64,000 nt of DNA from Fragilariopsis cylindrus CCMP1102 (lineage: Eukaryota; Bacillariophyta; Bacillariophyceae; Bacillariales; Bacillariaceae), in the NCBI GenBank assembly GCA_900095095.1, contig FMBT01000335.1, positions 124,001 through 188,000 of the forward strand, written 5' to 3'. Position numbers and translations under genes: made by a program. The notes under the pieces were generated by a model that did no database searches, had not been told where the DNA came from, and worked only from the letters and a program-made list of their open reading frames with translations. This document shows positions 1 through 64,000 of the stretch, one piece after another; within the stretch, counting starts at the first letter, position 1, and each line of letters starts with the position of its first letter.

Positions 1-276
1 CTAACAATGAACCTTCGATTGTTGTGAGAAGTGAAAGAGCGAGAGTTGATTATTTTTTTAATTCTCGGTGATGTGTGTACGTACGTACGTAGGACAGTCT
101 GGCAGATTTCTATCGCGCAATCAGCGCGTTGAAGAAATCATACGGTACCGGCGGATCCTTTTTTGGACAGCATCTCATCTCATTCTCATTTTGCTTTCAA
201 TTGCGTCTCTCTTTCATAAAGCATTTTAGAAGCGACTGCGGCATTCCTCAAGCGAAACAACCAAAACGACAGTACT

Positions 277-786
277 ATGGATAGTATTCTTGGAAAGCAT
301 AATGGAAACGATGGTAATGATATTACTTATAAACAAGAAGAAGAAACTAAGAAAAGGACCGCAGTAGTATCGTTGTTGTTGTCGTCATCATCGTCGTCTA
401 ATTCTTCGAAGAAAAAGAAGTCCAAGTTGTTGTACGATGACAATGATAAAGATGAGGATGAGGATGATGACTTAGAATTAGACCGTAACATTGAATCTAC
501 AATGATTGAACTATTGATGAAACGTGGAACAGAAAAAACTTGTTGACCATCTGAAATTCCACGCAAATTGTTTCATTGGAAATCTTTATCCTCTGACACG
601 AAAAAAGAACTAATGATAAAGACTCGATTAATTGCTTATCGGTATACTGCTACTACAAGTAGTAGTAGTAATAATAATATTCTTCTTCTTGAAGTTACCC
701 AAAGAGGAACACCAATTTTAAATCCAACAGAAGATACTGTGAAAGGTCCAATTCGATTAAGGTTGGTGTCATCATTGCCATCATAG
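277..786 (+). CDS. DUF3253-family protein with in-frame TGA at the conserved Cys; candidate selenoprotein
   Basis: A single frame runs from ATG 277 to TAG 784-786 with one internal TGA at 544-546, giving 169 residues if the TGA is read. The N-terminal ~65 residues are low complexity (Ser run, Lys run, Asp/Glu run). The C-terminal part follows the DUF3253 pattern: a helix IESTMIELLMKRG, then KTC-TGA-PSEIPRKL, a Trp (HWKSL), TQRG, and the closing KGPIRLRL. Known family members read KT-hydrophobic-Cys-Pro-Ser-Glu, so the TGA sits at the conserved Cys and the preceding Cys replaces the hydrophobic residue. Similarity continues across the TGA without a gap or frame change, and no GT...AG intron could remove it. 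Diatoms have selenoproteins, so Sec insertion is the best reading; a nonsense mutation in a decaying gene is the alternative. No convincing SECIS was found by eye. The family's biochemical function is unknown. Confidence 0.72.
544..546 (+). other. In-frame TGA, candidate selenocysteine codon
   Basis: The TGA lies between KTC and PSE of the DUF3253 core. Open frame and family-like residues continue on both sides. In the family this column is Cys, the classic sign of a Cys/Sec pair. Recoding would need a 3' UTR SECIS. Confidence 0.6.
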
Positions 787-1648
787 TCATTATCGCAAAA
801 AGGTGGCGAGTAGCAAGACTAAAAGTATGATGATTCTTCTGCTACTAGCAGAGTTTCGCTCTCATGATGCGTACACAAAAAAAATCTGTGGATCGGATTT
901 GAGTGAGTCAATTCTTTCTTTCGCGAAAACATGAAAAAAGAAAAATAGATCTCCCCTATTTACCTATCAACACGTAATCATGACCGTTACTCCGGAATGA
1001 CAATCACAGATGGACTTTTTTCATTTTCTTATTTCGAAAACGAAAAAACAAAATAGAAATCTCATCGTAATTTGATAACACGGATACAATCATAGCTTTT
1101 TAAGACGATTCGATTCGCTGGGAAGGGACAAAAAGGAGTATAAGAGAGCTACGTATTGGGATTAGTACATAATTAACAGAGTATTCGTACGATAATGTTT
1201 TTTTTTAAACTAATATTATTTTTTCTGAATTAATATTCTTAAATTTAAGACACATAGACACAAAAAACAGCTGGTATACAGTACACACGCATATATACCA
1301 CAATAAAATGAAGTCCGTCCCCGTTCCTGCACTTCCCATTTTTTTTAATACAAACGAATCTTCCTCATTTGACTTGATTTGATTTGATTCATTCACATCC
1401 CTTTCTTCTTCTTCTTCTTCTTCTTCTTTGACAATAACATCCCAAGTTCACCCGTTGATACCATATATATCCCGTCCCATCCCGTCCCATAATTTTCCAA
1501 AACAAAATGTCCCTTTCCCTCTTTTTTCCGATTTTTATTCGTCGTCGTCGTCCCACCACTCCACGTAGAGAAAAAAATCCATGTATCCGTCGTCATTACG
1601 ATATTTTTGTGACTCCATATTTTGTTGGTGCTTTCTTTTGGAGTGTCT
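787..1648. other. Convergent intergenic region (3' UTRs)
   Basis: This lies between two convergent genes and should hold both 3' UTRs. A SECIS for the upstream gene would be expected here. ATGA tetramers occur near 827, 864, 931, 980 and 997. The one at 864 is followed about ten bases later by an A-run loop with CACA/TGTG flanks, but the stem is poor. There are T-rich runs near 1198-1206 and a GAA/TTC microsatellite at 1404-1428. No gene is supported. Confidence 0.5.
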
Positions 1649-3981
1649 TTATACTTCAGTACCATCACTTTTGTCGATTTGTTTTGATGTTGGTGATTCT
1701 CCCGAGGATTGGTCCTTACTATTCGCAAGAGGAGGTGATGCATTATCAGCATCAGCATCAGCATCAGCATCATCTGGAGGCATAGCATCGTCCCCATCAT
1801 TCTTTTCCGCCGACGAAGCAGTAGTAGTAGGAGGATCCTTGTCATTATTATTCGATTCGTCACCACCCTGATGATGATCATATGCCGGAGGAGGAAGGCC
1901 GTAAGGATCACCACCCTCCTGGTGATGTTGCGACGGATATTGTGGTGGAGGTGGATTGAACGGATCTCTATTAAGGTTACCACCGTAATAGTCCATCATA
2001 TGCGGTGGGGGTGGTCCATAGTTAGGATGACCACCACTACCACCACCACTGCCACCATGAGGCGACGATGGAGCATACATCATACCACCATACGGTGGAG
2101 GATATCCAGGAGGAGCGTATCCGTACGATGGCGGTCCAGGCGGTGGAGGAGGATGATATACCGGATGTCGTCCCTGCTGTTGTGGTGGTGATTGTTGCTG
2201 TTGCATACTAACAACACTACCGCCCTTATTATTACCGCTATTACGAACAGATGGGTACTGATTATGATTCCGTCCAATCGAGGTAACACCAAGTTCTTTT
2301 AATTTGCGTCGACGGACACGATCACTACATCAAGATTGTAGGAAAAAAGAAGGAAGAAATTGTTTATTAGACACAACTAGAGGAAGAAGAAGTCAAACCG
2401 TAGATTAAAATAAATGTTGGATGCACTGTATGCGAATACTGTACTGTACTGAACTTAAATTTGAACTTACCCTTCATTTTTACGTGATTTAGAAGTTAAT
2501 GCATTATCTAAAAATTGTTTCTCAAGTTTCGCCCGACGTTGATCAGGTTTACTTAGTATACGTTCAATTTCAGCTTTCTTTTCTAATGCACGATCCCGTG
2601 AACGTGTATTCTTATGACTACGACGTTTGTAGTGTGTATCAATAAGTTGTTGTTCTTCGAGGGTACGTTCATGTTCTGGTTTTGATTCCAATTCTTCTAC
2701 AATAATACGATGCTTTGCAGCACGTGCACGTGAATTAGCGTTCTTCCGTTCACGACGATCACGTACATCTTGTGGTATATTTTTTGGTGTGGGTTTTACA
2801 TAAACTTTAAGATTACGAACCTTCTTGATATGATCATTAGTAGTAGGACTAGTAGTGGTGGTGGTGGCTGTTGTTGTAGCTGAGGTGGCAGGAACGATTT
2901 CAATCACACCGCTCTTTGCACCAACAACCACATCACCATTATCGTCGTCGGCGATAGCATCATCACCGTCGGCATTCTCGGTGGGGATATTCATTGTTGC
3001 ATCCTCTTCAATACCGTCCTTCTTGGGGGATGGACCATCATCGTGGTGTTGGGGGTGGTGAATGTTATAGTTTGATGGAGTAGGTGGAAAGAAGGCAGGA
3101 TATCCACTTGTATTATTAGTACTACCACCGGGTGACTTAACGGGACTTGATGAAGAATAAGGTGGTTGTGAATATTGTGGAGGGTATGCTCCAGGAGGAG
3201 CGTATCCGTACGATGGTGGTCCTCGTGATGGTGGTGGATAATAACCCTCCGGAGGCATCGACATACCTCTATCATGATCATTAGCACCAGCACCAGGTGG
3301 AGGATATGCTCCAGGAGGAGGAGGAGGAGGAGGACCACCGTATTGATACGAATGATATCCAGAAGGAGGAGCGTATCCGTGCGGTGGTGGTGGTCCAGAA
3401 GGAGGAGCGTATCCGTGTGGAGGTGGGGGAGCGTAATATCCACCATATGGTGGAGGGTATCCACCATACGGATGTTGACTAGGATGATATCCATAATGTT
3501 GTTCCATTTGTTGCTGGTAAACATCGCTATCGGCGGCGGCGGCAGGGTCAACTTCGGACGGCTTTGTCTCTTCTACTACTTCTTCTTCTTCTTCCATCGG
3601 TTTAGTTGGATCCTCCTCAGATCCTTTTGCCTTTTCGTCGTCACCAACATCACCATCTTGTTCTTTTTGTTCCTTTACGTCGTCCGTTGGCATGGTGGTA
3701 TCTTCTTCTGGATCATCATCCTGTCTTGTTGCAGCGACAGCGACAGCATCATCGTCAGTCGTGCCATCGGTTTCCATTTTGGTGGTAGAAGTGGTTTCTT
3801 TTTCTTCTTCTTCTTCGTCGTCGTTTTCTTCTTTGTCCTTATTTGTTATCGTCTCGCCCGTCTCGTCCGCAGCTACTACTGCTACTTCTGTCGTTACCGC
3901 TTCATCGGGAGGCAACGACTTGTTGTCATCGTCGTCGTCATCGTTATCATTTTCTTCCATTTTGGATTTTTTCAAACCCAT
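1649..3981 (-). CDS. Basic-repeat, Pro/Tyr-rich low-complexity protein (two exons)
   Basis: Exon 1 is 3981-2471 and exon 2 is 2324-1649; the 146-bp intron has a GTAAGT donor and TAG acceptor, and the frame continues as KNE-GDRVRRRKLKELG (728 aa). The first ~150 residues are acidic. They are followed by a prion-like stretch of YAPP/GGYPPP/HGYAPPSG units. The most conserved-looking part, about residues 380-520, has basic helical blocks (RRERKNANSRARAAKHR, then HKNTRSRDRALEKKAEIERIL, then SKSRKNEGDRVRRRKLKEL) about 35 residues apart. These resemble repeated bZIP-type basic regions without a full leucine zipper. A second Pro/Tyr-rich, Gln-rich tail follows. A nuclear, nucleic-acid-binding role is inferred only from composition. 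No named family is recognised. Confidence 0.75.
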
Positions 3982-4069
3982 AGTGATTGTTGTGTTGTTG
4001 TCTAGTAGATTTCACGCTTACTTTCAACCCCTTCTCTAGTATGAGCTAATTCGGTTGCTGGTTATTGAA

Positions 4070-4111
<42 letters not shown>

Positions 4112-5375
4112 AGTGTGTAACCGATTCGGATGTGTAAGCAAAAAATCTGATATATACCGTATATATTGATGCCCTGTGGTAGATTCCCAACGAGAGAGAA
4201 TGTTTGGGTCGTGACAAAAAAGCGCGGAATAAAGGTCGTCGCCTTATCACACGCATTTAAGAACTCACCTTCTTTACCTCCTTGTCTTCCCAATTTCTCT
4301 TTTTCTTTCTTCCCCGATCTTCTCCTTACTATGTATAGATGTTGCTACTGAAGGAGGAGGTGCTTATTGCATTACGATGTTGGTGATGGCCTTTGATAAC
4401 TTGCTTCTGATCGGCAAAGATATATATTAATGAGGGACCGCTTACTCTTGTGGTAGTTCCGCTTACTCTTGTGCAAGTCAGGTGTGTTTTTATTTGCCTG
4501 ATCGCCTCGCCGCCGTAGCTAGCAATGCATGCAAAGTTTTTTGATGTAGCTAGCAGAAGTTCTTTTTTGCGTTTGCGTGACGTAAGTACAGTATTTTTAT
4601 TTTCTCTTCCTGCCGTTTTGCTTTTCAAAAAAATCACAAGATTTTTTCATACTTTCTTCTTCTTTTTCGTATTCTTTGTGGTAGCCAAGTACGGACCGCG
4701 ATGCGCGTTGATTGTTTACATCACATAGCGCGCGTTCTATTGCTAGTCCGTGAGAATTTTGACTTCACGACGCGCGATGAAGACCATTACGATTTCTTGA
4801 TTCATTCGATAATTATTACAGTACTTATTGAGTTCAATTATTCTGGTACTTAGGGAATATCCTAAAAAAATTAGGCCCTACTTTATAAAAGGCATATCAA
4901 ATGAGGTATTATTCAGGTTACAATTATATAAACAATTATGGGTGTTTTGCAAGTACACATACCGGTAAGTCATCAAGACACAAGACCTTCTGATCGTTGA
5001 TTAGTTGGGGATCTTGTCGACAATTGTACTTATGCGATGGTCGATATATACTAGTAACGTTATGACTTTTCAAATCTTTACCTGCCTTTTGTTTTACATA
5101 CGGTAATCAGGAATAACCTGGGTACAGGAATATTTAAGGCGAATACTGTACATCATTCTAAGAAGTTCAATGCTGTGTTCAACTTTACGAGGTAATACTT
5201 CTGTAGTCACATCCAGCAAGGAAAAAAAGCGAATACATTCCGCTAATGATTAACTAGAGGACGACTGACTAGCATAAACTACTAGTATTCACAATTCATT
5301 ATTCAACAGTAAGGTAATAGCAATAGCAATAGCAATAGCAATAACGATTCAAGCAGCAACAACAACGACTACGAT
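3982..5375. other. Intergenic region, divergent promoters
   Basis: This 1.4-kb gap lies between the divergent starts at 3981 (-) and 5376 (+). It contains a (GA)n tract at 4075-4108 and a 15-base direct repeat CCGCTTACTCTTGTG at 4439 and 4459. GCGCGC-rich patches lie near 4727-4775. An AATAGC-type hexamer repeat lies just upstream of the next ATG (5318-5343). No credible gene was found. Confidence 0.5.
4075..4108. repeat. (GA)n microsatellite
   Basis: Uninterrupted GA dinucleotide repeats upstream of the minus-strand basic-repeat gene. Confidence 0.95.
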
Positions 5376-7850
5376 ATGAATACAAATAATAATACTTCTT
5401 GTAGGAATGATCAAATCAGCGTTGGTGGTGGTGGTGGTGATAGTAGACGCAGATCGTCAACATCAAGATCAATATTAAAAGTTAGAGATAATATTCGACC
5501 ACCGCCAAGTCGTCCTGCCAATGCTAATAATCACGGTACTACTACAATAACACGACTTCGTAGAAGTTACTCATCGCCATTATCATCCGCTACTACTACT
5601 AGTAGTAATTCCTCGCCTCTATTGTATAAGATCGAAGAGCAGCAAAAACAAAAAAGTAAAAGTAGTGGTTTTGGTGTTGGTCATCGTTCATCGACTTCGA
5701 TCATGATGACGATACCTTCTTCTTCAAATTCAGATCCAAGTTCAAGTTCAACTCATTTACCATCTTTGTTACCGGTATCAGACCATAGCGATAACTGCTG
5801 CGGTGGTGGTGACGCTAATACTACCTGTAGTACTGATGGATATGTATCTAATACTACTTGTACTACTAGAGCAAGTACTCACTATAGTGGTAACGTGTCT
5901 CTGGATTCATCTCTTGGTTCATTTCTTGATTTTGAAGGTGAAAGTGAAGGTGAAGAAGACAATGATAATGAATCGTTAGATAACAGCAGCAGCAGCAGAA
6001 GTAGATGTAGTAGTACAAGTTCTCTAGGGGAAGACGAATTTAATAATTCCTTATTGATAGACACAGGATCGTCTCACAGCGGAAGTTCGAGCAGCTCGCA
6101 GCAACAACAACAACCGAACACGAACAGTAGCAGACTTAGACTTATCAATAATAATAAATCATCAAGACGACGATACTCCGATCCAATTCTACCTCCTCAA
6201 AAGCAACAACAACAACACTATCCTAGTGCTAATAGTGATAATAAATGCAATAAACATCAAGATCATCATCAGTGGCATAAAAATATGTATCATAATAATC
6301 GATCGTCTTCTTCATGTGATGCTGCTACAACAAACACAAATATTACTGCTCGTAACTGTTATTCATCACGTCGGTCGTCATCATCGTCATCACTACCAAA
6401 GATTAATCCCAACTCGATACGACGATTGTCTACAACTACTACGGCTTGTTCAAAATCCACGTCATCAATCTTTGTTGGTGATGCTGCTGCAATAAGAAAG
6501 ACTGTTCATCCAAGAAGACCGTCACCACTGCTACCAACAACAACTTCCTCATCCTCATGCTCTATTCCTTCCTTTTCTTCGATTACAACCCCAACGAAGA
6601 AAAGGACAACAAAGAGTACGAAATCAATATATGATTATTATGATTTCTTTCTTCCAAATATTACTTTTACATTACAATTAATGGTATTATTTGTGATTGT
6701 GGGCCTTGTTTTTTATTCACGATCGCAGGCAGTTTTTACTGTGGATACAATATTAAAATTACGTGGTGAGGAATCAATTAGCCTATTAAAATTAAATCAA
6801 ATAGAAAATCATTCATTACATATACATGAATTAATTACACAACGTCTACTACGACGACAACATCATCAACTACAACTAGAACCAAAGACAACAACAACAA
6901 CGACCACTGGTGATAACAACGATAATGATGATACAAATACAGATACAAATAATCTTGAACAACAATATAAACAATTAATTGATATGTCATCTGAATTACG
7001 CAATCATGCTACTGTTACAACTTTACAGGAAACGATACAAGATACAGCAATTGAAGAAATTATTAATACGTACGGTGAAGGTCCAGTGAAGGTTGTATTA
7101 GAATTGTATTTTAATACGAACCCCACTAACACTAATTCTGACACTGACACTGACACTGACACTGACACTGACACTGACACTGATAATAATAATATGGCTG
7201 CTACTACTACATCTACTGCTGCGGCTACTACTGCTACTACTGCTACACGAATTGCTATTGTTTTATGGCCTGATACACCACATGCGGCATGGACGTGGTT
7301 AGAACAAATACAAAGAAATATATGGGATGGTGCTAATTTAGAATGGGATACATCCTCAACTATGTTACAATTCAAACCAGAACCAAAGCTACCAAAAACT
7401 ACAACTTCGACTAATACTGTAACAAAAGGAACTACTAGAAAAAGAAGTAGCGCGAAGAAGGTTGATGTTGATGATAATGATAATGATAATGATGCTGGTG
7501 GTCATTTAGAATTTATTGAACAACATCCAATGAGTCGGGATAATTATAATGATGACAAACATCATGGTGCATGGACTGTTGGACTACGTGAAACATCATC
7601 ATCATCATCATCATCGTCGTCCGACAATTTAGAAATGTTTATTAACTTGTCAGATAATCAAAGTTTGTATCAGCACGAAGCAACGTGTGTTGGTAAAATA
7701 ATAGATGGATTTGATACATTACAAAGATTAGTAGAAACAACATTAATAGTATCATCGTCATCATCGACAACAACAAAAACTAATGTATCAGTAAAGTCAA
7801 TTGCAGCATCACATATGACAAACCAAGAATTGGAACAGATTTATCGATAA
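5376..7850 (+). CDS. Single-pass membrane protein with a C-terminal cyclophilin-like domain
   Basis: This is an intronless frame of 824 aa. Residues 1-425 are a disordered Ser/Asn/Arg-rich tail. One strong hydrophobic segment at about 431-450 (LQLMVLFVIVGLVFYS) has no N-terminal signal before it, so a type II signal anchor is likely, with the rest lumenal. After a short coiled stretch and acidic/Thr repeats (including a (GACACT)n-coded Asp-Thr run at 7141-7182), the C-terminus resembles cyclophilin PPIases: HGAWTVGLR, EMFINLSDNQSL, then VGKIIDGFDTLQRLV, matching the family's G-x-V-x-M, F-x-I-N and V-x-G-K-V-x-x-G-M-D-V-V blocks. The catalytic Arg and the usual FHR motif are not seen, so isomerase activity is doubtful. 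A lumenal chaperone-like role, perhaps in the Golgi or ER, is inference. Confidence 0.72.
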   Translation: MNTNNNTSCRNDQISVGGGGGDSRRRSSTSRSILKVRDNIRPPPSRPANANNHGTTTITRLRRSYSSPLSSATTTSSNSSPLLYKIEEQQKQKSKSSGFGVGHRSSTSIMMTIPSSSNSDPSSSSTHLPSLLPVSDHSDNCCGGGDANTTCSTDGYVSNTTCTTRASTHYSGNVSLDSSLGSFLDFEGESEGEEDNDNESLDNSSSSRSRCSSTSSLGEDEFNNSLLIDTGSSHSGSSSSSQQQQQPNTNSSRLRLINNNKSSRRRYSDPILPPQKQQQQHYPSANSDNKCNKHQDHHQWHKNMYHNNRSSSSCDAATTNTNITARNCYSSRRSSSSSSLPKINPNSIRRLSTTTTACSKSTSSIFVGDAAAIRKTVHPRRPSPLLPTTTSSSSCSIPSFSSITTPTKKRTTKSTKSIYDYYDFFLPNITFTLQLMVLFVIVGLVFYSRSQAVFTVDTILKLRGEESISLLKLNQIENHSLHIHELITQRLLRRQHHQLQLEPKTTTTTTTGDNNDNDDTNTDTNNLEQQYKQLIDMSSELRNHATVTTLQETIQDTAIEEIINTYGEGPVKVVLELYFNTNPTNTNSDTDTDTDTDTDTDTDNNNMAATTTSTAAATTATTATRIAIVLWPDTPHAAWTWLEQIQRNIWDGANLEWDTSSTMLQFKPEPKLPKTTTSTNTVTKGTTRKRSSAKKVDVDDNDNDNDAGGHLEFIEQHPMSRDNYNDDKHHGAWTVGLRETSSSSSSSSSDNLEMFINLSDNQSLYQHEATCVGKIIDGFDTLQRLVETTLIVSSSSSTTTKTNVSVKSIAASHMTNQELEQIYR

Positions 7851-10254
7851 GCAAAGATGAAAGGTTATGAATATTAAACATTAAGTCCTCCTAAAATATA
7901 TTATCTCAATAGTATTATTGCCATTAATCTGAGACTTCAATTCTTTTATGTTTAATATAACAACTATTGCTGTAGAAACGCGTACAATGGAACATGAGTA
8001 AATGCATGAACAAATGGTACTATCTAGCTAGTACTCTGATTCATTGGAATCCATAGCTCCCCAAAGGATAACTCAACCACAGTTGTGAGCAACTGCTGGA
8101 GTAGGAGCAGAAGAGATGGTGTAAGTCCGTTCTTACTATGTTTTTCACTGATAATCTTTTCAATAATTGAACACAAGCATTCAAATATTCTTACTATTAT
8201 CCTTGGGTTGACATTATGTAACTACTGGGTCTACACACCGTTCCATCAATATGTATGTGATCCTTTGTTATCCATTGATGCCTTGAGGTGCTTATTATCA
8301 TATCATTCTCCATCTTTTCTTGTCCTTCAACCACTTCTTGGTACATCCTTCACTGTTGTGGTGGAGGTTGGCAGCACCATTATGTAGTGTATTTCATGGG
8401 GATTTTATTATTATTATCTAGTTTCAACTCACCCTTCCTTCATGATATCACTTCTGAGACTCTTTAATTTTCATTGCATAACTTTCACAGAAGCTACCAG
8501 GTTCTACATTCTTGTCATCAGATACACTGCTCATATTACATCACTTACTTGCACGCCTTGTTACAGGAAGGATTGTCTTGGTTTAAACCTGACTCAACTC
8601 TAGGTTGCTATGTTTTAGGTGGAACCAACCAATCTTAGCACCCTTAGTGGACCCGCATTGCTAGTTACTTAATCTAGCAGCTAGCATGTTGGGTACTACT
8701 GGAGTGGAATCATTACAATTATCACAGTTCTTTAAACTTTAGAATGTAAAACTTGTTATTTGTATGTAAGACAGGCTATGTGATAATGGTGGAACAAGAT
8801 ATTTCAAAAAAGAAGAGCCCTTTTCATGGGCACAAGTAGTTGAATACTTAGAGAAAAGGCAGCTTTCTGTATGTGTGTTGTCTCAAATAGACTGAAACTT
8901 GTCTAAATACAGTCTTTGTAAATTTTTATGATACAGTCACAACGGGTTCAATCTCGGTTTGCATCCTTTTTGTTGGCTATTGACTATGGTGTTTTTGTTG
9001 AGTCTTAGGGCCAACTTTGATTGCTGGAATCACACTTTCTAGTCAAAGTAGTCCTTGTTCCACCACTATCACATAGCCTGTCTTATATGTGAGCTTTCTG
9101 TTGACAGTTACAGGTGTGGACTTGTATGTACAGCCAGCCTGATACTACACATCTGCAACAGTTATAACCTGAAGCTATGTTTGGTATTACCTTGTTTTAG
9201 GATGGCTGCCTTACATTGATCATCATCCATCATTTGCCTCCTTCCTTGAAGTAATCATATGATATGTGGCATGCTATGCTACCATTTTATGGCTTATACT
9301 TATTGTAATTTGCTACACTTGTTATGCACAAATAATGCATGTGTAGAATATCATCCATTCAAGTTGCTTGGGATCTTCCCCCAGTGACTTGTGTACATAA
9401 AACTGCAGTATTATAATGCTTTACTCTGCAAGGATCATTCAAGGAGGTGTGTATGTAGTGGATCTTATTTCTTTATAGATATAGGATTATTACTTACTAC
9501 ACAATACTTTATTGGTATCCACCTTGGCTTCAACATAATAATTGCATCCTTTTCTTTAATTAAGTTGTTAGACTAATGGGTAACACATCACATTCAATCT
9601 TCATTAGGAAGTTTCTGGTGGACCATCTTGCCTGCTTGCTTGTCCCAATGATCAACTGTTTTGTAGTTGTAGCTTCTTCCATCATGTTGTGGTCTAGTAC
9701 AGTAGTACTAATAATAATTGTCTCTGTATAAGTAAGCAAAGCTACAGTATCACAATAATTAAGTTGAAAACAGCCGGAAAATTCTTTTGATACACAGTAA
9801 ACAATCCAGTTGCGTCGGAACAGGCGTGTGGACAAAATTGTCCGTGCATGCCGACGGAGTGAGAGAAGAAATATAATTAATGACAATGTTATCTCGAGAT
9901 TGAATAAGCCCTTGCTTTTGACAACAGTTAGTCGAGTGAATCAAAAATATTCGAAAGAAGCATGCTACTCTAGAGATACTCAGCTTAGCTTCGCCAACAC
10001 AACGGATTGGATGTATGTTTATGAAGGATACACGTACTTACTGTACTGTAACTTTTACGGTGATTACTTGATGTCACGCGTAATAAAAAAAAACTGGAGC
10101 GACAAAACACACACACAAGCATATAAAAAATAGATCTTTCGCAACCTTCACTGAAGCAGTCTTCGGTAAAACACACACACAATTCATTCATTGTTACACC
10201 AGTCATTAATTATCGAACACCTCTTCCATTTATAAGATATATAATATAATTGAT
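7851..10254. other. 2.4-kb gene-free region with an inverted repeat
   Basis: Only short frames occur, without domain similarity or codon bias like the neighbouring genes. It contains a 32-bp inverted repeat (8767-8798 and 9054-9085), listed separately, and short CA-rich runs just before the kinase gene. The texture suits decayed non-coding repeat DNA, but no transposase or polymerase motif was found. Confidence 0.5.
8767..9085. repeat. Inverted repeat pair, 32-bp arms
   Basis: Arm 8767-8798 (core AGACAGGCTATGTGATAA) and arm 9054-9085 are reverse complements at 31 of 32 positions, enclosing about 255 bp. The size fits a MITE-like element or a hairpin RNA source. No obvious target-site duplication was identified. 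Confidence 0.85.
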
Positions 10255-13200
10255 ATGGGCTGTGAAAATTCTAAACCTGAGGGAACGAAAGCAAGCGTTG
10301 TTTCAACAGACGGGAACGACATTAAGGATGTAAGTAGTGACTGTAAAAAGAGTATTTGTATAAATTGCTTTATATAGAAGACGAGAAGTCACGAAAAGAA
10401 GAAGGATACGAGATAAATAAATACTCTAGCTAACTACCTAGCGTTCTGGTTGGTTGACCGTACCGTACCGTACAACAAGTTCCGTGTATTGAGACTGCAT
10501 ATAGCCGTGTTTTCTACTCACTCTTGTCAATATTATTATGATCTCACACGTTGTAGATCATACAACTGTACCAAATTCCACTACTACTATTGCTATTAAT
10601 ATTAACTCACACATTTCAGTATTTACGTAACGTTTTCAACCAAAATAATGATTCACAACAGAACAAAGGCAGTAGCGGAGAAGGCGGTGATACAAAGCCC
10701 AAGAAAATGGCAAAAGAAAATGGTACCGCTGGTATTAAGGCACACGAAGATGCGATCCTTCAACATGCGAATGCAAAGAAGAAGGATCGTGACCGTGGTG
10801 CATTACGTGGTCGAGTAATTGATTTCGATGAAGAATTTACACCACCCAAATATCCTAAAACTCCTACTGAAGTTGATTTCCTAACAAAGGCATTGGGGTC
10901 CAATTTTATCTTTTCAGATCTAACAGAAGGTGAACGTAGTTTGTTAATTGATGCGATGCAAAAGGAAACAGCTGATGAGGATAAAGTTATTATTAAACAG
11001 GGCGATAATGGTGATTTCTTTTACATTGTTCAAGAGGGTAAAATGAATTTTGTTGTTGATGGAAATGCTGTTGGTGCATGCGGAGCTGGTGGCTCATTCG
11101 GTGAATTATCATTATTGTATGATTCACCCCGTGCCGCCACATGTGTTGCAGGTGAAGCCCTTGTTTTATGGAAAGTCGATCAGGGTACCTTCCGTCATTT
11201 ATTGGCACGATCCAATAAGGAAGAAGCTGGTAATATCACAGAAACATTATCTAAAATTGATCTATTTAAGGATCTTGACCAACAAACTGTAAATAAATTT
11301 GCTGATGTATTAACTGTAGTGAGTTACAAAACAGGAGAAATGATTGTCGAAAAGGGTCAAACTGGTGATGTATTTTATATAGTAAAGGATGGACAGGTTC
11401 GTGTCCATGATATTGGTCTAGGTGATTCATCCTATGAAGATGAAACACACGGTGCTGGATATTGGTTCGGTGAACGTGCATTGATGACTGGTAATCCTCG
11501 TGCTGCATCTGTCACGGCAATGAATGAGGTAGAAGTTTTTGCATGTGATCGTGAAACATTCGAAACTACTATCGGTCCATTAGAAACTATTTTAGGTGAT
11601 GCATCAAGGAAACGATTTATTAAGTCGGTACCGATCTTTAGTAAATCTTTACTAACAAATGTTGAATTTGATCAATTAGCATCTATGTTAAAGGTCCGTA
11701 AATATGAAAAGGGACAAAAACTTTCAGAGGCTGGTAAAGTTGGTGATAATCCTAGTCTATGGATCGTTAAGGAAGGTAAACTTATGATTACCGGAAAGGA
11801 TGGTAAGATTTTTTTCTTAGGATCTAGTGATTACTTTGGTGATAAAGCTGTACAAGCTGATGGTGAATACGTCAGTAATGAAACTTGTATCGTGGAAGAA
11901 GATACAGTCTGTTGGAGATTAAAGAAGACCGATATCGAATCTGTTATTGGTGATGTGAATCGTTTAGGTAAACCTATTCCATTTGTACCAAAAGCATTCG
12001 ATAATACTCTTACTATCAAGGACATAAAGAGACATAAAATGCTCGGTATGGGTACGTTTATTTATATATTTATGTTTTTTTATTTGTTCGTTCGTTCGTT
12101 CGGTCGTTTGCACTTTTATGTTATGCCATAAACAAAAATTGCGTTGTTTACTTTTCCTCTACGCTACCCCCCGTACGATTTTTCTTTGTCTCACATATTA
12201 CTTTTTACTGCTATTTTTACTACTGTTTCTCAATAGGTGCATTCGGTAAGGTTTGGTTAGCAACCAGCCGTGATACGAATCATCCGTATGCACTCAAAAC
12301 AATCCAGAAGCGTCAATTGATTGAAGCCGGTCAAATTAAGGGTGTAATGCGTGAGAAGCAAATTATGGCTTCGATCGAACATCCATTCATTCTACCACTT
12401 GTTGGTTCCTTTCAAGATGTAGACTCTTTGTACCTACTACTTCCGTTCAATCAAGGAGGTGAACTATTTAACGTTGTCCATACCGACCAACGTGATGGAC
12501 TTGATAATGTTGCATCTCAATTTTACGGTGGATGTATCCTAGAGGCATTAGGATACCTGCATGCACGTAACATCGTGTATCGTGATATGAAACCTGAAAA
12601 TGCGTTAATTGATAAGGATGGGTACTGTATCATGATCGATTTTGGTTTTGCTAAAATCGTCGTCGATAAGACATATACTCTTTGTGGTACACCAGAATAT
12701 TTGGCACCTGAAATTATCATGTCAAAGGGTCATGATAAGGCTGTTGATTACTGGTACGTTATCTGTGTTATTGTATGTTTGTGTGTACTTGTTGTTTCGT
12801 TTGTCATGTACATGTGCATGTGCAATACCATACTTACATTGAGACGATGTCACACTCACAACTATTGATCTTCTTTTTCTTTTTCTTATACTGATGAACT
12901 ACTACTGACTTACAGGAGTTACGGTGTTTTGCTATATGAGATGTTGGTCGGTCAATCACCATTCTACATGTATGGAACAGATCAAGTGAGTCTCTTTAAG
13001 CGTATTGTTATGGTAAAATATCAATGTCCTGCTTATGTCAGTGATGATGCTAAGGATGTTATTAAGAAATTATTAACAAGACGTCAAGCATCTCGATTTG
13101 GTAATTTAAGTCGTGGGCATTTGGATATTAAGGAACATCCATGGTTCGCATCATTGGATTTTGAAAAATTGAATGAACGTAAAATCAAGGCACCATGGAA

Positions 13201-13321
13201 ACCAAAAGCAACAAATCCAATGGATTCACGTAACTTTGATGACTTTAGTAGTGCCGAACGCGAAAAGAATCGTGGCAAACCCCTCTCGGAGAAGGAACAA
13301 AAAGCATTTGAAGGATTTTAA
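10255..13321 (+). CDS. Cyclic-nucleotide-dependent protein kinase (PKG type), four exons
   Basis: Exons are 10255-10329, 10620-12051, 12237-12753 and 12916-13321. All introns are GT-AG and the frame is continuous for 809 aa. The first exon encodes MGCENSKPEG, a typical N-myristoylation (Gly2) and palmitoylation (Cys3) start. Three cyclic-nucleotide-binding domains follow, with phosphate cassettes near residues 185 (FGELSLLYDSPRAA), 307 (FGERALMTGNPRAA) and 430 (YFGDKAVQ, with the Glu and Arg lost, so probably degenerate). The AGC kinase domain starts near 500 with GMGAFGKVWLA, then YALK, YRDMKPEN, DFGFAK, GTPEYLAPE and a C-terminal tail with DDFS. Family knowledge: cGMP or cAMP relieves autoinhibition and the kinase phosphorylates Ser/Thr. 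The two intact sites keep the Arg needed for the phosphate. Which nucleotide activates it cannot be told. Membrane location is inferred from the acylation motif. Confidence 0.95.
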
Positions 13322-13591
13322 AAAACGTGTATGTGTAGAAAAGGGAACTATAATATCACGAAAAAGATGATTTGTGTTTTGTACACGGCACGTCAGCGCA
13401 CGCTCCTCGCCTAAACTAAATAACTGCGAACTTTTAGAGGATATATCTGTGCCTTACAGTAATAGTTGTTATTTATTTACGAAAAGAAAGAAAGAATAGT
13501 AATAGTAGGTCTAAAAATATAGTTTAAAGCATTAATAATAACTTTTCAAAATCGTTTCATCATAAAAATAACACAACTTACTTGAACGCAG

Positions 13592-14143
13592 TTACAGGCA
13601 GAACGGACCCACCGTCATGGGTAGAACAGCTAATGGATTATCATGCCAATTTTGTTTCTTTGGTTTCTGTTTCTCCAAACCAACATCAATATGAAATTCT
13701 GTCATATTATTTTGTGGTACAGTGGCAACAATTGTACGTCCATCTGGTAGAGTCACATTGAATTTATCACCTTTCCTCTTCCCTCTAGGGACCTTGATTT
13801 TGTGTACAGATGGTGATGATTGTGATTGTGATCGTGGTGGTGATTGCGTTGTTGATGTTGATGTTGATGTCTCCTTCATCATCCTGTTGTTTTGATGATT
13901 TTGGGAATATTGTTCGTCGTCTTGTTTTCGTAAAGAAAGAGCAGGTAGCGGATGTGGAGGACATCGTACCAGAAAATGAGAGCCCGCTTCATGGCCGTTT
14001 GGTACGATTGCTGATACCCGTCGTCCATCTGGTGTTGTAACGATAAGTTGTTTCCCAGGACCTGCATCTGACGGTACGATGACACGTAGAGTTGTTACAT
14101 CACTATTAGTAGTAGTATTCGCCATTGTATTTTTTTGTGTCAT
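13592..14143 (-). CDS. Small protein with two PG/PDGR repeat units
   Basis: This intronless 183-aa protein has two copies of one module: residues ~18-59 (LRVIVPSDAGPGKQLIV then TPDGRRVSAIVP then G-x-x-F-x-V-x-CPP) and ~112-153 (HKIKVPRGKRKGDKFNV then LPDGRTIVATVP). They are separated by a Ser/Gln-rich linker. The pattern, hydrophobic-x-VP-x-G-x-x-x-G-x-x-F-x-V-x-x-PDGR-x-x-x-x-x-VP, occurs repeatedly in diatom proteins to my knowledge, but I know no established function for it. There is no signal peptide or membrane span. Its 3' end faces that of the kinase gene about 270 bp away, so the two genes are convergent. Confidence 0.8.
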   Translation of the reverse strand: MTQKNTMANTTTNSDVTTLRVIVPSDAGPGKQLIVTTPDGRRVSAIVPNGHEAGSHFLVRCPPHPLPALSLRKQDDEQYSQNHQNNRMMKETSTSTSTTQSPPRSQSQSSPSVHKIKVPRGKRKGDKFNVTLPDGRTIVATVPQNNMTEFHIDVGLEKQKPKKQNWHDNPLAVLPMTVGPFCL

Positions 14144-14976
14144 CTTCTTTTATCTTATCTTATCTGCTCTTCCTCAGCGTTCACTCGATCGATAACATAA
14201 AGTTCCGATCCTTTGAACTATGGACCGCTGGAATTTTCGAACCTCGATCGTGTCTATCTTGTTATCTTATCCTCTGTATCGTAGCGGCGTAGTTCTGACA
14301 TAAGTTTTTCTATGTGAGAAGAGCGAAAAAAAAGAAAACAGAAGCAAGACAGTATGCCATATTCGTTTATGCTGTGGTTCGTGTCAAGTTCCAATTGTTC
14401 CATTCTTTTAATCACTATATTTTCTGAATCACAACAACTTGATTTCTTTGTTTTGATTGTTGACACGCGGCGCTCCTTTATGCGGGAGCGATTCATTAAG
14501 TTACTTAGCAAGAAATCTTTTTATTAATGGCGAGACGACGGTTAACACGATTTTTGACATGCCTTCAAAACTCGAAAACGTGTTCTTGAAAGAATATCAA
14601 ACATTGTTTATCATAATTTTGGATACCTACTGTACGCCGCCCCACTCGCTCGAGGAGACCTAAATTATTTTATTAATTTACACGGTAAAGTAGCAAGGCT
14701 TGTTGCCGTGTGATTTTATTGATTGCAGTTTAAAAAAAACGAAACAATGAATCTTCACAAAAAGGGGTGTAATTTGGGGTTTTCCCCCCCTGCGCGCTGT
14801 TCTCTTCAGCGATCAAGTCGTGTTTTGTCTTTCAAGATCAGTTTGAATAAGATTCTTGCAGTAACGATGGATTCAATATACATCTAATTCAAGACATCCT
14901 TCGGGATCATAGCTAATTGTCGTCGTTGTGTTCACAAACCAGAATTTTCACTCTGTTGCAACGATATAGAACCACC
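14144..14976. other. Intergenic region with copy A of a flanking repeat
   Basis: This 0.8-kb gap between divergent genes contains a CTTAT tandem stretch near 14152-14165, repeat copy A (14652-14769) and a C-run near 14784-14791. Short frames here show no coding features. Confidence 0.5.
14652..14769. repeat. Direct repeat copy A flanking the GC-rich membrane gene
   Basis: Shares GAGGAGACCTA, AAGGCTTGTTGC, a GTTTAAAAAAAACGAA-like core and ATGAATCTTCACAAAAAGG with 17115-17198 in the same orientation and order. Copy A carries about 25 extra bases (14664-14692). The unit is probably a dispersed non-coding repeat or a duplication boundary. Confidence 0.85.
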
Positions 14977-16134
14977 ATGGCCGAAACAGAACCAACCACA
15001 ATCTCCTCGCTTGATTACTTTCAACCTCTCGGCTTTGGGGCGACCTTCGGGAGAGTCTTTCAAGTATTCAAAGACCGATGGATGGCCTTTACCACCATCG
15101 CCTTTGTGTTGTATATGTTGGGATGGCTCTTTGCCATCTTGTTGAATATCGTTCTGGGGAACGACATCAATATCGACGGATTCTCGTCCACGGTGTCGTC
15201 CACGGTGACTGTTGAAACGAGCGGGGATGGCTCTGTTTCGACCAACAATTTTGTCATGCAATCGGCAGACGAGTGGATCTTTTACCTGATCGAGGTCTTT
15301 ATTTATTACGTCTTCACCGCCGTGGCACACGGAGCTTCCATCTGGATAGTGGCGCATTGGTATGTGAACCAGCATCCGTTCCTCCTGGACGCTTTTGACG
15401 TGGCAACGGGCAAGTGCTGGACGCTCGTTGGCGCGACTCTGCTCCTAACGGCGCTGTCGCTGGTGGGTGCGATTCCCATGGTTCTCGCCGTATCCGCCAA
15501 TATCGGGGCGGGCGGCTACTACTTTGGGGCCTTTGTCATGCTTCTCTGGATCTGGATCCTCTCGATCCTGACATATATCACGTACGTCGCCGTCATGGTG
15601 GAGGGAAAAGGGCCGTGGGGCAGCATCCGTCGATCCTTTGGGTTGACCAAGGGGTACTGGTGCGAGGTTCTGGGCCTTGTGCTCGTGTGGGTACTTGTCA
15701 AGATCATTATCGGTTCTATCATTGGGATGATTCTTTATTCCGGAATAATGTCCGTCAACAATAGTGACAACTACTTCCTCTTGTATTTCGGAAAATTCCT
15801 AGACACAGTCGTCGGAATTTTTCTCCTGGCCATTGCCCCCGTGTAAGTTCATGTGTTTGGTTGAGTGTGGGCGCGCATGCTCCGACCTCGCTGCGGGTTC
15901 CCAATCGACGATTTGTTTCTCACTTTGCCTGTCTGCCTTTTCTCCCCCTCGGCACGGTGGTTCTGTAGGTTCGAGGGCGTGATCTACATGAACTTGCGTT
16001 CCAAGTCCGAAGACTTTGGAAGCGTCAAACTCGGGGAAGAGATCGGCATTGGAGAAGACTCGTACATTACCATGGTACCAACCCACGAAGAGACTCCCGT
16101 GGGAGAGGCTTCAACCAAGGCGTCTCTGGTCTGA
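14977..16134 (+). CDS. Multi-span integral membrane protein, GC-rich, two exons
   Basis: Exon 1 is 14977-15842 and exon 2 is 15969-16134; the intron runs from GTAAGT to CTGTAG and joins IAPV-FEGVIYMNLR (343 aa). ATG 14977 (MAETEPTT) has a good ACCACC context. About six hydrophobic helices lie between residues ~35 and 290 (for example AFVLYMLGWLFAIL, TLLLTALSLVGAIPMVLAV, VLGLVLVWVLVKIIIG), with a charged cytosolic-type tail. The layout (F-x-x-x-x-x-RW near the N-terminus, Gly-rich helices, I-Y-M-x-L-R after the last helix) recalls the bacterial and eukaryotic glycerophosphodiester-phosphodiesterase membrane-domain/DUF-type family, but I cannot name it. Codons are strikingly G/C-ending compared with every neighbour, and the gene sits between direct repeats 14652 and 17115. 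Confidence 0.88.
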
Positions 16135-17631
16135 GAGAATGGCACCTATTCCGATCGATGCTAGCAACAAAGCATGGATGCACAGTTTTAAGAAACACTA
16201 GCGATGCGATTTCATTCAAATACGGAAAGAAAACTATTGTAAAATCATGATTTCTAAATAATGCGTTAATACATAAAAATTCCGAAGCAATTTTCTGTTA
16301 AAATTGCAACACAAAAATGTATCAAAACCGTTGGACCTCTTTTCCTCTTCAGTCAAGAGTGGTTTTGAACGTATTTGAGATGAGAACTGAAAGAAATTCC
16401 GAAGCAATTTTTTGTAAGAATTGAACGTATAATCACGAAACTACCGATTACCATTAAACAAAGGAAACCCATTGTCCCTTGAGCTATCGACAACGACGAC
16501 TACTATTTTCCATTGAAATATAATAATATATTAATTTCAACCCGCGGGGAGCAATCTCGTTGCTGTTAAAGTTACCGGTTCTGTTCTGTATTGTATGCCG
16601 TTGTTGACATTCCCGTTGCTCCACTATTATGTACATATGATCATCAATCATCCATTCACATGATGATTTTTGTGCATTGTCTCTCTCTCTCTCTTCTTCT
16701 CCCTTGCTTAAACGGGATAAACAATTCAGAGTTATTAAGTAGTATTTATAATATTCAATACACACACAAATTCATTGATGCGGTTGATTATAGTCTCAAT
16801 CGTGTCACTATCTTCTTGATCTTCGTCGCTGTCATCTCCGTCAGTTGAAATAATTCAACGATCATGATCAATTGGATAATCTTCTTCTTTTCTTCTTCCT
16901 TGTTTTATTATCGCAACATTGGACTAAGTAGCGCACTTCTTCCCGCTGGGTTCGCCACCGCCATCCATGTATGTCCGTTGGAGTATCAATAAATGTATTC
17001 CATATTCACAATCAATTAATTGCGTTCTTTGTAATTCTTTCTTTTTTATTATTGGTCCAATCAAACCATGAAGTAGCATCGCACCTCTTCCCACATTTTC
17101 TTCTTTCAAAACTAGAGGAGACCTATAAAGGCTTGTTGCGTGATTGATAGATTGATTCAGTTTTAAAAAAAACGAATGAATCTTCACAAAAAGGGGTTAA
17201 GAAACTCTTCATTAGTTACTATCCCCCTTTTACTTTACTTTCCTTCGCGCCAAAACCAAAATCTCCTACAGAAAACCAAAATCTAAACCAAAAATCAAAA
17301 ATCACAAACCATGATGGGTAATGGGTAAAAGACAAGGGATGATGATGTCGTCGTCTTGGTTTTTCATGCTTTTTCATTCAAAACTAATTCAAGCCTTGAC
17401 GATAAAATTAGAACCAAGTGATCGAAAAATTGTAGAGTGTGTTGGGTTGTTTGGGGTTGTTATTTGCTGTGGTTGTTGGTTTATTCAGTATTCTCTCTCG
17501 TCTATTGAGTTGTTCTCGTATTTTAAAAAAATTGAAAGATCGATACATCGAAATAGCAATATAAAACACACTATCGTCATTATTCTACATATTAGAACCC
17601 ACGTAACGTCGGCTAAACATACAAAAACACG
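16135..17631. other. Intergenic region with local duplications
   Basis: This AT-rich stretch of about 1.5 kb holds several internal echoes. The motif TTCCGAAGCAATTTT occurs at about 16279 and 16396. An AAGTAGC...GCAC...TCTTCCC motif occurs at about 16925 and 17071. Repeat copy B lies at 17115-17198. No gene is supported. Confidence 0.5.
17115..17198. repeat. Direct repeat copy B flanking the GC-rich membrane gene
   Basis: Same orientation and block order as 14652-14769: GAGGAGACCTA, AAGGCTTGTTGC, TTTAAAAAAAACGAA and ATGAATCTTCACAAAAAGG. The two copies enclose about 2.3 kb. Confidence 0.85.
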
Positions 17632-17866
17632 ATGATGTCATCAAAGACGAAACAGAAGATGCCGATGAAGATGATGATGGCGAATAGTAAATCCAACAAA
17701 ACTTTAACCTCATCATCGTTGTCATCATCGTTGTCGTCATCGTTGTCATCATCGTCATCATCGTCATCATCGTCATTATCGTTGCTATCATCATTGTCAT
17801 CATCATCGTATCATGAAAGAGTTGAGGTTGCATTATCAAAAGCTTTATCAAAAATGGAATCATACG

Positions 17867-17899
<33 letters not shown>

Positions 17900-18639
17900 A
17901 AGCATACCGGAGTACGACGAAGGATGTATTCCGTCCTCATGTTGAATTAGGAACAGCTCCTGTTGAAGTTGAACACATTGAAGATATACAAAAAACCCGT
18001 CCATTCCATAACAAAAGTGGTAATATCAGTAAAGTAAGCAGTATCTACGGTAGTACGCCAAGCAGTACACCATCTGGTTCTGCTACTACTACTACTAAAA
18101 GTAGTAACTTTGATCTCAACAGCAGAAAATTTGGAGCAAGAAAAAGTATTGTTAGAAACAGCAATAACGCTACAACAGCAACAGCAACAGCTACAGCAAC
18201 AGCTACAGCAACAGCTACAGCTACAGCTACAGCAATTAATAAGAAGACAAAGAAAATCAAGGAATCATGTATGATTGAATCGACTAGTAATTCTGTTCGA
18301 ATTTCGTTTCTATTTAAACAACAAGCACAACAACAACAGGCAGCAACAGATAATGGTGGTGATACATTAGAAGTATCAATATTATTTCAATGGATGAGAT
18401 TTTTAACTCAGCAGGCAGAAGACCACTATCAGATATTACGTAAAAAACCTCTTGATGGATATAGTGTATCATTTTTAATTACAAATAAAAATATTCAAGT
18501 ACACGGACAAAAACAATTACAGCAAACTATTATCAATTTTTGTTCACAAATGGACAAAGAATGTTCTGATATTAAAATACAAGTCAATGCTCAAGCAAGA
18601 TATGTAACAACAGAATTCTTAAAAGCATTTAATGAATGA
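17632..18639 (+). CDS. ARPC4: ARPC4, Arp2/3 complex 20-kDa subunit, with low-complexity insertions
   Basis: This intronless 335-aa protein is about twice the usual ~168 aa. The C-terminal part matches ARPC4 closely: SNSVRISFLFKQ, FQWMRFLTQQAEDHYQ, LRKKPLDGYSVSFLITN, the IINFCSQMDKECSDIK helix, and VNAQARYVTTEFLKAF at the end. Family knowledge: ARPC4 forms the structural core of the Arp2/3 complex with ARPC2, binding mother and daughter actin filaments for branched nucleation. The extra length is a poly-Ser N-terminus (~residues 26-60), a poly-Thr run (~82-92), a Ser/Thr stretch, and an Ala/Thr repeat coded by (GCTACA)n at ~18170-18235, all lying before the conserved C-terminal half. ATG 17632 is the first Met of a double MM; a shorter start cannot be excluded. 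Confidence 0.92.
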
Positions 18640-18988
18640 ATGAATATTTGGCTTGGATAAGGTGCGTGCGCTCGGGGCAACTCATCACAACGATAATACG
18701 AAGACGTTTGGTCAAGTCCTCCAAGTCAGATGCTGGTAGAGGGAGGTACAGTAGAAAGCAGGAATAAAGAATACATAACCATCATGCGTTACCACGCTAG
18801 TGGAATAAAGGAAGATCAAAATTAGAACCATATTTATTGCAAACCGTATTGTTGTTATTATTCTTTACTTCTAGCTACTAATATGCCTAAATGTAGATAG
18901 CTTTTACTTTTTCTCTTTTTCCCTGTCTTGTTTGTCCTTTCTTTCTTTGCATTCTTGAATGATTCTGACAATCATTTTTCCAATTCCT
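18640..18988. other. Short convergent intergenic region
   Basis: This 350-bp region lies between the 3' ends of ARPC4 and CPSF2. It is T-rich near 18900-18960. Nothing else is seen. Confidence 0.5.
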
Positions 18989-21900
18989 TCATAGTAATGT
19001 TACGTATTGATTACAAACAACCGATCGGACTGTAAAGAAATCTTCACATAATGGTCCCTCAACATCAATTTTCCCACTCGAGGATAATTTCTTAACGACG
19101 ATACAACTATTAATGATTAATTGGGAATATCCAGCATGTGCACTATATTCTGCCTTCATACCATGCTGAACAATTAATTCTGTACGTAAGTCTGTTAATA
19201 AAACTTCACCGTCACTTACATAAACAGCATTCGAATGATTTGATAACAATGATGATCCATTTTTCTTCATTGTTCTACTTTCTTTACTACGTGGTGCTAA
19301 TACAATCGATCCATCCAATGCAACCTTTTGTCCTGTTGCAATAAAATCAAGTAAACTTACGGTACATGCACCTATCTTCGTTTCTGACATTTCCATCGGA
19401 TCCGGTCGAACTTCCTCTTTTTCCTTTTCTTCTTTTGTACGGAATGGTGTTGCAATTAATCGTGCAGGATATGCTGCATGACCAACATCCAATTCGATCG
19501 TTTCAGAATCAGTTGGTGTTAATATAATCGTATTGTCATCATTATTATTAGACTGCACAAATCCCTTTGCAGCATCCGCTAATGCTTTAACTTCATCAAC
19601 GAGAGTAATTTCATCATTTTCGTCATCATCATCTTCTTCTTCGGTGATGACGACATCCATCGCATTTTCGTTGTTTTCATTGCCAGGCTTTGTTCCACCT
19701 AGTACCACAACTTGTCGTGGTTGTAGGGCACGGACAGATTGTCGTGCAGAACGTGAATCGACACGTCCCTCAAATGGTATATAATCAATTTCAGCAACAA
19801 CTCCTATACGTCGATTTACAGTCGAAACCTTTGTTGGTGGTCGGCCATTCCGTCCACGTACAATACCAGTACCTTCTGATAAATCAATTGCTTCCTGTCC
19901 ACGTTCATCATCAGCATTATCATCATTGTCGTTACCAATAATATCAGCATCTTCGTTGGTGTTGTTGATGTTGGGAACACCACCACCACTCGTGCCATCA
20001 TTACCACGACGACGATTATTTTTGTTGTCGCTATTGTTTCCACGCCCACCTGTTTTATCGTCACCTTTATTACCAGATGCGGAATATCCTAATCCACGTT
20101 TTGAAACTTCATCACCGATACGTCCCGATGGACCAAATTTGTTTGGATCGACACCGGTTACAATATCACGAAATTGATCAGGTATAACAGCAATACCATA
20201 ATCGTCTTCCAATACACCGGTATTTTCAATTGATTCACCAATACCAAATTTAGCAGTTACATCACGTTGACCCACACCGACCGCATCCTCACGTAATTCA
20301 AAAGTTAGATGTAATGGTTTACTAAATTTCAAAAATAATGATGAATCAAATCTTGATTTTTTCTTTGGACGAAAGAATGGCAAACGTGCTACACCAGTAG
20401 CAGCACCAGATGTCTCATTATCGCCTACTGCAGTAGTATTTGTATTATCATTTGTTGATGCCGATGCCGCCACCACTGCAGAAGCGGGCGCGGCATCATC
20501 AATACCATCTTCACCAAGCCTGAGCCTTCCTTTTGCCAATTCAACCTCACGGAGCATAGCTTCCTCTTCCTCACGTCTTTGAAGAGCGACACGTGCCGAT
20601 TCTTCCTGTTCTAAAAATGATACCAAATCTTGTCCAATTAATGGTGTCCTGCGCGGAACTAATACATCCACTGGAACAGAATCATCCATTTCACGATTTT
20701 CCTGTTTAGCTAAAGACCAATATTTTAATATCTGATACGATGCTGTAAACTTGGATGCATCTTCTTCTAGTACTGCTTTTCCCATCATATTAATATTATT
20801 GTCTTCGTCATTTTCGGCAGCTGCAGCAGCTTCATTTTCAATTATTGCGCCTTCTACTGTTACAGCAGTAACAGCAATAGGACCACCAGCAATAGGCGTT
20901 GTACTAGTAGATCCGTCGGTCGTCGTCATCGCCACGACTCCCCCACTCACTGCCACCGTAGTTGCTTCATCAATCTTGCCTGCTTTTGCCGCTATTGCTG
21001 GAACTGCCCCTCCTCCTCCATCTGTTGTTGCGGTTGTTACTTCACGTGGTAAACATTCACTGGAATCTGTAAATAATATAGCATTATTATCATTATCACT
21101 CCATTTTAATAATAGATCACGAGCAGGTCCTACAACAACAACAGAAAAAGGAATAGTTATTTAGAAAAAGAAGGGGTTAGTTATTTAATTTTCTTTTGAT
21201 GACTGATTTGATGCCCTTTTTGTGATGGATGTAAGTGATTGATGGCATACAGTATTCATGAAAGTACAGTACAGTACAGTACAAGTAGTCCTTACCATGA
21301 TCCAAAGAAAGTCCATTTGCTAATACACACGTTGGATTATCATTCGAACTGGATATAATCTTTTCAAGTTCTGCCAAATTAGTACACAGTTTAACATTTC
21401 TAAGTGCATATGGATGCCCACCACGATCAAAATCACCATCACCACCCTGCTCTGATCCAGTTCCAGTTCCACCACCACCACCAGTCTTGTTTTGACTAAA
21501 TCGATTTTTACGTCGACCACCACCTTTTTTATTATTTTGGGAATGATCAAAGATGTTCGCACTCAGTACAGAATTCATCCATTCTAATTGTGATCGTGTA
21601 AATTCTAAGGTATTATGTACCATCGGACCGAACCAGACTAAATTAAAGGTATTGGATAAATTATTGCGGGACCAAAATCGATCCAACAATAATACTAATT
21701 CTAAGGATCGACCACTGGCATCCACTGGCAGTAATACATTCGCATCACGTCTCAAGAGACCTAATATACGTTCTGTTATATCACGTCGTACCTTGGATAC
21801 TAATGGTGATTTCATTATGGATTGTTTTATTTTCTTGTTGTTATTACTTGAATTTGCAGCAGCATTCGAACTATTATTTGAATTTGTAGAAGAATACAAT

Positions 21901-22982
21901 GTATTAATTAATGGACAAGAGGCAGATCCACCTGGGTAGGTAATTAATACATCCACACCGGATCCATCTCGAAGTAGTGTAGCGGCATCTAAATGTAATT
22001 CTCTTGCAATATGATACACATGTGTTATAACAACCGATGTTTCATCACGTAATCGAACAAACTTGTAGAATGCACCACCCACAACATGTCCTGCCATATG
22101 TGCTGTGATTGCTAATCGTGGTTTATTATTACTCGTCGATTTTCCTTCATCTTTCTTATTGTTGTTATTGATAGTTTTACTCACAAATGGTGATGGTGGT
22201 GCTTCCATTAATGGAAATGGTAATGAAAGTGTTTGTGAATATTTTATGGTACGAATTAATGAGATAGCACGATCCATTTCTTCTAAGGTAAAGGATGGTG
22301 TACAACCATCCAAGGATATATTCGCATGATAATCATATAAGGACATTTGTCCCATTTTCACTGTGGGAAATGTGGCAAAAATTGGTGGTACCACATCCAT
22401 ATATGCAGTATTGTTAGTATCATCGTCATTATTGTCCTCATTATTTTCCAGTAATAATTCTTCTTCTTCTTCCAGTAGTTGAAAATTTACTGCTGCATTA
22501 TTGGAGGAAGAACGTCGACGAAGATTTGCTTGTTGTTGTTGTTTTTGTATGGAGGAACGTCTTCTTCTATTCCGTAATCTAATTTCCACTAAACGATGAT
22601 GACGACGTTTTTTAGCAGCACGTCGTATACCTGCTACATATAATGGTAATGAACCCATTGATTCTAATGTACTATCAGTTAATACTAAACAATCATGAGG
22701 TGGTAAATTTTCCCAAAATGATTCCGATGAGCTTTTTTTTGTTGATGCAGTTGTGCTGCTTGTGCTCGCGCTTGTGTTGTTGTTCTTATTATTATTATCA
22801 TCGTTATCACCACCGTTCCCAATTTTATTCTGCGTATGCGTATTATTATTATTATTATTATTCCTTATACCAACATCCACTAAAACTTTTATATCCGCAT
22901 ATTCAATCAGTGTACAGGATCCTGATCGTGATACACCAGAATTATCCCATCGGCTACCATACAAAGGTGTAACACGAAGCAT
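18989..22982 (-). CDS. CPSF2: CPSF2 (CPSF100/Cft2), mRNA 3'-end processing factor, two exons
   Basis: Exon 1 is 22982-21296 and exon 2 is 21129-18989; the 166-bp intron (GTAAGG...TGTAG) joins LSLDHG-PARDLLLKW (1275 aa). The N-terminus is a metallo-beta-lactamase fold: GSCTLIEYADIKVLVDVGI, DCLVLTDSTLESMGSLPLYV, FPTVKMGQMSLYDYH, ITAHMAGHVVGG, HVYHIARELHLD, then the beta-CASP part LLPVDASGRSLELVLLLDRFW and FTRSQLEWM. The C-terminal RMMBL-like region has EIDYIPFEGRVD, LQPRQVVVLGG and VEGPLCEDFFTVRS. The active-site His/Asp set is degraded (TDSTLESMG where active enzymes read HxHxDH), as expected for CPSF100, the inactive partner of CPSF73. Long Asn/Ser/Asp insertions inflate the length. The complex acts in the nucleus on the AAUAAA-site pre-mRNA cleavage reaction. 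Confidence 0.95.
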
Positions 22983-23589
22983 GATTGATATTGATCCTCG
23001 AATACTCTCTCACTCTTTTTCTCTTTGATGAATCTGCCGCACTTGGGTTGGCTGTGTCGCTCCTTCCTGGTAAGATATCATTGTTATGCATTGTTGTTGT
23101 TATTGTTGTTGATTTTCTTGACGTATCAATTCCATCTATCGGTATGAATGACAGACCTGCACCAGAACAGTAACAAGGTTCGGGTTAATTCCTACGGATA
23201 TGCTGTGTGTTCATGCTGGACGCGCGCATTACGCAAGCAATTAACTTAACACGTATCATGTATGTCCGTCCGATTCTGAGTGGAACGTGCGACGAGCAAG
23301 ACGCTGGCTGACGTTTGCCATCCAGATTTTCTTAGCACCCATCACACGATCGCTCTCAAATTAATGAAGAAAAAATTTATCAAAGCAAAACAGAAAGAAA
23401 CTCAAGAAGGCAAACTGCAACTGTTAAAAAATGAGCAGACAGAGAAAACTTTGTTAACACTATTTTTGTACACGACCAGCATAAAAGCATATTTGCTACA
23501 CCACATCGATGTTGGATCAATAAAGGTTGTCGACATAGATTTTTTTGTTTCCTTAGGTTTTGGATAACTACTGTTATAAAAAAATAACA
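22983..23589. other. Divergent promoter region between CPSF2 and the TPR gene
   Basis: This 0.6-kb region lies between two divergent starts and is probably a shared upstream region. No repeat or second gene is supported. Confidence 0.5.
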
Positions 23590-26500
23590 ATGGATGCTGT
23601 TAGTAGTGGAAATAGAAGCAGGAGTATTATTAGCACCGAAGAATCGAGGCAAGAACAACGGCGACAACCGCTATCGGAAGCAGCTGCTGTACCAGGATGG
23701 TGCTGTTATCATCAAGAAGATGACGACGACAAAATAATAGAATGCAGTAATGATGATGAGAGTGATAGAGATAACATGAACAAAAGAAGAATAAGAATAA
23801 AAAGAAAGAGGCGGAGAAGAAGTAGCATGAATAATGAAACCACCACCACCAACAATAGTAGTACGAGTAGTTCTTCCTTATTGTGTGTAACGATCAGGAG
23901 GATAGCGAGAATACGGATACCGAGGATACTACTATTTATTCTTTTATCTACGATTCAGTTCCATTATTTTCAACCAACACCGATTGTGGTGGATGCATGG
24001 GGAGGATCGATTCCAACATCCTCAAAATCAACTACTACTGTTCACACGCCAGCATCATTGCAACGACATATAAATAAAAATAGCAAGCCCATCATTCCAA
24101 GGAGCAGGTTACTACTGTCATTGTTCCCATCAAAATCCTGGGACCGACACAACACACACGTATGTTTCAGTACGGCTACACCACAATCTTCTTCTTCTTC
24201 GCCGTCGACATCAGATACAGATTCAACGAAAAATACTACTACTACTACAACCGTTTCAATTCCCTCCTCTGCACGTCAAAATAAGAACAATAATAACAAC
24301 AACAGAAGTAGAAATCGTCCCATGAACGGTGGTCATGCTAATAGTCATAAGTATCAGAAGAAGAATGATCGTCATTCGATACAGCAGATGTTTCAAACAG
24401 CTAAAACAATGGAAAGACAAGGCCGATGGGGGGAAGCTTTTACTTTGTTGGAAGAAATATTAGTAATCAATCCAAAAGATTCACATAGTCATTTAGCAAT
24501 AGCACGATTGGAAGCTCGTCGTGAATTGAAGAATACCAGATATAATAATGGTCCACAACAACAAAAACATATACAATCCGAATCTCAATCCGAAGAATCA
24601 ACAACAACAGATGATTCTAAAACAAAAGCACAAATTGCATTCGAAAAGGGCGTAACAGCATGCCCACGGAGTGTATTTTTGTTACAAGGATGGGCTATAT
24701 ATGAATCACAACAACAACAACAACAATCTCTTGGATCGTATGATCGTGCACGTGAATTATTTGAAAGAGCATTAGAATTGGAACCATATAATACCTATGT
24801 CTGTCATGCATACTCAATAATGGAAAAGAAATTAGGGAATACCGAGAAGGCTGTGTCTCTGTTAAAACAAGCGTTAAATGCACCGTATGGTACAGTAACG
24901 GCTGCATTAGTTTGTTCACTTGGTGAATTCTATGTAGCAGAAGGTAATTTAACATCAGCACGTGATCTGTACAAATATCATTTAGATCATGCTACCGGTA
25001 GTAATACAGTAGTTTCTCAACCACAACAAAGAAGTCGTCAAAAACATTTACCAACAGAAAAGGATCGTGTGGAAGTTTATTTAGCAGCAGCATGGTTAGA
25101 GGAACGAAATTTTGGTGAATTGCACAAAGCAAGAGAGTTGTTAAATAAGGCATTGGTTATATCACCAACGTCATCATTGGCAAATGTTGCATTAGCACGG
25201 TTGAAGGGACGGATTTCTGCAACAGCATCCGCTACTGCTACTACTGGTTTCTCTCGGGCAAAGACAAAGAAAGCAAATCGACATGATATTACGGAGGTCG
25301 CTAATAGGGCAACTAAGAAACAATTAGCTACGATATGTGCTGAACTTCACAAACAAGGTCTTCGATCGAAGAAGGAAGAAGAACAATATCAGCTACGATT
25401 TAATTCTTCCTCTAGTTCTACTTCTAAATCATCCAGAACAAATGAAGATGGACGTGTTTTTAATGCCCTTGCAAGCTTAGAAGTAAAGCAACGTAATTTT
25501 AAAGAAGCACGGGATGTACTACAAAAGGGTATGGACTTATACCCATTAGATCATAATCTGTTCACAGCTGCTGGTAAAGTTGAAGAACGTGTCGGTAATT
25601 GTACAAGTGCACGTGATTTCTACTCAGAAAGTTTAAGATTAGAACCATCGGCACCAACATTGGTTGCATTCGCACTATTAGAATTGAAATATCCACAATA
25701 TCCATCGACGACAGTTTCGGTTTCGACTAACGACAGCGAAGAAGATGATGATGATGATAATGATAGCAGCACCAATGAGAAGGAAGCAACGACGACGAAA
25801 CCTACAGCTAATTTTACGTTTATACGTGGTTTATTTGAAGAAGCATTAATGTTAGATCCAAGAAATGGACCGGCATATAATGCATATGGGAATGCTGAAT
25901 TACGACGTGGGAATCTTCAAGAGGCACGGATTATATTTGAACGTGGCACCGCAATGAATTGTTCTGATTCTGCTTCACTATATCATGGGTATGGGATGTT
26001 AGAAATATCATCTGGTAACCTTGAACGTGCTAGGGATATACTATATCGTGGTTTAGATACTGTCCGACGAAATGAAGACAATGTATCATCCGATACACCC
26101 AATCGTGATCGTGCTGCATTCCTTTCGCATACACTTGGTATGTTAGAATTAAACAGTAATCGACCATTGGATGCATTCGGTATTTTTATGGATGGATTAG
26201 ATCGATGTGGTAATTCATCACAATTATTGTTGGGTGCAGCATTATGTGAAATGAGGATGGGTAAAGATGAAGGTGCACGTGGATTCTTTGAACGATCCGT
26301 TGTTGCCGACAACAAACATGCACATGCATGGCAGGCCTGGGGTGTTATGGAAACAAAGGCTGGTCATTTTCATAGAGCAGCAGCATTATTTCAAAAGGGT
26401 ATCAAGAATGCACCATGGCATGGTTCGTTATGGCATGGATATGCATCGTTAGAGGTACGACGGGATAATATTGAGAATGCACGAACGTTGTTCACGGGTG

Positions 26501-27288
26501 GATTAAAAAAGGCCAGAAATGGAATATTTGCATTGTATCAAGGTTGGGCGATACTTGAATTACGTGAAGGCAACTACGAAAAGGCTCGTAAATTAATTTC
26601 AGAAGCATTAACACTTAATAAACAAAATGGTCGTGGATGGATTATTGCTGCAGAAATTGAAGAAGAAGATGGTCATGCTGGATTAGCTGCTCTACTTTTA
26701 CGTCGTGGTATAGAATGTGATCCTAACAATGGAGAATTGTATAACAAGCTTGGTACACAGTTAATTGAACGACAAGGGAAAATTAATGATGCACGTGAAG
26801 TATATGAAAAGGGTATAGAATTAAATCCACTGTACGCACCACTGTATCATTCATTGGCAGAATTAGAAGCCCGGATTGGTAACTTTGAAGGACTTTCAAA
26901 ATTGAACAAACGTACCAATGAAATATTTAAGTATGATAATGCGTTGGAGTCTGTACCACGATCACAATCGTATCAAGCATTAGAAACGAAAATTAATGCT
27001 ACTCATAATCGTCCTATTTCACAATTTTTCGTTGGTCAACGAGAAGAAGAACAGCTACAACAAAAAGCAACGTCAACAACAACCCCAAAAGTTGTTTCGG
27101 CTCTTGCCGATAAGATTGTTACTAACAATGATGACGAAACTACAACCGATAATAAAAAGGCGAATGCCAAACCTACTCTAGAAGATTTGAATATTGATGG
27201 GTTAGTTGGTGACATGATGAGTGTAGAATCTATTCTCAATGATACCGATACCAATAATAAGAAACCAAGTGAGCAGGAAGAGAATTGA
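23590..27288 (+). CDS. HAT/TPR repeat protein, Mbb1/HCF107-like RNA-maturation factor
   Basis: ATG 23590 gives 1232 aa without introns. From about residue 265 to 1135 the protein is almost entirely TPR/HAT-type helical pairs (for example AWQAWGVMETKAGHFHRAAALFQKG, LWHGYASLEVRRDNIENARTLF, GWAILELREGNYEKARKL). The order W-x-x-W/Y-A-x-x-E-x-x-x-G-N-x-x-x-A-R-x-L-F is that of the chloroplast RNA-stability factors Mbb1 and HCF107, so 5'-end protection or translation of a plastid mRNA (psbB or psbH in plants and green algae) is a reasonable inference. A hydrophobic stretch (RILLFILLSTIQF) lies at ~residues 112-130. From the in-frame ATG 23827 it would sit near the N-terminus as a signal peptide, which would suit plastid import. 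There are Ser- and Asn-rich linkers and acidic insertions. The 3' tail is disordered. Confidence 0.88.
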   Translation: MDAVSSGNRSRSIISTEESRQEQRRQPLSEAAAVPGWCCYHQEDDDDKIIECSNDDESDRDNMNKRRIRIKRKRRRRSSMNNETTTTNNSSTSSSSLLCVTIRRIARIRIPRILLFILLSTIQFHYFQPTPIVVDAWGGSIPTSSKSTTTVHTPASLQRHINKNSKPIIPRSRLLLSLFPSKSWDRHNTHVCFSTATPQSSSSSPSTSDTDSTKNTTTTTTVSIPSSARQNKNNNNNNRSRNRPMNGGHANSHKYQKKNDRHSIQQMFQTAKTMERQGRWGEAFTLLEEILVINPKDSHSHLAIARLEARRELKNTRYNNGPQQQKHIQSESQSEESTTTDDSKTKAQIAFEKGVTACPRSVFLLQGWAIYESQQQQQQSLGSYDRARELFERALELEPYNTYVCHAYSIMEKKLGNTEKAVSLLKQALNAPYGTVTAALVCSLGEFYVAEGNLTSARDLYKYHLDHATGSNTVVSQPQQRSRQKHLPTEKDRVEVYLAAAWLEERNFGELHKARELLNKALVISPTSSLANVALARLKGRISATASATATTGFSRAKTKKANRHDITEVANRATKKQLATICAELHKQGLRSKKEEEQYQLRFNSSSSSTSKSSRTNEDGRVFNALASLEVKQRNFKEARDVLQKGMDLYPLDHNLFTAAGKVEERVGNCTSARDFYSESLRLEPSAPTLVAFALLELKYPQYPSTTVSVSTNDSEEDDDDDNDSSTNEKEATTTKPTANFTFIRGLFEEALMLDPRNGPAYNAYGNAELRRGNLQEARIIFERGTAMNCSDSASLYHGYGMLEISSGNLERARDILYRGLDTVRRNEDNVSSDTPNRDRAAFLSHTLGMLELNSNRPLDAFGIFMDGLDRCGNSSQLLLGAALCEMRMGKDEGARGFFERSVVADNKHAHAWQAWGVMETKAGHFHRAAALFQKGIKNAPWHGSLWHGYASLEVRRDNIENARTLFTGGLKKARNGIFALYQGWAILELREGNYEKARKLISEALTLNKQNGRGWIIAAEIEEEDGHAGLAALLLRRGIECDPNNGELYNKLGTQLIERQGKINDAREVYEKGIELNPLYAPLYHSLAELEARIGNFEGLSKLNKRTNEIFKYDNALESVPRSQSYQALETKINATHNRPISQFFVGQREEEQLQQKATSTTTPKVVSALADKIVTNNDDETTTDNKKANAKPTLEDLNIDGLVGDMMSVESILNDTDTNNKKPSEQEEN

Positions 27289-27676
27289 ACTAAATTCTAG
27301 CAGGCAGATGCAGAGACAGGAAAGATTGATTCAGCCATATAGCCTTAGGAATATGGGAGAAAAAATCTATCGACTAACCGAGATCGATGGATCCCAAAAC
27401 ACAGGTACATAGTAGCACAATAGCGTCATCCTTACGTATCGTGATACACGTATGTACCACTCGTGCTCGTCGTCGAGAAAATAATGAATAAAGGAGAAAT
27501 ACAAAAATAACAAATCAAATCCCCACACCGCACCACACCACACCACCCTACGCTACTACAGTATTGAATACATATAGCATTTTAAAATAGCACGCTAATA
27601 GCTAAAACTTTCAAAATAGAGACGTCATGTATTCTAAACTTCTTTCTATTCTAATTTTTTTTTTTTTCTTAAAATA
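27289..27676. other. Convergent intergenic region
   Basis: Short 3' flanks of two convergent genes, with a CACAC-rich pentamer patch near 27523-27545 and a T-run at 27655-27668. No gene. Confidence 0.5.
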
Positions 27677-28072
27677 CTATATTATTTCACTACTGGTAGT
27701 ATCGTTGTTACGCTTAATATTAGAATAACCAAGATACAGAAATAAACATGCTAAAAATATTGATACTATAGCATTTGCAAACCATGGAATGAATTCTAAT
27801 ATAAGATATGAAATAAATTGATATAATAATAATGATTGTGATGATGACGTTGACGTTGACGTTGTATCTTCTATTACATTTTCATCATCATCGAGTTTAT
27901 AGGAAAGTAAAATTAACCAGGTTGGAGTATATAATACTAAACACAAACCAATAATAAGAGCATATACTCCAAAGTTGTGCGATGATGACGATGACATCGA
28001 TGATGAATCTACTGATATTGTTATTGTTTCTGATCCGATTGTTTTACGAGCTTCTACCTTTTTGGTGTTCAT
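27677..28072 (-). CDS. Small membrane protein (131 aa)
   Basis: This intronless frame has three likely membrane helices: residues ~36-58 (YALIIGLCLVLYTPTWLILLS), ~85-99 (LYQFISYLILEFIPW) and ~100-117 (ANAIVSIFLACLFLYLG). A Ser-rich N-terminus precedes them and an acidic, Ser/Thr-rich loop lies between the first two. No signal peptide and no recognised family. The residue mix is more gene-like than in nearby short frames. Confidence 0.6.
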   Translation of the reverse strand: MNTKKVEARKTIGSETITISVDSSSMSSSSSHNFGVYALIIGLCLVLYTPTWLILLSYKLDDDENVIEDTTSTSTSSSQSLLLYQFISYLILEFIPWFANAIVSIFLACLFLYLGYSNIKRNNDTTSSEII

Positions 28073-28684
28073 AATGCTGTGATTATTATTTGCGTTGCGC
28101 TTGTGGTTGTGGTTGTACTCGTCGCCGTTGCCATCGCTTATGTTTTGTTTCGTATGGACAGCTTCTGCCTCTGTATTGGTGACAATACTGTACTACTAGT
28201 AACGTTAGATCTTGTTGTCTTGTGCATAACATTTTTTAGTCGTCGAAGGTAATATCGGAAAGTAGCGGAATTTATTCGAACTAGTCATCTGTGACTCGAT
28301 ATGAAAATAAACACTGCATATCATGGTACTCCCTCCGTGCACCGGAAAGTGTCACGCGCGCTATCGGCTGAAAATTTGCGCTTGTAAAGCACGCTAAAAC
28401 CTTAAAATATTAAGATCTACTAGACATTACTAGTAAAACTATAGTACTTTCAGCGGCATGCAACTTACAAACTATTCATTTTAAATTTAGATCTAAATAT
28501 ATTTTCTAGACCCATTTTAAACCAGGAGTAGGAATATACTAACCGTTTCTACTTTTAACCAAGTTTTAAACCCATCTCTAAGTGAAGCGTGCCCCTGGTA
28601 GCGCGCACCTGGTATATTTGTTTAGTGGAGCTAAGGTGAGGTTCCAGCAATTTTGTTCGTGGTTTTAGGCGACGTAAAAGTAAT

Positions 28685-28815
28685 GGCGCCAAAGAATTTT
28701 CTTTGAAGCCAACGGTGGTGTGTCGTCGAAAAATGCATATAATTTTTTCAATGAATCCATCGTTGGCGTCAAAGAAAATTCTTTGACGCCAACGGTGGTG
28801 TGTCGTCGAAAAATG
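28685..28815. repeat. Two 51-bp direct copies, each with a palindromic head
   Basis: Copies 28685-28735 and 28765-28815 start exactly 80 bp apart. Each begins with a near-perfect palindrome (arms GGCGTCAAAGAA/TTCTTTGACGCC in copy 2). Both continue with AACGGTGGTGTGTCGTCGAA. The palindrome centres differ as if one had been inverted (AATTTTC versus AAAATTC). Confidence 0.9.
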
Positions 28816-28940
28816 ATGATACAGTGATCTGAAAGAGAAGATCTGAAAGAGAAGATTTGAAAATTTCAGATTTGAAAGAGAAGATTTGGAAAATTTGAAA
28901 AAGAAGATATGAAAAATGAAAAGATCCAGCGAATGAAAGC
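28816..28940 (+). repeat. GAAAGAGAAGAT-rich dispersed repeat, copy 1
   Basis: Irregular tandem units built on GAAAGAGAAGATTTG, then GAAAAAGAAGATATGAAAAA. The reverse complement of 50360-50460 has the same ordered blocks. Confidence 0.8.
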
Positions 28941-29188
28941 AAATTAACTACCAAAAGAAAACATGCCAAACAACAAACTACCGTGAATACAACGAGTGAT
29001 GATGTACAATCATCCAAAGTGAAAGAAACATTCCTTGTTCTTACTTTATCAGAAACAACACACTCGCGATCACATTCGATGAATCAAAGAAGAGGGCTAA
29101 CAGCAACAAGAACACAAAAGTCACGGATATCAGTGATAAATAATTACATACTAATACTATATTAAAAACCAACTGAACTATTTCGACG

Positions 29189-30268
29189 ATGGTATTGTCC
29201 CCCGCTGCACGTTTCCTCCCCTACTGCGCTTTGCTGTTCTCTGCTGCCGAAGCCTTCGTCGTCCATAGAAGCACTACTGCGACGACTGCGACCCGTGGTG
29301 GCGCTACTGGCAGCCAAATTCTGCCACATACTCAACGTTTTGTTGCGACGCAGGACGACTCGGATGCGGCAGCAAAAACAACAAAAACCAAGAATCCGGA
29401 TGCGATCTTCGATGGTGAATTATGGTTGAAGGGTGCGATCCGACAAAAGTTGGATAAGGGTTGGAATCCGGAAGGTGTGATCAACGGTGTACCGGACAAA
29501 GCATTTCGTCCTTCGGGGGAACAAGCACCGTTCCCAACCAAGTGGGAGGCACCTCCAGGATGGAAGGGCGGATTTGCGCAATCGAATCCTGCCTTCGCGT
29601 ACCCCCAAACCCAACCAGATTTGAGTTCCATCCCGGTCACGACGAATCTCGAAAACATCCCCAAAGTCACACGGATGATGAAAGCGAAATGGCCCGAATT
29701 CTCCTGGGAGGTACGTACTTGTACTTGTAACGTGCATATGATAATAGGCGACGGCGACAGCGACAACAACGACGATCCGCTGCCTCTTTCGAAATACATG
29801 ATCTTCCTCTTATTTCTTTTCGGAATTATTCTTCATTCTCTTCCCCTCCCTTTCCTCCCTTTCACAAGATGGTCCCCGGCAATGACTCGACACGGGTATT
29901 TTGCCGATTCACAGAATATATTTCCCGGTACGGGTACGACGACGAAGGACAGGTATGGTCCATCATCTGTCCTCAGCAGGGTGCAGATTTGGGTCGGCTC
30001 GGTGAAGCGAACGTCGAAATTACCGTAACGGGCGTTCGAGGGTACTTAGATGAAGCGGCTAAACCATCACCGAGCGTAGCGGTGGAGCTCGGTGTAATGG
30101 GCCAGATCTGGCTCACAAGTCAGACTCCGTAAGTTAGCTGTTGTTGTTGATGATGATGTTGCGGATGGTGATGATTCCGTCCATGTGTACAACTGGGATT
30201 GCATCGCGTGGTTTCCAGCTCTTTTGTCAAATATCTTCTGTTCGTTTTCGCTCAATCCCCCCCCCCCC

Positions 30269-30299
<31 letters not shown>

Positions 30300-31143
30300 C
30301 AGTCTTTTAACGGCACTTCTCAATTATGTATTCCCCTCGACTGAAGAATATCCAATCAAGAAGGCCAAATCGATTCGTATTCAGACACATGAAGTTGGCA
30401 ATAAACTGCAACCCCTTTTTAGGAATGACAACGGTGTTTCTAAGCAATTTATTTCACCACCTTTCGCCCAGCACTGGTATGTTCGTTCAATTACTTCGTT
30501 TTCAATCTTTCGTTTTGCGCAAAAATATCTGCCTAACGTTCGAATTTGTCAAAATTGATGTAACTCGTATTGTCATTAAAATAATTTAAACAGGGACGAG
30601 GCTGCTCTAGTCACCAACCTTGAGGTACAGATAGGTGAAATTCTCAAAAATAAATCGGAAAATGGTAAAGTTACCAAGGAAGTTGATGATTTCAATCAAA
30701 TGATTTTGAACTTGTTCAATTTGAGTACTGGGAATATGCTGTATCATCAAAATAAACTTTCTTGGAACATTTGGTTAACGGCACCGCAACCTGTTAATCA
30801 AGTCGAATGGAAGAACCACGCCGCGTTCTGGCGGGAATCGTTGGACTCAACTCACATCTACCCCCGGGGGCTATCCCCACAGACCAATCCACGCAGATTC
30901 GATGGTAGTGTGGAAGAACCTTACGACAGCGTCGCATTCGTAAAAATGGAACTGAACGAATTAAAGATGTTCATGGATAAGCATTACGATCACGATACCG
31001 CTAAGAAACGAGCAACCGATCCCGATGACGTATTCACCGAAGAAAATTACAAAATTCTTGGAGATCTTCAAAAGGAAGTAAAAAAGCATATCAAAACCGG
31101 AGTCAAAAATGGAGTCAAAAACGGAGTCAAAAAAATGTCTTGA
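29189..31143 (+). CDS. Plastid-targeted protein of unknown function, four exons
   Basis: Exons are 29189-29710, 29869-30128, 30303-30476 and 30594-31143. All are GT-AG and the frame is continuous for 501 aa. The N-terminus is a hydrophobic signal peptide (RFLPYCALLFSAAEA) directly followed by F, giving an Ala-Phe cleavage motif. A Ser/Thr/Arg-rich transit segment comes next, so stroma delivery through four membranes is expected. The mature part is soluble and without recognised domains. It includes a TKWEAPPGWKGGFA segment, RFTEYISRYGYDDEGQVWSIICP, and a C-terminal alpha-helical region. The last residues form a short TGVKNGVKNGVKK repeat. Exon GC is a little above that of the neighbours. I cannot assign an activity. 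Confidence 0.8.
30257..30294. repeat. Poly-C followed by (CA)n microsatellite in an intron
   Basis: A C-run and about a dozen CA units inside the second intron of the plastid-protein gene, just before its acceptor. Confidence 0.9.
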
Positions 31144-32236
31144 TCAAGAGAGGAAGGAAGATAATGGTAACATGATGTTTTAAATTCAATGGATTGACTT
31201 AACTAAAAGTATCGAGGTGGATCCTTTCTCGTGTTCGAAATTAAGGTGACCACGATCCCGTCGAATGAATTGCTAAAGCATCAACTGTATCTCAAAATAC
31301 TTCTAGATAGTAACAATTTGCTGTATGTGTACCCGAATAATCAAATATGAATTTTTCATAAGCTTTATTATAACTAATCATCAAACTTGGTTGGGTATAG
31401 TCCGTGCTTTGCACCTTCGTCCCACAAGCACATAGGAAGGTATAGCTGGAACGTGTCGAAACGTTCGCTCCAAGCTGCCACTCCTAGTTGCGGTGAGATC
31501 TTCGTGTTAGCTACTGTTCTTTTTAGTTGAATGAAACTAGATCTTCCTAATCGTTCATTACCAAAGATTTTTAGCTTGAGATGATACATACATTCTTGGA
31601 TGATGTGTGTTATCTGCATCTTCTTAAATCTACCACGGTATGAATCAAATACTAGACTAGTAGGAGTACCATAATTGTATTTATCTATCTCTATTCGATC
31701 AATATGCCAGATCTATTTTATTAGTCCTACAAATTGTTTGAATAAGGGATTATATTTATCATCGTCATCCAATGTAATAAAAAGTTCAGTAATATAAAAG
31801 TCGGATTAGTAATATAGTAATGGGCTTTTTAGCAGTGGTTGAATACTATAAGGGGGCACGGAAAAATCCTCGGCGGCGAAGACGACAGCAACGACAACAA
31901 CAACGCCATCCAAGTCTTACCGCCTTCGTCCGGACAGTATATGTTATTTCGATACAAAGTGAACATTCATTTTTACTTTTGTTAGACAATAATAGTAGTA
32001 ACAATAATACGTTTTGCTACAACTAGTTTTTTTTTAATTTAATTTTAATAAGTAATGGATTTTTTTCTTCGGTATGCGTATTATACTTAAAGGAATTTGT
32101 GTCCGCAGTACCAGATTTTCTCTCTCTCTCTCTCTTTCTCTGTCTCTCTTGGTTAGTTCTGTTTGCAATGATTGTACTTTGTCTATCGTTGCCGTGCGTG
32201 GGATATTATATACTTTTTTTTAAATCATTTCAACCT
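31144..32236. other. Intergenic region between convergent genes
   Basis: This 1.1-kb region holds a possible gene remnant (31374-31619, listed separately) and a TC-rich run near 32118-32150. Nothing else is supported. Confidence 0.45.
31374..31619 (-). pseudogene. Possible coding remnant, perhaps from a retroelement
   Basis: An 81-residue frame (MQITHIIQECMYHLK... ending CLWDEGAKHG) has a balanced, non-repetitive amino-acid make-up, unlike other short frames here. A segment of the kind AAWSERFDTFQLYLP-x-C-LW faintly recalls gag-like proteins of retroelements, from memory only. No flanking protein domain or terminal repeat supports this. Confidence 0.2.
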
Positions 32237-34019
32237 CTATGCTTTTGGTTTGGAGGCTTCTGGTCCAGTTGGTTTAATACCATCATCACCCGCCATATCT
32301 AATACTGCTTGAAAATATTCGACTGCCTTCGCCAGACCAGCTTTCACATGCCACTGGGGGGACCAATTCAGTTTCGCTTTTGCTGTGGTGATATCCGGAT
32401 TACGTTGTGTGGGATCATCAGCAACTTTTGGTAAATAAATAATTTTTGATTGGGACGAGGTCATCTCTTTAATTTGTTCGGCAAAATTTTTAATCGAGTA
32501 TTCATCCGGATTACCAATATTCACTGGTCCATCATAATCACTATTCATTAATTTCACCAGCCCCTCTACTAAATCATTCACATATTGAAAGGATCGTGTT
32601 TGATTACCATCACCATATATAGTTATATCTTTATTTTGTAATGCTTGAATAATAAAATTTGATACCACTCGACCATCATTTGGATGCATCCTTGGACCAA
32701 ATGTATTAAAAATTCGTGCTATACGAACTTCCACATTATTCTGTTCCTTGTAGGCATACATCATAGTTTCTGCAACACGTTTCCCTTCATCATAACAGGA
32801 TCGTGGTCCTAATGTATTAACATTTCCCTATTTATTTTTGTTTGTTTGTTTGTTTGTTTGTTTGTTTGTTTGTTTGTTTGTTTGTTTGTTTGTTTGTTTG
32901 TTTGTGTGAGAGAAATGAAAGAATGCATGTCTAATTAGATGTATACGAACGAAATATAAAGATACAAATGAAAGACAAGACAACAAGAAACGTAGACGTA
33001 AACGTAAACGTAAAATTCTAGAACGAACGTACCCAATAGGATTCCGGTTGTGGATGGATGTTTGGATCACCATATATTTCACTAGTGGAGGCTAATAAAA
33101 TACGTGCCTTGACACGTTTTGCTAATCCTAACATATTTAAGGTCCCCATGGTCGATGTTTTAATGGTCTTCACGGGATTGTATTGATAATGGGGTGGTGA
33201 GGCGGGACAGGCTAAATGATAGATTTGATCGACTTCTAATAAAATTGGTTCCGTGATATCATGTCGGATCACCGTAAAATTTGGATGATGGGTCCAATGT
33301 TCAATATTTTTTTTTTGACCAGTAAAAAATTATCTGCAGGGTAAATGTATGTATGGGATGGAAAAGAAGAGAGAGAGAGACGAAGGACGAAATGAGAAAA
33401 ATTTGTACAGAAAAGGACAGGCAGGCAGTCAGGCAACATATTAGGGGGGGGGGGGGGGCATTCAATAACGACAGAGTAGACTCGACGACGGGAAGAGAGA
33501 GAGAGAGAGAGAGAAATAGAGATAACCCTCGGAAAATTGGATTGATTCCATTGTGGCGGAGATCAAATCCTTCTTCTTTTCTCTATCTTTCTGTCTCGTT
33601 CTCTTCCTCTCTATTCTCTCTGAATTCAATTCTTCAAAAACTTAAACGTAACCGTAATGCGTACCTAAGACAATAATTTCATGCCCTACTTGCATTAATT
33701 TATCGACTAAATGACTACCGACAAAACCGGCACCACCCGTAATTAAGATCTTCAAACGTGAGGAATCACACACAATTTTTGGTGTATACATCGTATAGGG
33801 TGTGGTGTGTGTCGGTATGGATTGCGACGCTAATAATTGTTGATCTTCAATAAATCGTTGTGTTCGTGTACATTTATTAGTTGTAGTACTAGTACTAGTA
33901 CTAGTACTACTGACCAATAACTTCGTTCGTTTATTTTTTGCTTCTAATGATTCGAGATCATCGTCATCACCGATGCTGCTGCTCCCGCGTTTATTATTAT
34001 CGTTATCATTGTCGGCCAT
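32237..34019 (-). CDS. UXS: UDP-glucuronate decarboxylase (UDP-xylose synthase), three exons, one-base frame break
   Basis: Exon 1 is 34019-33665, exon 2 is 33333-33033 and exon 3 is 32827-32237. This SDR enzyme converts UDP-glucuronate to UDP-xylose with NAD. Evidence: the Rossmann motif [12 protein letters not shown], the HDITEP segment, [10 protein letters not shown], the catalytic [16 protein letters not shown] with the Tyr-x-x-x-Lys pair, [22 protein letters not shown] and NIGNPDE. An acidic/Ser N-terminal extension precedes the fold; no clear signal anchor is seen. Odd: the frame of DNFFTG-x-KKNIEHW at the start of exon 2 needs seven Ts, but only six are present (33324-33329). The exon therefore joins one base out of frame and would otherwise hit TAA. 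All later parts are intact, so a homopolymer sequencing error is likeliest. Confidence 0.93.
32838..32904. repeat. (GTTT)n tetranucleotide repeat in a UXS intron
   Basis: About 16 GTTT units lie within the second intron of the UXS gene (32828-33032), close to its 3' splice site on the minus strand. Confidence 0.95.
33443..33459. repeat. Poly-G run in a UXS intron
   Basis: A run of more than ten Gs in the first UXS intron (33334-33664), with a GA-rich run following at about 33497-33513. Such a tract is prone to sequencing error. Confidence 0.85.
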
Positions 34020-34666
34020 GGTATGTTTAGAATATATTATATTAGTTTCGGAAGTTTCGTTCTAATTTACTAGCTACCGGTATAACTAAAAGTATGTGTT
34101 GCTGCTTGTGTAGTTTGTATTGTTGTGGAAAGAAGGGTTGCATTGGATTTTTTTTTTTTTTTTTCTGACAGTCGATTGCGTCGATGCATGACAAATAACA
34201 GGCCTTATTACGTAGAATTTCAAGAACGAAGCACGACTGGAAATGAATCGAATGAATCAAATCAAATCGAACAATCATCAATCCGTAAGATTTTTTTTTC
34301 ACAAAAATCTGTATTATCATGGCTGTTTGTTATTACTGTTTACGGTAGACGGTACTGTAGGTCTAGACGGTACAGCACAGTTGGGTCGAAATTCACTAAA
34401 ATTGAAAAATTGCTGCTGTAAAGTTTGGATTGTGGTGTGGATTAACTAACTACTGTATATTGGCATCCGAAGGAAAGAGATAGAGATAGAGATAGAACGA
34501 GACGGATCATTGATTACCAACCAACCAACCAACTAACCAACTAACATTACGACACGAACTACTGTACGTACGGTGACAACGACGAAAGTGAAGTGAGAGG
34601 CGACAACAAGGCAAAAGTCGCATTTTTGTGTTCGACAACAAAACAAAAAGTAGTATTGAAACAATA
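34020..34666. other. Divergent promoter region between UXS and the lumen protein
   Basis: This 0.65-kb region between divergent starts has a T-run at 34149-34164, GATAGA-type repeats near 34479-34495 and AACCAACC/AACTAACC runs near 34519-34545. No further gene. Confidence 0.5.
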
Positions 34667-35623
34667 ATGATCATGGGTACGGACAAGTTTTCCTTCTACA
34701 CTGCTGCGTTTTTATTACGGCTAATTGTAACGATATCATGGTATAATAACAATAATTTCTGTGTCGTTCAATCATGGTCGTTCTCTGACAACAACACCAA
34801 CTCGAACAACTCTAATTATTTGTCAAGACGACAAATTATGAAGAAATCACTGGGGGGTACGATGGCGGCGACGATCACAGTATTATTAACAACAGCGTCA
34901 TCATCGGTGGTGGAACCAGTAAATGCAGCATGTCTGCAAGGTGATTTACGAAAAGAATGTATTGGTGTTTACAAGGTACCCATTGATGATGCCATTAAAT
35001 CCTATATATCCACACCAGAAGCACTTACAAAATTTGCACCTGATTTAAAATTTGTAGATCCGATTGAATACTCACCACCCACCTCGTACAATGAAGCAAT
35101 TGACATATTAACACAACAACAATATATTGCCAAGAATGATATTAAACAATATATTGCGGAAGGGAAATTAGAATTAGCGGGTCAAAAGGTCTTATATGCC
35201 TTACCGAAAATAACAGTATCGGGACGTTATATCAAAGATGAATTAGAATCACGGATAAGGAATAATCCATCATCCACACCATCCACATCCACATCAACTA
35301 CACTAGAATCATCAGAATCATCATCAGAATCATCAGAATCGTCAGAATCAACATCATCAACTACATCAGCATCCTCATCGATGTCTGTGATCGATGAATT
35401 AAAAATTGATCGAATTGAAGATCAATTTAATTTAATGATTGGATATTGGGGTGGAATTGATATCGAAATTGGACAAGGGTTGAGGGGTGATTTAGGTGTC
35501 TCAGCAGTGGCACAACTCTTAATATTAGAGACCTTACGTGATGTGACCTGTGCCATTGATGATTTTCTGGTCACAGCCACAGTAGCCACAGTAGTAACAC
35601 CAGCAGCAGTAGCAAAAAAATGA
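34667..35623 (+). CDS. Putative thylakoid-lumen protein (twin-arginine route)
   Basis: ATG 34667 gives 318 aa (an in-frame GTG upstream at 34628 is ignored). The N-terminus has a signal peptide (FYTAAFLLRLIVTI), a spacer with Asn/Ser, then a thylakoid-transfer signal SRRQIMKKSLGGTMAATITVLL ending VNAA: an Arg-Arg pair, a hydrophobic core and an Ala-x-Ala-type cut. The mature part begins CLQGDLRKECIGVYKVP and is mostly helical, with an internal Ser/Thr-rich low-complexity loop (~residues 213-245). It could be an extrinsic photosystem-II-associated or other lumen protein; a helical-bundle fold such as PsbQ/Psb31 is possible but was not demonstrated. It lies head-to-head with UXS. Confidence 0.8.
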   Translation: MIMGTDKFSFYTAAFLLRLIVTISWYNNNNFCVVQSWSFSDNNTNSNNSNYLSRRQIMKKSLGGTMAATITVLLTTASSSVVEPVNAACLQGDLRKECIGVYKVPIDDAIKSYISTPEALTKFAPDLKFVDPIEYSPPTSYNEAIDILTQQQYIAKNDIKQYIAEGKLELAGQKVLYALPKITVSGRYIKDELESRIRNNPSSTPSTSTSTTLESSESSSESSESSESTSSTTSASSSMSVIDELKIDRIEDQFNLMIGYWGGIDIEIGQGLRGDLGVSAVAQLLILETLRDVTCAIDDFLVTATVATVVTPAAVAKK

Positions 35624-35790
35624 ATGAAGAAACAGCTATAAATAAAATGAACTAAACTAAACTAAGCTTAATTAGCACTAACTACCGGGGGGAACTTCCA
35701 AAAAAGATTTTATGATCCTGATTGTATTTCAAGTTTCAGTGTAATAAGTAATAAGGTTCCTTATAATATAATATAGTTAGTATCTTTATT

Positions 35791-36945
35791 TTATAATGAA
35801 TTTAATATACGATTCGCGGTCCATCTCCATGCAATTAATACCGTTAAACTATCGACAATAAAGGTCACATCGGATTGTGTTAATAATGAGGATACTAATG
35901 ATACGAATCCTCCTGTTCCATCAGTTTGTGAGATAGGAATGATTGATCCATATCCTAATCCACCTTCTATTATACCTGGTGTTTGTCCATAGTGTGTCAG
36001 GAAAAAATCAGTACTAATTGTTAATACTGTTAACAGTAATGCGGACGTGAACCATGTTTGTATGGTTTTTATTAATGCCTGTGACGAATCACAATAGGCG
36101 GTATTTTTATATAAAAAGGCACGATGGACATAGCCCGCCACTAACCAACAGGTACATAACGCCACGCAGGAGGAACCTTCGGTAGATAACAGTGGACCCC
36201 AATGATTTAATAATGATTCACGTGCGGATACATCTAAGGCATGATTAATAGCAATCGAGGATTGTGTGGTATCCACCCAGGAGGGTACCGAATTTGTATT
36301 CACAATGATACCGGTCGGATCTAATTCATGTACCGCTTCCACTAATGATATATCTTGACGACTTAATTCATTGGACACAAACCAATCATTGAAGGAATGG
36401 GATGTAAAGGCATATAAAAATAATACCACTAAATCACCTGTTATAATGAATTGATCTTCCGGTGGGGGTGGTAATGCTGAATATACTGTTTCTTTCATTT
36501 CTAATAGACTGTTCTTGAAATTTTTGTCTTTGATTTTTTCACCGAAAATATCCTTATCATTCTTCTTGTTGTTGTTGATTTCGCCATTGTCATTATCATT
36601 ATCATTATCACGTCTATGTTTCGGAATATCCGACAAATAATAATTTTCTAATTCTTTTTCTCGTACTACTCCAACAAATTGCTGCTGCAGCTGCTGCTGC
36701 TTGACAGCAGAAGTAAAAGAAGACGAAAAGGAAGATGGCGTCATCATCCTCATCGATGACAACAACGACGACGACGACGACGACAACGTAGATGTAGGAG
36801 TTTTTTTCAACTGTAATGCAGTAGTAGAAATTGAGGTCAATGTGATCATCATTATGAGGACAAATAATGCCGATGCCGATTGGCGTGTTTTTATTGCCAT
36901 CTTTGATACCGAGAATACGCCCGTAGCAGTAGTTAGGGCTTGCAT
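35791..36945 (-). CDS. Membrane protein with signal peptide, probably plastid or endomembrane
   Basis: ATG 36945 (MQALTTATG) gives 384 aa; the frame is open further upstream but has no ATG there. A second Met at 36900 directly precedes the signal peptide SASALFVLIMMITLTS. After a Ser/Asn-rich linker come four or so membrane helices from residue ~165 on: GDLVVLFLYAFTSHSF, SSCVALCTCWLVAGYVHRAF, WFTSALLLTVLTIS and VTFIVDSLTVLIAWRWTANR. The first helix beginning with Gly-Asp and the final RW-T-A-N-R resemble a DUF3054-like layout, but this is a weak, memory-based match. Function is unknown. Its 3' end lies close to that of the lumen protein (convergent, ~170 bp). Confidence 0.75.
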   Translation of the reverse strand: MQALTTATGVFSVSKMAIKTRQSASALFVLIMMITLTSISTTALQLKKTPTSTLSSSSSSLLSSMRMMTPSSFSSSFTSAVKQQQLQQQFVGVVREKELENYYLSDIPKHRRDNDNDNDNGEINNNKKNDKDIFGEKIKDKNFKNSLLEMKETVYSALPPPPEDQFIITGDLVVLFLYAFTSHSFNDWFVSNELSRQDISLVEAVHELDPTGIIVNTNSVPSWVDTTQSSIAINHALDVSARESLLNHWGPLLSTEGSSCVALCTCWLVAGYVHRAFLYKNTAYCDSSQALIKTIQTWFTSALLLTVLTISTDFFLTHYGQTPGIIEGGLGYGSIIPISQTDGTGGFVSLVSSLLTQSDVTFIVDSLTVLIAWRWTANRILNSL

Positions 36946-37784
36946 ATTTAAAAATTCAAAATATTTGTCGCTTGAAGCAAGAAAGAGGGAGTCCAATACT
37001 CCTGATGGACGATACCGATATCGATGATAATGATAGTAATGTGATGAAGATCTAATAAGTTGGTTCAAGGCAGGAATTCAAAAGACATAAACATTGATTG
37101 TGTCAGGCACGTGATTTGAAACTTGAGCATGAAAGCGAATGAAGTGTGATGTGTGATGGATTGATTCTGTGATTGAGATAGTAGTACGAGATATTATAAG
37201 ATTTTCTCATTGGCAAATTATTTAATAAGTGTATGTGATCGACGTGTTGATAAGAAGTTCAGAGACCCGGATTTACATTTGAAAATTAAGAACTCGAATA
37301 AGCGACTACAGCAGTACTCTGTAAATAATAGAGTATTTTGATTGGTTGGATTCTTGAGCTTTAATAACGCGACTACTTCAGTACTCTACTAGTATAAATA
37401 AATGGGCATAATCCCATCCCTCCTTCAAAAACAAAACAAAACAAAACAAAACAAAACAAAACAAAAAAGCAATCCTGGATGGATTTCAGGTTTTCAAAAG
37501 TATTGTTAATAACGGAAAACCACCACATCCAAAAATGGTTTTGTCTCTGTAAGAATCATTTCTCTCGCTCAATTTGACATGACCGGTCAACAAACGTGAA
37601 TAAACGTCCACTCATTTCAACAGCATTACATCATTCTGTACATGCACTACTGTATAAGAAGTTTTACAGTACGGTATGCCACACACAACACATAAATCTC
37701 GTTTCGATCGCTCAGCTAAGTTAGAAGTTTAGGCCAGCTACAGGAAAAAAAAGGCACAACGAGCCACCTATCGAAATTATAATC
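36946..37784. other. Intergenic region (divergent)
   Basis: Includes an (AAAAC)n pentamer tract at 37432-37466. A TATA-like TATAAATAAAT lies near 37393. No gene is supported. Confidence 0.5.
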
Positions 37785-38666
37785 ATGATGAAAAAATGTA
37801 ATGTTGGTGCTACTGCCAATGCTACTCCGAGCAGTAGTAGTCGACGTCAGCAGCGAAGTCGTAGTCATAGTCGTGGTGGACGTAGTAAAAATAATCATCG
37901 TTCTGTTCGAGGTGTACCTAATATTGCAAAGGAGACACAATTATTACGAAATCGTTTAGATAAGGTTGTAGAATGTTTTCAGGATACAATCGATTCACAT
38001 TCACAGACACAAACAACAAGATTAGAATTACTTCAAACAGAAAAGAAACAACTCCATCAACAAATACGACAATTAGAAATAGAAAATTTCAAGTATTTTT
38101 CAGAACTTGAAGATTCTGATGACCTTATGGTTACAATAGAAGAAAATCGATTAGCTTCAAGGAAAGAAGTTTCCGTATTGAAAAGAGAAAGTGAAGCATT
38201 ATTGAAAGAGGTAGCAATTTTGAAAGAAGCTGCGGTAGTGCATGATGATGTACAACAACAAAAGATTCGAAACAAAAACAACGTGGACGTTGTTAATACG
38301 AACACAATGATGATGATGATGCAGAAGGAAGAAGTTATGATGGAAAATACATCATTGAAAAAAGAATTGTACGAAAAGGACAACACAATCCATGAACTCG
38401 AAGTGCAACTCACGTTATTAGGAATAAATATTCTGCTCAGGAATAAGGAAAATACCGTCCGTGGTGGTGTTGTAATAGCAGCGAATGAAGAAAAAGATTC
38501 TCCCATTATCACCGAGAATAGTAACGAAGTCGATTCGAGACGACCACCAGTGCTTCGGAAGAACAAGGACAAAACGATCGTACTACAATCGTTGACTAAT
38601 CACACGAAGCTGGTAGCGGTAGAAAATGCAGTGGAGAGATTAAAAAACAATCTATATTCTAGCTAG
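37785..38666 (+). CDS. Coiled-coil protein of unknown function
   Basis: This intronless 293-aa protein has a basic, Ser/Arg-rich N-terminus (SRRQQRSRSHSRGGRSK) at ~residues 20-40. A long predicted coiled coil follows, from ~48 to ~210 (heptad-like LLRNRLDKVVECFQDTI, LLQTEKKQLHQQIRQLEIEN, VSVLKRESEALLKEVAIL, ENTSLKKELYEKDNTIHELEVQL), with a Met-rich break at ~172-182. No recognisable domain. It might be a cytoskeletal or nuclear scaffold, but this is only inferred from shape. Confidence 0.78.
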   Translation: MMKKCNVGATANATPSSSSRRQQRSRSHSRGGRSKNNHRSVRGVPNIAKETQLLRNRLDKVVECFQDTIDSHSQTQTTRLELLQTEKKQLHQQIRQLEIENFKYFSELEDSDDLMVTIEENRLASRKEVSVLKRESEALLKEVAILKEAAVVHDDVQQQKIRNKNNVDVVNTNTMMMMMQKEEVMMENTSLKKELYEKDNTIHELEVQLTLLGINILLRNKENTVRGGVVIAANEEKDSPIITENSNEVDSRRPPVLRKNKDKTIVLQSLTNHTKLVAVENAVERLKNNLYSS

Positions 38667-38888
38667 TGTACCCACTTCGTTGAAATCAATTTCAAAAAAA
38701 ATTTAGGTACACTGTAGCATCACGAGAACGTATGCATACTAATAAGATAATTATGAAAAGCAGACGATTGCGGTATAAATATTGTATCCAATATAGTCAT
38801 AATGCTTGTATATGTATTTACTTTTTATTACGCTACAATCTTGTATCTATTTATTTCCTTAATTTTCTTTCGTCTCCTATGATTTCAG

Positions 38889-41800
38889 TTAAGAATGAGA
38901 TGATATACCAGCAGAATACCCACCGATGCTACTACTATACATCGTGCTATTACCAACAGTACTATCATCATCGTTTCCTGCAACATCATTGAAATTGAAG
39001 ACGGGGTAGTTGTCGGGTTCATCGCATGTTATTTCGTCGTCTGATGAATATCGACTGACACTACTCACTCCACGTTCGTGAGAAAATGAAGAAGAATCAT
39101 CATTATGGACTTTATTCTCCAGACGACGGCTCTCGGTACGATCGGATGCTTCTAATTCAAAACATGAAACATCATTTTTAAGTTGACCGACTTCTACTTC
39201 ACGACATAAAACTCGATCCTCCAATTCACCTATGCGTACTAATAATGCTCGTGCCTTCGTCAGACCACTTTCTGTTGGACTATTAATGATATGATCCTTC
39301 TGATTGTTAACCTCGCCAATCATATTTGTAATTTTATCTTCCTGCTTTACCAATTGATCTTCTGCAATTTGTAGATCTGAAATCTTCCCTCGTAATAGTT
39401 CGAGTTTACCTTCCTGTTCATCCAATTGAATACGCAATTTCAACACATCGTCGAGATCAAGTGAGTTATCATAATTCTGTGATGTAGTAGATCTTCGTTG
39501 TTGTGTATTACCCTGCTCCGCACTTGGAGAGTATTTGTAGTTACTTCTAGTAGTAGTACGTGCAGGTCGCACATTCTGTTCCGTCCTAGAATGTTTGCTA
39601 TTTGTGGTGGTAATAATCATACCTGGCATCTCGTCTTCAGACGAATAGTCAGTACTGCCGCTACTGCCGCTGACACTACTGCCACTATAAAAGCTACTGC
39701 TTCCATTGCTGTTGCTCTTGTTTAACGCTAAGTCTTCGAAGAGTTGTCCATATTTTGTGCTGTCGTTCGTATCGGTCGTTATTTTTATCTTCTCTTTACG
39801 ATACTCGTACTTGCCATTTCGACGCAGCTGCACTTTCAACGACTTCGATGATCTGAAATCAATTTGCTTTCGATACTCTTTTAGATCTAAATATGGGAAG
39901 TCTGGTTCTTGCGTCCATAATACTTTGAATTGTGCTCGTTGTTCTAAAAGTCCACAGTAACTATGTCTCTTATCGTGCATTTCGACTACCATCTTGATAA
40001 GAGAGACTTCCACTACCCATTCACTCGATAGTCCACCATTGTAGAACATATTGGAGACCTCACTATCAACCGATCCACGTCGAACGAAGTTAAGGAGCTT
40101 CCCACGTAATGGGAGTAGTCCTTGTAGTGAAGACTCCGTTAGTTCAGTACATGGAGAGAATAGATACCCTATCATATCCTTTGCTGCTGCTATCCAATGA
40201 GGTAGGACGAAATCAATACTATCATCAAGTAATACGTTGGCAAGAATAGAAATCGATTTTGCTCCTCTCATCAAGATCATCCCCGAAAGCATTAATGGGA
40301 AAACTTTTTGTACTACCTCAGCTGCATCCCTAATAACAAGAGGATATATCCCATTGTTCTCGCCAACGATGGGGACACCCGTGTAGTCGTCAATGAAGTA
40401 AAAGTATGCCATTTCGTTTTCGTACAGTTTCAGAAATTGGTTGAAGTATTCTTTTCGTTTGCGTTGGGATTCTCGAGATTCACGTTTCGTCGTATCTGTA
40501 ATATTACGTCCAAGAACGTGATCAATCTTTTGATCAAGCACGTGGACGATGTTTTTAGGTGATGTCAATTGCGAGAGATAGTCGGCAAATTCCATCGCCA
40601 CTTTTGCTGCATTCGAAGATTCCAGACCCAATCTACCTTCTTGATCTTTTACGAGCTTGTATGGGAGGATAACGAAGCTGGTAGGGAATGCACTTTCTGT
40701 AATATTGAAAATGGTCCTACAGAGTGGTCCGATGAAACCTTGTCCTTGAAGACTAAAACGATCGGCAATATCTTCATCGAACTGTCTTAGTATTGAACTT
40801 CTTACTGTCGAGTTAAGTCCCTTCGAAAGACTTTGCACAGGCACGGGAATTTTTGTTTCAGATATCGTCCTCATTCTGTACATAATAGCATCGACGCAAA
40901 GAGGCATCGCTCTATCAATCACTGGATATCCCTTTTCGTTCAGTGTTGAAGCTAGATACCGTACAGCATGGAATGGTAGTAGATCTATGATCCTCGTTAT
41001 ACTACCGGCGTAGTGATCCGCAATATCATCCTGGTTTCGAAACTCACATATCCACACCCAAAATATCTCGGCAGCTCGTGTCAAAGAAAAATCCTCACTT
41101 CCGTCTTGGTGGTTCATCTCGTTTTGAATCATTTGTTCCATTCGTCGGATTCGGTATGCCTCCTTTCTGTACGGAAGTATTTTGGGTGAGAAGGCAAACA
41201 TCAAGTCTGATCTTCGCATCCCATTGGTTGTCCCGTAGACTTTATCCAACATATCTTGTGTCATTTCCTCACCAGGCTTAGAATTGATTCGTTGAATCTC
41301 CCACTTTGGAAAGTCCGTAGAAAGTCTGTCGTGGAGCTCGAGAGGAGTTGAATGGTTCGGGATGAAAGTTCTAATATCACTCAGTTCACACTTGGTGGAT
41401 GCCGCATTCGGGAAGGCTTCTATTATCGATCGAAGGGTGTTGTACGATACCGTGAAGATCGCTGCGATATGGAGAGGAAGGAGTCGTCCAATGCTACCAG
41501 ACTGCAGACACAAAGAATCGTCTTGAGAGATCGGTTGAAGAAGTGCATTGATACATTCGGACATAGTTTGGTAAAGTGTAGTAATACCACTTCCATTATC
41601 CGGTTCGTCATCATCGTTCCTTGCCTTATCGTAGACCTTCTGGTACCATTGTGCCTCCCATTCCATCAAGTGACGCGCCAATATGTGTACTGGAAGATCG
41701 CCATTCACATCAACTCGTCGACAGGTTTCGGGATTGGCCTCAATAAGAGCTCCTATGAGTTTTTGGTGTAACGCGAGGTCATTGATCAAATCATTAACAC

Positions 41801-44153
41801 GGCATGTTTGATCCTTAGCGAATCGTTTTGGGAAAGCACGCAAACATGCCGTATGCAATGCAAAGGCATCGATCTCCGGGAGTCTACCCGTGGCTATGTC
41901 TGGACTGCGTTTGATGGTTTCTTCGAAATCGAATGGAAGAGGATCGCCATAGGAAAGAGCTTCCAGTAGCATCATTTCTGGAGAACGTTCGTCGGTATCT
42001 TCCATCCCTAAATTATCAGCAAATGATCGGAAGGCTTCTTCTGCTTCCCGACTTAAGGCCGACGGAAGTGGCTCGGTGAAATCTCGTTCTTCGTGAACGA
42101 TAGCCGCCAATGATGATTTGACATCTGCCATTGATGTGTCGTAATCGCACTCGTCATTACTAAAGATTCTTTCTTCAATATCTTCTGAAAACGATACTTT
42201 TGATTGCAATCTAGTATGAGTATCCGTTGAATCTCGGGAGGTACTCGTTCGAATTGAAGGAATGAGATTCGTTGAAGGTGGGGAGAAGCGGATATGATGA
42301 TGAGCCTTCGTTGCTGTTGTAGTCTCTATTCGAGGCATACTTGCAGGAGAAGATCGAGCACCGTAGTAGCTCGCTATTGCCTGGTCGAATGTTGGTATCC
42401 TCATTCCTGGTTTACTATTGATCACTGCCGATAAACCAAAATTTACATGATTGGATGATGATACACGATACGGATCTGCAATACCTAACCGTTGATATCG
42501 AGATATAGAGCTATTTTTCAACGAGCCTTCGCCTTCACAAATTTCGTCATCCCGTCGGTCATAATTTTCGTTGAATTCCACGTCTCTCTGATGATAATCT
42601 TCGTCAAATAACGGTAGCTTGTACTTATTCTGAATCTTCTTTTGATCAAAACTTCGAGTTCCTCCTCTGCTATTAAAGGAAAAATTGTTCACAGTATTTC
42701 TCTCTTGAATTGGTGAAAGGACTAGAGGTGATCCTGGACCATCTTCCTCGAATATATTCGACATATCAAGGACAAGATTCCCGTATTCGTCATCATTTTC
42801 TGGTACTGGTACACTACTCTCATCACTTTGACTGTGAGGATATGAAGTATTTTTTCGAATATCCTCTGGAAATACCTCTTGAAAATGACGTTGTGTTGGA
42901 GAGAGGAAGTGATGTTGTGTTGGTGCAATGAAATGAGTTAACAGTTGTTCATCGGCGTAATGATCAGTTTTAATCGTTCCAGATACAGTCGACATATCAT
43001 TACTATAGAATGTCTCTTCTTCTTCTTCTCCTTTATGTTGCTGCTGTTGTGGATATATATCACCATCATCAGAAATCGCTGTAAGATCATACATTTCTGT
43101 AATATTCGAACCGTTACTTAATAATTTAACTTTGATGTTACCACCACCACTGCCTCCACCTTTTACTTGAGGTGGAGACAAAGCGCGTGCTGCAATCTCA
43201 TTCAAATCATTACTAAATTCTGCCGCATCGTTTTCAATTTCTTTATTCTTCCAAAACGATGAATCTTCTCCGATCGATGATACTGTCGGCTCACTTACTT
43301 CTACTGTTGAAGAGTCATCATCTGTCTTATTCTTCATATCTTCGTTGTTGTAGCTTGCTAATAAATCAGGAAAGGCACCATTATCATAACTAGACGGAGT
43401 TGAAGATCGTTCCTTCGTTGGACTACTACTTGAGAGTGCATTCAGTGCTTCTTGACTACTTGAGAGTGCATTCAGTGCTTCTTGGATAGGGTCACCACCA
43501 CCATCGTCGTCGTCGTCGGGAAGGAATGCATTAAAAACATCTTCAAGAGCGATCTCCTCCTGGCTTTTTGCATTGGGTATATCTACGCACGTTGGAGGCT
43601 CGGTATTCTGTTTCTTCCGTCTGAGCAATCCAAATAACTTCCCTTTCTTCTTCTTTTTCTTGTTCATCATATTATCGTTCTCATCCATTGAGGAACTAGT
43701 TTCTAGACTACTCGATACAGATGGATTATCTGTTTTTTGGATTTTCGGTACCGCCATCATCGACCTATTGTTGTTATCACTTCGTAGCTCTAATGTTCGT
43801 TGATAACTCGAATAGCTCAAAGCTTGGGGGATATCCATAGCCGATAGATCTTCTGGTGGATCTTCTTTTGCTACCATCGGAGAAAGGGCAGACCTACCCG
43901 GAGGATTACGTCTACTTCGACCTCTACCTCTTTCCTGTTTTTGTTGCGATTGTTGCTGCTGTTCTTTCGCTTGTTTCTTCTTATTCTTCCTCTTCTTCTT
44001 TTCTAATTCTTTCTCAGTAGCTTCTGCACCAACTCCTTCTGCATTATAGATTACTTCAATCCCAAGACTAGGAAGTTCCTCCCTCAAAGGAAGTTTTGGA
44101 GGCTTCTCACACACGCATGTGACACAAATGTCGACGTTGAGTGGCTTCGTCAT
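38889..44153 (-). CDS. Large diatom-type protein of unknown function (1754 aa), ankyrin-like centre and C-terminal coiled coil
   Basis: One uninterrupted 5.3-kb frame. Residues 1-~680 are disordered and rich in Ser/Asp/Lys. From ~760 come ankyrin-like helical pairs (LHTACLRAF, GDLPVHILARHLM, LLPLHIAAIF...LRSIIEAFP, TPLELH). This is followed by a structured helical region (~residues 960-1450: FWVWICEFRNQDD, FYFIDDYTGVPIVG, IGYLFSPCTELTESS) of a kind found in large diatom proteins with ankyrin-type repeats, without a known activity. A Ser/Gly linker precedes a coiled coil near 1590-1700 (RIQLDEQEGKLELLRGKIS). A 29-bp direct duplication (43430-43488) gives two EALNALSSS units. Function unknown; a signalling scaffold is a guess. 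Confidence 0.85.
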   Translation of the reverse strand: MTKPLNVDICVTCVCEKPPKLPLREELPSLGIEVIYNAEGVGAEATEKELEKKKRKNKKKQAKEQQQQSQQKQERGRGRSRRNPPGRSALSPMVAKEDPPEDLSAMDIPQALSYSSYQRTLELRSDNNNRSMMAVPKIQKTDNPSVSSSLETSSSMDENDNMMNKKKKKKGKLFGLLRRKKQNTEPPTCVDIPNAKSQEEIALEDVFNAFLPDDDDDGGGDPIQEALNALSSSQEALNALSSSSPTKERSSTPSSYDNGAFPDLLASYNNEDMKNKTDDDSSTVEVSEPTVSSIGEDSSFWKNKEIENDAAEFSNDLNEIAARALSPPQVKGGGSGGGNIKVKLLSNGSNITEMYDLTAISDDGDIYPQQQQHKGEEEEETFYSNDMSTVSGTIKTDHYADEQLLTHFIAPTQHHFLSPTQRHFQEVFPEDIRKNTSYPHSQSDESSVPVPENDDEYGNLVLDMSNIFEEDGPGSPLVLSPIQERNTVNNFSFNSRGGTRSFDQKKIQNKYKLPLFDEDYHQRDVEFNENYDRRDDEICEGEGSLKNSSISRYQRLGIADPYRVSSSNHVNFGLSAVINSKPGMRIPTFDQAIASYYGARSSPASMPRIETTTATKAHHHIRFSPPSTNLIPSIRTSTSRDSTDTHTRLQSKVSFSEDIEERIFSNDECDYDTSMADVKSSLAAIVHEERDFTEPLPSALSREAEEAFRSFADNLGMEDTDERSPEMMLLEALSYGDPLPFDFEETIKRSPDIATGRLPEIDAFALHTACLRAFPKRFAKDQTCRVNDLINDLALHQKLIGALIEANPETCRRVDVNGDLPVHILARHLMEWEAQWYQKVYDKARNDDDEPDNGSGITTLYQTMSECINALLQPISQDDSLCLQSGSIGRLLPLHIAAIFTVSYNTLRSIIEAFPNAASTKCELSDIRTFIPNHSTPLELHDRLSTDFPKWEIQRINSKPGEEMTQDMLDKVYGTTNGMRRSDLMFAFSPKILPYRKEAYRIRRMEQMIQNEMNHQDGSEDFSLTRAAEIFWVWICEFRNQDDIADHYAGSITRIIDLLPFHAVRYLASTLNEKGYPVIDRAMPLCVDAIMYRMRTISETKIPVPVQSLSKGLNSTVRSSILRQFDEDIADRFSLQGQGFIGPLCRTIFNITESAFPTSFVILPYKLVKDQEGRLGLESSNAAKVAMEFADYLSQLTSPKNIVHVLDQKIDHVLGRNITDTTKRESRESQRKRKEYFNQFLKLYENEMAYFYFIDDYTGVPIVGENNGIYPLVIRDAAEVVQKVFPLMLSGMILMRGAKSISILANVLLDDSIDFVLPHWIAAAKDMIGYLFSPCTELTESSLQGLLPLRGKLLNFVRRGSVDSEVSNMFYNGGLSSEWVVEVSLIKMVVEMHDKRHSYCGLLEQRAQFKVLWTQEPDFPYLDLKEYRKQIDFRSSKSLKVQLRRNGKYEYRKEKIKITTDTNDSTKYGQLFEDLALNKSNSNGSSSFYSGSSVSGSSGSTDYSSEDEMPGMIITTTNSKHSRTEQNVRPARTTTRSNYKYSPSAEQGNTQQRRSTTSQNYDNSLDLDDVLKLRIQLDEQEGKLELLRGKISDLQIAEDQLVKQEDKITNMIGEVNNQKDHIINSPTESGLTKARALLVRIGELEDRVLCREVEVGQLKNDVSCFELEASDRTESRRLENKVHNDDSSSFSHERGVSSVSRYSSDDEITCDEPDNYPVFNFNDVAGNDDDSTVGNSTMYSSSIGGYSAGISSHS

Positions 44154-44785
44154 GCTGTTATGTTCCTATACTTTTTTTAATAATATGATGTTGACTTATG
44201 AGTCTAATCCTATACTAAATATTTTCTTTCTGAACACTCGACACAACTGCTTTTGTTTTACGTTGGATCTGTCTGCAGTACTCTAGTCTCGCTTCAAATT
44301 TACGTAGTGCACGAAGGTTTAACCAATGCGTTTGAGTCTAATCAGTGCTGGGGGTAGTGTGGATATATGATTGTTGCCGCTAAGATACCTGCCTCCAATG
44401 AAACTAGGATGGATTTTGTGAAGCCTCCTCAAGAGCGATCGAGCTGCGAATTGTGAGGCATTATTGTATCTGAATCTGCGATTGTCGCCAATATTTACTT
44501 ACAGTAAATAACACATCAGCGACAAACGTTTCTCGCGATTTCCTATGTAACTTGAAACCGCGCGTCCATGTTTTTGATTCGACTTGGTCGACTAAAATTT
44601 CGTGTTTTAAAAAAATTGCTTATCACATCACAGCACCAATGATTTCTATTGTGTACGACTTACAGCCAACAACAAGAATTAAATGGTTGATCAAATATAA
44701 TATCTCATAGCTAACTAAACTAGAATAGCATAGCTCACTCATTTCTTGTATTCTATTTAGTGCAACAGTGCACACCGTTCACACA

Positions 44786-44833
44786 GCCAATAGTCTCAGG
44801 AGTTAAATTAGCCAATAGTCTCAGGAGTCAAAT
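44786..44833. repeat. Two-copy tandem repeat
   Basis: The motif AGCCAATAGTCTCAGGAGT occurs twice, about 25 bp apart, each followed by an AAAT-containing spacer. Confidence 0.9.
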
Positions 44834-45542
44834 ACTACCTGGTTATGGTACAGGGTAGTAGCTAGCTTACGTTTTAAGGGGGTGCGCATTGGAGTGTCTG
44901 GCTGGTAGGGTCAAGAAGAAGGAAGAATTTAAACACATAATATTTTTCTATCACTGTGTAGTAGTAACTACTATTAGTAGCAGCATTAGAAAGTGGTACA
45001 GTTCACAGTTTTGGGGTGAGATACAGCATACAAAAAATTCCCCACCCAATCTTGTCTGGCTGGCAAAAAGCCTGGACGTAAGGAAGGAACAACAACTACA
45101 TGCAGCTAATTCTGCAATAGAAGCAGTTATTATCTACCCTACCTGGTAGCTGTTGCAATAATACTAATACTACTGATGAGGACAATTGTGTAGTGAGTTT
45201 TCACAATGTGGGAACAAGCAAGTCTGCATGTCAAAAGAACTACCACCCCCAACCTTTTTTTGCTTATCCATTGCTAGGACATACATTACATTATGCAAAC
45301 TTTTTGTGTATGCAGAGGAAGTGATATATACGTATGTTGGCTTGATGGTGTCCATAAATTGTGTTGTCTGCTATGCTATACCACAAACTTATTATACTAC
45401 TACAACAACACTTTGATTTTTTTTGTGGAGTCCCATCAAATCAGAATAATAGAAATACGAGGAGTTGACAACATCTAAACTAGCAGTGAGGGTAGAGATA
45501 TAAGTGTGACAAGCTTATCATCCTTGTCATGACAGGAATTTA

Positions 45543-45562
45543 TGTGTGTGTGTGTGTGTGTG
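45543..45562. repeat. (GT)n microsatellite
   Basis: About ten GT units. Confidence 0.9.
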
Positions 45563-46146
45563 TATGTATTGTGCTATGTTTGTTTACTGTTTTTAAATTT
45601 TGGGTATTTAAAAATTGCCTGGTGTTTTCAAGATGTTCTACGATTACTGCTCTGAGCAGTTTCACTACTACATAAGGGTGGTATGTTGTTGTCATTACAT
45701 TGTTGAGAGGTTTGTTTTCAAGCTGTACCTTACCTTCTGACTGTATCTTTGCCAAAATCTCTCTAAAACAATATCTTTCAATTTGGCTTTTCATCTCTCG
45801 TGCAGTACTAGGTTGGATTTATTCCAATAGATTTGTGTATACCTTCTTGTTATAGCATCAGAGTTATAATAATAGTATTACTGATGCCAATTCAACCACT
45901 GATATCACTGAGTTCCTTGTAGTAGTAGCACTAACTATGACCATGTGTACCCTTGCATCCTTCAGAGGAGACCACACAGTATTCCTACCCATTTCCTGTG
46001 CAATGTGAAATTTAAATGCACAAGAACCTCTGTGTGTTTTTTGTGCTTTTGCACACCAATTTTTTGTCTATTTCTTTAACATTTATTGCATTGCATGCAA
46101 TGATTGCTATTAGAATGCCATTATAACTGATTTGACCCACCAACAT

Positions 46147-46149
<3 letters not shown>

Positions 46150-46186
<37 letters not shown>

Positions 46187-46189
46187 TAT
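46150..46189. repeat. (AT)n microsatellite
   Basis: An AT-dinucleotide run with one interruption (TAATATATA) at its 3' end. Confidence 0.9.
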
Positions 46190-47223
46190 CTCAATAATGC
46201 AAAAGAATGCTCTCAGGTACTGTACTACCCAAAAAGTCAATTGCTAACTTCTTCCTAAACTATTAAGGTAGACAAGTACTCAATATGCGAATTGGGCACA
46301 AAGTTTTTGGTATGAAATGAGATTGTTGAATGACATCAAACACTTCTGTGTACTGTTCACTGTGTCTGGGTGGCATGCCCCACTAATAAAATTGGAAAAG
46401 AGGAGGAGGCATTAGAGCAGCATCAGTGGTAACTTTTCTAATCTGACAAGCAGCAACAGAAGTGTTGTAATGTGTTATTCTGTACCAGCATACTAAATGT
46501 AATTGCATCATACACAACACCTGACTACAAACATTATTTATAATAGCTTGCTACACTACTGTGCTGTTTGGGTCTATACTTCAATATGCATTGGTGATAC
46601 TAGGATTACAATTATGTACAGCATGCTACTATATTATTTGGACCATGATTTCAAATGTAAAAAATATAATAGGAGATAGAAGATGATCAAATCTCTGTTC
46701 GCTTTTCCTTTGAAACTTACGGTCCCTACTAGCTAGTAGCATGTTATGAAGATGACGTGTACAAGGATTTATAGTAGTAGTATATTATGTTTCTTTTCTC
46801 TAAGTAAGTAGTAGTACTGTAACAAAAATAATGTTTCCATCATAATAGATAATATGATTACATACTTCTTATTACTACCCATAAAAGAGGTTACTTTTAT
46901 CTTTGGTTGTTGTTGTTAGTAAAGTATTTTGCCAACGATATAAATGATGTAAATACAGGTATGATATGAACGTATATAAACATGCGTCATATACAAATCT
47001 CCCACTCCACTAATGATACTACTAAAGCACCTCTTGGATCTCTTCATCGCATCGCGTCTGTCGTTTGCGTCTTTCCTTCGATCCGTTATTAATTAATATA
47101 TTTTATTATGAAATCATGTATGTGTACACGCCACACAACCAGCAATGCACTTTTTTCCTTTCGATCTTTATTTCCTTTTCTTTTTCGTTCACCATCACCA
47201 TTATCTACCATTCTTCTTTTTTC

Positions 47224-47979
47224 TTAACATATATTGAAGAAGAAACAATTAAATTCAAATGAAAATTCTGGTTGTTTATATTGACACCATGGTCGTCCTA
47301 TAGTATCAGGATCAGGACTTGTAACTTCACAACCAGAATCTTTGAACATATCTGTTGTAGTAATACCTTCTCTTGGAACTTTATCACCCCAAATATTTAA
47401 ATCTTCATTAAACGATGTTGCACCTAGAAACATATCTGACATATCTGTTACACCTTCAACATTCCAACATGCAACCTCCTCAGAAAATTCATCCTGAAAT
47501 GCAAATGCAGCTGACATATCAGTTACGTCCCGTGTATCCCAGCATGAGATTGGACCGTACAAAAGTTTGATATCATTGTCAGGAGGGGTTGAGTTTCCTC
47601 CCATACCATCCACATCCACATCCACAACCACAATCACAACCAAAACCTCATCCTCATCCTCATCCTCCTCGTCATCCTCATCAACAACAATAGAAATAAT
47701 ATCAGTGGAATTACCCGTATCAGTGGAATTACCCATATCAGTAGAATTACCACCACCGCCTTCTTGTTCTAGGTATTCGGTTATCAAATCAGCAAATTCA
47801 TCACCGTTAACATCAATTGGATCAACACCGACATAATCTTGACATAATGTAGCACAACCAATGTCAAAAAGATTTTTTGTACTCGCACCGAGTCTGTTTA
47901 TTGCTGATGTTTCTGTCACAAAAAGGGACACAACAAGTAATGCCGACAATAGGATACTATTTTTAGTAGTAGATGCCAT
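47224..47979 (-). CDS. Secreted DUF285 (BspA-like) surface protein
   Basis: This intronless 251-aa protein has a clear N-terminal signal peptide (ILLSALLVVSLFVTETSA). The C-terminal ~110 residues carry the DUF285/BspA-type repeat: SCWDTRDVTDMSAAF, then CWNVEGVTDMSDMFLGATSFN, then LNIWG and TDMFKDSGC. These show the hallmark W-D/N-x-x-x-V-T-D-M-S-x-x-F spacing of about 23 residues. Upstream are three GNST-type N-glycosylation sequons (D-M/T/I-GNST) in an 18-bp tandem repeat (47700-47752) and an Asp/Glu/Val-rich stretch. Proteins of this family are extracellular or cell-surface and numerous in diatoms; what they bind is not known. Confidence 0.88.
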   Translation of the reverse strand: MASTTKNSILLSALLVVSLFVTETSAINRLGASTKNLFDIGCATLCQDYVGVDPIDVNGDEFADLITEYLEQEGGGGNSTDMGNSTDTGNSTDIISIVVDEDDEEDEDEDEVLVVIVVVDVDVDGMGGNSTPPDNDIKLLYGPISCWDTRDVTDMSAAFAFQDEFSEEVACWNVEGVTDMSDMFLGATSFNEDLNIWGDKVPREGITTTDMFKDSGCEVTSPDPDTIGRPWCQYKQPEFSFEFNCFFFNIC

Positions 47980-48927
47980 TGTTAATTACTTGGGTTGGGA
48001 TTTCTTTTATGTTTTCTTTTGATTGGGATGTTATTTCGAATGAATATACACTTGGTGTACCGTAGCCGTGAGTAGAAAAAAGGTAATTGCGAAAGCGAAG
48101 CTTTGAGATCAAATTTGTGAAAGAACGAAGAAGTAAAATACCGTACTCAAATTGTGTACTGGAAACATCGATGTAAACATCAACCAATACATAGTTCGTG
48201 GAAGTCGGAGATGTGAGCTTCGTATGTAATAGTAAGTGGTTCATGTGTGAATCTCGCTGATAGCGAGTGAAAGGAAAGCGCACGCCGATAAATAAACGGC
48301 AGTTTTTCGCGTGGTATTTTTTGAACATGCGTGCACAGTATCAAATAAACCCTCATTTTTTCGAGGTGCACGAATGAGTATCATTTTTGAATTCATGTGT
48401 TAAACGCGGGAGATGGTATGGATCGATCGTGTGCGTCGTATCGTGTCATTTTCTTTCAGATTTTGAATTGTACCCTCCCACCCAGCTTTGCTTCGCTCAC
48501 AACATTTTTGAATTTTTTTCGGGAGTCATAAACAGCACACTGTACAACTTACCAATCATACCAGATAGTTCTTTTAATTTTGAGTGTTGCCCCATCCCAG
48601 TAAGTTGCTTCACATAAAATCTCAAATCAAAGAACACAACACAACACAGCACAGCAACTGAATGATGCGCTAGCTAGCTAGTAGTGCTATAACCAATTTT
48701 ACCCTATTTTAGCTAAAATCCGCAAAAAATAATTTTGCACAAGGTGTAGCATGTGAACCAGAGGTCCTAATAGTTGCGGCTTTAGGTGAGCTAGTTTATT
48801 TTGTGAGTATTTGTGTGGAAATATCTGTCAAAATTTCTGTGGGGGCATTTTTCAGCCAACAGTGAAGACTATTTTAAGTACGGTCCTTGATTGGTTTTTA
48901 TGAGATATTTTACTTGTTATATTTATT

Positions 48928-49138
48928 AGGGTTGTGACTACAGCAGCTGAACAACCAAACATAAAACACTGAACTCAGTCACAGTATATACCTTTCAACT
49001 TGAATTTTCAACACTATGGATGTATCCAGAACAAGTGCAACACTAATAGTTCATGAAATACCTACTGTAAAATTTTCTCACCGTAAATTACCTGGTATAT
49101 TTTCTAGGGTTGTGACTACTGCAGCTGAACAACCAAAC
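48928..49138. repeat. 33-bp direct repeat pair, 178 bp apart
   Basis: AGGGTTGTGACTAC-GCAGCTGAACAACC is repeated at 48928-48960 and 49106-49138 with one difference (AGCAGC versus TGCAGC). The spacing is near the satellite period, so these may be old diverged units of the same array. Confidence 0.85.
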
Positions 49139-49177
49139 AAAAAATATTATGAGGAGTAGTAGGTATAGGTATAATGG

Positions 49178-50006
49178 ATGCTAGTGCACCCAACTCAGAA
49201 GGTGTTGTCCTCTGCAACAATTTCAAGAAGATATATTGTTGTTCATTTCAGGTCAAAATCTTGTTGTTTGTGTGCCTTCCATGGCAGCAGATTGTAATTT
49301 ATTCAACAATCACCAGAACAAAACAGTGGTAGGAGGCAACTACAATGTTCTGATACACTATGCGGATGCTAGTGCACCTGACCCAGAAGGTTTTGTCCTC
49401 TGCAACACTTTCAAATAAGATATATTGTTGTTCATTTCTGGTCAAAAATCTTGTTGTTTGTGCGCCTTCCACAACAGCAGATTGTAATTTATTCAACAAT
49501 CACCAGAACAAAACAGTGGTAGGAGGCAACTACAACGTTCTGATACACTATTCGGATGCTAGTGCACCTGACCCAGAAGGTGTTGTCCTCTGCAGCAATT
49601 TCAAATAAGATATATTGTTGTTCATTTCTGGTCAAAAATCTTGTTGTTTGTGCGCCTTCCACAACAGCGGATTGTATTTTATTCAACAATCACCAGAACA
49701 AAACAGTGGTAGGAGGCAACTACAATGTTCTGATACACTATGCGGATGCTAGTGCACCCAACTCCTCAGAAAGTGTTGTCCTCTGCAACACTTTCAAATA
49801 AGATATTGTGTTGTTCATTTCTGGTCAAAAATCTTGTTGTTTGTGTGCCTTCCACAACAGCGAATTGTAATTTATTCAACAACCACTGGAACAAAACAGT
49901 GGTAGGAGGCAACTACAATGTTCTGATACACTATGCGGATGCTAGTGCACCCAACTCCTCAGAAAGTGTTGTCCTCTGCAACACTTTCAAATGAGATATT
50001 TTGTTG
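49178..50006. repeat. ~190-bp satellite array, about four copies
   Basis: Units begin at GGTCAAAAATC at 49251, 49440, 49630 and 49823 (periods 189, 190, 193 bp), preceded by a partial unit from ~49178. Each carries CTTGTTGTTTGTGCGCC and CAGTGGTAGGAGGCAACTAC. Copies differ at scattered positions and by small insertions (an extra TCC in the last two). Short frames in each unit are shifted by the non-multiple-of-three period, so they are unlikely to encode a real repeat protein. Confidence 0.93.
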
Positions 50007-50359
50007 TGTGTACACATACATTTTAAATCCCTAAAATGTGTGCTGTGTGTGAGCCTACATTGTGAGATACCAGTAGGCTTACAAGACTAAGGAATATAAC
50101 AATTCTCCAACCAATAGGTCAATTGTAAACTTCACAGTTTATTTTTCCAAATTTTTTTCTTTTTTAGGTGTATATACTTGATGCTAAAGTTGTTATTATA
50201 TACTACACTAACAAATACTGGGAAATTGTTGTGCATGATTTAGTTTTTATATTAATGACTAGTTCCACGCGGAGCTTTATTTAAGCTTTTCGCTAGATCA
50301 CCCGGCGCGAAAAGTCCATAAACGATACTGTTTGAGGGGTGTGTAACGCACCAAGTGAT

Positions 50360-50460
50360 ACTAGTGTGCTTTTTTTCGCGGAATCATTTCATTTTTCATA
50401 GTATCTTCTTTTTCAAATCTTCTCTTTCAAATCTTCTCTTTCTATTTCGCGCTACCACCA
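50360..50460 (-). repeat. GAAAGAGAAGAT-rich dispersed repeat, copy 2 (reverse orientation)
   Basis: Its reverse complement has blocks GAAAGAGAAGATTTGAAAG, GAAAAAGAAGATA and ATGAAAAATGAAA in the same order as 28816-28940. The upstream flank also shares a GGTGGT motif. Confidence 0.78.
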
Positions 50461-50688
50461 TTCAGTTTTTTTTGCATCGACAACATTGCGAAAAAGAATA
50501 TCGCTCTACTGTAATAGAACACAAAATTGTCCGATACCAGGGGCGTTCTGCTTCTTTACTTTTTGAATGATTATTAGAGTGCGACCGGAAATTTATGTAA
50601 CGGTACGACCGACCGCTGAGTTATAAGTTATTAACGTACGAGTACATAAGAAAGGAAATATAATTAAATCAGCCAGAACAAAGCAAGC

Positions 50689-53448
50689 ATGTGGTTTGAT
50701 TGGTCCCCACCATCACCGGATCAGCAGCATCGTGATCGTGATCGTGATCAGCATCAGCATCAGCAGCAGCAGCAGCAGCAGCAGCATGAACTTAATATCA
50801 ACACGAACGACATCGGCATCGACAATGGTGATCATCATCATCATCATCATCGGCCTCTTCCACTTCCTCTTTATTCCGAGTCTTCAAGCATTCGCAATAG
50901 TAATCACGATTGTCAAAATTCAGTCGCGTCATGTTCATCTTTCGACGAATTAGACAACTATCAAACTCGTCAAGCTGTAACCGTACCTGACACTTCAACC
51001 TCAACTTTAGCTTCAGCAGTTCCACCTTCTACTTATTCAGATAATAAGATTAAAAAAGAAAATGAAGAAGAACAGGTTGAAGATTTAACAGATATGATAT
51101 ACCAATTACTATTAGATAATGAATCGAATCCAAATAATGATGTTGATGTTGAAGAAGAGGGACCAATAATATCAAAGATCAATAAACAAATAACAACAAA
51201 GGTTGATAAGGTTTGGTATGAAGAAATGTATAATATGAATCATAAACAACGTGAGCATGTTAATGATGAATTGCATTGTGTCCAAACACGATATGAATCA
51301 AAGAATATTGTAGAAACACCTCAATTAATACAATTGTCTCTTATAGAAATGAATACTATAATAGAAAATGATTCAATTATACCACGTCAAAAAAAACAGG
51401 CACATATATATGCAACAACAAAATTATGTAATTGTTATACTAATACTAATACTAATACTAATACTAAACAAGAAGGTAGCAGCAATTGTTGTAAATGTTA
51501 TGTCCGATCAGAACATTTTCGGATTCGATTTTTACGAACAGATCTATTTAATCCTCATAAGGCAGCCATACGATATTGTAAGAATTTAAATTTAATATAT
51601 CGTTACTTTGGTGATGTTTCATTACAAAGACAATTATATTTAACAGATTTAACAAGAGATGAGATTAAATTTCTTAAACAAGGGGAGAAACAAGTATTGT
51701 CATGCAGAGATAAACTTGGACGTAGAATATATTGGACATTAGGTATGATTTCGAATATCCGTATAGATTTATATATTCTTGATGGTATGGCAGAAGATAT
51801 ACTAACCCAACAAAATGGTGCAATTTGTATAATGATGTTCAATGGTAGCGAACAATCGCTATCACAAGTTAAATTAATTCAACTTGTTTCACAAAGTAAT
51901 AACAGTACCAGTAACAGTAACAGCAATAACAATTCTTCAGCCAGTAACGACGACGTTAGTAGTGATGATTGTGATGTCCCAATAGCTGAGGATGAAGCAT
52001 TCTCATCATCATCGTCAACGAAGCTATCAAATTCGTCTCAAACAACAACAGCAACAACACATCGTCCACCAGCACAAATATTACAGGAAGGGAATCAAAA
52101 TGTATATCAAGAAATGTTTGAAGCTTCACCTTTATATTCAGCTGGAACACACATATGTTTTCCAGTTTCAAATAAGTATCATTTATATAAAGCAATTGTT
52201 ATGGCCATGTTTGGTTCTGAATTTAGAATGGCAACACGTATACATAATGGATCACCGTTAGAATGCATTTACGAGTTAAGTAATTATGGTATTGATATAC
52301 ATGATATACCATTAACCCATACTGGGACGATAAAAACAGAAAGATCCGCTGCATTTGTTAAAACACGCAAATCAATTGATTCATTTCGTAAACAACAGGT
52401 AATCAAACAACAAAATCAACAGCAACAACAACAGCAACTTCAACTCCAACAGCAACTTCAACTCCAACAGCAACAGCAACATCACCATCAGCATCAACAA
52501 CTCCAACAACAACAAACTTATCATCTGAATCCTAGCAGTAGTAGTAGTAATGCAGTAACGTTAGGAAATAATGCTACCTATGATACTGCAAGTAGTAGTT
52601 TTAATAGGAAGACGACAGGCAAGAAGAAGAACAATAACGATAACAATAAAAACAACAAAAACAATAGTAGTAATAATAATAATAGTACTGTACAATTTGT
52701 TTCAGATGATCCACCGGGGATGGAGTGTCCTGGTCAAAATTATGTTATATGTGGATTTAAAAGAGCATATAATTATCCAGCAAATATTATGTTTCGTGAA
52801 CAAGTTCGTATAAAATTACTGGAAGCAGAATCTAAATATGATATACATGATCATAGTGCACCAGCAAGTCCATGTTCAAGTTATGCAATTCATCTAGATA
52901 GTATAGTATATGAATTATTAAATCAATTTAAATTATGTGAATATGATAAGATATATTGTTGGTATGTACCGATTACTGATCGTACAGAACTACGTAAAAA
53001 AGTTAGACAAGCAATCCGTGATGAACGTAAACGTTTTATAAGACAAAAGAAATCTATGCAAATGCAAAATGGTATTAATAGTAGTAGTGAAAATGGAGCA
53101 TCTACAGGAACAACAACAACAACAACAACCACACATCAAAGCACAGTGTCATTATCAAGTATAACAGCAACCACCAAAAGATCTATCAACAGTCGTGGAA
53201 GTGTTGGTAGGGGAAAATTTAGCTTCAGTAACTACAATGACAACAACCATGATGTTTTTGAAGATTCATCAATGATGGGAGTAGATGCAAAACGATTAAA
53301 AAAAGCATGTGGTGTTAAGCAGCGTAACAGTAAGGGTAATGGTCATGGCAATAAGAACAACAGCAATAACAATAATGATGATGACGGATCATCATCATCA
53401 TCATTATTTGCATGCTGGGATGTAGGAGGTGATAGTGGATGTATATAG
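50689..53448 (+). CDS. Diatom two-domain protein: CRAL/TRIO-type N-terminal module plus DUF6824-like C-terminus
   Basis: This intronless 919-aa protein starts with His/Gln/Asp-rich low complexity. Residues ~205-370 follow a common diatom module (ATTKLCNCY, FRIRFLRTDLFNPHKAA, YRYFGDVSLQRQLYLTDL, KQVLSCRDKLGRRIYWTLG): the FLR-x-D-x-F-x-x-x-x-A-A-x-R start and R-D-x-x-GR-R resemble CRAL/TRIO lipid-binding N-domains. A long Gln-rich stretch (coded by CAACAG-type repeats around 52400-52520) precedes ~residues 672-790 (CGFKRAYNYPANIMFREQVR, EYDKIYCWYVP, LRKKVRQAIRDERKR). That segment matches the shape of DUF6824 (GRG-x-x-x-N-H-P-GN-x-x-FR, then W-x-x-x, then K-V-x-x-AIR), though the N-H-P-GN block is altered to YNYPAN. 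The role is unknown. Confidence 0.8.
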   Translation: MWFDWSPPSPDQQHRDRDRDQHQHQQQQQQQQHELNINTNDIGIDNGDHHHHHHRPLPLPLYSESSSIRNSNHDCQNSVASCSSFDELDNYQTRQAVTVPDTSTSTLASAVPPSTYSDNKIKKENEEEQVEDLTDMIYQLLLDNESNPNNDVDVEEEGPIISKINKQITTKVDKVWYEEMYNMNHKQREHVNDELHCVQTRYESKNIVETPQLIQLSLIEMNTIIENDSIIPRQKKQAHIYATTKLCNCYTNTNTNTNTKQEGSSNCCKCYVRSEHFRIRFLRTDLFNPHKAAIRYCKNLNLIYRYFGDVSLQRQLYLTDLTRDEIKFLKQGEKQVLSCRDKLGRRIYWTLGMISNIRIDLYILDGMAEDILTQQNGAICIMMFNGSEQSLSQVKLIQLVSQSNNSTSNSNSNNNSSASNDDVSSDDCDVPIAEDEAFSSSSSTKLSNSSQTTTATTHRPPAQILQEGNQNVYQEMFEASPLYSAGTHICFPVSNKYHLYKAIVMAMFGSEFRMATRIHNGSPLECIYELSNYGIDIHDIPLTHTGTIKTERSAAFVKTRKSIDSFRKQQVIKQQNQQQQQQQLQLQQQLQLQQQQQHHHQHQQLQQQQTYHLNPSSSSSNAVTLGNNATYDTASSSFNRKTTGKKKNNNDNNKNNKNNSSNNNNSTVQFVSDDPPGMECPGQNYVICGFKRAYNYPANIMFREQVRIKLLEAESKYDIHDHSAPASPCSSYAIHLDSIVYELLNQFKLCEYDKIYCWYVPITDRTELRKKVRQAIRDERKRFIRQKKSMQMQNGINSSSENGASTGTTTTTTTTHQSTVSLSSITATTKRSINSRGSVGRGKFSFSNYNDNNHDVFEDSSMMGVDAKRLKKACGVKQRNSKGNGHGNKNNSNNNNDDDGSSSSSLFACWDVGGDSGCI

Positions 53449-54244
53449 ATAATATAATAGTATAATGTAAATCAGTTATAACTTTATACTCATCTGGATA
53501 TTTTGTTTGAATAATCATAATTATTATAAATATGCGATATTATTCTAGTCCTGTACCGCTGATACTTGCAGCTACTATAATCAATTCTAATATCAGCTAG
53601 TAATAGGGACATCAATTATATTATATATGTGTTCAGAAACATTTTTATTATGAATCCCAACTTGCATTCGTTTGTTCGACTTTAACCCTAATCCTAACCT
53701 GCGGGATTCGATTTCCTTTGCATACCGTTTTCGGAATACTAGCAGAGGCGGGAATGAAATTCGAACCGAAGAACAAGAAGGTGGGACACAATTTTTTTTA
53801 TGTGTGAAAAATCACGGCGAGCAAAAAATAGAAAATTGTTGTTGACATTTTTTTTTCGGCAACAAAATTGTCGATCCAATCGGCAATTTCAAAACAACTT
53901 CGCTCAAAACTTTCTTCTTTCTGTTCTATACAAAACGACGTGTGATGCTCTCAATGAATGTATTCTTCTGATAAAGGTAGCGTAGAGAGAGAAACACGAC
54001 ACGAAAACAAGACAAATCAAGACAAGACAAAATAAATTTATAATTCACTCACTGCTCACTCGATCACTTTACTCTGTCGCATTAGGAATACCGCAAAAAG
54101 CTACATTCAGCTCTGAAGTTGTTCATATCAGTCAATCTTACTAGCGAATAGAAAGGCCAGACACAGAAGGAATTTTTGCTCTAGAGCAACAACAACAGCT
54201 ACTGTACATACAATAACTAGCTATATCTCATAGGTCGCAAGAGA
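53449..54244. other. Intergenic region
   Basis: A CTAACCTGCGGGATT sequence near 53691 follows a single CCCTAATCCTAA; this is too short to be telomeric. The stretch just upstream of the next start has GACACGAAAACAAGACAAA-type runs. No gene is supported. Confidence 0.5.
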
Positions 54245-55381
54245 ATGATGATTCTTCATATTAATCGATTCGTATTTGCTCTATTGCTACTACTAGTGGT
54301 AGCGACGACGCAGCAATGGATGATGGTATCATCCGTATCGACGTTATCCTCACAACTAATTCGAGGACAACATCAGCAGAGGCAACGACGCATTGTTTCT
54401 AGTCATGGCAGCAGTAGCAGCGGCAGCAACACCAACAATAATTATAACAACAATCATAAGAAAGAGATTACCAGTCAACGATTACTTGCAATTGGTCATG
54501 ATAATGTATTCGATCATACTGATAATTGTGATTGCGAGGTAATAAAGCAGGAGGAGAAGGAAAATAAATCGACGAAAAAGAGTAATAGTAATGAACAGGG
54601 GCGACATTACAATCGACAACGTCGTCAGTTGGGTGTAGGACAGAATAAAAACAATAATAATAATGATGATGAACCACCATTACCACCCCCGCCGCCTTGT
54701 GTATGCAGTGATGATGAAGGTAGTAGTAAAGGAGGAAAGGGATCGAAAGTGTATAATGGTTACTATGGAAAAGGTAAAGGTAGAGGTGATAGTAACCCAC
54801 AACAAGATTCTTTTATATACGACGATTACGACGATGATGACTATTCTTTGGGGAAAGGGAAGGGAGGAACAAAAGGGACCAAAAATAGTGCTACTAATAA
54901 TGAAGGGTATTATACTTCTAAGGGTACAAAAGGTGGAAAAGGGGGTAAAGGTGGAAAATCGATAGTCTATAAGGATACCAAACCCAATAATTCATCAACA
55001 ACAAAGGGAGGAAAATCGAAAGGAGGAAAAGCAGGTGGAAAGTCAGGTGGTTACTACAAGTACGATAAAAGCAGCCGTATATCATCACTAAAATCGAGTG
55101 ATAATGACACGGCGGTGTCCAATAACAGCAGTAGTAGCGGTGGAAGCAGCGTGTTCATATTTATGGCAGTATCAATTTCACTTTTGGTACTTTTTATTGG
55201 GTACCGGCAACAACAAAAAATCAAACATAAGCGACAGAGAGAAATAATGATATTGAACGACGACGACGACGACGACGACGATGAACATATTGACAAATAC
55301 CAACAACAACGCGTCAACGAAACTGATAGTAATGAAAACGACTACAATAGTGGTAGCGACAATGATGAGTGCTTTGATTGA
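54245..55381 (+). CDS. Type I membrane protein with a Gly/Lys/Ser-rich ectodomain
   Basis: This intronless 378-aa protein starts with a signal peptide (FVFALLLLLVVATTQQW). An Asn/Lys/Ser region with a Pro run (PPLPPPPPC) follows. Then comes a long GKGGKG/SKGTKGG ectodomain (~residues 158-280) with short acid/Tyr patches (YDDYDDDDY). A single membrane helix at ~302-320 (SVFIFMAVSISLLVLFIGY) and a charged, acidic cytosolic tail (coded by a (GAC)n run) follow. Lys-Gly/Ser-rich secreted proteins in diatoms include silica-associated proteins (silaffins and relatives), so a wall or silica-vesicle role is conceivable. No specific silaffin motif is identified, and the composition alone is not proof. 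Confidence 0.8.
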   Translation: MMILHINRFVFALLLLLVVATTQQWMMVSSVSTLSSQLIRGQHQQRQRRIVSSHGSSSSGSNTNNNYNNNHKKEITSQRLLAIGHDNVFDHTDNCDCEVIKQEEKENKSTKKSNSNEQGRHYNRQRRQLGVGQNKNNNNNDDEPPLPPPPPCVCSDDEGSSKGGKGSKVYNGYYGKGKGRGDSNPQQDSFIYDDYDDDDYSLGKGKGGTKGTKNSATNNEGYYTSKGTKGGKGGKGGKSIVYKDTKPNNSSTTKGGKSKGGKAGGKSGGYYKYDKSSRISSLKSSDNDTAVSNNSSSSGGSSVFIFMAVSISLLVLFIGYRQQQKIKHKRQREIMILNDDDDDDDDEHIDKYQQQRVNETDSNENDYNSGSDNDECFD

Positions 55382-56094
55382 GACAACGTCGTTGATCACT
55401 TCTCCTCTTCTGGGTGACATATTAGTATATGTTGTTATTAATATTGGACTGGGATTGGTTGGATTCGAACAACAATAGAAAGCAAATGAAACGACAAACC
55501 TGGATGGGATACCATGCTACGCACATATAGCGCAGTACATTGACAGTAGCAAGGGAAGAAAGGGGAAGAAACTGGGAATATAGAAAAAGAAAATGAAAAC
55601 ATCCATGAGAAGCAAACAATCCATTACTTCCACAGAAGAAAGATTAAAAATATAGAACGATGTAAACAAAAGTGAATCGTAAAGTAGTAAAAATATAAAT
55701 CTTTATTCAATATCTAAAGAGCCTTAGCTACGGGGTTAAAAAGAAGTACCGGTACACCCAGTATTTAAATTATTACCCCTGTTTAGCTAGAAGGAAAAAA
55801 ATGATGTTTCGCTACTGGAAATTCCGAAAACAGCTAAATTAGCTCCTACTAAATCGTAATTTTTTAATCGTGGGAGATATTTTTTAAATCGTGGGAATCT
55901 GAAATCTGTTGAATTTTTTTCTCTCTAAAGTTTCTTCTTCACAACAAAGCCAAGGGTTGAAGTTCTCTCATGTTCTTACATCATAAAAAGAAAAAGCAAA
56001 AGCAAGCGAATAAATAGCTTATACTTCATCTAATACAGAAACCATCAACATCAACACCACCACACAAAAACTAACTACCAAAGACTTACGTATC
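55382..56094. other. Intergenic region
   Basis: Contains a near-duplicate AATCGTGGGA pair (about 55866 and 55889) and T-runs at 55857-55866 and 55913-55920. No gene is supported. Confidence 0.5.
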
Positions 56095-56946
56095 ATGGGA
56101 TTATCATGCTCCAAGCCCTCGTCGTACCCTGAGACACTTCCCGCATATCTAGAGAAACTTAATGACAAATCATCCACCGTCGTGATAGAGCGGATCCTAT
56201 CTGAGTCCGATGTCGAAATTGTTGTACCCGTTATGGCCCAAAGCTTTGCTTTATCCCCCGAGAGCTTTAATGATTGGGCCATCGGACCGGACTTTGCGTT
56301 AGGGACGAGTGACGACAATGATGAGAAGCGTGTCCACTTTGTTGAATGGTACATGCGATGGGTATTTTATACCTGCATCTACTACGGAGTGATCCTAGTC
56401 GCAAAGGACAAAACAACTGGAAGCATTTTAGGAGTAGTTAATACCCTTCTACCCGAAAATCATTATGCTGCCGACCATACTAGCTTTCGCTTCCATAATA
56501 TCAAAATAATGATGAAAATGAAAAGTTCACCACCCGAAATTCTTGGCAAAGAAGCACTCCACCGAATGGAAGTGATGGGAGAAATGATGCATCGTATGCA
56601 TGAAGGTGCAGTAGCGGCATCATGTGGCAGTAATGGTGGTAAAGAACAACAACCGTGGTATATATATGTCTTGGCGACATCTCCAAAAGCTCAAGGTACC
56701 GGATGCGGTACAATGCTATTACAAGCAATCCATCATTTAGCCGATCACGATAAAGTCGATACGATATTAGAAACTAGTGGTGAAGCAAACATTGGATTTT
56801 ATTGTCGTCCCAAATTGGGTTATACAAAAGTTGGTCCAGAATTCAGTTCGGCGGACGAGTCAAATACCACCGATTATTCCGTGATTACGGCTCAATCTCT
56901 GGTGCGGCATCCGATTATTGCAGTTGCTGCAGAGAATGAGAATTAA
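56095..56946 (+). CDS. GNAT-family acetyltransferase with a predicted N-terminal lipid anchor
   Basis: This intronless 283-aa protein begins MGLSCSKPSS, which suits Gly2 myristoylation and Cys5 palmitoylation. The C-terminal half has the GNAT core: WYIYVLATSPKAQGTGCGTMLL at ~residues 187-208 with the acetyl-CoA-binding Q-x-x-G-x-G turn, then ILETSGEANIGFYCRPKLGY, the conserved F-Y-x-x-x-G-Y motif. The first part (RILSESDVEIVVPVMAQSF) is the usual beta1-alpha1 opening. The acceptor substrate cannot be told. A Met-rich insertion lies at ~142-170. Membrane association is inferred from the lipid signal. Confidence 0.9.
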   Translation: MGLSCSKPSSYPETLPAYLEKLNDKSSTVVIERILSESDVEIVVPVMAQSFALSPESFNDWAIGPDFALGTSDDNDEKRVHFVEWYMRWVFYTCIYYGVILVAKDKTTGSILGVVNTLLPENHYAADHTSFRFHNIKIMMKMKSSPPEILGKEALHRMEVMGEMMHRMHEGAVAASCGSNGGKEQQPWYIYVLATSPKAQGTGCGTMLLQAIHHLADHDKVDTILETSGEANIGFYCRPKLGYTKVGPEFSSADESNTTDYSVITAQSLVRHPIIAVAAENEN

Positions 56947-57145
56947 GGAGAAATGAGGGAAATAGACGCAAAGATAATTAAAACTGATAAGAAAAATGGG
57001 ATTATAAATATTTTCATAATTGTATAATTATTGTTGTATTTTTCTTCGTAATTTTTTATCTTTTAATTGTGTGTTTCTTCTTCTTCTTTTCTACTTTTTT
57101 CTTCTCGTGTAGTACGTACTTCTTGTCCTTTTCTTCCATTATTAT

Positions 57146-58687
57146 TTAAATACCTAATCGTTTAGCTTTTTCTAAATTAACTAATCGTATACCACGTTTC
57201 ATAGCAATATCATCTAATGATTCATGTGTTAATAATGCCTTGAAGGTGGCACGTACAACATTATAATGATTCCGTGATCCATGTGCTTTAGCAACAACAT
57301 TTGTTATACCAAATAATTTTAATATTTCACAACATAATGGATTACCACGCAGTCCATTATTTGTTACACGTAATTGTACTTTACAGGAATTTTGTCGTCC
57401 AACTAAGTCTCTTGTAATTGTCATATTACGAAATCGATCGACAAAGAATATATTACGTTTTGCCATCCGGCATGCGATTTCAACAGCATCTTCTGGTTCA
57501 AATGCTTTCCCTAAACCAAATCCACCACAACCCTTGGTATTACCACCAATCACTAATGCACGGAATGATACCACCCGACCACCTCTCCACATTTTACTAA
57601 CACGATCTGTACGGATTAACATTTCACCCCTTTTATTTTTGTTATTTTAAAATAAGGAAAAAGAAAGAATGAAAAACAAATTGAGACAAAAAAAGGAATC
57701 CTGACAATGATTGGTACATGGGAGATGATAGAGACGGACGAGACCATTACCATACCACCACCACCAAAAATACTTTACTTTGAAACTAAAACACACTTAC
57801 CAATCACCATGTGCTAATTGATTTGCAGGGATTTGACCAATAGTGTTTCCACCACCCTTACCAGAACTAGCATCATTACCTTTTAATATATCAGCTTGTG
57901 TAATATGATCAGTTTTAGGTAATTCCATATAGTCAAATCGTTCCTGATCGACTAATGAATCAATTCTATCTAACATGGTATCGGCATTAATTAATGGCGA
58001 ATCTGCTGTCACAGCACGACGTGAACCAATTAAATCTTCTGTGGAACCATCTGCGGATATAAAAAAATCCATGACACGTAATTGTTTTTCTAATTCATCT
58101 TGTTGTTGACTACTCGCATTTGAATTTGAATTAGAGTTAGATTCTTTAGCCTGTTGTTCCGCACGCAATGATCGTAATGCTCCACCCATTAATGTACCAA
58201 GTTCTGTTAAATCATCATCTTCATTTTCATCCGCATCTAATAAACAATCTGTTACTTTAATTTGTGATTTATTAATTTTTGGTATTGGTGTTTTAATATC
58301 AAATGGCTCTTTAATACCACTTTCCTTTCTTTGTTTTCTTAATAATTTTCCATTTTCTGTATGACGATTATAGTAATATCCATTTCCTTTTCCATTATTT
58401 CCTCCCTTCCTATTACCTGCTGGTGCACGTCGTGGACGGAATGTTGACGAAGATGATTTTTTTCCACTACTACTGCCATTATTGTTACTGTCATTACTAC
58501 TACTTTTCCATCTTAGTTGTTGTAGCGTCGTTGTCGACGAGTCATAATTGCCGCCGCCAGTGACAGAAGCAACAGCAGGGGTCGACATCGTCATTCTCAT
58601 CGATGATATCGATGATAATGATGATAATGATCCACCACTACTACTACTACTACTACGTATTGTTTTCATCAACAAGGAGGAAATCAT
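57146..58687 (-). CDS. MRPS5: Mitochondrial ribosomal protein uS5m, two exons
   Basis: Exon 1 is 58687-57801 and exon 2 is 57629-57146; the 171-bp intron (GTAAGT...AAAAG) splits the Trp codon: HGDW-GEMLIRTDRVSK (456 aa). The uS5 core is in exon 2: VVSFRALVIGGNTKGCGGFGLGKA, then AVEIACRMAKRN, a beta strand, NNGLRGNPLCCEILKLFGI and AKAHGSRNHYNVVRATFKAL. This is the S5 double-stranded-RNA-binding fold plus the C-terminal ribosomal S5 fold. The N-terminus is Ser/Arg-rich with few acids (mitochondrial-presequence-like), followed by a Ser/Asn/Gly-rich linker. uS5 lies near the mRNA entry of the small subunit and supports decoding accuracy. The start ATG (58687) gives a plausible presequence. A bacterial-type organellar assignment is clear; mitochondrial over plastid is inferred from the presequence and divergence. 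Confidence 0.93.
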
Positions 58688-58705
58688 AATACTAGTATAA
58701 TTGAA

Positions 58706-58736
<31 letters not shown>

Positions 58737-59435
58737 TCTATTTAATATTTCTCTTTTTGATTTGTCTGTACAACCGTCGACTACAATCACTGTTTCCCCT
58801 TGTCGTCATATAACACAGCCAAGTATGGTAGATGAACGCCCTTCGTCGTCGTATGTCGTCGTCGTTCTTGTCGTTGTTTGTGTTCATAAGCAACTTCATC
58901 CTAGTTGTCAGTGTCAGTGTGAGATTCGCTGCGTAGGTAAACGGAGTCACAGACAGACGAGAGCCTACGGTAATTTAGTACATTTCAAAAAAGGACGCAC
59001 GAAAATCCATTCACATTCATATTTCAAAATTAAAACCTCTATTTCTTGATCTCGACTCACCCGAAATGTCATTTTCCAGGTATCTGAAGTTAAAAGGTTT
59101 AAAATAGTACATGTCATGCTGTAGGCCCTATCGCAGATTATCCTCTCTGGCTTTTTAATAGAGTATGTACTGTTTGTTCACTACAATTAAAAGCTGGTTA
59201 AGAAGTGCATGAAAACGACGTAACGGACGTCGTATTCAACTAGCAAAGAAACGAGAAATGATAGTTGCATTTTTATTTTAATAGTAATTATATATTAAGT
59301 ATATTATTAGTGCAGAATTTAATGTGAAATCAAGCATAACTCATACCAGTAGTGCGATCGCTTATGTCCCACGACATATTTTGATTTCATTTAACAATCT
59401 ATAGCATCATAATATACGTCCATATGACTTCTGTT
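58688..59435. other. Intergenic region
   Basis: Contains a (CT)n tract at 58708-58733 just upstream of the uS5m start. Short frames here look incidental. Confidence 0.5.
58708..58733. repeat. (CT)n microsatellite
   Basis: About a dozen CT units immediately 5' of uS5m on the minus strand. Confidence 0.95.
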
Positions 59436-60665
59436 TTAGTTAATAAACGCCTTATCAGGAGAAAGAATCCAACTAGCACGTTTGCTGTTTGGATCCTTGA
59501 TGACATACCCGAATGTCTTATGCTGTTTGAATCCATGGACGAAGTTGTGACCCTTCTTACTAACGCCACATTCGTCCGCTAATTCATCTGTGGACATCGA
59601 GCCATTCTTCAACAGTAGGTCGAAAATTTGAACACCGCATTTACTAGCACTTTTTTTAATCTGCTCATGTAACTCTTCCGTGGTTTGGGGCGGATTCGCC
59701 AACTGATATCTGTAGTCCTCCGACGCAGCAAGATCAATTCCCTCCGGTGTCAACTGAAAATATTTTTTTGCACTATCCGAAACATTTGCTTCCTCCACTA
59801 ATTTTTTTGCACAAACTTCTTTCCATGCCTGCTCGATCGCTTTATCCTTTGGTTTGAATCCAAGATCCTTAAAAATTTGTTCGAACGTTAAATAGGTTGT
59901 TCCGACCATATGATGATTGACCATAATTTTTAGTAGAGCATTTTGTTTCGTAAGTTCTTTGTTATCATGTGCTTTTTTGACTTCTTTGCTGCTAAGCTTC
60001 TTGATTGTAGAAGTAGTTTTATCATCGGTCATGACTGCATCGTGAGAATCGTCATCACCGCTCTTGTCATTATCTTCAGTTTTTGTAGACTTTTTCTTCG
60101 ACGCAACTTGCATTGGGTTTGATTCCGGAACAACCAATTTCTTGATGCCTGTATGTTCTTCCTTATCGCGATCATCCTTCTCACAATCATTATTATCATC
60201 ATCGGTGTTGTCTTCTTTTTTCATACGCTTATTCGAAGAAGTACTTGATGTCGTTGTCTTGCGTTTGAATGTATCATCGGATGATCTATCATCGTCAACA
60301 TCGCTAATCTTGTTGTCCTCCTCCTCGTAATCATCGATATTGGACTTATCGTCATCATCATCATCATCATTATTATCACTGGCATCATCATCATCATTAT
60401 CATCGTTATCAACGTCATCATTATCGCTATCAAATTCTTCATCATCAAGATCTTGCCAACGAAACTTTACTTTTGATAGATCAGTCCATTCAGTAGAATC
60501 GTCCTCATATTCAACTTGGAAAAGACTACTTGATTTGTTCTTGGTCTTGATAACTGAACATGCAAAGTATCCTTTATATTCCTTCGAATATACTGCAATT
60601 TCAGAACCAACATTTAATCGCCGCCACAGCATCATATTACTATTATTATTATTTTTGGTGCCCAT
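59436..60665 (-). CDS. Tudor-like plus winged-helix acidic nuclear protein
   Basis: ATG 60665 (MGTKNNNN) gives 409 aa without an intron. The frame continues upstream through a (TTCTG)n pentamer repeat (60707-60756), but that stretch encodes Cys/Phe/Leu repeats and is unlikely to be translated. Residues ~17-65 have the Tudor/Agenet-type pattern VGSEIAVYSKEYKGYFACSV, then FQVEYEDDSTEWTDL. A long Asp/Asn-rich acidic region follows (~75-135). The C-terminus (~235-409) shows two winged-helix-like units (LTFEQIFKDLGF...YFQLTPEGIDLA, and IFDLLLKNGSMSTDELADECGVSKKG with W-x-L-S). A chromatin-binding role is inferred from domain types only. Confidence 0.82.
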   Translation of the reverse strand: MGTKNNNNSNMMLWRRLNVGSEIAVYSKEYKGYFACSVIKTKNKSSSLFQVEYEDDSTEWTDLSKVKFRWQDLDDEEFDSDNDDVDNDDNDDDDASDNNDDDDDDDKSNIDDYEEEDNKISDVDDDRSSDDTFKRKTTTSSTSSNKRMKKEDNTDDDNNDCEKDDRDKEEHTGIKKLVVPESNPMQVASKKKSTKTEDNDKSGDDDSHDAVMTDDKTTSTIKKLSSKEVKKAHDNKELTKQNALLKIMVNHHMVGTTYLTFEQIFKDLGFKPKDKAIEQAWKEVCAKKLVEEANVSDSAKKYFQLTPEGIDLAASEDYRYQLANPPQTTEELHEQIKKSASKCGVQIFDLLLKNGSMSTDELADECGVSKKGHNFVHGFKQHKTFGYVIKDPNSKRASWILSPDKAFIN

Positions 60666-61922
60666 GATCTCACTGTAGTTGTCTTCGCTTATTGTGTTGC
60701 AACGATTACAGAACAGAACAGAACAGAACAGAACAGAACAGAACAGAACAGAACACAACAGAATAGAATAGTATAGAACAGAATAGAACAGAATACAAGT
60801 TACGGGAGTTGAGACTGGCAGTATGGTAGTGACAGGAAACAAGATAACCAAAGAGTTTGTTTTCACTTTCTCAAAGTAACTTACTAACTGTACAAAGTCT
60901 TCTTGTGTCGTTTATTACTATCGATTATTTTGTGGAGGATTTATATTTTATGAGACGGTAAAGTAAATGCTTTGTTTTCGTCTGAAAGACAAAAAAAAAG
61001 GATTATAACTTTTTTCTTCTTTTTACAAGATCATATTAATAATAATACTGTAGCATAATATCTTATACATCAACCACCACTAGGAAGTAAATGAAAGAAC
61101 ATCCTGGCCTATCGTGGTCAGCCAGTCAGGGCAAAAAGAAATTTGGCTGTCCACGGTATAATACGAATACGGGTATAATAATGAATCCCACTATTCTACC
61201 AGAACAAATTTTGACTCGGCTCGACTCCACATTCGTAGCGTATATATTTGGTAGGATGGACAGACAATACCGTAGCAATTGTTTGAATCTGAACGATTCG
61301 GAGTCGAGTCGTCGTTGTCCCCCCCGCCCGTTATGGAAGGCATAAGATCATAATAAAAGTAGTGATACGTGTAGTGCTACTGTATCATGGGATTCGATTC
61401 ATTCCTTTTTCTCTTTGCCATCTCATTGGTATCGACTCCCGTTTTGTTTCTTAGTAATTAATGTTGTTGTTTTTTGGAGCGTCGTCGTCAACACGCTGAT
61501 TCTCTTCGATTCGATTCATTCATTCATTCGCTTTTGTGGTGACTAAAATGATTTTGAGGTTTTGAAGAGAGCAAAATGAAATGAAAAATCCGTTTTTACG
61601 AATGAATGAATCCAATTATTAAGGGGTGCGTGCTTCTTTCCCCCATCAAAACAACCCTTCTTTCAACTTTCAACAAAGAGGGATTATAATGTCAAATACT
61701 GTACTCAATACCCCCGAATCAACCCCTTAATTGATGAGATCACGGTCCTATTTATTTTTTTGTTTTACTGTATGTAATAAGATCTTCTTTATCTCCACAC
61801 AAGATCTACGGTATCAATCTACCCCAACACGGCTAGTATCGCTGTAAGCCTACGCCATTGGAAATGTACAAAAGAGAAAGAGAGAGGCGATCACAGAAGA
61901 CAAAGCCTATGTTCTTGCTGCT
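60666..61922. other. Divergent intergenic region
   Basis: This 1.26-kb region holds the (AGAAC)n tract at 60707-60756. An 84-residue frame at 61091-61345 (MKEHPGLSW...) has no recognisable domain and weak gene character. Short ATTCATTC-type runs occur near 61514-61530 and 61600-61612. Confidence 0.5.
60707..60756. repeat. (AGAAC)n pentanucleotide repeat
   Basis: About ten AGAAC units in the predicted 5' UTR of the Tudor-like/winged-helix gene, followed by degenerate ones to ~60795. Confidence 0.95.
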
Positions 61923-64000
61923 ATGATGATGGGTTTCTTTATCTCGGACAATAAAGATGATGAAGAAGAAGAAGGTGACGATTGTTATCGGTATGGTTAT
62001 CGTTATCGTTATCGTGATAATTCGGTAACAACAAGAAAAATTCGTTGTTTATTCCTTTTCCCGATACTCTTAAGTAGTATGATCCTCTATACACTTTCAT
62101 GCAATGTAATGGCATCATCATCTGATACTAATAATTCCCATGATCGAAGCAATGATAATACTATTCCATCATCAAAGTCGAAGAAGAAGAAGTCGAAACG
62201 TGCGCCGCCAAACATTGTAATTCTACTAGCTGATAATCTTGCATATGACGATGTTGGTGTATTTCGTCAGCAACTACAGCAGCAGGACAACGACGGCGGC
62301 GACGGCTGCAGTGACGATGAGGAAGAAAATATCAGGAGTGGTAGTACAAGCAGAAGTACAAGTACTACAAATACAAGTAGAACACATAATCTTGATAAGG
62401 CAGCATTAGATGGTCGTCGTTTATTAAATTGGAATTCACCTGCTGTACTATGTTCCGCATCACGTGCTGCATTATTAACAGGTAAATACCCAATAAGGAC
62501 AGGGATATATCCACGCGTTTTTGAACCAGATGCTGCATACGGGTTACTACCAAATGAAACAACATTAGCAGATTATTTACATGATGAAGGATACTCAACA
62601 AAAATTGTTGGAAAATGGCATCTTGGACAACGGCCGGAATATTTACCAACAAAACGTGGCTTCGATGAATGGTTTGGTATACCTTATCATATGAGTGGTG
62701 GTAGTATCGATGATCATGTTTGTGGTAAAGATACGACCGGGAAAATGTGGTTACCATTATTTGATGGCACATCAATTGTAGAACAACCGGTACAATTAGA
62801 AAATTTAGCACCACGATACGTTGAAGAATCTATCAAATTTATGAAAACAAACATCGAAGAAAAGGTAAAACCATTCTTTCTTTATCTTGCATTTAGTCAT
62901 GTACATCAATTATGTGCACCACGTCATTCGGAATGCCAATGGGCATCAACACATTTTAGTCGTAACAAAACGAAAGGATACAATGCTACGTTTGATGATG
63001 GTAAGATTAATTGAATTTTCGTTGGCGTGGGGAGAATGCCATGTGTTTTTTGTTGTTGTGTGAGTTCAGGTTGACCTCTTTTTTCATACTCACTTTCATA
63101 TCTTAACCCGTATATATTTGTTTTTGATGAAATCGACAAACTAAACTAAAATAGCCGTAGAAGAAATGGATTGGATTGCCGGGAAGGTATTTGATTCAAT
63201 TCGTGAATTGGGTGTAGAAGGTAATACACTTGTTTTGTTCACAAGTGATAACGGCCCATGGGTCGCCGAAGGAAGTTGTTCCGGGAGTAAGGGACCCTTT
63301 CTTGGACAATGGTTAGCAGATAATGTGGAACAGAATTGCACCGCCTGTCCAAGTGAATACATCCCAGCACCATTATTACCAGATAGACCAAGAAGATGTA
63401 TTTATCAAACAACAGGTAATAATAATAATAATAATACCAATTTTTATGAAGTAGACGGTGTTCATTGTGGACAAGATACAGGATTAGGATCAGCGTGGGA
63501 GAGTAATGTACGTATGCCAGCATTCGTAAAATGGCCGGGAGGTGGTATCCAATCAGGATCTAAAACAATGGACATGGTCTCAACACTGGATGTTGTACCT
63601 ACAATTTTGAGTATCGTCGGTGGTAGTGAAAACATCCCATCGGATTTGGATGGTATCGACGAGTCTGATGTATTTTTAGGGAGGATGATCGATAAAAAAG
63701 ATGGAATAAAGGAAAAAGATGAGAAAGTTATATTCTTTTGGCGTGATGGTTTCCGTACTGGACCATTACCACAACCATTTGGTCGATTTGATGTTGTTGC
63801 AATGAAAATTGGTCCAATAAAAATTTGGTTCTGGACAAAATCATCCCATTATAATGCTGATGAGGAAGTATATCACGATCCACCATTATTATTCAATATA
63901 ATAGATGATCCAGCAGAAGCATACCCACTGAATCATCCTGACGAAGTTTATGCACCATTGATTGCACGTGCACGTATTTTAATTCAGAATCACAAGGATA
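61923..64000 (+). CDS. Sulfatase (arylsulfatase-like), partial at the window end
   Basis: Exon 1 is 61923-63000; the intron is 63001-63154 (GTAAGA...ATAG); exon 2 starts at 63155 and runs off the window, joining FDDG-AVEEMDWIAGKV. A hydrophobic segment (CLFLFPILLSSMILYTLSC) at residues ~40-58 is a signal anchor or signal peptide. The sulfatase start PNIVILLADNLAYDD follows. The signature CSASRAALLTG has Cys177 in the place modified to formylglycine. Then come KIVGKWHLGQ, FLYLAFSHVHQ and the metal ligands FTSDNGPW. Odd: residues 104-105 are Asp-Asn where the family has Asp-Asp, both calcium ligands in known structures. A Cys-rich region (NCTACPSEY) interrupts exon 2. Likely substrate: sulfate esters of extracellular or lysosomal polysaccharides; exact specificity unknown. 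Confidence 0.92.

Follow-up and report, generated by a model that had tools for sequence, protein, structure and literature searches.

The window, a stretch of 64,000 nucleotides from the Fragilariopsis cylindrus CCMP1102 genome, contains near its beginning a reading frame of 169 codons that is interrupted only once, by a TGA at codon 90, and is closed by a TAG at 784-786 (Table 1). Translation of 277-786 thereby bears out the preliminary description, which had reported one frame with a single TGA. If the TGA is taken as a residue, the product is assigned to the DUF3253 family (PF11625; 42.1 bits, cut-off 22.1, E=1e-10), and the domain spans the TGA; no NCBIfam family matched the protein read in the same way. 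The sequence around the codon is K-T-C-(TGA)-P-S-E, and the alignments show no gap there, in agreement with the earlier claim that family similarity resumes without one. Residues 1-69 of the translation are mostly low-complexity. A six-frame search of the same genome returned a single DUF3253 match, which is this locus, with one TGA inside. Past the TAG, the frame (784-837) continues as SLSQKGGE-stop-QD, matching the tails of the close relatives P0028-P0030; close relatives run about ten residues further (SLSQKGGEQQD), a short stretch that was probably lost from the window copy.

Table 1. Coordinates of the features at the DUF3253 locus (position 1 is the first base of the window)
Feature	Position	Strand	Basis or remark
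Reading frame, 169 codons plus TAG, with one TGA interruption	277..786	+	Translation
DUF3253 domain spanning the TGA, residues 70-163	484..765	+	Pfam PF11625; residues converted to bases
TGT, Cys89, immediately 5' of the TGA	541..543	+	
Codon 90, TGA, proposed to encode selenocysteine, at the DUF3253 Cys column	544..546	+	
Weak SECIS-like candidate: NTGA 864-867, A-rich apical loop, GA 901-902, outer helix	about 853-914	+	

Three protein searches yielded 107 proteins, which were sorted by motif into 62 proteins readable at the TGA column, 12 N-terminal pieces, 25 C-terminal pieces and 8 others. As expected of a eukaryotic selenoprotein, the in-frame TGA lies within a conserved domain at a column where relatives carry Cys: the residue is Cys in 43 of the 62 readable proteins, preceded by another Cys in 20 of these and by Ile in 15. 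The solved structure 2ns0, which we take to be a winged helix, is the same domain by profile (DUF3253, E=4.3e-26), and its Cys falls in the same column of K-T-x-C-P-S-E; the window protein differs from it in having TGA for this Cys codon and a second Cys right before it. The remaining 19 readable relatives have Trp, the sole non-Cys residue found among the 62. The placement of the TGA at the exact Cys column of KT-x-C-PSE, as previously described, holds for the Cys forms and 2ns0, but the Trp forms had not been foreseen and partly count against a simple Cys/Sec pair.

The break itself is conserved among related species. When the N-terminal half was searched (E up to 10), 12 of the 14 matches stopped exactly after ...KTC, in a design that favours such pieces because the query itself ended at the TGA codon, and with relatives seen as proteins, in which the type of stop codon is not visible. 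Two of the 12 KTC-ending pieces (P0076 and P0077) were part of the query; leaving them out, the count is 10 of 12. The two exceptions are P0001, which has Trp and continues, and P0097, which is the same as P0001 over its first 52 residues and then diverges, perhaps through an unspliced intron. The argument in the preliminary description that a chance nonsense mutation would rarely hit the one Cys column gains from these matches ending at the same codon, and the other stops or frameshifts in sister species that it had named as counter-evidence did not appear as far as proteins can reveal. On the other side of the break, the next Met (residue 113) is the first residue of 25 C-terminal pieces, 23 of which are of the window's diatom type. 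Four N- and C-terminal pairs have equal longest contigs (P0076/P0015, 2802; P0098/P0031, 5399; P0101/P0019, 5004; P0106/P0035, 924) and were each taken as lying on the same contig. P0107 and P0014 flank the break under one MMETSP transcript number with consecutive gene numbers, each being called complete, which makes removal of the TGA by splicing, another possibility raised earlier, less likely. In the Pseudo-nitzschia multiseries model P0003, unrelated residues stand right before PRKL, as when a gene model dodges a stop. The C-terminal pieces by themselves were rejected as proof, since P0055 repeats a stretch of a Trp-type protein unchanged and P0044 looks Trp-type as well.

A tree, of which only the topology was used, was built with 15 C-terminal pieces and five joined pairs, leaving out the near-copies P0006, P0008 and P0029 together with P0044 and P0055. 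In the part of the tree displayed, the window protein, the 20 fragment rows, P0001 and P0003 group together, next to a sister clade of six of the 19 Trp-type proteins (P0002 and P0009-P0013), so that P0001 has Trp at the column though it lies inside the clade of broken genes. No DNA of the relatives was recovered from viral contigs, by protein or by motif, or from genome contigs; one locus (L040) carries the motif with TGG, but it was rejected as relative DNA, its frame being unlike DUF3253 and soon stopping.

The host genome has genes for Sec decoding, among them tRNA-Sec (15 matches, 13 of them over the gathering score, which 5 of the 14 control genomes also pass) and SepSecS (two matches, best E=7.4e-64). 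The tRNA-Sec genes over the cut-off lie on contigs C69, C547, C56, C138 and C678 of the genome (G000; L002-L009), and 12 of the 13 form four arrays of three with starts 163-220 bases apart; C69 and C547 may be two alleles. In-frame TGA codons were found in 5 of 9 glutathione peroxidase (GPx) matches, 1 of 3 SelT-like matches and 1 of 15 MsrA matches. In translation, their context is NVAS.[TGA]G in the GPx loci L014-L016 and G[TGA]FW in the MsrA locus L031, which by motif are the active-site positions. Of two more families included as control selenoproteins, PF13911 had three matches in the genome, none with TGA, and PF08806 had no match there or in the control genomes. A general code in which TGA means Trp was rejected for this genome, because TGA closes 6 of the 21 long, mechanically called ORFs of the window and thus is not a general sense codon.

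For a SECIS element, the text available from PMC2375036 gives a primary rule (NTGA, 10-13 bases, AA, 15-39 bases, GA) and a filter allowing at most two unpaired bases in a row. The rule combined with at least six inner pairs was satisfied once in 787-1640, at 864, by a candidate that falls outside the published filter with three consecutive unpaired bases in the inner helix. Its combined helix energy of -10.4 was equalled or bettered by 38 of 436 background pieces (8.7%) and 13 of 300 shuffles; the control loci reached -10.1 (L010), -9.8 (L014), -11.1 (L015), -6.0 (L031) and 0 (L016 and L018), the L015 value beating the window candidate at a site other than that of the L014 element. With 286 background pieces for comparison, the primary-rule score of the candidate (-9.8) falls between the 9.1% and 12.9% marks. 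Shuffled sequences folded as well in 71 of 200 cases for 845-922, 40 of 200 for 853-914, 108 of 200 for L010 and 15 of 200 for L014, so that the window stretch and L010 do not exceed their shuffles in folding, while L014 fares better. The SECIS check of the 3' UTR that had been proposed earlier hence returned one weak candidate and no strong one, and nothing in 787-1640 stood above background in our own scans, which recovered a convincing element at just two of the six control loci. These two are L010, which the stricter rule with at least six inner pairs missed, and L014; the controls without a convincing element are L015, L016, L018 (a downstream exon of the gene of L020) and L031, with L014-L016 lying on the minus strand. 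At that sensitivity the scan of the window decides nothing. Rfam SECIS_1 found nothing in the window stretch or the genome (133 of 1400 candidates scored), and its negative is empty because it also misses the L010 and L014 elements, which are taken as real. Among the controls, L014 (contig C67) and L015 (C464) are two near-identical Sec-type GPx genes; the 3' UTR of the former has a clear SECIS-like hairpin, and the corresponding stretch of the latter is altered in the stem.

Taken as a reading of the sequence, the locus probably represents a new selenoprotein family, DUF3253, with an adjacent Cys-Sec pair, to which we assign a probability of roughly 0.7. This reading follows from a TGA at the Cys column, conserved flanks, relatives whose sequences break at that codon and the Sec genes of the host; counted against it are the lack of a SECIS above background in 787-1640 and the Trp in 19 of 62 relatives, including P0001. 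The Sec proposed in the preliminary description is thus favoured by the conserved break, the Cys of many relatives and the Sec genes, but is weakened by the Trp forms, with a SECIS candidate too weak to decide the matter. In such a gene, the ribosome would insert Sec at UGA90, guided by a SECIS in the 3' UTR, to give a 169-residue protein with Cys89 and Sec90 adjacent just ahead of the conserved PSEIPR segment. The selenol might then take over the role of the relatives' Cys, and the pair, if redox-active, could perhaps form a reversible Cys-Sec bond by analogy with the tail of thioredoxin reductase.

The main rival to Sec is read-through of the UGA as Trp or another amino acid. In its selenium-free, programmed form, a near-cognate tRNA, most likely that for Trp, would decode a leaky UGA-C, and the stop would set the amount of full-length protein. 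Such a mechanism would fit with Trp being the only other residue at the column, even inside the clade (P0001), with the failure to find a convincing SECIS in the window stretch, and with the base after the TGA always being C, the first base of the Pro codon that follows. We regard it as unlikely, since the Sec machinery of the genome supplies a ready decoder and some of the Trp calls themselves look like TGA under another code. It is much less probable still that the TGA is used as a stop, with a short N-terminal product or a product switch under selection and the C-terminal half made by reinitiation or never. Gene callers do report two complete ORFs (P0107 and P0014); however, the break falls inside a single conserved domain, the halves alone have no Pfam match (P0107, P0014 and P0076, 0 families each), and the C-terminal half stays conserved. 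A pseudogene, a sequencing error or an intron removing the TGA finds some colour in the loose end of the window copy, with its TAG where close relatives continue for about ten residues, but is about as improbable, since the break is conserved in relatives (12 N-terminal pieces and one pair with one transcript number) and the gapless alignment at the TGA means that an intron would remove conserved residues.

The evidence that some Trp calls may be TGA comes from two sources. On the one hand, the 54 residues of P0055 coincide exactly with positions 90-143 of P0011, from the first Met past the motif W up to a point at which P0011 shows a W. These sequences are most simply explained if TGA was rendered as W in P0011 and its motif W is such a TGA; the end of P0055 may instead be a contig edge. 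On the other hand, of the 333 residues that the 19 Trp-type proteins have in their tails after the domain, 18 are W, and six of these proteins account for them all; the tails of the 43 Cys-type proteins have 292 residues and no W (residues treated as independent, Fisher p 9.6e-6). This excess indicates that TGA was translated as Trp in some Trp-type proteins; for the others, among them P0001, it is no proof. P0011, P0012, P0026 and P0050 are public proteins with Trp-rich tails, as though TGA had been read as Trp. If the Trp calls are true TGG codons, Sec would have replaced Trp, an unusual change; if only some of them are, Trp would be tolerated at the column and the case for read-through strengthened. 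It is conceivable, and we put it forward tentatively, with the odds somewhat against it, that the presence of Sec at this column is ancient and widely shared and that the Trp forms of the sister clade and other protists are largely TGA under another code. DUF3253 would then be a family with Cys and Sec forms throughout eukaryotes whose members have been split or mistranslated in gene calling, and its adjacent Cys-Sec pair, set in a small domain that may be associated with DNA, would constitute a selenium-based redox switch distinct from the usual thioredoxin-type enzymes.

The C-terminus of thioredoxin reductase is Gly-Cys-Sec-Gly (GCUG). If Sec is inserted, the window protein would share with it an adjacent Cys-Sec pair; unlike thioredoxin reductase, to which it has no sequence relation, it would hold the pair inside a small domain and not at the C-terminus. 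The eukaryotic selenoproteins of diatoms include GPx, SelT and MsrA (PMC2375036). The window frame resembles these in having an in-frame TGA where relatives have Cys, and the same genome carries such genes; it differs from them in that DUF3253 has no known redox-enzyme fold and that its SECIS is only a weak candidate. It is uncommon for a new selenoprotein family to be found in eukaryotes; one survey, covering 137 algal species, lists 42 families, three of them new (PMC7539508). The open-licence PubMed Central papers searched do not mention DUF3253 or PF11625, and the main text of PMC7539508, as far as available, has no word starting with DUF. Going by the available text of these sources, the selenoprotein is likely to be new, but it may overlap with MDP, Hypo (PMC7539508) or the three hypothetical Ostreococcus selenoproteins (PMC2375036). 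A Sec form would mark one reactive residue of a domain without an assigned function and so make that function testable, and it would show how gene calling hides such genes, either by filing the halves as separate proteins or by giving the position as Trp.

A possible link with the algal selenoprotein MDP runs through P0061, in which DUF3253 is fused to an MGMT-type (DNA-repair-type) DNA-binding domain, PF01035. The window protein has only DUF3253, and PF01035 had 0 matches in its genome, compared with matches in 14 of 14 control genomes. From the one fusion in P0061, the domain may act on or near DNA, which we suggest with less certainty than the insertion of Sec. Another relative, P0086, has DUF3253 fused to DUF2256.
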